DNA of 36,004 nucleotides from an uncultured Ectothiorhodospiraceae bacterium (lineage in GTDB: Bacteria > Pseudomonadota > Gammaproteobacteria > UBA9214): assembly GCA_947258845.1 (NCBI GenBank), contig CAMYJZ010000031.1:1-36004 (forward strand), read 5' to 3'. This document shows positions 1-36,004 of this stretch, piece after piece. The notes beneath the pieces were generated by a model. That model did not search any database and was not told where the DNA came from. It was given only the letters and a program-made list of their open reading frames with translations. Numbering within the stretch: the first letter of the stretch is position 1; the number at the start of each line of letters is the position of its first letter. The position numbers and the translations under genes were made by a program.

Positions 1-1
1 C

Positions 2-172
2 AGCGGCCGCATCCTCGGCAATTGGGGCGTCTACCTCATGGACGCCGCCGCCATCCTGTTCCTGCTGCTGGCCGCCACCGGCGTCTGGCTGTGGGGCAAG
101 CGCCGTGTCACTGCAAAGGAACACCAGCGCCGCAAGCAGGCACACGAAAAACACGTGAAACGTGAAACGTGA
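2..172 (+). CDS. C-terminal fragment of a membrane protein, possibly PepSY-associated TM protein (5' truncated by the window edge)
   Basis: Frame-2 translation SGRILGNWGVYLMDAAAILFLLLAATGVWLWGKRRVTAKEHQRRKQAHEKHVKRET*; one TM helix followed by a basic tail; the stop lies inside the CGTGAAA array. Confidence 0.6.
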   Translation, partial: SGRILGNWGVYLMDAAAILFLLLAATGVWLWGKRRVTAKEHQRRKQAHEKHVKRET

Positions 173-223
173 AACGTGAAACGTGAAACGTGAAACGTGA
201 AACGTGAAACGTGAAACGTGAAA
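154..223 (+). repeat. Tandem heptamer array, 10 perfect copies of CGTGAAA
   Basis: Direct reading: cgtgaaa x10 from 154 to 223. Confidence 0.97.
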
Positions 224-230
224 AATATAC

Positions 231-253
231 TGTGGGAGCGCCTTCAGGCGCGA
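231..253 (+). repeat. GTAGGAGCGCC-loop-GGCGCGA hairpin repeat
   Basis: tgtgggagcgccttcaggcgcgatc; same family as copies near 641, 862, 5190, 5379, 5553, 17222, 25304 and 34100. Confidence 0.85.
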
Positions 254-269
254 TCACATATTTTCAATG

Positions 270-302
270 CGCCACGGAATCCACGGAAGAACACGGAAAT
301 AT
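270..302 (+). repeat. GCCACGGAATCCACGGAAGAACACGGAAA repeat
   Basis: Near-identical copies on either strand at about 436-470, 5223-5253, 5341-5372, 5482-5513, 16237-16267, 17299-17332, 33761-33792, 34064-34095, 35792-35830 and 35959-35982. Confidence 0.9.
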
Positions 303-307
303 ACTGA

Positions 308-345
308 CCCGTAAGATGAGCAAAGGCCGACAGGCCGTGCCCGTC
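308..345 (+). repeat. GTAGGATGGGCAAAGGCC-GGCCGTGCCCGTC inverted-repeat element
   Basis: Further copies at 475-513, 4384-4418 and 5286-5323 (the last two in reverse orientation). Confidence 0.85.
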
Positions 346-371
346 ATTGACCTGTAGCGTGATATATTCGT

Positions 372-420
372 TGTAGGAGCGCCTCGTTTATGCCCGGCGC
401 CTAATCGGGTGCAGGCGCGA
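372..420 (+). repeat. Long form of the GTAGGAGCGCC hairpin with a 25-bp loop insertion
   Basis: tgtaggagcgcctcg-tttatgcccggcgcctaatcgggtg-caggcgcga; related copies at 4480-4528 and 17336-17383. Confidence 0.85.
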
Positions 421-735
421 TCAACCATCATCAAATAGCCACGGAACCACACGGAATTACACGGAAATAAATAACCCGTAGGATGGGCAAAGGCCGACAG
501 GCCGTGCCCGTCGAAATCCTCCATATCGGGCACGCTGCACTGCCCAACTTACCCATCCACGCGCCACCCGGAATAACAGCCTCGTACACACACCACAAAT
601 CCAACGGTGCGTAAAACACACCCTACGGTGGAAACATTTATCGCGCCCTCGGGGCGCTCCTACAACGCTATATTCAGGTCCCCGCCTTTTCCGTTTTGTT
701 CGCAATTTATTCCTTTGCGCTTGCTTTGCGCCCTT

Positions 736-783
736 TCGGTAACTGCTCCATGCGTTACTCTACCTCCTGCATCCCTGCAGTCG
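736..783 (-). repeat. 48-bp nested element, copy 1
   Basis: Reverse complement CGACTGCAGGGATGCAGGAGGTAGAGTAACGCATGGAGCAGTTACCGA; interrupts a CGCAAAGACGCAAAGG repeat. Confidence 0.85.
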
Positions 784-893
784 TGCGTCTTTGCGGTGAA
801 TATTTTTAGAACATCCAATGTCGGGCACGCTTCGCTTAGCCCAACCTACCTATCAAAACCCTGTAGGAGCGCCCCGCGGGCGCGATAAATCAC

Positions 894-1622
894 TCACCGA
901 TCGCTCAAAATAATCCGATCATTCTCATCATCGATGGTCATCCTGAACCGCTGCAGGAAACTCATCCCCAGCAGCTTGCTGCCCCCGAGCCGGTAATCCT
1001 CCAGGAAGGTCACCTTCACGTCCTCCGCCACCGCCGTACCCACATCGACGGACGCCAGCGTACCGATCTTCGCCCGCACTCGGCCATTGGCTGTCTGGGT
1101 CCAGCCGTCGCGTAACTCGTCTGCATTGAAGCCCAATGGACTGATCATGGATCTCGGCAGCACCACCGTCGACGCCCCGGTATCCACCATCAGCGATACC
1201 GCGACCGGCGCCTGCCCCGGCCCCACCAGCACGGCATCGACCACCTGGTGCGCCCCCTGGCGCCGTGTCGGGATGATGTGTTCACCGGGCAGGCCGACGG
1301 TATTGACCGTGGAGATTCCCGCCTGTGGCAGCTGGCCCGCTTCCCCGACCGCGAGGATGATGACCTTGCCGATACCACCACGGTCATTGTCGACAACCAC
1401 GTAGTTGTAACCACTCAACAGGCGTTTGATCTGGTGACGCAGCTCGCCGCCAAGCGGTTTGGCCGGTTCATCACCCAGCAGTCCGCGCCCCTGGATCTCG
1501 AATCCATGCCTGGCTGAGAGTTCATCGAGCTGCCCACGCAGGTCGGCCACCACGTTGCCGGAAACAAGCAGCATCCCCGTCAAAGTAGCCAACAATATCA
1601 ACTTACGATAGAAACCTGTCAT
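894..1622 (-). CDS. Retropepsin-like (clan AA) aspartic protease with signal peptide
   Basis: Hydrophobic N-terminus, VSLMVDTGASTVVLPRSMI active-site motif and C-terminal LLGMSFLQRFRMTIDDENDRIIL. Confidence 0.85.
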   Translation of the reverse strand: MTGFYRKLILLATLTGMLLVSGNVVADLRGQLDELSARHGFEIQGRGLLGDEPAKPLGGELRHQIKRLLSGYNYVVVDNDRGGIGKVIILAVGEAGQLPQAGISTVNTVGLPGEHIIPTRRQGAHQVVDAVLVGPGQAPVAVSLMVDTGASTVVLPRSMISPLGFNADELRDGWTQTANGRVRAKIGTLASVDVGTAVAEDVKVTFLEDYRLGGSKLLGMSFLQRFRMTIDDENDRIILSDR

Positions 1623-1686
1623 ACGCTCTCTCTAATCAATGGAGTCTGACCCCATTGATTACGTCTCACGCTTCACTCTTTACTTC

Positions 1687-3474
1687 TCACTTTGCCTCCA
1701 GCTTTATCACCAGCTCAGACCCCTGCAGCGCCACGTCGTGATTCACCGACACCGGCTTGTAGCCTGCCGCGTTCACACTCAGCCGGTGGCTACCCGGCCC
1801 AAGCTGGGTGAAGCGGAAGTTTCCCTGCTCGTCGGCCGCCGTGGTGCGCCGCGAGGTGCTGCGCATCCCGCTCGCCTGGTGTGACCAGATCAGGTTGATG
1901 TTGGTCACCGCCACCGGGTAGCCATCCTCGTTCACCACCTGGCCACGAATTTCATCATAGCCCCAGTCCAGCATCACCGGGATATGCAGCGCGCCGCCGG
2001 GAGGCATCTGGATGCCCTCTATAGTGTAGTACGGCGTCGACTTGGTCCGCAGGCGCAGCTCACCGGCCGGCGCACCCTCGACTTCGAAATTCCCCGCCCC
2101 GTCGCCGAGCACCCGCTGGTTGTAATAGGAGGTCTCCTTCGTTTGCAGCACCAGGCTGAAATCGGGCACCGGGTTCCCGAACAGGTTGACCATCTGCCCG
2201 CTCAGGGTCCCGGTGTCCAGGGCCTCCAGCTCGATGGCCAGCGTCTTACCCTGGTGCGTGACCTTGATGTTGCGCTGGAAGTAGTCCTTGAAGCCGGCCG
2301 CGGCATTGATGGACAGCATGTAGTCCTCGCCGGGCTCCACGTTGTTAATCGTGAACTTGCCATCCGCATCGGTCGTCGCCCGATAGTTCTGGCGCACCTT
2401 GGCAGAAGACAGCCCGATGCGCTGGCCGCTGACCGGGGCGCCCCGTGGCCCCTTCACCGTGCCGCTGACCTGGGCCAGCACCGTATCCGACTCCGGCTCC
2501 ATGACGATGTTCAGCTCGCGTACATTGTCGTCACCCAGTTCGGTGGTATCGAGCCGTGCATCCTGGTCCTGGTAGCCCTCGCGGCGGGCCCGCACAGTCA
2601 GCCCCTGGGCATTATCCAGCAGCTTGACCTCGAAGCTGTAACGGCCCTCCTTGTTCGTGCTGACCTCCTTGGTCGGATGGACCGCAGGCCGCAGCACCAC
2701 CCGGGCCAGCGGCTCGCCCGCCGGGTCCGTCACCAGCCCGTGCACCCGCAGGTCCTGCTGGCCCGTGACGATGAGGTCCGCGAAATCCACCCCGGCACGT
2801 ACCTGGATCAGCGCCCGGGCATAACTCGGGGTCGCGACCGTACTGACCTGGTACTCGCCATTGGCCAGGCCCTCAAAGGCATAGGCGCCGTCGTAACCAC
2901 TGGTGGTGCTGCGTTCGCTCGCGCCCCTCGGGATGTGCTTGCGCCGCCCCTCCTCGAACAGGTAACTCGCTCGGGCCGTCACCCGGATCCCCGGCACGGG
3001 CGTGCCGGAGCGGTCCAGCACCCGCCCGGAAATGGCGAGGTCACCCTCCGGTAATACGGGTTCGGGGATAGCAGGCTCTTCCGGGACGGCCTGCGGATCA
3101 CCGAGTTGCATGTCCAAATCAGGGGAGGATTCAGCCATCGGGCTCGCCGTTGCTTCAAGAGAAGACGATTCAACTCCCTCCGGGCCGGTTTCAGTCACGG
3201 CAGTTCGTGAAGCGGGACCCCGCGGTGTCTCAGGAGTTGGGGTAATAATTGCCTGTTTCGGCGCGGCAGGTCCGGGCGCGACGGCCTCACCCTGCACAAC
3301 GATGACCGTGGCCTCCGGAGGGTAGGTGTATTTGAACCACAGGATGCCGGTATAGGCCGCCAGAAACACCAGCACTGCGGCCATAAGAAGCCGGTTCGAG
3401 CGTAACCAATGGCGCAAGGAGTTTATTGCCGCCTCGCCTCTGTTTGGAGGTTCTATGTCCTGTCGCGTTTTCAT
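1687..3474 (-). CDS. Membrane-anchored protein with multiple carboxypeptidase-regulatory-like (Ig-like) domains
   Basis: Probable start MKTRQDIEPPNRGEAAINSLRHWLRSNRLLMAAVLVFLAAYTGILWFKY; repeated motifs ISGRVLDRSGTPVPGIRVTA, VHGLVTDPAGEPLARVVL, VSGTVKGPRGAPVSGQRIGL, IRGQVVNEDGYPVAVTNINL. The upstream extension of the ORF reads through repeat DNA. Confidence 0.8.
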   Translation of the reverse strand: MKTRQDIEPPNRGEAAINSLRHWLRSNRLLMAAVLVFLAAYTGILWFKYTYPPEATVIVVQGEAVAPGPAAPKQAIITPTPETPRGPASRTAVTETGPEGVESSSLEATASPMAESSPDLDMQLGDPQAVPEEPAIPEPVLPEGDLAISGRVLDRSGTPVPGIRVTARASYLFEEGRRKHIPRGASERSTTSGYDGAYAFEGLANGEYQVSTVATPSYARALIQVRAGVDFADLIVTGQQDLRVHGLVTDPAGEPLARVVLRPAVHPTKEVSTNKEGRYSFEVKLLDNAQGLTVRARREGYQDQDARLDTTELGDDNVRELNIVMEPESDTVLAQVSGTVKGPRGAPVSGQRIGLSSAKVRQNYRATTDADGKFTINNVEPGEDYMLSINAAAGFKDYFQRNIKVTHQGKTLAIELEALDTGTLSGQMVNLFGNPVPDFSLVLQTKETSYYNQRVLGDGAGNFEVEGAPAGELRLRTKSTPYYTIEGIQMPPGGALHIPVMLDWGYDEIRGQVVNEDGYPVAVTNINLIWSHQASGMRSTSRRTTAADEQGNFRFTQLGPGSHRLSVNAAGYKPVSVNHDVALQGSELVIKLEAK

Positions 3475-3505
3475 CTTTGCAATATTACCCCCTCTCCCTC
3501 CGGGA

Positions 3506-3554
3506 CGACTGCATGGATGCAGGAGGTAGAGCAACGCAGGGATGCAGTTGCCGA
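3506..3554 (+). repeat. 48-bp nested element, copy 2 (49 bp)
   Basis: cgactgcatggatgcaggaggtagagcaacgcagggatgcagttgccga inside ccctctccctccggga...gaggccggggagagggg. Confidence 0.85.
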
Positions 3555-3750
3555 GAGGCCGGGGAGAGGGGAGTTCAATAAGGCTGCCACGTATCCGATC
3601 AGATACAGCATAACCCAAACCTACCGTGGCTTATAAAACATAATGTTAACGACCAGACCTCAGATCATCATAATGACCGTACCCAGGGAGATTGCGCCGC
3701 GATGGGCGTATAATTCCTCTCCCCTGAGATCAATAAGTAGCTCCACCGAT

Positions 3751-4371
3751 ATGACAAACGAAGAACGCATCAAGGTCTGGGACATCGCGATCCGTATCTT
3801 CCACTGGTCGCTGGTGGTGCTGTACGTGGTCTCTTATTTGACCGGCGAGGATGAGAGTGACCTGCACAATTACGCGGGCTACGGCGTTCTGGCGCTGATC
3901 GTATTCCGGATCGCCTGGGGCGTGATCGGGACCCGCCACGCCCGTTTCAGCGATTTCATCTACGGCCCCGGCAAGACGCTGGCCTACGCGAAATCCATGT
4001 TCAGCCGGGAACCGATCCATTACCTCGGCCACAATCCCCTGGGCGGGTGGATGGCGGCAGCCCTGCTGGTCACCCTGTTCATCACCTGCTGGACCGGCAT
4101 GGAATACATCGGCTCCAAGGGCGAAGGCCCGCTGGCCGCCGACACCGGCATGGTCATCAGCGTTGCGCTAGCGAACGATGGCGAGGATGAAGACGAAGAG
4201 CACGAGGAAGGCGACGAGTTCTGGGAAGAGGTCCACGAGGTGTTCGCCAACCTGACGCTGTTCCTGGTGATCCTGCACATCGCCGGGGTGCTTGCCGCCA
4301 GCCTGGTGCATCGGGAGAACCTGGCGAAGTCCATGGTGAACGGTTACAAGCGGCCAGGGCCTGACGGGTAA
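3751..4371 (+). CDS. Cytochrome b561-family membrane protein with an acidic loop
   Basis: MTNEERIKVWDIAIRIFHWSLVVLYVVSYLTGE, several TM helices with His residues; acidic stretch NDGEDEDEEHEEGDEFWEEVHE. Confidence 0.85.
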   Translation: MTNEERIKVWDIAIRIFHWSLVVLYVVSYLTGEDESDLHNYAGYGVLALIVFRIAWGVIGTRHARFSDFIYGPGKTLAYAKSMFSREPIHYLGHNPLGGWMAAALLVTLFITCWTGMEYIGSKGEGPLAADTGMVISVALANDGEDEDEEHEEGDEFWEEVHEVFANLTLFLVILHIAGVLAASLVHRENLAKSMVNGYKRPGPDG

Positions 4372-4573
4372 ATCTAGTGATATGACGGGCACGGCCTGCC
4401 GGCCTTTGCCATCCTACAATTCTCTCCGTGTGATTCTGTGGCGAAATACCGGTGCGTAAAACGCACGCTACACGGCTCTTCGCGCCTGCACCCGATTAAG
4501 CGCCGGGCATAAACGAGGCGCTCCTACAGCTACATTTCGTGGCTAATGATTGCCAGGCAATAAACCCACCGAC

Positions 4574-5143
4574 CTATTTATCTATTTTGGTGAACTTGGA
4601 GCCCTCGAGGGTGAGGTTGTACATCAGGCCCTTGTTGCTGAACACGAAACCGGCGATGGGGTCCTTGATGTCCACGGTGTTGATGTCCTCGCCGACGCCC
4701 CACTTGATCACCGCGACCGAGCCGTCCACGCCGGCCTTCCAGCCGTCGCTCTTCCTGAAGTCCTCCAGCGCCTTGCTGTCCAGGAACACCAGCACGACCG
4801 ACTTGGATTGCGCGCCCAGCTGGAATCCGATCGAGGCCGCGACGGTATTGTAGTACTGCACGGTCTTGCCGCCGATGCGCAGCGCGCCTTCACCATACTC
4901 CCCGCCGATGCCTATGCCGGCCTTGATGACGCTGGGAAACACCAGCACCGCCTTGGCGTTCTTGAGAAACAGCGATCCGCCGGTGATTTCCGTCTTGAAT
5001 CGCTCCATGGTGGCGTCGATGCCGATGTTGATCTCCTGGGCGGAGGCGGCCGCGGCATTGCCGCTGATGGCGAGGCCTGCGCATAGCCACAGGGTCATGG
5101 CGAACAGGGCACGGGCGCGTAAAAGTTTCCTGGGTAAATTCAT
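4574..5143 (-). CDS. SYLF/Ysc84-domain lipid-binding secreted protein
   Basis: Signal peptide, then GSLFLKNAKAVLVFPSVIKAGIGIGGEYGEGALRIGGKTVQYYNTVAASIGFQLGAQSKSVVLVF. Confidence 0.85.
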   Translation of the reverse strand: MNLPRKLLRARALFAMTLWLCAGLAISGNAAAASAQEINIGIDATMERFKTEITGGSLFLKNAKAVLVFPSVIKAGIGIGGEYGEGALRIGGKTVQYYNTVAASIGFQLGAQSKSVVLVFLDSKALEDFRKSDGWKAGVDGSVAVIKWGVGEDINTVDIKDPIAGFVFSNKGLMYNLTLEGSKFTKIDK

Positions 5144-5422
5144 GTTGCTGCTCCTGTGAGGTTTCTGTTGGTACAAAAAAGGCAAACAATCGCGCCTGCG
5201 AGGCGCTCCCAGAATCATTTCATTCCGTGTTCTTCCGTGTGGTTCCGTGGCTAACAAATGTCCATTAACAAACAGGAAAGGTATCGACGGGCACGGCCTG
5301 CCGGCCTTTGCCCATCCTACGGATCTTATAAGCATTCTTATCCTTCCGTGGTTTCCGTGGATTCCGTGGCTATTCTTTCGCGCCCGCAAGGCGCTCTACA
5401 CTTTACTTCTTACTTTTCACAC

Positions 5423-5463
5423 TTCACGTTTCACGTTTCACGTTTCACGTTTCACGTTTCACG
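5423..5463 (-). repeat. Heptamer array (CGTGAAA on the minus strand), 5 full copies plus a partial
   Basis: ttcacgtttcacgtttcacgtttcacgtttcacgtttcacg. Confidence 0.95.
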
Positions 5464-5616
5464 TCTATTATACGTTTTTATCTTTCCGTGGTTTCCGTGG
5501 TTTCCGTGGCTATATCTTTGCGTTCTTTGCGTCTTTGCGGTGAAACGTTTTATCGCGCCTGCAAGGCGCTCCTACACTTTACTTCTTATTTTTCACGTTT
5601 CACGCTTCACGTTTCT

Positions 5617-7023
5617 TCACGCATCCTTGTGGCAACCGAACAGTTCGCGTTCGCGGATCATGCGGCCGACCTCGTCGGGGACCATGGTCTCCCAGCCCGG
5701 ATCCCCGCAGCGGATCTTTTCCAGGATGTCGCTGGACAAATAACCCAGGTAGTCCTGGTTGATGTCGGTCAGCGACTTGATCAGCCCGTTCTCGAGCAGG
5801 TATTCATACAAGTGACGCAGGTGGGGCGCCACCTCGAGGTCTTCGACCGTCACCAGATTACCCGTATCGGGATCCCTCCAGGGACAGACATAGAAGCGCA
5901 GGTTGTTCTTGAACAGCCGCCCGAATGCCTCGAGGATGCCGCCGGCGAGATCGGTGTAATAACGCTCGTCGAGAATCTCCTTCAGGGTGGGCACGCCCAT
6001 CGCGACGCCCACGGGCTTGTCGGTGTAGCGGTGCAGGTAACCGGCCAGCCGGTAGAAGGCGCCGTAGTTCGAGATCAGCACGTTCTTGCCCAGCATGCAG
6101 AGGATGTCCGCGCGCTGCAGGAAATCCTCGATCTGGATGTCGGTCCCGTCGGACAGGTTGTGCAGGGTCATTTCACTGAGCACCAGCGCACACTCGTCGC
6201 AGGCCTCGGGTTCCTTGACGAAGGCGGCATGCGCGCTGTCCAGCAGATTCATGGTCAGCTTGGTCGGCGGCTTGAAGCGGCTGCGCTCGATCAGGACCGC
6301 CTTCTTGTAGAGCATGTCACCCGGCTGCACCACCTTGCCGTCGGCCGTGAACATGGCCGCGTTGCAGGCGCCCTGCTGCACCAGCAGCAGCGCCATCAGG
6401 CGATTGTCCACATCGGCGAAGGCCGGGCCGCTGAAATCGAGCAGGTCGATTTCGAGGTTGTCCATGCTCAGGTTATCCAGCAGGGCCTCGAGCAGTTCAC
6501 GCGGGTCGCGGTACAGGTGGGTAGCGCCGTAGATCAGGTTCACGCCCAGCACCCCGAGCGTATCCTGGTCCTGCGTACTGTCCTTGCCGTGCAGGTACAC
6601 GTGCAGCACGATCTGCGAGGGCGTCTCGCGCGGCTGCGTCTGGAAGCGGATACCCAGCCAGCCGTGCCCTTCCTCGGCGTGACTGTAACTGTGGATGGTC
6701 ACGGTATTGGCGAAAGAAAAGAACGTGGTCACGGCGCCGCGCGTCTCGTCCAGGCGATCGATCAGCAGCTCGTATTCGTAATTAAGCATCGCCTCCAGGC
6801 GGTCGCGGCTGACATAGCGCTTGCAGGGCCCGTAGATGGAGTCGCTGAACTTCATGTCGTAGGCGGACATCGCCTTGGCGATGGTGCCCGCGGCACCGCC
6901 CACCTTGAAAAACCAGCGCGCCGTTTCCTGGCCCCCGCCGATCTCGGCAAGGGTGCCGTACTTGGTGGTGTCCCGGTTGACCATCAGGGCCTTCTCGTGG
7001 GCATCCGGCAACTTATTTACCAT
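5617..7023 (-). CDS. Conserved protein of unclear function (468 aa; MVNKLPDAHEKALMVNRDTTKYGTLAEIGGGQETARWFFKVGGAAGTIAKAMSAYDM...)
   Basis: Long ORF; I recognise the N-terminal motif as a conserved bacterial family with inconsistent annotation; no catalytic motif I can name. Confidence 0.8.
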   Translation of the reverse strand: MVNKLPDAHEKALMVNRDTTKYGTLAEIGGGQETARWFFKVGGAAGTIAKAMSAYDMKFSDSIYGPCKRYVSRDRLEAMLNYEYELLIDRLDETRGAVTTFFSFANTVTIHSYSHAEEGHGWLGIRFQTQPRETPSQIVLHVYLHGKDSTQDQDTLGVLGVNLIYGATHLYRDPRELLEALLDNLSMDNLEIDLLDFSGPAFADVDNRLMALLLVQQGACNAAMFTADGKVVQPGDMLYKKAVLIERSRFKPPTKLTMNLLDSAHAAFVKEPEACDECALVLSEMTLHNLSDGTDIQIEDFLQRADILCMLGKNVLISNYGAFYRLAGYLHRYTDKPVGVAMGVPTLKEILDERYYTDLAGGILEAFGRLFKNNLRFYVCPWRDPDTGNLVTVEDLEVAPHLRHLYEYLLENGLIKSLTDINQDYLGYLSSDILEKIRCGDPGWETMVPDEVGRMIRERELFGCHKDA

Positions 7024-7049
7024 GGAGTCTTCCTCCAGAAATAAAGAAA

Positions 7050-7070
7050 AAAAGGGGACTGTCCCCTTTT
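7050..7070. repeat. Perfect inverted repeat AAAAGGGGAC-T-GTCCCCTTTT
   Basis: Direct reading; 10-bp arms, 1-nt centre, between ptsP (upstream) and the 5617-7023 gene. Confidence 0.9.
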
Positions 7071-7086
7071 ATGCTTCACAGGACGA

Positions 7087-9354
7087 TCAATTACCAGCAC
7101 GCACCAGGCCGCCCAGGCCACCCTGCTCGAGCACGCCGTTGTAGAGGTCCCGGATGGCACGCGGGTCCTCCATCTCCAGTGCCTGTGCCAGCAGGTCGCG
7201 CGCCTCGGTTTGGGTGAAGCTGCGGATCACCCACTTGATCCGCGGCAGGCTGCTGGCGGACATGCTCAGGCTGTCGACACCCAGCCCCAGCAGCGCCAGC
7301 ACCGCGGCGGGATCACCCGCCATTTCCCCGCACACGCTCACCGGCTTGCCAAGGCGGTGGGCATCGTCCACGACCTGCCTGATGGCCTGCAACACCGACG
7401 GATGCAGCGACTGGTAGAGGTTCGCAACCCGGGTATTGTTGCGGTCCACGGCCAGCAGGTACTGGGTCAGGTCGTTGGTGCCGATGGAGAAATAGTCCAC
7501 CCGCCTCGCCAGCGCCTTGATCTGGTAGACCGCCGAGGGCACCTCGATCATCATGCCGACGGGGGGGCGGTGCACGTCCTCCCCGTTCTCGACCAGCTCG
7601 AGCATGGCCTTGGAGATAAAGGTCATGGCCATATCCAGCTCGCTCACCGTCGAGATCATGGGCAGCAGGATGGTCAGATTGTCCAGCCCGATGCTGGCGC
7701 GCAGCATGGCGCGCAGCTGGGTCAGAAAGATCTCCGGGTGGTCCAGCGAGATGCGGATGCCGCGCCAGCCGAGGAAGGGGTTGTCCTCCTTGACCGGAAA
7801 ATAGGACAGCATCTTGTCACCCCCGACATCGAGGGTGCGCAGGGTAACCGGACGCGGCGCATAGGCCTCCAGGGTCTTGCGGTAGAGTCGCAGCTGCTCG
7901 TTTTCTCCCGGAAACTGTTCCCGCATGAGGAACGGGATTTCGGTACGGTACAACCCGACACCGTCACCCTGGCTGTACACCGGTGCGTTGATGTCCGAAA
8001 GCACCAACCCGGTATTGAGGTAAAGCGGCATCGATACGCCGTCCGGCGTCTGCGACGGCTGCCCGGCGATCTTCTTCAGGCCCTCGGTGAGTGCGGACTC
8101 CTCCGCCTGCAGGCGGACGAATTCCTTGCGCACCAGCATGGACGGGTTGACATACACATCGCCACGGTAGCCATCCGCGATCAGGGTCTGGCCTTCCATG
8201 CGGTTCACCGGCAGGTCCTCGACACCCATAACCGCCGCCACGCCCATGGACTGGGCCAGGATGGCCACGTGCGAGGAACTCGAACCGCTGGCTGAAACGA
8301 TCCCGACCAGCATCCCTGGCGGGATCTCGGCGAGCTGGCCGATGCTGATGTCCTCGCCCACCAGTACCGTACGGGTATAGGCCGTACGGCTGGCCGGCCG
8401 GTCGGACTGTATATGGGTGAGTATCCGGCGCCCCAGGTCACGGATATCGCTGGCCCGTTCGCGCAAATAGGCGTCTTCCATGCCCTCGAAGACCTGCACG
8501 TGTTCCGCGATGGTCGCGCGCAGGGCGCCCGGTGCCCAGTTGCCGGCCTGTATTCGTTCCACGGTCTCGCCCACGATGCTGTCACTGCCGAGCATCATCA
8601 CCAGGGCATCGAACAGGGCCAGCTCCTCGGGGGGCAGGCTGGCGGACATGCGGTTGGCATAGTCGCGCAAGTCGTCCTGCACAGCGACAACGGCCTCGTG
8701 AAAGGTCTGGACCTCGGTATCGATATCCACCGCCTTGCGGTCCGGGACGGCATCCAGGTTGGCCGGCGGGTACACCACCATGGCCTGGCCGATCGCCACG
8801 CCGGGTGCACCCGGCAACCCCTTGAGCGTGATCGACACCTCGTCGGTGGCCTCCAGCAGGTGGGCGATCTCGCCGCTGGCCCCGGCATGGGTGATGGCGC
8901 CGGCCAGCTGCGCCGCCAGCGTGACCAGGAAGGCCTCTTCCTCGTCATCGAACTTGCGTGATACGCGCTGCCGAACCACCAGCACACCGAGCACCTTGCC
9001 GTGCTGAATAATGGGTACGCCGAGAAAACCATGGTAGGGCTGCTCACCGGTCTCGACAATGAACCGGTAATTGGGATGGCTGGGGGCGTCGTCCAGGTTC
9101 AGGGGCTCCTCGCGCTCGGCCACCCTGCCGACCAGGCCCTCCCCCGGGTTGAGGCGCACCTTGCCGATGGCATCCTTGCGAAAGCCCTGCGTGGCCATCA
9201 GCACATGCTGTTGGTTTTCGGGATCGGTCAGGTAGACCGAGGCCACGTCCACGCCCACGTTCACACGCACGCGCTCGACAATGATATCCAGCGCCTGCTG
9301 GAGATCCCGGGCCGCATTGACCTCCTGGATGATGCGTCGAAGGATATCGAGCAT
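7087..9354 (-). CDS. ptsP: Phosphoenolpyruvate-protein phosphotransferase with N-terminal GAF domain (PTS-Ntr enzyme I)
   Basis: GAF N-terminus, GSSSSHVAILAQSMGVAAVMG phosphohistidine motif, C-terminal PEP-binding domain (DYFSIGTNDLTQY, VSVCGEMAGDP). Confidence 0.95.
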   Translation of the reverse strand: MLDILRRIIQEVNAARDLQQALDIIVERVRVNVGVDVASVYLTDPENQQHVLMATQGFRKDAIGKVRLNPGEGLVGRVAEREEPLNLDDAPSHPNYRFIVETGEQPYHGFLGVPIIQHGKVLGVLVVRQRVSRKFDDEEEAFLVTLAAQLAGAITHAGASGEIAHLLEATDEVSITLKGLPGAPGVAIGQAMVVYPPANLDAVPDRKAVDIDTEVQTFHEAVVAVQDDLRDYANRMSASLPPEELALFDALVMMLGSDSIVGETVERIQAGNWAPGALRATIAEHVQVFEGMEDAYLRERASDIRDLGRRILTHIQSDRPASRTAYTRTVLVGEDISIGQLAEIPPGMLVGIVSASGSSSSHVAILAQSMGVAAVMGVEDLPVNRMEGQTLIADGYRGDVYVNPSMLVRKEFVRLQAEESALTEGLKKIAGQPSQTPDGVSMPLYLNTGLVLSDINAPVYSQGDGVGLYRTEIPFLMREQFPGENEQLRLYRKTLEAYAPRPVTLRTLDVGGDKMLSYFPVKEDNPFLGWRGIRISLDHPEIFLTQLRAMLRASIGLDNLTILLPMISTVSELDMAMTFISKAMLELVENGEDVHRPPVGMMIEVPSAVYQIKALARRVDYFSIGTNDLTQYLLAVDRNNTRVANLYQSLHPSVLQAIRQVVDDAHRLGKPVSVCGEMAGDPAAVLALLGLGVDSLSMSASSLPRIKWVIRSFTQTEARDLLAQALEMEDPRAIRDLYNGVLEQGGLGGLVRAGN

Positions 9355-9454
9355 GTACGCCTTTCCGCCTGTCAGTGGGTGGGCCGCGAGTTACACCGCC
9401 CCGGGTAGTACCCCGGGCCCGGGTGCCGTTTTGTGTGCGGTTGAAAACCTGCTG

Positions 9455-9952
9455 TTAACGGGAGGCGTTGGGTACCCCGTCGGGAAACAGCAGCGGTGCC
9501 AGTTCGTTCAGTGCCTTTTTATAGACACTGCGTTTGAAGGCGACCACCTCGTCCAGCGGCCGCCAGTAATCGACCCAGCGCCAGTGGTCGAATTCGGGCT
9601 GCTCGGCGCGATCCAGATGGACCTCGGCATCGTCACACAGCAGGCGCAACATGAACCAGACCTGCTTCTGGCCGATACACACCGGCCGGCTGCTGCGCCT
9701 GATGAAGCGGCGCGGCAGGCGGTAGCGCAGCCAGCCGCGGGTCGCACCCAGCAATTCGACATGATCGGGAAGCAGGCCGACCTCCTCGGCCAGTTCACGG
9801 TACATGGCCTCGGCCGGGGTCTCGTCACTGTGTATACCGCCCTGCGGGAACTGCCAGGCATCCTGACCGACACGGCGTGCCCATAGCAGCCGGCCCTGGC
9901 AGTTGGACAGGATGATGCCGACATTCGGCCTAAATCCATCCGGGTCAATCAC
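9455..9952 (-). CDS. rppH: RNA pyrophosphohydrolase (Nudix)
   Basis: [60 protein letters not shown]; Nudix box; adjacent to ptsP. Confidence 0.95.
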
Positions 9953-10109
9953 TTACGGAACCTTCAATGCGTAATCTCGATTAACGGTCATTCTCCCATA
10001 GGCAGGCAGGCGGAGCAAATGACCCCGGCCGATCAGCAAGGTGACGGTTTTACCTTTGCAGCCCCACCCACTATGCTTGGCGGCGTTTTTCATACGGAAC
10101 CGGCTGGCT

Positions 10110-10766
10110 GTGAGCATCGCACTCTTTGACCTCGACAACACCCTGATCGGCGGAGACAGCGACTACCTGTGGGGCTGTTTTCTGGCCGAGCGCGGCATCG
10201 TGGACGGCGACTATTACCAGCAGGAGAACCAGCGCTTCTATGACCAGTACAAGGCAGGCGAGCTGGACATCCACGAGTTTCTGCGCTTTCAGCTCAAGCC
10301 CCTGGCCGAACATGACATGGACTCCCTCCAGCAATGGCGGGATGCGTACATCGAGGAAAAGATCAGGCCGATCCTGCTGCCGAAGGCACAGACGCTGATC
10401 GATTCGCACCAGGCCCGGGGCGATACCCTGGTCATAATCACCGCCACCAACAGCTTCATTACCGCACCCATTGCCGGGCTCTACGGCATCGAACACCTGC
10501 TGGCCACCGAACCCGAGGTCAGCGCGGGCCGCTATACGGGGAGTGTCAGCGACGTGCCCTGCTTCCAGCAAGGCAAGGTGGAAAAACTGGCCGGCTGGCT
10601 CGCGGCGCATGACCAGAGCCTCGACACCAGCTGGTTCTACAGCGATTCCCACAACGACCTGCCGTTGCTGAACCGGGTCACCCACCCGATTGCCGTCGAC
10701 CCCGACGAGATTCTCCGCCAGCATGCCGCAGATCACGGCTGGCCGGTGATGAGCCTGCGGGACTGA
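10110..10766 (+). CDS. HAD-family (SerB-like, HAD-IB) hydrolase, probable GTG start
   Basis: SIALFDLDNTLIGGDSDYLWGCFLAERG; C-terminal FYSDSHNDLPLLNRVTHPIAVDPD. Confidence 0.9.
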   Translation: MSIALFDLDNTLIGGDSDYLWGCFLAERGIVDGDYYQQENQRFYDQYKAGELDIHEFLRFQLKPLAEHDMDSLQQWRDAYIEEKIRPILLPKAQTLIDSHQARGDTLVIITATNSFITAPIAGLYGIEHLLATEPEVSAGRYTGSVSDVPCFQQGKVEKLAGWLAAHDQSLDTSWFYSDSHNDLPLLNRVTHPIAVDPDEILRQHAADHGWPVMSLRD

Positions 10767-10924
10767 AAACAAGGGGACATTCTCATTGCTGCCCCGCTTA
10801 ATCCCTTCTCCTTTATGCCCGTCTTTTGGGTGCTCCGGCAGGTATCGAAAAAGTCCTCTCTCCCTCCAGGAAAGGCTAGGGTAAGGTGTGTGAAAGGTAG
10901 TTTCTTAACGGCATGATTTATCAA

Positions 10925-10973
10925 CCCTCTCCCTCACCCTCTCCCTCACCCTCTCCCACTCATGGGAGAGGGG
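10925..10973. repeat. CCCTCTCCCTCA direct repeats followed by hairpin CCCTCTCCCactcatGGGAGAGGG
   Basis: Direct reading upstream of the BtuC-like gene. Confidence 0.85.
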
Positions 10974-11003
10974 ATTATTTTCTTAATGGCATAGACATCA
11001 TTC

Positions 11004-12014
11004 ATGTCTTTTCTGAAGACCGGTTCGATGCGTCCGCTGCTGCTGTTTAGCGGTCTACTGGCACTGGCGCTGGCCGGGTTTGCCTGGAGCCTCGCAAGCG
11101 GCAGTCTCGATGTCGGCTGGCGCGGGCTCATGGACGCCCTGTTCACCGACGACGCCGGGCTGCACGCCCGGGTGATACTCGAATTGCGCTGGCCCCGCGC
11201 GGCCGCGGCCTTTGTTACCGGCGCCCTGCTCGCACTGGCCGGGGCATTGATGCAGGTGCTGTTGCGCAACCCGCTGGCCGACCCCTACGTCCTCGGCATC
11301 TCCGGCGGTGCGGCCACCGGGGCGCTGCTGACCCTGTTGCTCGGGCTCGGCGGCCTGTGGCTGCACGGGGCCGCCTTCAGCGGCGCCCTGCTGTCGATGC
11401 TGATCGTGTTCGGCCTGGCGCACGGCCGCGGCAGCTGGACCATCAACCGCCTGCTGCTGACCGGCATCGTCATCGCCGCCGGCTGGGGCGCGGTCATCGG
11501 TTTCCTGCTGGCGATAAGCCCGGAGCAGAACCTGCGCGGCATGCTGTTCTGGCTGATGGGCGACCTGGCCTACTCCGGCACGCCGCTGGCCGGCCTCGTT
11601 GTCCTGCTGGCCGGGTTGCTGATCGCGCTGGCCATGGGCCGTATGCTCAACATCCTCGCGCACGGCGAGTTGGCCGCGGCGACCCTCGGCGTGCCGGTCG
11701 CGGCCGTGCGCCGCCTGATCTATGTACTGGCCTCCCTGCTCACCGCCGCCGCGGTGACCATGGCCGGCAGCATCGGTTTCGTCGGCCTGGTGGTCCCGCA
11801 CATGCTGCGCCTTGTGGGGGTGCGCGATCACCGCCTGCTGCTGCCGGCGGCGGCCCTGCTGGGCGGCAGCCTGCTGCTGATCGCCGACACCCTGGCGCGC
11901 ACCCTGCTGGCACCGCGCCAGTTACCGGTGGGCATCCTGACGGCACTGGTGGGCGTGCCGGTGTTCCTGCTGCTACTGTACCGCAGCCGCGAACTCCACG
12001 GCCGGGCGGGCTAA
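11004..12014 (+). CDS. btuC: BtuC/FecCD-family ABC transporter permease
   Basis: LRWPRAAAAFVTGALLALAGALMQVLLRNPLADPYVLGISGGAATGALL; GSIGFVGLVVPHMLRLVGVRDHRLLLPAAALLGGSLLLIADTLAR. Confidence 0.85.
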   Translation: MSFLKTGSMRPLLLFSGLLALALAGFAWSLASGSLDVGWRGLMDALFTDDAGLHARVILELRWPRAAAAFVTGALLALAGALMQVLLRNPLADPYVLGISGGAATGALLTLLLGLGGLWLHGAAFSGALLSMLIVFGLAHGRGSWTINRLLLTGIVIAAGWGAVIGFLLAISPEQNLRGMLFWLMGDLAYSGTPLAGLVVLLAGLLIALAMGRMLNILAHGELAAATLGVPVAAVRRLIYVLASLLTAAAVTMAGSIGFVGLVVPHMLRLVGVRDHRLLLPAAALLGGSLLLIADTLARTLLAPRQLPVGILTALVGVPVFLLLLYRSRELHGRAG

Positions 12015-12019
12015 CGGCG

Positions 12020-12787
12020 ATGGCGCTGCTGGAAATATCGGGACTCGACGTCCACATCGGCAGCGCTGACGTCTGCCAGCGGCTGGAACTGCAGGTCAAC
12101 GCCGGCGAACGCTGGGCCATCCTCGGCCGCAACGGCGCCGGCAAGACCACCCTGCTGCACACCCTGGCGGGCCTGCGGCGTCCCGACAGCGGCACGCTGC
12201 GACTGGATGGCGCGGCGCTGGACGCCCTGCCCCGGCGCCGCATCGCCCAACAGGTCGGTGTCCTGCTGCAGGACCACCTGGATGCCTTTCCCGCCAGCGT
12301 CATGGAGACCGTGCTGATCGGGCGCCACCCCTACCTGGGGGCGCTGCAGTGGGAGGGTCCGGATGACTACGCGCGGGCCCGCGCCGCCCTGCACGCCGTC
12401 GGACTGGACGGGCTGGAGGATCGCAACGTGGCCACGCTCTCCGGGGGCGAACGCCGGCGCCTGGGCATCGCCACCCTGCTGACCCAGGACCCGGCCCTGT
12501 GGCTGCTCGACGAACCCACCAACCACCTGGACGTCCACCAGCAGATCCGCATCCTGGACCTGTTGCAGGCCCGATCGCAGGCACAACACAAGACGCTGCT
12601 GCTGGTGATGCACGACCTCAACCTGGCCCTGCGCTATTGCGACCGCTTCCTGTTGCTGTTCGGGGAGGGCAAAACCGCCCAGGGCAGCGCGGAGGAGGTG
12701 CTGACCCGGGCGACCCTGGAACGCCTGTACGGGCACCCGATGCACACCCTGGACGGGCCGCGGGGCCCGGTCTGGCTGCCGGGATAA
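12020..12787 (+). CDS. btuD: BtuD/FecE-like ABC transporter ATP-binding protein
   Basis: Walker A LGRNGAGKTT, signature LSGGERRRLGIATLL, Walker B LWLLDEPTNHLD; start MALLEISGLDVHIG. Confidence 0.88.
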   Translation: MALLEISGLDVHIGSADVCQRLELQVNAGERWAILGRNGAGKTTLLHTLAGLRRPDSGTLRLDGAALDALPRRRIAQQVGVLLQDHLDAFPASVMETVLIGRHPYLGALQWEGPDDYARARAALHAVGLDGLEDRNVATLSGGERRRLGIATLLTQDPALWLLDEPTNHLDVHQQIRILDLLQARSQAQHKTLLLVMHDLNLALRYCDRFLLLFGEGKTAQGSAEEVLTRATLERLYGHPMHTLDGPRGPVWLPG

Positions 12788-12809
12788 GCGCCGCTACCCA
12801 CTGCCCGCC

Positions 12810-12838
12810 TTGACACCCCTGCGGGCGGGACTTAAAGT
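12810..12838 (+). promoter_or_regulatory. Candidate sigma70 promoter for the btuB transcript (TTGACA-17 bp-TAAAGT)
   Basis: TTGACA at 12810-12815 and TAAAGT at 12833-12838, directly upstream of the riboswitch. Confidence 0.6.
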
Positions 12839-12847
12839 CGTCCGCGC

Positions 12848-13036
12848 TTACAGGTGTCCCGCGGACAGTCGTCCCCGGGATGAAACGGGAAGCCGGTGCG
12901 TCACCCCATGACAATTCCGGCGCTGCCCCCGCAACGGTAAGCGAGACAAGGTGGGCCAGCATGCCACTGCGCACAGCGCGGGAAGGCGGTCCACCGGGAT
13001 GATTCCTCTCGCGAGCCCGGAGACCGGCCTGGAGCC
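12848..13036 (+). promoter_or_regulatory. Cobalamin riboswitch
   Basis: aggtgtcccgcgg...gatgaaacgggaagccggtg...ggcgctgcccccgcaacggtaag...gccactg...gcgggaaggcgg...gcgagcccggagaccggcctgg: canonical ordered cobalamin aptamer motifs upstream of btuB. Confidence 0.95.
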
Positions 13037-13139
13037 TGACTTGAACGTATCGCGGCGGGCGATGCAGACAGGATGCCCTCCGCCTCTCTGTCTTTCCCCC
13101 CGGTACCGCTACAGCGCGGGTGTGCGCAGGGGAGAACTG

Positions 13140-14999
13140 ATGGAACCGGGTCGACGCCCAATCATGGGTCTGCTGCTCTTCAGCTGCCTGTTTACCGGCC
13201 TGGTGCCGGAGGCCGCGAACGCACAGACCCCTGTCGTCGTCACCGCCACCCGCATGGCGCAGACCGCCGATGAAACCCTCGCCTCCGTCACCGTCATCAG
13301 CCGCGACCAGATCCAACGCAGCCAGGCGGGCAGCCTGACCGAATTGTTGCGCGGCGTGACCGGCATCGACATCGTCACCCAGGGGGGCGCGGGTCAGCTG
13401 AGCTCGATGTTCATGCGCGGCACCAATCCCGGCCATGTCGCCCTGCTGGTCGACGGCCTCCGCATGGGTTCGGTGACCGCGGGCAGGGTGTCCTGGGAAT
13501 TCATCCCGCTGCACCAGGTCGAGCGCATCGAGATCGTGCGCGGCCCCAACTCGGCCCTGTACGGCTCCGAGGCGATCGGCGGTGTCATCCAGATCTTCAC
13601 CCGGCGTGGCAGGGGCCCGCTGCAGTGGAGTGCAACGGCCGGCGGCGGGCGTTACAACAGCCGCGAGGCGACGCTGGACCTCAGCGGCTCCGCCGCCGAC
13701 AACTGGTTTTCCGGCCGGTTCTCCAGGCTGGAGACCGATGGTTTCGATGCCCGCGATCCCACTGTCGAGTTCAGCACCCCGATCGATGATCCGGACGACG
13801 ACGGTCACGCCAACACCGCCCTGAGCCTGAGGGCCGGGCACCGTTTCGCCGGCGGCAGCGAACTGGAATTCCACGGTCTGCACGCACAAGGCAACGTCGA
13901 GTTCGACAGCAGTGCCCCCTACCCCGATGAAGACGATTTCGTCGAGCAGGTGCTGGGGGTGTCGCTGCGCACACCGCTCACGGCATTCCTGGACCTCACC
14001 GCCACGGCGGGCCGCAGCCTGGACGAACGCGAGAGCTTCCGCTCCGGGGTGCCGGACTCGACGATACACTTCGATTCGGAACGTCGCAGCTTCTCCCTGC
14101 AGGGGGACTATGCGCCCTCTGATGAGGACATCGTCACCCTTGGCCTTGACTATCATGACGACCGGGTTGACAGCAGCACGCCCTACAACGAAACCGCGCG
14201 TTACACCCAGGCCGTGTTTGCCCAGTACCGCGGCGAGCGCGGCGGGTACACCCTGCTGGCGCGCATCCGGCCGCTGGATGACGAACAGTTCGGCAACCAC
14301 ACGACCGGCAACCTGGCCTGGGGATACCAGTTACACCCGACCACCCGCCTGGTGGCCTCCTGGGGCACGGCCTACCGGGCACCCACCTTCAACGACCTGT
14401 ACTTCCCGGACTTCATGGGCTTCCCCACCAGCAACCCGGACCTCAACCCCGAAGAATCGGAGACCCTCGAGTTCGGCGCCGAGGGCCGTGCCGGCGGACT
14501 CGACTGGGACCTGCGCATCTTCCGCACGCGCATCGATGACCTGATCGTATTCGACCTGGCCAGCTTCCTGCCGGCCAATGTGGATCAGGCCACCATCGAA
14601 GGACTGGAGGCCGCGCTGTCCGGTGACCTGTATGGCTGGACAACCAGCGCATCGGCAACCTTCCTCAACCCGACCGATGACAACACCGGCAATATCCTGC
14701 CGCGGCGCACCAAGCGCAGCCTCAAGCTGGATATCGACCGCCGCTTCGGAAAGGCCGGCATCGGCGCCTCATTCATTGCCCAGAGTGCCCGCTTTGACGA
14801 CCGGGACAATACGATCACGCTGGGTGGCTACGGCCTGCTCGATCTGCGCGCCGCCTGGCAGCTGGACCGCAACTGGCAACTGCAGGGCCGTCTGGAAAAC
14901 GCGCTCGACAAGGACTACCAGACGGTCGATACCTATAACACCGCAGGGCGCAGCCTGTTCGTGGCCCTGCGCTACCGCGCGGATGCACAGGCGCACTGA
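13140..14999 (+). CDS. btuB: TonB-dependent vitamin B12 receptor
   Basis: TPVVVTATRMAQTADETLASVTVISRDQIQ TonB-box/plug, IEIVRGPNSALYGSEAIGGVIQIFTRRG, C-terminal ENALDKDYQTVDTYNTAGRSLFVALRYR; preceded by a cobalamin riboswitch. Confidence 0.93.
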   Translation: MEPGRRPIMGLLLFSCLFTGLVPEAANAQTPVVVTATRMAQTADETLASVTVISRDQIQRSQAGSLTELLRGVTGIDIVTQGGAGQLSSMFMRGTNPGHVALLVDGLRMGSVTAGRVSWEFIPLHQVERIEIVRGPNSALYGSEAIGGVIQIFTRRGRGPLQWSATAGGGRYNSREATLDLSGSAADNWFSGRFSRLETDGFDARDPTVEFSTPIDDPDDDGHANTALSLRAGHRFAGGSELEFHGLHAQGNVEFDSSAPYPDEDDFVEQVLGVSLRTPLTAFLDLTATAGRSLDERESFRSGVPDSTIHFDSERRSFSLQGDYAPSDEDIVTLGLDYHDDRVDSSTPYNETARYTQAVFAQYRGERGGYTLLARIRPLDDEQFGNHTTGNLAWGYQLHPTTRLVASWGTAYRAPTFNDLYFPDFMGFPTSNPDLNPEESETLEFGAEGRAGGLDWDLRIFRTRIDDLIVFDLASFLPANVDQATIEGLEAALSGDLYGWTTSASATFLNPTDDNTGNILPRRTKRSLKLDIDRRFGKAGIGASFIAQSARFDDRDNTITLGGYGLLDLRAAWQLDRNWQLQGRLENALDKDYQTVDTYNTAGRSLFVALRYRADAQAH

Positions 15000-15000
15000 C

Positions 15001-15678
15001 ATGCTGCGTTTTATCGTCCTCTCGCTGGCACTGCACGGCCTGGCCGTCGGGGTCTGGTATCACCGGGAAACAGGTCCCGAGGAAATCAGTGGCAGCAGAA
15101 CCCTCGCGCTGGTCTTGCTACCGCCCGCTACGACTGCCACGGGCAGCCGCGTGAAACAGGCCGAACACCCCGCGCCGGACACGGCGCCTGCTGCACGCCT
15201 GGCCAGCCCGCCGGAACAGCACCGGAGCGTGCCGGTACCTGCCGAGCCCCCACCTCAACTGCATGCACCTACCCGCCGCACGGCAGCGACCGCACCCGCG
15301 GCAAGCGTGGAAACCCCTGATACAGCGGCCCGCGAACTGGCCAGCGCCGCACCCGCAACAACAACTCCGGCAGCCGATGACAGTCTGGCAAGGCAGGCCG
15401 TACAAACCGCTGTTTCCAGTGCGCTCAAGGCAAATTTCCGCTACCCGAGGATTGCCCGTCGCAATGGCTGGGAAGGGACGGTCATGCTCGCCCTGCGGGT
15501 GCTGCCGGACGGGCAGCTGACTGACATACTGGTCTCCAGCAGCTCCGGGCACGCGGTGCTTGACCGCGCTGCGCTGCACACCTTGCTGACCGCAAGTGTG
15601 CCCCAGGCAACACAGTGGCTGAGTGACCAGGCCATTGACCTGGTACTCCCGGTTGAATACCGTTTACTGGACAGCTGA
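15001..15678 (+). CDS. tonB: TonB-family energy transducer
   Basis: N-terminal TM, Pro/Ala-rich middle, C-terminal FRYPRIARRNGWEGTVMLALRVLPDGQLTDILVSSSSGHAVLDRAAL. Confidence 0.88.
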   Translation: MLRFIVLSLALHGLAVGVWYHRETGPEEISGSRTLALVLLPPATTATGSRVKQAEHPAPDTAPAARLASPPEQHRSVPVPAEPPPQLHAPTRRTAATAPAASVETPDTAARELASAAPATTTPAADDSLARQAVQTAVSSALKANFRYPRIARRNGWEGTVMLALRVLPDGQLTDILVSSSSGHAVLDRAALHTLLTASVPQATQWLSDQAIDLVLPVEYRLLDS

Positions 15679-15679
15679 T

Positions 15680-16225
15680 ATGGGCAAACGACTCACGAAG
15701 ATCTACACCCGCACCGGGGATGACGGCACCACCGGCCTGGGCGACGGCGGGCGGGTCGACAAGGATGACCCGCGCATCGAGGCCATCGGCGCGGTGGACG
15801 AACTCAACAGCGCCATCGGTCTGTTGCTCAGCGACGAGGTTCTCGAAACCATCCGGTCGACTCTGACATCGGTCCAGCACCGCCTGTTCGACATCGGCGG
15901 TGAATTGAGCATGCCCGGCACAAACATCCTCGACCCCGGACGTGTCGAGGCCCTGGAGGAAGCCCTCGATGCACTCAACAGCGAGCTGCCGGCCCTGAAG
16001 GAATTCATCCTCCCGGGCGGGAGCAGGGCCGCGGCCAGCTGCCACCTGGCGCGGGCCATCTGCCGCCGCGCCGAGCGCCGCGTCTACCAGCTGGCCAGGA
16101 CCGCCGAGGTCAACCCGGCCACGCTCAAATACCTGAACCGCCTGTCCGACCTGCTGTTCGTGATGGCACGCAGCCTCAACAAGCAGGCAGGCCACCCGGA
16201 CGTGTTCTGGCAGCATGAAAGGTGA
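15680..16225 (+). CDS. pduO: PduO-type cob(I)alamin adenosyltransferase
   Basis: MGKRLTKIYTRTGDDGTTGLGDGGRVDKDDPRIEAIGAVDELNSAIG...LPGGSRAAASCHLARAICRRAERR. Confidence 0.93.
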   Translation: MGKRLTKIYTRTGDDGTTGLGDGGRVDKDDPRIEAIGAVDELNSAIGLLLSDEVLETIRSTLTSVQHRLFDIGGELSMPGTNILDPGRVEALEEALDALNSELPALKEFILPGGSRAAASCHLARAICRRAERRVYQLARTAEVNPATLKYLNRLSDLLFVMARSLNKQAGHPDVFWQHER

Positions 16226-16293
16226 AACGCAGATCTGGCCACGGAATCCACGGAAAACACGGAAAAATAAATAATTAGGCTCGCCCCCAAATC

Positions 16294-16387
16294 GAGTGGG
16301 TAGATTGCCGTTGTAGGGCCGAATTCATTCGGCCAACAACCTTGCCATCAGAAGGAATGCTCGTCTGAATTGATGTGTTACCCACTC
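16294..16387. repeat. Long inverted repeat GAGTGGGTA...TACCCACTC enclosing a GGCCGAATTCATTCGGCC hairpin
   Basis: Arms 16294-16302 and 16379-16387; inner palindromic hairpin near 16317-16334. Confidence 0.7.
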
Positions 16388-16413
16388 AATCAGGGTAAAC
16401 ACTATTTTGGTTT

Positions 16414-16447
16414 TTCCTCTGCGTCCTCTGCGTCTCCGCGGTAAGAT
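16414..16447. repeat. CGCAGAGACGCAGAGGACGCAGAG family repeat (minus orientation)
   Basis: tcctctgcgtcctctgcgtctccgcggtaaga; other members at about 5513-5545, 25091-25131, 27240-27305, 33925-33960 and 35905-35930. Confidence 0.85.
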
Positions 16448-16482
16448 TTAATATAGTTGACGGGAACAACCACCCACTATTT

Positions 16483-17196
16483 CTAATAGCGGATCAGGAG
16501 CGGCTGGTAGGCATAGACGGCGTTCAGATGATGCAACACGGCATGCTGCCCCTCCTCTCTCCAGATACCGGTCACGTCGTCATGGACCTTTTTGTATTTG
16601 GCCTCAAGACCACCGATGCCGCTCTCATCAGCAGCCAGCACTGACACCAGGTCCAGCCACATCCGGCTGGCGCCCATAATCAGTGCCGGCCAGGTCTTCT
16701 GCACGGAAACCGGCCAGTTTTTATCGCTGGTATCCTCGATGTTCGGTCGTTTTATCGTGGCAACGTCATCAAGCGATAGTCGGGTCACGCGCCCGCTATC
16801 CAGCAGGGACTTCACCACTGTGTGATTTTCAATGGCATTGTAAATGCGTTGTGCGCCCTGCGGTGTACTGTAGAAAATGAAACTGAAGACATGCCCGTAA
16901 GCGTCGCGGCTTGCACGCCGGTGCACCCGCCAGATCAACACATCCTGGTAATACTCGTCAAAGATCGGCGCAATGACTTCACCACCAATCAGGGTGCCTA
17001 TATGCCAGCGGGTGTCCTCACCTTCAGGCCGGTCTATATGGAAGCGTGCGTACCACCACCCCTCTCCTTCAGGCAAAACGCCTGACTGCATCTGATCTTG
17101 CGCCCGGGTTTCGCTGCTATCCACGACCGGTGACAGTGAGGCACAGCCCCAGAGACTGAAGGCGAGCATGACAGTTACAAACAGTTTATAGAACAA
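16483..17196 (-). CDS. Putative lipoprotein of unknown function
   Basis: MFYKLFVTVMLAFSLWGCASLSP: signal peptide with a lipobox-like LWGC. Confidence 0.7.
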   Translation of the reverse strand: MFYKLFVTVMLAFSLWGCASLSPVVDSSETRAQDQMQSGVLPEGEGWWYARFHIDRPEGEDTRWHIGTLIGGEVIAPIFDEYYQDVLIWRVHRRASRDAYGHVFSFIFYSTPQGAQRIYNAIENHTVVKSLLDSGRVTRLSLDDVATIKRPNIEDTSDKNWPVSVQKTWPALIMGASRMWLDLVSVLAADESGIGGLEAKYKKVHDDVTGIWREEGQHAVLHHLNAVYAYQPLLIRY

Positions 17197-17221
17197 TTTA
17201 ACACTCCTTGGACTTTGGCAG

Positions 17222-17243
17222 CAGGAGCGCCCTGCGGGCGCGA
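17222..17243 (+). repeat. GTAGGAGCGCC-type hairpin repeat
   Basis: caggagcgccctgcgggcgcga. Confidence 0.8.
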
Positions 17244-17399
17244 TCGTATATGATAACGAGGCGTATCTACATTTCTTTTTTCACGTTTGAATCTTTATCT
17301 TTCCGTGTCCTTCCGTGGATTCCGCGGCTATTCTTTCGCGCCTGTACCCGATTAAACGCAGGCATAAACGAGGCGCTCCTACATCTCACCTTTCACTTT

Positions 17400-18299
17400 T
17401 CACTCTTTACTCCTTACTTTCTCGAGCAATTGACATAACTGCTCCGCACCGTCCAGTACGCGCGGTGAATGACGCACCATCAGGTCGCGCGGAATGGTGA
17501 ACAAATGTCCGTCCTTCACGGCCGTCAGTTCCAGCCAGGGTGTCCACATCGCGTGCAGCTCGGACAGCTCCTCCCTGCCGCCGCCGGCGATGATCACCTG
17601 CGGATCGGCGACCAGCACCGCCTCGATACCGATCTGTGGCGCCAGTCCCGGCAGTGCCTCGAAGACGTTGTGGCCACCGCACAGGCGGATGACATCGCTG
17701 ATCAGGTGTTCGCCGTTGACCGTCATCAGTGGCTGCTGCCAGATCGAATAGAATACCCTGACCGGTTCCCGTTTTGCGTAGCGCCTGACCAGCCCGGCAT
17801 GGCGTTGCCTGAAGGCCCCGGCCTGTTCCCGCGCCTGCTCAGGGCTGCCGGCCAGCAGGCCAAACCGTTCCATGTTGGTCATCACATCCTCCAGTCGGCT
17901 CGGCTCGGAGACAAACACCCTCAGACCCAGCTGGCGCAAGCGGCTGACCTGGTGGGCCGGATTGCCGCTTTGCCAGGCAATCACCAGGTCCGGCCGCAGC
18001 CCGAGGATGGCCTCCAGGTCCAGCCCGTTGCCGCCACTGATGCGCGGCAGATCGAGCGCCGCCGCGGGATAGTCGCTGTGTTCCGACACCCCGACCACGG
18101 CAGCGCCGGCACCTGCGGCGAACAGCAACTCGGTGATGTGTGGTGCCAGGCTGACGATGCGCTGCACGGGCCGCTCCAGCACCAGTTGGTTGCCGGCATC
18201 ATCCGTCACCCGGATCTCCGGCCATGCCGGTGTCAGCGGCAAGGCCCACAGCAGCAGCAGGCCGAGTCGCCGGGAAAGGACTGGTATTGATGTCGCCAT
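17400..18299 (-). CDS. btuF: BtuF-like cobalamin ABC transporter substrate-binding protein
   Basis: Signal peptide; RIVSLAPHITELLFAAGAGAAVVGVSEHSDYPAAALDLPRISGGNGLDLEAILGLRPDLVIAWQSGNPAHQVSRLRQLG; near btuB and btuCD. Confidence 0.88.
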   Translation of the reverse strand: MATSIPVLSRRLGLLLLWALPLTPAWPEIRVTDDAGNQLVLERPVQRIVSLAPHITELLFAAGAGAAVVGVSEHSDYPAAALDLPRISGGNGLDLEAILGLRPDLVIAWQSGNPAHQVSRLRQLGLRVFVSEPSRLEDVMTNMERFGLLAGSPEQAREQAGAFRQRHAGLVRRYAKREPVRVFYSIWQQPLMTVNGEHLISDVIRLCGGHNVFEALPGLAPQIGIEAVLVADPQVIIAGGGREELSELHAMWTPWLELTAVKDGHLFTIPRDLMVRHSPRVLDGAEQLCQLLEKVRSKE

Positions 18300-18392
18300 G
18301 CGCAGGATTCAGGTCTCAGGATGCACCGGACCGACAACCGGTTGCGTTATACTCTCGCGTCCATCGAGCAGATACAAGACGGAAACACGCAC

Positions 18393-19163
18393 ATGAAATC
18401 GCCCGTAGTACTGATAGGCGCCGGTGAAATGGGCGGGGTGTTTGCCCGCGGCCTGCTGCGCGCCGGTTACCCCGTCTACCCCGTCACCCGCGAGGATGAT
18501 ATCGCCGCCGCGGCACAGGAACTGCCGGCACCGGAGCTGGTACTGGTTGCGGTTGCCGAGAAGGACCTGCACCCGGTACTGGAACAGATTCCCCCGGCCT
18601 GGCAGGCGCGCCTGGGGCTGCTGCAGAACGAACTGCTGCCGCGCGACTGGGAACAGTACGGCTTCATCAACCCGACCGTGATCTCGGTGTGGTTCGAGAA
18701 AAAACCCGGCCAGGATGCCAAGGTCCTGATTCCCTCGCCGGCCTTCGGACCGCAGGCCGGGCTGCTGGTGGAGGCGCTTGGCGCCATCAACATCCCGGCC
18801 CGGGTGGTGGACAGCGCCGCCGACATGCTGAATGAGCTCGTCATCAAGAACGTCTACATCGTCACCACCAACTGCGCCGGCCTGGTCACCGGCGGCACGG
18901 TGAACGAGTTGTGGACGAAGCACCGCAAGCTGGCGGAGGCCGTGGCCCTTGAAGTCATCCAGATCCAGGAGGCCCTCACCGGCCAGTCATTGCCTCCCGC
19001 CGAACTGATCCAGGGCATGCTGACCGCCTTTGAGGGCGATCCCGATCACGGCTGCATGGGGAGGAGCGCACCGGCCCGCCTGCAACGTGCCCTGGAACAG
19101 GCCGATGCCGCCGGACTGGCAGTGCCCCACTTGCGGGAGATCGCCGCCCGACACGCGCAGTGA
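18393..19163 (+). CDS. Ketopantoate reductase-like NAD(P)-binding protein
   Basis: MKSPVVLIGAGEMGGVFARGLLRAGYPVYPVTR Rossmann motif; C-terminal helical region. Confidence 0.65.
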   Translation: MKSPVVLIGAGEMGGVFARGLLRAGYPVYPVTREDDIAAAAQELPAPELVLVAVAEKDLHPVLEQIPPAWQARLGLLQNELLPRDWEQYGFINPTVISVWFEKKPGQDAKVLIPSPAFGPQAGLLVEALGAINIPARVVDSAADMLNELVIKNVYIVTTNCAGLVTGGTVNELWTKHRKLAEAVALEVIQIQEALTGQSLPPAELIQGMLTAFEGDPDHGCMGRSAPARLQRALEQADAAGLAVPHLREIAARHAQ

Positions 19164-19190
19164 GAAAAAGGGGACATTCCACTTTTTTCT
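19164..19190. terminator. Possible bidirectional terminator between convergent genes (AAAAAGGGGACATTCCACTTTTTT)
   Basis: The 27-nt gap between convergent stops is almost entirely an A-tract/GGGGACATTCC/T-tract imperfect hairpin. Confidence 0.45.
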
Positions 19191-19805
19191 TCAATCCTTG
19201 CCGTGGAAGATCAGGTTGAATCGCCGCTCGCGGTCGGTGCGGATGCGGCTGACACCGGCATTGGCCACGTGGATACGGTACATGCTGGCCAGCGGGACAT
19301 CGAGGGCATGTGCCATGATGGCGCGGATGACCCCGGCATGCGCCACCACCAGCACCGACTGCCCGGCAAAGCGCTCCACCAGCTCGACAAACCCGGACTG
19401 CACCCGCTCACCGAAGGCCTCCAGCGGCTCGGCGCCTGCCGGGCGGTTGTTGACCGGGTCCTGGTAGAAGCGCGCGACCTGGCCGGGCGTGATTTGCTCC
19501 AGTTCGGCGCGGGTCCTGCCCTCCCATTCACCGAAACCGACCTCCCGGAAGCGCGGTTCCCGGTGTACCGGCAGCCGGTGGCGCTCACCCAGGGAATCGG
19601 CAAACTCGCAACAGCGCAACAAGGGTGAAGTGACGATCTGCTGCCAGTCGGTCGTGTCACCCACGGCAGCCCACATCTGTTCCCAGCCCTTCTCGCTCAG
19701 CGCATCATCGACCTGGCCACGGTAGCGTCGACCACCGACCGGCTCGCCGTGGCGCAGGAGATCAATCCGGGTCTCTCGATGCGGGTCTGAAGCCATTATC
19801 ACCAC
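19191..19805 (-). CDS. Histidine phosphatase family protein (CobC/alpha-ribazole-phosphatase-like)
   Basis: RIDLLRHGEPVGGRRYRGQVDDALSEKGWEQM; VLVVAHAGVIRAIMAHAL. Confidence 0.8.
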   Translation of the reverse strand: MVIMASDPHRETRIDLLRHGEPVGGRRYRGQVDDALSEKGWEQMWAAVGDTTDWQQIVTSPLLRCCEFADSLGERHRLPVHREPRFREVGFGEWEGRTRAELEQITPGQVARFYQDPVNNRPAGAEPLEAFGERVQSGFVELVERFAGQSVLVVAHAGVIRAIMAHALDVPLASMYRIHVANAGVSRIRTDRERRFNLIFHGKD

Positions 19806-19810
19806 CCCGT

Positions 19811-20371
19811 TCAGGCAGAGTCGTCCTGCAGCCGCTGCCTGAGGTACGGCCAGTCGAAGGCCGGCCCCGGGTCCGTCTTGCGCCCGGGCGCGATATCGGC
19901 GTGTCCGGCGACGCGCTCGTATGACAGGCCCGGAAAGGCCTGCACCAGCGCCCGAATGACCGCCACCAGCCGGTCGTACTGGACGGGGGCATAGGGCTCG
20001 TCATCCAGGCCCTCTAGCTCGATGCCGATGGAAAAGTCATTGCAGGCACTGCAACCCTGGAAGCAGGACTCGCCGGCATGCCAGGCGCGTTTATTAAACG
20101 GTACATATTGCACGATTTCGCCATCGCGCCGGATCAGCAGGTGGCTGGATACGCACACCCCCTCCAGCTCCGAGAAGTAGGGATGGGCCTTGGTATCGAG
20201 CCGGTTGGTGAACAGGTCATCGATCCAGTGACCGCCGAACTCCCCCGGGGGCAGGCTGATACCGTGAATCACGATCAGGCTGATGTCATCACAATCGGGG
20301 CGCTCGTCACAATTTGGCGACACCACCTGCCGCGCAGCGGATAACAGCCCGTCGCTCACTTCGAGCTTCAC
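19811..20371 (-). CDS. ampD: 1,6-anhydro-N-acetylmuramyl-L-alanine amidase
   Basis: LIVIHGISLPPGEFGGHWIDDLFTNRLD...ERVAGHADIAPGRKTDPGPAFDW. Confidence 0.93.
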   Translation of the reverse strand: MKLEVSDGLLSAARQVVSPNCDERPDCDDISLIVIHGISLPPGEFGGHWIDDLFTNRLDTKAHPYFSELEGVCVSSHLLIRRDGEIVQYVPFNKRAWHAGESCFQGCSACNDFSIGIELEGLDDEPYAPVQYDRLVAVIRALVQAFPGLSYERVAGHADIAPGRKTDPGPAFDWPYLRQRLQDDSA

Positions 20372-20712
20372 GGTGCTTCCTGCGGGGGTGCCTGCAGCGC
20401 CTCATGCAGCGCCGCATCAAACAGCTCGGGTCGGGCCTCGGACTGCAACTCGCAGTGAAAGCGCCCGTCCAGGTAGAGGTATACGGCCGGCAGGTGGAAC
20501 ACGCCGAACTCGTGCGCCAGGGCCATATCCTGCTGCACGTTGACCTGGTAGAGGGCAAGCCCGGCATGCATGCCGGCGTAGTCGAGCAAAAAACGCTTCC
20601 AGTGCCGGCAGGAGGCACAACCCGGGGCCGAAAACAGGACCACCACCGCCCCCCGTGTATCCTCAAGACGGCCATGGAAATCGAACTGGTCAAGCGCGGT
20701 CATATCTGCCAT
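20368..20712 (-). CDS. Thioredoxin-family protein (CASC motif)
   Basis: VVVLFSAPGCASCRHWKRFLLDYAGMHAGLALYQVNVQQDMALAHEFGVFHLPAVYLY; stop overlaps the ampD start. Confidence 0.85.
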   Translation of the reverse strand: MADMTALDQFDFHGRLEDTRGAVVVLFSAPGCASCRHWKRFLLDYAGMHAGLALYQVNVQQDMALAHEFGVFHLPAVYLYLDGRFHCELQSEARPELFDAALHEALQAPPQEAP

Positions 20713-20859
20713 TACACCCGCGAGTATAACCCAGCAAATCGGCCCGGCGCGGTCCCTCCCAGGGCGCAATTCCACCACGACAGGGTGTTATTATTCGCCG
20801 CATCGCCCAATCGGCTACAATAGCGGCCGTTTGGATATAACACCCTGCCCGGGGAACAC

Positions 20860-21537
20860 ATGATGCTTGCAAGAATACTGTTAATCGCTGTCTGTTTGTC
20901 AGTCCTGGTCAGCGGCCATGCCCTGGCCGCGACCCACTATGTCAGCGACAGCCTGGAGATCACCATGCGCAGCGGCAAGAGCACCAGCCACGGGATCATC
21001 CGCATGCTGCGCAGCGGTACCCCGCTGAATGTACTCGAAACCGATAACGACACCGGCTACAGTCGCGTACGCACCCGGGACGGCAAGACGGGCTGGGTGT
21101 TGTCGCGTTTCCTGATGAAGGGCCAGGCCGCGCGCGACAAGCTGGCGGCAGCCGAGAAAAAACTCGCTGAGATCGAGATTGAAAACAACAAGATGGCAGC
21201 GACCATGGAGACGATGAAAGTGAAGCTGAGCTCCATCGAAAAAGACCGCACCAACCTCGACGGCGTCAACCGCAAGGTCAGCCAGGAACTGGCCGAGATC
21301 AAGCGCACGGCATCCAGCGCGCTGGCCATAGACAGCGAGAACAAGGAACTCAAGAGCCGTGTCGTGGCGCTGGAACGCAAGCTCCAGACCCTGCATCAGG
21401 AAAACGAAGGCCTCAAGGACCGCACCGACCGCGACTGGTTCATGGTCGGTGCCGGCGTGGTACTGCTGGGCATCATTGTCGGCCTGATCATCCCGCGCAT
21501 CCGCTGGCGCAAGAAATCCAGCTGGGATACGTTCTAG
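20860..21537 (+). CDS. SH3-domain protein with coiled coil and C-terminal TM helix
   Basis: Signal peptide, THYVSDSLEITMRSGKSTSHGIIRMLRSGTPLNVLETD, long coiled coil, C-terminal WFMVGAGVVLLGIIVGLIIPRIRWRKKSSW. Confidence 0.88.
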   Translation: MMLARILLIAVCLSVLVSGHALAATHYVSDSLEITMRSGKSTSHGIIRMLRSGTPLNVLETDNDTGYSRVRTRDGKTGWVLSRFLMKGQAARDKLAAAEKKLAEIEIENNKMAATMETMKVKLSSIEKDRTNLDGVNRKVSQELAEIKRTASSALAIDSENKELKSRVVALERKLQTLHQENEGLKDRTDRDWFMVGAGVVLLGIIVGLIIPRIRWRKKSSWDTF

Positions 21538-21771
21538 TGCTGGCAGCGAGCGTATCCGACTTGAACAGATGCAGTCACCCGGCTTTGCACCACTCCTGAT
21601 CAGTCTTCCGCTGACCTTACAGACAATCCCGTGGCACACCGGGATCCTGACAAATCAACATCATTCATCAATAACCCTCTGTTAGTTATACAGATAATTA
21701 TTATTCTGTGCGCTCGCGTAAATGTGGTTCGAGATAACTCTGTGTTATTCTTAGAAGTGATATAACAACAG

Positions 21772-22677
21772 ATGTCTCACCTTCGCATGTGCCGACTCAC
21801 TTCAACGCCCCTTACAGAGCGGCTTTACCCCGGACTGTTACTGGTTGTAACTGTTGCGCTGTACGGCTTTCTTTCTACAGCCGCAGCACATGTCGGTGTC
21901 CACGAGGAGATCGAGACCCTTTCCCGTCTCATCGAGCAGGATCCAGGCAACCCGGAGTTATACGTTTCACGTGGCAAGGCCTATCGCCTGCATCGCAGGT
22001 GGGACAGTGCTATCAAGGAGTTCAGCAAGGCTCTGGATATAGAACCGGACAATGTCGCTGCCACAATCGGCCTGGGCAGAACATACCTGGACAAGGGAAA
22101 CCCCTCGCGAGCCCTTACCATCCTGGATAAAACGCTAGCCCAGGAACCGGGTAATATACGGGCACTGATCTTGCGCGCCCAGGCCAACATGAAGACCGGA
22201 AAGCCTCTGAAGGCTGCTGCAGACTACTCAAGCGCCATTGAAAAATTCAGCGGGAAACGGAAACCACTGCCCGACTATTACCTTGACCGTGCACGTGCTT
22301 ATGCTGCCGCGGGCGAACCGTATCTTGACAGGGCATTGCAGGGTCTGGACGAAGGTATAACAGTTCTCGGCAATATTCGAACGCTGGAACTCTATGCCGT
22401 GGAACTCGAAATCATGCGCGGCAATTCAGATAGCGCACTTGAAAGACTCGACAGCATTCTCGCCCGCGCTACGCGCAAGGAATTCCTGTTACTCCAGCGC
22501 GGTGACATCCTGACTGCAGCGGATCGCACGACAGAAGCCATACAAAATTACCTGGCTGCAAAGACCGCCATTGAGAACCTGCCATCGCAACGCCGTCATA
22601 CACGCCCTGTTATGCAACTGCAAGCCGATTTGAATGACAGGCTCATATCACTCGGGAGCCCTGGTGATCATGATTAA
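21772..22677 (+). CDS. Exported TPR-repeat protein
   Basis: Repeated TPR-like units: NPELYVSRGKAYRLHRRWDSAIKEFSKALDIEPDNVAATIGLGRTYLDKGNPSRALTILDKTLAQEPGN. Confidence 0.85.
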   Translation: MSHLRMCRLTSTPLTERLYPGLLLVVTVALYGFLSTAAAHVGVHEEIETLSRLIEQDPGNPELYVSRGKAYRLHRRWDSAIKEFSKALDIEPDNVAATIGLGRTYLDKGNPSRALTILDKTLAQEPGNIRALILRAQANMKTGKPLKAAADYSSAIEKFSGKRKPLPDYYLDRARAYAAAGEPYLDRALQGLDEGITVLGNIRTLELYAVELEIMRGNSDSALERLDSILARATRKEFLLLQRGDILTAADRTTEAIQNYLAAKTAIENLPSQRRHTRPVMQLQADLNDRLISLGSPGDHD

Positions 22678-24991
22678 CAGGGCTGTTGAAAACTCGATCC
22701 TGCTGCTGACGTTGCTGTTCTGGACTCTGTCAGCACTGGCAGCAACCCAGGTGTTGCTGGAAGCCGGATCAAGTAACAAATTTCTCGCCAATACCACCAA
22801 TCCCGGTTCCGGGAACAACTGGACTATGGAGGATTTTCCTGGTGAATCAGGCTGGACCAGCGGCACCTATGGCATAGGCTATGAAACCGGTACCGGCGCC
22901 CAGAATCTGTTTCAGACCACCATCCCCGCAGGCACTCATTCCATCTATACACGCGCAACATTTAATCTTGCCGATCCAGGGGCCATTACCGGTATGTTCC
23001 TTGGTGTTGATTATGATGATGGCTACGTGGCCTGGATCAATGGGACGGAGGTATCCCGTTCCGCCTCGATGCCGGCCGGCACACCCTCCTGGAATACGAC
23101 ACCGGCCTTGCACGAATCCAGTAATGCGACTAGCCCGGTTTACACCCCCCTGCAAGACATCACTTCCCTGGCGCTGCCTGTGCTGCATAGCGGGGAAAAT
23201 GTCCTGGCGATCGCCGCCTACAACAACTCAAGCAGCTCCAGCGACCTGGTACTGGTTCCGCAGCTCTCCATCACTACAACCGTCACTCGCGGGCCCTACC
23301 TGCAGCAGGGAACGCCCGACAGTATCATTGTCCGCTGGCGCACAGCGACGCCTACTGACAGTCGGGTTCGCTATGGCAATACCCCGGGCAATCTCAGCAG
23401 CTCGGTTGAAGATGCCGCCGCGACCACTGAACATGAAGTCACATTGACAGGGCTGGCCGCAGACACCACCTATTACTATTCCATTGGCAGCACGAGCGAA
23501 GTCTTCGCCGGCGATGACCCTGATCATTTCTTTCTGACATCACCTCCCGCCGGGTCTGTCAAACCCACCCGCTTGTGGGTGCTGGGGGATTCCGGTACGG
23601 CCAATGCCGATGCACAGGCCGTGGCCAATGCCTATGAAAACTTCACTGCTTCAACACACACCGACCTGTGGCTGATGCTGGGTGACAATGCCTATAACGA
23701 CGGCACCGACAATGAGTACCAGGCCGCCGTGTTCGATATGTATCCCGGGATGCTGCGCAAATCCGTGCTCTGGCCGACACTCGGCAACCACGACGGTCGT
23801 ACCGCGGATTCTGCAACCCAGACCGGTCCGTATTACGACATCTTTTCCCTGCCGACCAGTGGCGAGGCCGGCGGCCTGGCATCGGGCACCGAGGCCTACT
23901 ATTCATTCGATTATGGCAACATCCATTTCATCTGCCTGGATTCGCACGAGACCAACCGTTCACAGGGTGGGGCCATGATGAACTGGTTGACGCAGGATCT
24001 GGCCGCCACCTCGCAGGAATGGATCATTGCCTTCTGGCACCACCCCCCCTACTCCAAGGGCAGCCATAATTCCGATACCGAAACGCCGTTAATCGAGATG
24101 CGCGAGAATGCCCTCCCGATTCTCGAAGCAGCCGGCGTGGACCTGGTGCTATCAGGGCACAGCCACTCCTATGAGCGCTCCTATCTGATCGACGGCCATT
24201 ATGGAGTTTCAACGACACTGACACCGGGCATGCAGGTCGATTCAGGGGATGGCCAGGCTGACGGCGATGGCGCCTACAAGGCGGTGTTCAACGAGGCCGA
24301 TCCATACAGAGGGGCTGTTTATATCACCGCCGGGAGCTCGGGCAAAATCACCAGCGGCACACTGGATCATCCGGTGATGGTACATGCCTCATTACTGCAA
24401 CTCGGCTCGCTGGTGCTCGATATTGACGGTAACCGTCTGGATGCAAGATTCGTCAGGGAGAATGGTGCTATTGATGACTACTTCACCATTCTGAAGAACC
24501 CCGACAATTGCCCGGCCATCGCCAATCCCGATCAGCTGGACACCGATGGCGATGGCATGGGCAATGCCTGCGACATGGATGATGACAATGACGGCCTGAC
24601 AGACAGTTTTGAAGCGGGCATCGGCACCAATCCCTTGCTGGCCGATACCGACGGTGACACCCTGAGTGATTTCCAGGAAGTGAACTTTGACAATGACCCG
24701 GCCTACACACCGGGCGCAGACCTCAATCCGCTGTCAGCTGACACCGATGGCGACGGACTTCCGGACGCGACCGACCCGATTCCGCTCGACTTCAATTATG
24801 CAGACGGTGATGTGGTAACAGACGAAGATATCAACGCCGGTGATGCCGTTGTCATGTTGCGATTTGCATTTGATCTTGATCAGCCTGACAACACGCACCT
24901 GGCACACGGTGACCTGTATCCTCAAGGCAACCCGGACGGGATAATCAACCTTCAGGATCTGCTGCTGTTCTGGCAGTTGATGCTTCCCTGA
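22670..24991 (+). CDS. Secreted purple-acid-phosphatase-like metallophosphoesterase with thrombospondin type-3 repeats and dockerin-like C-terminus
   Basis: Fn3-like TRGPYLQQGTPDSIIVRWRT; LGDSGTANADAQ, LGDNAYNDG, LGNHDG, LSGHSHSYERSY; Ca-binding DTDGDGMGNACDMDDDNDGLTD; C-terminal NPDGIINLQDLLLFWQLMLP. Confidence 0.85.
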   Translation: MINRAVENSILLLTLLFWTLSALAATQVLLEAGSSNKFLANTTNPGSGNNWTMEDFPGESGWTSGTYGIGYETGTGAQNLFQTTIPAGTHSIYTRATFNLADPGAITGMFLGVDYDDGYVAWINGTEVSRSASMPAGTPSWNTTPALHESSNATSPVYTPLQDITSLALPVLHSGENVLAIAAYNNSSSSSDLVLVPQLSITTTVTRGPYLQQGTPDSIIVRWRTATPTDSRVRYGNTPGNLSSSVEDAAATTEHEVTLTGLAADTTYYYSIGSTSEVFAGDDPDHFFLTSPPAGSVKPTRLWVLGDSGTANADAQAVANAYENFTASTHTDLWLMLGDNAYNDGTDNEYQAAVFDMYPGMLRKSVLWPTLGNHDGRTADSATQTGPYYDIFSLPTSGEAGGLASGTEAYYSFDYGNIHFICLDSHETNRSQGGAMMNWLTQDLAATSQEWIIAFWHHPPYSKGSHNSDTETPLIEMRENALPILEAAGVDLVLSGHSHSYERSYLIDGHYGVSTTLTPGMQVDSGDGQADGDGAYKAVFNEADPYRGAVYITAGSSGKITSGTLDHPVMVHASLLQLGSLVLDIDGNRLDARFVRENGAIDDYFTILKNPDNCPAIANPDQLDTDGDGMGNACDMDDDNDGLTDSFEAGIGTNPLLADTDGDTLSDFQEVNFDNDPAYTPGADLNPLSADTDGDGLPDATDPIPLDFNYADGDVVTDEDINAGDAVVMLRFAFDLDQPDNTHLAHGDLYPQGNPDGIINLQDLLLFWQLMLP

Positions 24992-25090
24992 TATCCTTCG
25001 TCAAGCAATCGACATAATCTGACAGGGATATAGCAGGTCACGATTCTGTGTAGCCAACCCGCGCCATGGTATTTATTGCCTGACTTTATT

Positions 25091-25131
25091 ATCACCGCAG
25101 AGACGCAGAGGACGCAGAGGACGCAGAGGAC
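25091..25131 (+). repeat. CGCAGAGGA direct-repeat element
   Basis: atcaccgcagagacgcagaggacgcagaggacgcagagga. Confidence 0.9.
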
Positions 25132-25383
25132 AATTTTTCCACAAAGTCGTAGCATGGATGAAATGCAGTGGAATCCGGGGCAAGCATGGTTGCCTGTCCA
25201 GGATTCCGTTTCACTCCATCCTGGCTACGGTACTACATTCCATACCTAACGTTTCACGCAATTGACCTTTCCGTGACCTTACGTTGCCAGTAACAATCGA
25301 TAATCGCGCCTGCCGGGCGCTCCTTACAGATCCCCTTATCGGGATAATACTCTGCGCCTCTGCGGTGAAGACCGCCTCGGCAA

Positions 25384-27063
25384 TCACTCGTCCGTCACGC
25401 AACCCTCGGAGGCGTTCTTCACCAGCTTGATGTACTTGTACAGGGTGCCACTGGTGGCCTTGTAGGGTGGCATGGTCCAGGCCTGGCGCCGCTGTTTCAT
25501 TTCCGTCTCACTGACATCGACCATCAGGCTGCAACTGTCGGCGTCGATGGTGATGATGTCACCGTCCCGGACCAGGGCGATCGGCCCACCCTCCTGGGCC
25601 TCCGGCACGATGTGGCCGATGATGAAACCGTGTGAGCCACCGGAGAAACGGCCATCGGTCAGCAGGGCCACGTCCTTGCCCAGCCCGGCCCCCATGATGG
25701 CCGAGGTCGGGGTGAGCATCTCCGGCATCCCGGGGCCGCCCTTGGGGCCCTCGTAGCGGATCACCACCACGTCGCCCTTCTGGATGCGGTCCTCCTCCAG
25801 CGCCTGCAGCATGTCCTCCTCGCTGTCGAACACCCGGGCCGGACCGCTGAACTGCAGACCCTCCTTGCCGGTGATCTTGGCGACCGAACCGCCGGGGGCC
25901 AGGTTGCCCTTGAGGATCTGGATATGACCGGTCTGCTTGATCGGGTCGTCCAGGGCGTGGAAGACATCCTGGCCCGCCGCCAGGCCCGGCAGCTCCTGCA
26001 GGTTCTCGGCCAGGGTCTTGCCGGTCACGGTAAGGCAGCTGCCGTCCAGCAGGTCCTGCTCCAGCAGGTACTTCATCACCCCCGGGGTGCCGCCCACCTT
26101 GTGCAGGTCCTCCATGACATAGCGGCCGCTTGGCTTGAGATCGGCAAGAAACGGAATGCGGTCGCTGACCTGCTGGATGTCGTCGATGGACAGCGGCACA
26201 TCAACGGCGCGGGCCATAGCCAGCAGGTGCAGCACGGCGTTGGTCGAACCGCCCAGCGCGATCACCACCACCAGGGCATTCTCGAAAGCCGTACGCGTCA
26301 TGATGTCACGTGGCTTGATATCCAGCTCCAGCAGCTTGCGGATCGCCGCTCCCGCCTGCAGGCACTCCTCGATCTTCAGGGGATCCACCGCGGGCGTCGA
26401 GGAACTGTAGGGCAGTGACATCCCCATCGCCTCGATAGCGGAGGCCATGGTATTGGCCGTGTACATGCCGCCGCAGGCGCCGGCACCCGGGCAGGAGTTC
26501 TCGATGATTTCCCGACGCGTCCTGTCGTCGATCTTGCCTGCGATAAATTCGCCGTAACTCTGGAAGGCGGACACCACGTCCAGGGTCTGGCTGCCGAGAT
26601 GGCCCGGCTTGATGGTGCCGCCGTAGACCATGAGCGCGGGCCGGTTGAGACGACCCATGGCGATCAGGCAACCGGGCATGTTCTTGTCGCAGCCGGGCAG
26701 GGAGATATTGGCGTCATACCACTGTGCGCTCATGACGGTCTCGATCGAATCGGCTATCAGATCGCGCGACTGCAGCGAGTAGCTCATGCCATCGGTGCCC
26801 ATGGAAATGCCGTCGCTGACACCGATGGTATTGAAACGCATCCCGACCAGGCCGGCCGCCTGCACCCCCTCGCGCACCTTCGCGGCCAGGTCGTTGAGGT
26901 GCATATTGCAGGTATTGCCCTCGTACCAGACGCTGGAGATACCGACCTGTGCCTTGTCCATGTCCTCGAGCGTCAGCCCGGTGCCGTGCAGCATGGCCTG
27001 GGAGGCACCCTGTGACTTGGGCTGGGTGATGCGCGAGCTGTAGCGGTTTAACTTGTTTGCCAT
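25384..27063 (-). CDS. ilvD: Dihydroxy-acid dehydratase
   Basis: [84 protein letters not shown]. Confidence 0.97.
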
Positions 27064-27582
27064 ATCCAGAGAACCTCTGATTAATTCACAAAATCACGTC
27101 GTTAAAGTACTGCATTGTCAGTAGAGTGTGCCATGCGCGCCATAAATCGACAGCTTGCCTATTCTTTCCGGTGCGCACGGCGCACCCTGGAATCAGCCAT
27201 AAAATAACCAGGCCATCCTTGGTTCTGAGAATATTTTACTTTGTGCCCTTTGGGCCTTTGCGGTGAATATTTTTTTCTCTGCGCCCTCGGCGTCTCAGCG
27301 GTGAAGAATCCCGTATCAATCAGAATCAACATCCGGACGATCGACCCAAATGGCCGGCCATTGTACCGACCCCGGCGACCCGCCATAAACACCCCCAGCA
27401 ACCATGTATCAGACGCCATGGGACGGGGGAGGCGGTTTATGGTCCCAAACAGGGAAAAAACGGCTTCCATGGGCCGGGGCCGGGGATGCGCCAAATAATT
27501 GGCTATTTAATCGCCATATTTATCATAATAAACATGGAGTTATATCGCACTTTGGGCGAATGGATCTGGGAACCAATATGAC

Positions 27583-27610
27583 TTGCGTTTTGTCTTAATT
27601 AGAGTACTAT
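27583..27610 (+). promoter_or_regulatory. Candidate promoter TTGCGT-16 bp-TACTAT upstream of the miniprotein-rhodanese-dioxygenase genes
   Basis: Direct reading in an AT-rich intergenic region. Confidence 0.4.
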
Positions 27611-27611
27611 A

Positions 27612-27625
27612 TAAGCAGTTGCTTA
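27612..27625. promoter_or_regulatory. Operator-like palindrome TAAGCA-GT-TGCTTA
   Basis: Perfect 6-bp inverted repeat with a 2-bp spacer just after the candidate -10. Confidence 0.45.
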
Positions 27626-27660
27626 AATTATGATGTACTTATCATCATAGGAGGTGCGAC

Positions 27661-27810
27661 ATGTACTTTGACAGTCTGACTTGGGTTTCCCTGATTATTT
27701 TCGTTGGTGCGCTGGGCAGTTTCATCTATGCCTGCATCGTACACAACTGCATGACCAATGATCATGGAACACGCAGCGGGTCTTCTCGAAGCACACAGCC
27801 GAAGACCTGA
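27661..27810 (+). CDS. 49-aa single-TM membrane miniprotein (absent from the ORF track)
   Basis: ATG with strong AGGAGG SD at 27649-27654; MYFDSLTWVSLIIFVGALGSFIYACIVHNCMTNDHGTRSGSSRSTQPKT*. Confidence 0.7.
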   Translation: MYFDSLTWVSLIIFVGALGSFIYACIVHNCMTNDHGTRSGSSRSTQPKT

Positions 27811-27838
27811 TAAGCAAACCAAATCCACAGGAGCTGAT

Positions 27839-28132
27839 ATGTACCAACCGACAATCAACGATGCTGAAGCAAGAGAGTTGATCGAGCTGGGCGCGCAACT
27901 GATCGATGTGCGGAACCCGCATGAATACCGGCACAGTCCCGTGCCTGGCTCGGTCAATATACCGTTACCCGTCATCCAGCAGGCGCTGAAGCAGCTGGAC
28001 AAGGAGACCCCGGTGCTGCTGTATTGCAACAGCGGGCAGCGTAGCGGCGTGGCCAAGCGCCTGCTCGATGCCTGCGGGTTTTCCATGGTCCACAACCTGG
28101 GCTCCTACACCACGCTGATCGGGCGCGGTTAG
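27839..28132 (+). CDS. Single-domain rhodanese-like protein
   Basis: LIDVRNPHEYRHSPVPGSVNIPL; active-site loop LLYCNSGQRSGVA; SD caggagctgat. Confidence 0.9.
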   Translation: MYQPTINDAEARELIELGAQLIDVRNPHEYRHSPVPGSVNIPLPVIQQALKQLDKETPVLLYCNSGQRSGVAKRLLDACGFSMVHNLGSYTTLIGRG

Positions 28133-28180
28133 CCGCCCCGGGATTGTGCACCGTTAACCGCACTATTAACAAGGACCGAC

Positions 28181-28894
28181 ATGAATATACACCAGCTGTT
28201 CGATCCGGGAAGCAGCAGTTATTCCTACCTGCTGTGGGACGGCGCTTCGCGTGAAGCGGCGCTGATCGATCCTGTTCATGAACAGTTCTCACGTGATCTC
28301 CGGCTGATCAGGGAGCTCGATCTGAGACTGCTTTATACGCTTGAAACGCACATCCACGCCGACCGTATAACCGGCTCGAGTCTACTCAGAGAGGCTCTGA
28401 ACTCCATTGTGCTGGTGCATGGGGACTACGGTTCTAAATGCGCCGATTTTCTGCTAAGGGATGGTGACCAGGTTCCGCTGGGTTCAGCGAAGATCAACAT
28501 ATTGCACACCCCCGGCCACACCCAGGGCGACGTGTGCTATTTGATCCCGGGCATCGTATTCAGTGGCGAAACCCTTCTCATCCGGGGCTGCGGACGCACC
28601 GACTTCCAGTCCAGCGATCCCGGCACCCTCTACGATTCCATCACCCGGCGACTGTTTACACTGCCCGACGATACCATCGTCTATCCGGGCCATGACTACA
28701 ACGGCCACTCGTATACCACCATTGAAGAGGAAATGGCGTACAATCCGCGTATCGGCAAGGGGAAATCGCGCGACGAGTTTATCGCCATCATGAATGGCCT
28801 GAAGCTCGACCTACCGTCACACATGCACGAGGCCCTCCCCAGCAACCTGCATTGCGGCAGCACCGACTACGTCCCGAAGCAGCTGTCTTCCTAG
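28181..28894 (+). CDS. ETHE1-like persulfide dioxygenase (MBL fold)
   Basis: LYTLETHIHADRITGSSLLRE, HTPGHTQGDVCYLI, FSGETLLIRGCGRTDFQ, VYPGHDYNGHSYTTIEEEMAYNPRI. Confidence 0.9.
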   Translation: MNIHQLFDPGSSSYSYLLWDGASREAALIDPVHEQFSRDLRLIRELDLRLLYTLETHIHADRITGSSLLREALNSIVLVHGDYGSKCADFLLRDGDQVPLGSAKINILHTPGHTQGDVCYLIPGIVFSGETLLIRGCGRTDFQSSDPGTLYDSITRRLFTLPDDTIVYPGHDYNGHSYTTIEEEMAYNPRIGKGKSRDEFIAIMNGLKLDLPSHMHEALPSNLHCGSTDYVPKQLSS

Positions 28895-29098
28895 GCAGCG
28901 GCCCATAACGGGCCACGCCTCTGACTGATCACGATTTTCCCGCGGCATCCGGCCAGCCGCCCTGCCTGCCACGCCGGAACCCTATCAAGATTGCCCCCTC
29001 CCAGCCGATTATCTGTCTGATATCAGACCGTTTCGCACTCAAGCGGGAAACGGCAGGCAGCCGTCATGCCCCTCATACAGACTGGACCGAAACAGAAT

Positions 29099-31072
29099 AT
29101 GAAGAACAACACCCGCCTGCTCACCAGCCTTGGCCTGCTGGCCCTGCCCATCCTGATCTTCATGCTGGTGTCGGTTTCACTGGTCCAGCTGCATGCCAGC
29201 ACCCAGAACATGACCCGGCTGGTCGAGGTCACCAATCTCAAGACCAAGGCCGCCAACGACATGCGCGATGCCATCCGTCTGCGCAACAACAGCCTCGACA
29301 TCATTCGCCTCACCGAGAGTCCGGACGAACGTGACAGCGAATACCGGGAATACATGCAGCACGAGGGGAAGTACTGGGCCGCGCGGGAGAAACTGGTCAG
29401 TCTCGGTATGGACACCACGGAATATGACATCCACCAGGAACTCACCCGGCTCGCCCTGGCAGCCCAACCCTACAATGACGACATCTCCGAAAAACTGCAG
29501 GAGAATACAGCCGCCGGGGATCTCACGGCCGCCATTGCAACGGCCGAACAACACCAGAACGACATCCTCGAGCAACTGGACAAACTGGTCGCTCTGGTAC
29601 AGACAAACTCACGCGCAGTACTGTCCGCCACCCGGCAACACTACCAGGGCACACGCAAGCTGCTGTTCACGCTGGTCGGGATTGCCCTGGCGTTCTGCAT
29701 CCTGGTCGCCAGGATCGTCATCCAGCGCGTCTCTGCAAAGAACCAGAAACTGAACTACGAGGCCTCACACGACACCCTTACGGGCCTGATCAACCGGCGC
29801 GGGTTCGAAAAACGGGTCAAGCGGGCCATGCTACAGGCCCGGACGCAATCACTCACCCACACGCTGCTGCACCTTGACCTGGACCAGTTCCGGCATATCA
29901 ACAACAGCTACGGCCACCAGGCGGGAGATGAACTTCTGCAGCAACTCGGTCAGCTGCTGCTCAGTTCGGTGCGCCAGCGCGACACCCTCAGCCGTCTCGG
30001 CGCCGATGAATTCGGCATTCTGCTGGAGAACTGCCCGCTGGAAAAAGCGGTACAGATCGCCAACAATCTGCTCAGTGCCGTTGAAAGATTCCAGTTCACC
30101 TGGGGTGACAGCTCGTTCACGCCGGGCATCTGCATCGGTATGGTGCCGATCAACCGCAACACCACCGGTCTCGAGAAGATCCTGAACGCGGCCGATTCCG
30201 CCTGTTATATCGCCAGGCAGGCCGGTCACAATCAGCTGCAGATCGCGCACCTCGGCGACCCGGACCTGCAGGAGCAGCACTCTCAGATGCAATGGGCATC
30301 ACGCCTGACCAGGGCGCTGGAAGAAGATCATTTCACCCTCTACTTCCAGCAGATCAATCCCTGCGACGGCAAAGCCAGGCATGACAAGCACGTCGAGATA
30401 CTGTTACGCATGGTTGACGATGATGGCCTGGCGGTCACTCCCGCGGCATTCCTGCCCGCAGGCGAGAAGCACCAGCTGGCCGCTGAAATCGATCGCTGGG
30501 TAATCAGGAATGCGCTGTCCTGGCTGGCACAGGAGAACGCGTGCAGTCACTGGCCTATCAGGATCACCATCAACCTGTCCGGACAATCGATAAACGATGC
30601 GGCCATGCAGAAATACATCATCGACCAGAAAAATGAACATGGAGTGAATCCGGAACAGGTCTGTTTCGAGATCACCGAATCGGCCGCCATTACCAACATC
30701 GCCACGGCCACGAGCTTCATGCTGACGCTGCGCGGCTGCGGCTTCCAGTTTTCACTCGACGACTTCGGCGGCGCCCTCTCCTCATTCGTCTACCTGAAGA
30801 AACTTCCGGTCGACTATATCAAGATCGACGGCACCTTCACGCGCGACATCATGACCGACCCTATCGACCGGGCCATGGTGAAGTCCATCAATATCATGGC
30901 GCACCTGCTCGGCAAACAGACCATTGCCGAGGGCATTGAAACCATGGACGTCGCCGATGAACTGAAACGCATGGGAGTCGACTATGTCGCCGGCTATGCC
31001 TACACCCAGCCCCGGCCCCTGGAAGACTTCTCCCTGGTCATGGGACCACGCCTGATGGTGGTCTCGTCGTGA
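29099..31072 (+). CDS. Membrane GGDEF-EAL protein with degenerate motifs (GADEF, EIL)
   Basis: Two TM helices flanking a helical sensor; SHDTLTGLINRRGFEKR, RLGADEFGILL; VEILLRMVDDDG, FEITESAAI, DDFGGALSSF, AEGIET. Confidence 0.88.
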   Translation: MKNNTRLLTSLGLLALPILIFMLVSVSLVQLHASTQNMTRLVEVTNLKTKAANDMRDAIRLRNNSLDIIRLTESPDERDSEYREYMQHEGKYWAAREKLVSLGMDTTEYDIHQELTRLALAAQPYNDDISEKLQENTAAGDLTAAIATAEQHQNDILEQLDKLVALVQTNSRAVLSATRQHYQGTRKLLFTLVGIALAFCILVARIVIQRVSAKNQKLNYEASHDTLTGLINRRGFEKRVKRAMLQARTQSLTHTLLHLDLDQFRHINNSYGHQAGDELLQQLGQLLLSSVRQRDTLSRLGADEFGILLENCPLEKAVQIANNLLSAVERFQFTWGDSSFTPGICIGMVPINRNTTGLEKILNAADSACYIARQAGHNQLQIAHLGDPDLQEQHSQMQWASRLTRALEEDHFTLYFQQINPCDGKARHDKHVEILLRMVDDDGLAVTPAAFLPAGEKHQLAAEIDRWVIRNALSWLAQENACSHWPIRITINLSGQSINDAAMQKYIIDQKNEHGVNPEQVCFEITESAAITNIATATSFMLTLRGCGFQFSLDDFGGALSSFVYLKKLPVDYIKIDGTFTRDIMTDPIDRAMVKSINIMAHLLGKQTIAEGIETMDVADELKRMGVDYVAGYAYTQPRPLEDFSLVMGPRLMVVSS

Positions 31073-31203
31073 CCCGCGCTCGCCGCGGCGCAAACCAATT
31101 CCAGAAATCCCTTTTCTGCGCGACGTAAAACGTTATCCTTGCAGGGACAGCAGTACACCGGCACGGCCACGGCCGCCATCCAGAACCCTGAAGAATACCG
31201 ACA

Positions 31204-32352
31204 ATGAACACTGCACCTGCCCTGCTCGACATGATCGCGGCGCTGATCGGCACTCCTTCGATCAGCAGCGTCAACCCGGAACTGGACCAGGGAAACCGCA
31301 GGGTGATCGACCTGCTGGCCGGCTGGCTGGATGCCGCCGGCTTCAAGGTGGAACTGATGCCGCTGCCGGGGACGCCTGCCAGGGCCAACCTGATCGCCAC
31401 GCTGGGCCGCGGCCCCGGCGGACTGGTGCTCTCGGGGCATACCGATACCGTGCCCTTCGACACGGACCGCTGGACCCACGACCCGTTCACCCTCACCCGG
31501 GCCGACGCGCGCCTCTACGGCCTGGGCACCTCCGACATGAAGGCCTTCCTGGCCCTGGCCATCGAGGCGCTGCGTGACGTCCGGCCCGCCGAGCTGCGCG
31601 AACCGGTCATCCTGCTGGCGACGGCCGACGAGGAGACCAGCATGGCAGGCGCCAGGGCACTGGTCGAGCGCGGTATCCCGCGGGCGCGCCACGCGCTGAT
31701 CGGCGAACCCACCGGGTTGCGCCCGGTGAGAATGCACAAGGGCATCCTGATGGAAGCGATCCGGCTGCAGGGCCGCTCGGGGCATTCCAGCGATCCGGCA
31801 CTCGGCAACAGCGCGCTGGAGGCAATGCACACGGTCATCGGTGCCCTGCTGGCCTGGCGTGCACAATTGCAGGAGGGCAACCGCAATCCCCTGTTCGCGG
31901 TCCCGGTCCCCACGCTCAACCTCGGGCATATCCACGGCGGCGATAACCCGAACCGCATCTGTGCAGACTGTGAACTGCATATCGACCTGCGCCCGCTACC
32001 CGGCATGGCACTGGAGGAACTGCGCGCGGATATCCACAGCTGCGTCAACCGCAGCCTGCAGGATTCAGGCATCCGGGTGACGTTCGAGTCGCTGTTCGAA
32101 GGCATCCCGGCCATGGAGACCGGTAGCGATGCCGAGATCATCCGCGTGACCGAGAAACTGACCGGTTATGCCGCCGGCGCCGTGGCCTTCGGCACCGAGG
32201 CCCCCTACCTGCAGCAGCTGGGCATGAACACGGTGGTACTCGGCCCGGGTGACATCGAGCAGGCACATCAACCGGACGAGTATCTCGCGCTGGATCGCCT
32301 GGAACCGACCATCAGGCTGATCCGTGACCTGGTCAAAAGCGTTTGTACCTGA
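31204..32352 (+). CDS. argE: Acetylornithine deacetylase (M20 family)
   Basis: VLSGHTDTVPFDTDRWTHDPFTLTRADARLYGLGTSDMKAFLALAIEAL; TADEETSMAGARAL. Confidence 0.92.
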   Translation: MNTAPALLDMIAALIGTPSISSVNPELDQGNRRVIDLLAGWLDAAGFKVELMPLPGTPARANLIATLGRGPGGLVLSGHTDTVPFDTDRWTHDPFTLTRADARLYGLGTSDMKAFLALAIEALRDVRPAELREPVILLATADEETSMAGARALVERGIPRARHALIGEPTGLRPVRMHKGILMEAIRLQGRSGHSSDPALGNSALEAMHTVIGALLAWRAQLQEGNRNPLFAVPVPTLNLGHIHGGDNPNRICADCELHIDLRPLPGMALEELRADIHSCVNRSLQDSGIRVTFESLFEGIPAMETGSDAEIIRVTEKLTGYAAGAVAFGTEAPYLQQLGMNTVVLGPGDIEQAHQPDEYLALDRLEPTIRLIRDLVKSVCT

Positions 32353-32394
32353 AGCGTGCACTTGCTATAAACGTTGAAACAGGAACGTTTGATC

Positions 32395-33720
32395 ATGGCT
32401 GCAAAAGACTGGCATAAAAACTTCATCGACGGCTTTCGTCTCTCGGCGCCCTATATTCATGCGCACCGCGGACGCACCTTTGTGATTGCCTTCGGCGGCG
32501 AGGCAGTCGCTGACCCGCAGTTTGCCGGCCTGGTACATGACATCGCGCTGCTGCACAGCCTGGGGATCCGGCTGGTGCTGGTGCACGGCGCGCGTCCGCA
32601 GATCGAATCCCGGCTGAAGGCGCGCGGTGTGCAGCTGGAATATGTCAGGGGCCTGCGCATAACCGACGACGCGGCGCTCGAATGCGTCAAGGAGGCCGTC
32701 GGCACGGTGCGTGTCGAGATCGAGGCGCTGCTGTCCATGGGGCTTGCCAACACGCCCATGGCCGGTGCCCGCATCGGCGCCAGCTCGGGAAACTTTGTCA
32801 CCGCCAGGCCACTCGGAATCCGTGACGGCATCGACTATTGCCACACCGGCGAGGTCCGGCGCATCGATGCTGCAGCCATCAGGCACCACCTCGACGACCG
32901 CCGGATCGTCCTGCTCTCGCCCCTGGGCTACTCGCCCACCGGCGAGGTCTTCAATATCAGCGCGGAAGATGTCGCCACCGCCGCGGCAACCGGGCTGCAG
33001 GCCGACAAGCTGATCCTGATTACCGAGGGGCCCGAGCTGCGCGATGGCCGGCGGCGTCTGCTATCCCAGCTGACCTTGACCGAGGCCAGCGACCTGCTGA
33101 AATCACGCCGGCGCCTGCCGGAAGACACCACCCGGCACCTGGAACACGCCCTCCATGCCAGTCGTCATGGGGTCGGGCGCATCCACCTGGTCAGCCGGCA
33201 CAGGGACGGTGCCCTGTTGCTGGAACTGTTCACGCGTGACGGCAGCGGCACCCTGATCACGGCGCAGACCTATGAAGGCCTGCGTCAGGCCGCCATCGAG
33301 GATGTCGGCGGCATCCTCGAGCTGATCAAGCCACTGGAAGAGGATGGCATCCTGGTCAAGCGTTCCCGGGAGCTGCTGGAGATGGAGATCGATCACTTCC
33401 TGGTCATCGAACGGGACGGGACCATCATCGCCTGTGCCGCGCTCTATCCCGCGGCACGGGGCCGCTACGCCGAGCTGGCCTGCCTGGCAGTGCATGCAGA
33501 CTACCGCAACCAGGGTCGTGGCGATGCCCTGCTGGAGGCCATCGAGGACAAGGCAGTGCGCACCGGGGTGAAGACCCTGTTCGTGCTGACCACGCGCACC
33601 GCGCACTGGTTCAGGGAACGCGGTTTCGTGCCAGGCGACGTCGGCCAGCTGCCGGGACGCAGAAAAGACCTGTACAACTACCAACGCAAGTCCCGGGTCT
33701 ACCTGAAGACGCTGGACTGA
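32395..33720 (+). CDS. argA: Amino-acid N-acetyltransferase (N-acetylglutamate synthase)
   Basis: FIDGFRLSAPYIHAHRGRTFVIAFGGEAV; C-terminal GNAT domain CLAVHADYRNQGRGDALLEAIE; adjacent to argE. Confidence 0.93.
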   Translation: MAAKDWHKNFIDGFRLSAPYIHAHRGRTFVIAFGGEAVADPQFAGLVHDIALLHSLGIRLVLVHGARPQIESRLKARGVQLEYVRGLRITDDAALECVKEAVGTVRVEIEALLSMGLANTPMAGARIGASSGNFVTARPLGIRDGIDYCHTGEVRRIDAAAIRHHLDDRRIVLLSPLGYSPTGEVFNISAEDVATAAATGLQADKLILITEGPELRDGRRRLLSQLTLTEASDLLKSRRRLPEDTTRHLEHALHASRHGVGRIHLVSRHRDGALLLELFTRDGSGTLITAQTYEGLRQAAIEDVGGILELIKPLEEDGILVKRSRELLEMEIDHFLVIERDGTIIACAALYPAARGRYAELACLAVHADYRNQGRGDALLEAIEDKAVRTGVKTLFVLTTRTAHWFRERGFVPGDVGQLPGRRKDLYNYQRKSRVYLKTLD

Positions 33721-34139
33721 AATCGGCCGCGATGGCCTGGACATGCCCGCTTTAACAACTGGCCACGGAAACACACAGAATTACACGGAAAAAAAGCGTG
33801 AGAAGTAAGGAGTGAAATGACTTATCTGCGATAATAGCGACGCCCCCTCATCCGGACCTTTGCACGTGAGGGGCAGGGACAAAACCGGTTCAACGCCAGC
33901 GTATTCGGACACCGTTATTTTGCTCTGCTCTGCGTTCTTTGCGTCTCTACAGTAAGATTCTTTATTTCTTATATTTGTTTTTTCCGTCTGATTCCGTGTG
34001 TTTCCGTGGCGAGTTATTTTTCTTCTCACTCTTTACTTTTTACTTTTTAATTTTGTTTTAATCTTTCCGTGTTCTTCCGTGGATTCCGTGGCTATTTAAT
34101 CGCGCCTGCGAGGCGCTCCTACACCTCATATTTCACTTT

Positions 34140-34814
34140 TCACACTTCACTCTTCACCTTTAATGCCAGCGTCAGGCCGTCCGCAACCGGGAGCAGGCTC
34201 ATCGCCACCCGCTCATCCGCGTGCACCTGGCGGTTCAGCTCGCGTATTGCACGGGTATCGGCATCCTGTTTGTCCGGGTCGGCGACATCCCCCGACCACA
34301 GGGTATTGTCGATGGCCATCAGTCCGCCCGGGCGCAGCAACTGCAGAACCGCCTCGTAGTAATTGGCGTAGTTTTCCTTGTCCGCATCGATAAAGGCGAA
34401 ATCAAAACTCCCGGCCTGCCCCGCGTCGATCAGCCCCTGCAGGGTCGCCAGGGCGGGTGCCAGGCGCAAATCGATCCGCCCGGCCACCCCGGCCTCGGCC
34501 CAGTAACGTCGGGCAATTGACGTCCATTCCTCGCTGGTATCACAGGCGACGATCCGGCCATCCGGTGGCAGGGCCTGCGCCACCCAGAGTGCGCTGTAGC
34601 CGGTATAGACCCCCACCTCCAGGCAGCGGCGGGCGCCAATCAGCTGCACCAAGAGCGCCATGAACTGGCCCTGCTCGGGGGCCGACTGCATCCTGGCCAT
34701 GGCGTCAGTAGCAGTCTCGGCACGCAGCCGACGCATTACCTCCGTCTCCCGCAGGGACACCGACAGGAGGTACTCGTAGAGCGCATCGTTCATGGAAAGC
34801 GTCTTGTTTGTCAT
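34140..34814 (-). CDS. SAM-dependent O-methyltransferase (CCoAOMT-like)
   Basis: CLEVGVYTGYSALWVAQALPPDGRIVACD; FDFAFIDADKENYANYYEAVLQLLRPGGLMAIDNTLWSG. Confidence 0.92.
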   Translation of the reverse strand: MTNKTLSMNDALYEYLLSVSLRETEVMRRLRAETATDAMARMQSAPEQGQFMALLVQLIGARRCLEVGVYTGYSALWVAQALPPDGRIVACDTSEEWTSIARRYWAEAGVAGRIDLRLAPALATLQGLIDAGQAGSFDFAFIDADKENYANYYEAVLQLLRPGGLMAIDNTLWSGDVADPDKQDADTRAIRELNRQVHADERVAMSLLPVADGLTLALKVKSEV

Positions 34815-34967
34815 AACAGATCCGTCTCTCGAAAAACCCGGTCCCGGCGAAAACACCGGATTACCAGGACTGATTTCGCACGGGCAGCGGAAATCGAATA
34901 CACTTCACACAGCCGGTGTACATGGCAGGGTAGTATAGCGTTCAGGCAATCACTTCAAATTGGGAAA

Positions 34968-35777
34968 ATGACCGCTTCAGTACCGGGTAAGCCAATCACT
35001 GTATTACAGATCACGGATACTCACCTGTATGCGAGTGGTGACGGCTGCCTGCTTGGGCTGAATACGGAACAATCGCTGCAGGCCGTCACGGCCGAGGCCC
35101 GCCAGACGCATCTGCCCGCCGAGCTTGTGCTGGCGACCGGCGACCTGGTGCATGATGGCTCGGCGGGCGCCTACCAGCGCACCTTCAACCATCTCGGCAG
35201 CCTGGGCATACCGGTCTACTGCCTGCCTGGCAACCACGACGAGGCGGGGGCCCTGCGGGACAACATCGGCAATGACCTTATCCGCTACACCGACCACGTC
35301 CTGCACGGCAACTGGCATATTATTCTGCTGGATTCCACGCAGCCCGGCAGCGAAGGCGGGCATCTCGCCCCGGCCGCTCTGGAAACCCTGGAAACCCGCC
35401 TGCAGGCCTCCCCCGACACCCACACCCTGGTCTGCCTGCACCACCAGCCGGTACCGATGGGCAGTCGCTGGCTGGATACCATGGCGGTCGACAACCCGGA
35501 CGATTTCTTTGCCCTCATCGACCGGCATCCCCAGGTGCGCGCCATCCTCTGGGGGCATGTCCACCAGGAATTCGACCGGATGCGCAATACGGTCAGATTA
35601 CTGTCCACACCCTCCACCTGCATCCAGTTCAAGCCGGGCAGTTCCGAGTTTGCCCTGGATGACACGGCACCGGGCTACCGCTGGCTGACCCTGCACGCGG
35701 ATGGCCGCATCGATACCGGCATCCAGCGCCTGGCCGAGATCCCCGGCAGCATTGATCTCGAGTCGGCCGGCTATTGA
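34968..35777 (+). CDS. cpdA: 3',5'-cyclic-AMP phosphodiesterase (Icc/CpdA-type metallophosphoesterase)
   Basis: VLQITDTHLYASGDGCLLGLNTEQSLQAV; LATGDLVHDGS; YCLPGNHDE; LWGHVHQEFD. Confidence 0.92.
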   Translation: MTASVPGKPITVLQITDTHLYASGDGCLLGLNTEQSLQAVTAEARQTHLPAELVLATGDLVHDGSAGAYQRTFNHLGSLGIPVYCLPGNHDEAGALRDNIGNDLIRYTDHVLHGNWHIILLDSTQPGSEGGHLAPAALETLETRLQASPDTHTLVCLHHQPVPMGSRWLDTMAVDNPDDFFALIDRHPQVRAILWGHVHQEFDRMRNTVRLLSTPSTCIQFKPGSSEFALDDTAPGYRWLTLHADGRIDTGIQRLAEIPGSIDLESAGY

Positions 35778-35858
35778 ACGGCAGGGATCAATTAGCCACG
35801 GAATCCACGGAATCCACGGAAGAACACGAAAATATTTTTAACAATACAACTCACCGCA

Positions 35859-35906
35859 CGACTGCATGGATGCAGGAGGTAGAGTAACGCATGGAGCAGT
35901 TACCGA
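35859..35906 (+). repeat. 48-bp nested element, copy 3
   Basis: cgactgcatggatgcaggaggtagagtaacgcatggagcagttaccga inserted between tcaccgca and gacgcaaaggacgcagag. Confidence 0.87.
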
Positions 35907-36004
35907 GAGACGCAAAGGACGCAGAGCAGGCCTTTGTGAAACTCACATCAAACTAACGGCCACGGAAGGACACGGAAAGATTTAAGGTAAATCTGATCAA
36001 GCCG

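Follow-up and report, generated by a model that had tools for sequence, protein, structure and literature searches.

The GGGAATC and GGGGA(C/T)T heptamers of Xanthomonas and Nostoc form intergenic arrays whose purine-rich strand is coding downstream of ORFs, where they lie within 50 nt and overlap stop codons, and non-coding upstream of ORFs (Rehm et al., 2015, PMC4692102). They lie nearer to their 5′ neighbour whatever the ORF orientation, occur as inverted pairs in Xanthomonas and differ in length between relatives (PMC4692102). Read by hand, the seven codons of a GGGAATC array are free of stops on both strands. The TAACTGA heptamers of marine Beggiatoaceae, Cyanobacteria and Bacteroidetes, which have no known mover, are patchily distributed over distant phyla (MacGregor, 2015, PMC4679880). 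Stops occur in each of their forward frames and in no reverse frame, and reverse copies are open to readthrough; the stops limit their overlap with gene 3′ ends, which is at most 18 nt, and in BOGUAY most copies stand in forward sense directly before start codons (PMC4679880). For long simple sequence repeats in general, Mrazek (2007), as reported in PMC4679880, found heptanucleotides to be the commonest class, with a scattered phylogeny, and proposed slippage; polarity relative to gene boundaries is absent from the description as given there. A further related group is that of the GTAG REPs, among which GTAG-1 combines its GTAG tag with one unpaired dinucleotide, a stem of short length and a 3-nt tail (Di Nocera et al., 2013, PMC3733652).

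The DNA analysed here (the window) is a stretch of 36,004 nt, the whole of contig C31 from a genome of 160 contigs. Its CGTGAAA repeat is like the heptamers of Rehm et al. (PMC4692102) in being a tandem 7-nt unit that is mostly intergenic, lies nearer the 5′-side ORF and overlaps coding-strand stops. Unlike them, it is without G-runs and hence forms no quadruplex, placing it outside the G4 repeat family, and it carries a stop codon and occurs as one unit in about ten phyla. Beyond that description (PMC4692102) are a polarity present in 9-nt repeats also, a count of inward pairing and a mosaic with a REP-like hairpin. With TAACTGA (PMC4679880) it shares stops in all forward frames, a stop-free reverse strand, overlap with gene ends and a patchy occurrence in phyla, but its polarity at 5′ ends is the opposite and the unit is different; the TAACTGA unit is not purine-rich, and no mosaic with nonamers and REP-like elements is described for it. 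The hairpin module of the window (GTAG-GA-GCGCC..GGCGC-GAT) is built like GTAG-1, with the tag, the unpaired dinucleotide, the short stem and the 3-nt tail, and resembles GTAG REPs and BIMEs in lying downstream of genes in mosaics with other repeats (PMC3733652).

Both main features of the arrays, all-frame stops and outward polarity, have precedents (PMC4679880, PMC4692102). The sequence-only reading of this DNA had treated an all-frame stop heptamer at gene ends as an element not known to be described, which fails in part, as TAACTGA had already been described (PMC4679880). In the open-licence literature no match was found to exact (CGTGAAA)2 or to the nonamer arrays. What can be drawn from the locus is a testable rule on the build of intergenic gaps, with short purine-rich repeats at both borders facing inward. 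The rule spans several phyla and includes units with as well as without stops, which makes its mechanism separable from coding side effects.

Repeats of the window

The following features were identified, with coordinates in the window.

1-172, + strand: membrane protein gene truncated at the contig edge (3′ part), with the C-terminus ...HEKHVKRET-stop
154-223, + strand: perfect heptamer array (CGTGAAA)10 (TRF, direct reading)
231-255, + strand: REP-like hairpin TGTGGGAGCGCCTTCAGGCGCGATC, GTAG-type form (sequence)
271-298, + strand: nonamer block GCCACGGAATCCACGGAAGAACACGGAA (sequence)
1650-1690, − strand: degenerate GTRARNN heptamers by the 3′ end of gene 1687-3618 (−) (sequence)
5344-5400, − strand: second hairpin (5378-5400), then (CCACGGAAN)3 (5344-5369) (TRF, sequence)
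5415-5463, − strand: second heptamer array of 7 units, polarity as at 5591-5611, beginning a second mosaic copy
5483-5539, − strand: nonamer blocks (CCACGGAAA)3 (5483-5509) and CGCAAAGACGCAAAGAACGCAAAGA (5515-5539) (TRF, sequence)
5553-5576, − strand: REP-like hairpin TGTAGGAGCGCCTTGCAGGCGCGA (sequence)
5591-5611, − strand: heptamer array directly after the native TGA of gene 5617-7023 (−) (stop present in array-less G004)
16214-16227, + strand: two units resembling chance occurrences within the native gene end CATGAAAGGTGAAA, no array (same end in array-less G001)
17302-17383, − strand: long-loop hairpin (17337-17383) and CACGGAA nonamers (17302-17328), polarity as at 17391-17404 (sequence)
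17391-17404, − strand: degenerate heptamers by the 3′ end of a cobalamin-binding-protein-like gene, 17400-18299 (−) (TRF, sequence)
25096-25131, + strand: stop-free nonamer array (CGCAGAGGA)4 (TRF)
34065-34123, − strand: hairpin (34100-34123) and CACGGAA nonamers (34065-34092), downstream of the array at 34131-34161 (sequence)
34131-34161, − strand: degenerate heptamers ending gene 34140-34856 (−) (ortholog comparison)

The perfect array at 154-223 was recovered both by TRF and by direct reading, and its CGTGAAA strand heads away from the gene ending at 172. Five shuffles and the reversed window contained no heptamer arrays. Computed for the perfect array, every forward frame has a stop (three per frame in nine units) and the reverse strand has none, as had been proposed from the letters. 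Minus-strand arrays with at least two near-perfect units are located at 5415-5463, 5591-5611, 17391-17404 and 34131-34144; in all of these the GTGAAA strand is the sense strand of the adjoining gene end. The purine strand of the nonamer array at 25096-25131 points away from the gene ending at 24991.

A phase-variation contingency repeat would be expected as an array in a promoter or coding region of surface genes, switching their expression by its copy number; the genes neighbouring the arrays are metabolic or housekeeping genes. A cobalamin riboswitch (Rfam RF00174, 118 bits) was identified at 12835-13046, upstream of a TonB-dependent receptor (13164-14999). Also nearby are ABC-transporter genes (11130-12787), a cobalamin-adenosyltransferase-like gene (15680-16225) and the periplasmic binding-protein-like gene 17400-18299, and the region is predicted to be a B12 uptake cluster. 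The riboswitch is the sole Rfam match in the window, and the array was accordingly rejected as a member of an Rfam RNA family. A further intergenic hairpin, CCGTAGGATGGGCAAAGGCCG-CAGGCCGTGCCCGTC, recurs at 5273-5322 (−), 310-340 (+) and 480-515 (+), with no significant outward polarity among 11 copies in 0.95 Mb.

Array-supplied and native stop codons

Six genes (ending at 172, 1687, 5617, 16225, 17400 and 34140) had been read as ending within heptamers, with a TGA and last codons derived from the repeat. These ends were compared with orthologs in congeners G001, G002 and G004, which are syntenic with the window, and in G003 and G006 for single genes.

In the gene ending at 172, the TGA (170-172) lies within the second/third unit of the array. 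The ortholog in G001, with five units, ends ...HEKIRET-stop, and that in array-less G004 ends ...HEKHAKET-stop with TAG, a comparison which supports an array-supplied stop. The copy number at this orthologous site is 10 in the window's own genome, 5 in G001 and 0 in G004, so that copy number and C-terminus both differ between relatives, as the sequence-only reading had proposed to check. The gene ending at 34140 ends LTLALKVKSEV-stop (TGA) in the window and LTLALKR-stop (TAA) in G002, where the heptamers directly follow the stop; orthologs without heptamers end LTLVMKR-stop with TAG (G006) and LTLVLNQP-stop with TAA (G004). It is supported by these ends that the array gave this gene about four extra residues and a new TGA stop. 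The gene ending at 17400 probably also has its stop from the repeat. In the window's genome and G003 it terminates ..KE-stop within heptamers, and in array-less G004 and G002 it runs 3-5 residues longer; the ortholog in array-less G001 itself ends in GTGAGAAGTGA, which leaves some doubt.

The TGA of the gene ending at 5617 is at the same place in array-less G004 (FGCPKTG-stop, TGA), and judged from this alignment the stop is native, with the array beginning just after it. At 16225 only two degenerate units are present, and this gene was rejected as a case of an array-supplied stop, its G001 ortholog ending identically (...FWQHER-stop, TGA) without repeats. A search of five relatives gave no ortholog of the gene that ends at 1687. 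The claim of a repeat-derived TGA therefore stands for 172 and 34140, and probably for 17400, and is withdrawn for 5617 and 16225. Repeat-derived last codons are likewise upheld at 172 and 34140 by comparison with array-less congeners, but not at 5617 and 16225, where the gene stops at the same place without an array. Arrays start at the stop, be it native or array-supplied. For annotation this carries a warning, as some protein C-termini are repeat-derived and arrays can shift a stop a few codons up- or downstream.

Orientation of heptamers and nonamers relative to genes

Polarity was analysed in 119 loci, picked for four perfect units, which together contain 198 arrays of 21 nt or more; genes were called with a simple coding-score caller that had been inspected visually on the window. 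The back of an array is here the side 5′ of its CGTGAAA strand, and the front is the other side. The great majority of arrays (177/198) lie outside called ORFs, and 18 of the 21 within ORFs are antisense, with the stop-free strand being read. On the back side, 54/79 arrays lie within 20 nt of a gene 3′ end and 37/79 overlap its stop; on the front side 6/82 are within 20 nt of a 3′ end and none overlap. Random relocation of arrays within their gaps gives 9.9 where 54 are observed. Median distances are 1 nt to 3′ ends and 48 nt to 5′ ends on the back side, and 130 nt and 163 nt respectively on the front side, the 5′ distances being upper bounds as some called starts are truncated. Where genes overrun into the array they do so in all three phases, with 15, 6 and 11 cases at −5, −12 and −19 nt in the 119 loci.

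The same polarity is seen at 5′ ends, where the CGTGAAA strand is antisense to the adjoining gene: within 20 nt of a 5′ end, 13 heptamer arrays point away and 1 toward the gene. The back is nearer to a gene than the front in 91/120 arrays (p = 1e-8), and opposite arrays in one gap are inward-facing in a ratio of 36:0 (p = 3e-11, median gap 50 nt), p-values which overstate independence, since the 119 loci were selected for perfect units and several of them share one genome. Because arrays also hug 5′ ends in antisense, there is no net sense bias in gaps between tandem genes (47 sense vs 50 antisense). The stop cassette at 3′ ends is thus half of a two-sided pattern.

In the window's own genus, where there are few 5′-side arrays, 21 arrays have their back within 20 nt of a 3′ end (relocation null 2.1) and none their front, and inward pairs number 5:0. 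An independent sample, a Thermoanaerobaculia genome, gave 5 back vs 0 front, with the back nearer than the front in 19/23 (p = 0.003). By phylum, the trend was repeated in Chloroflexota, Desulfobacterota, Verrucomicrobiota and Gemmatimonadota, except at the 5′ ends of Chloroflexota, where polarity is weak (back 6/11 vs front 7/15). A further sample, G147, yielded 7 arrays, located on short contigs and not numerous enough to be read alone.

Facing arrays are complementary, and it might be proposed that they act as a hairpin or a bidirectional boundary signal between genes, serving in termination, insulation or RNA stability. Opposite arrays are inward-facing without exception, at a median gap of 50 nt, REPs have roles of this kind in other bacteria (PMC3733652), and transcript starts and ends are commoner at the G4-forming heptamers (Rehm et al., PMC4692102). 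Nevertheless, most arrays are single and not paired, and either order of a pair could fold, which leaves the 36:0 ratio unexplained. For the one region folded, the mosaic at 5345-5640, RNA stability was not significantly above that of shuffles (z −1.16), and no T-run follows the hairpin module in gene sense. Terminator-like matches near 5180-5510, for the most part the repeats themselves, point neither way. A boundary signal is considered quite unlikely as the explanation.

The nonamers ACGCAGAGG, ACGCAAAGA and CCACGGAAT of the own genome are stop-free in all six frames. At distances up to 100 nt from a 3′ end their purine strand points away from the gene in 39 cases and toward it in 1, and within 100 nt of a 5′ end in 13 and 0 cases respectively. 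The polarity is not clear past about 100 nt, the 5′-side arrays more than 200 nt off being 0:6, toward the gene. CGCARAG nonamers at more than 300 nt from any heptamer are outward in 37/44 cases (p = 5e-6) and form facing pairs in a ratio of 15:0 (p = 6e-5). The strict nonamer pattern was found in one other genome among 299, and nonamer polarity is thus known from the window's genome. As these stop-free repeats are outward-polar away from heptamers and the stop-free GGGAATC arrays have the same polarity (PMC4692102), stop supply is not what causes the placement but follows from it. Stop supply by the arrays is probably a side effect of their placement.

These results bear on the directional, frame-independent stop cassette of the sequence-only reading, according to which arrays are kept at 3′ ends for a one-directional translation stop in all frames. 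As a source of stops the array is real: three forward frames are closed and no reverse frame, 37/79 adjoining gene ends overlap an array in all phases, and two genes (ending at 172 and 34140) demonstrably gained their stop from it. The imperfect units also retain TRA, with TGA or TAA kept in 434/560; the core GTRA is conserved (mismatch 0.03-0.07), and positions 6 and 7 (0.18-0.21) as well as position 1 vary. However, the polarity is also found at 5′ ends, stop-free nonamers and stop-free GGGAATC arrays (PMC4692102) have it too, a native stop precedes the array in other genes and tandem genes show no sense bias. Retention of arrays for this function is therefore regarded as very unlikely.

Two simpler causes were rejected. 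Avoidance of start codons as the single cause of the 5′ polarity is contradicted by the pyrimidine strands of two nonamers, which contain GTG/TTG, and for Rho avoidance the expected excess of C over G fails, by hand count, for some units.

Mosaic structure, origin and distribution

Heptamers, a REP-like hairpin of GTAG type and nonamers are the modules that make up a polar mosaic in this genus. CACGGAA nonamers on the same strand follow 32/41 arrays within 160 nt, with 10 preceding the array and 6 following on the other strand, and the hairpin TGTAGGAGCGCC..GGCGCGA follows 19/41. The hairpin module, a short GC stem-loop with a GTAG tag, is present in 44 copies in 0.95 Mb, mostly with its back side at 3′ ends. 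At 5344-5611 the whole mosaic unit is present twice with one polarity. G004 has hairpins and nonamers without heptamers, and the modules are therefore separable.

A mobile composite, in which a REP/MITE-like unit of heptamer, hairpin and nonamer inserts beside stop codons in fixed orientation, would account for this ordered arrangement, for the tandem duplication at 5344-5611 and for the presence/absence differences among congeners, and the hairpin fits the GTAG REP format (PMC3733652). Unlike GTAG REPs, however, the heptamers and nonamers are not palindromic, and the RAYT transposase was not found (PMC3733652 for the REP format). Mobilisation by RAYT was rejected, with no match to PF01797 in the own genome (94% complete) and matches in control genomes. 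The separability seen in G004 also speaks against a composite, as do the persistence of nonamer polarity far from heptamers, the arrays of other phyla without a common core and the 8 stretches in viral contigs described below. A composite of this kind is held to be unlikely.

Direct observations are where the arrays lie and how they point, the dependence of this on distance, the differences in copy number among congeners and the occurrence of both array-supplied and native stops. The explanation to which we give an even chance is that (CGTGAAA)n is an intergenic simple-sequence array grown by slippage, with the gene next to it deciding which orientation survives. Such arrays would gain and lose 7-nt steps by strand slippage, growing in function-free DNA up to the stop codon on the 3′ side or the ribosome-binding region on the 5′ side. 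In this genus heptamers come first, often followed by the GTAG-type REP-like hairpin and after it by CACGGAA or CGCARAG nonamers. In heptamers and nonamers alike, the purine-rich strand leaves the nearest gene at both of its ends, giving gaps that run purine-rich inward from one border and pyrimidine-rich toward the other. Purifying selection may be the cause of this polarity: purine-rich, SD-like repeats would not be tolerated in the sense strand of a 5′ UTR, and repeats 3′ of a gene would persist mainly as purine-sense RNA. The stop in the heptamer would render overrun into a coding end harmless in any frame, as a permissive by-product and not a function. Against this explanation, selection gives no obvious reason why stop-free nonamers should avoid the toward orientation at 3′ ends or why opposite pairs should be 36:0, and the conserved G at unit position 2 lies outside the stop. 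The GTG/TTG in the pyrimidine strand of two nonamers, the weak 5′ polarity in Chloroflexota and the scarcity of 5′-side arrays in the own genus also count against it.

It is rather unlikely, but worth naming beside the slippage reading, that unrelated purine-rich 7-mers and 9-mers of distant phyla, whether or not they contain stops, are generated or oriented by one shared and so far undescribed process at gene borders, outward up to about 100 nt and inward-facing in every gap, so that the pattern would not be mere purging of wrong orientations.

CGTGAAA is patchy over about ten phyla and missing from nearly all other sampled genomes. Arrays of three units were found among 144 relatives in one congener only, besides the window's genome, and when 399 genomes were sampled evenly across the phylum, in the window's own genome only. 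A cross-phylum scan with one genome per species gave arrays, among the matches listed, in Chloroflexota, Desulfobacterota, Verrucomicrobiota, Acidobacteriota, Gemmatimonadota and Nitrospirota, and also in Planctomycetota, Betaproteobacteria, Bacteroidota and Patescibacteria (at least about ten phyla in all). An array is also present in the cultured Nitrospira defluvii (FP929003.1). Matches run to hundreds in some genomes, such as Desulfococcaceae HSG8 with 414 overlapping three-unit matches and 0 in the reversed control. That the heptamer is identical in about ten phyla points either to transfer or to a preference for this sequence beyond what slippage by itself would produce. Carriage by phages was rejected, viral contigs having only 8 matching stretches, as was a contaminant contig, the window being syntenic with three congeners at about 75-95% protein identity.

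Within the own genome, heptamers and CACGGAA nonamers are concentrated in contigs C31, C47, C49, C55 and C91 as compared with C21-C34. In other phyla, CG-TRA-NN relatives (CGTGATG, CGTGAGG, CGTAATG, CGTAACT/C) are intermixed with CGTGAAA (L177 1882-3029, L098 5671-5840, L111 1298-1603).

CsrA binds an ANGGA core. The CCACGGAA nonamer blocks of the window (271-298, 5344-5369, 5483-5509) have ACGGA in each unit, which fits this core, and a role as an RNA sponge is possible.

In L124 (1831-5746) and L142 (3091-7955), called ORFs have (TTTCACG)n in frame as FHVSRFT-type repeats, and these may represent genuine proteins with repeats, or else reading frames that run on across an array.
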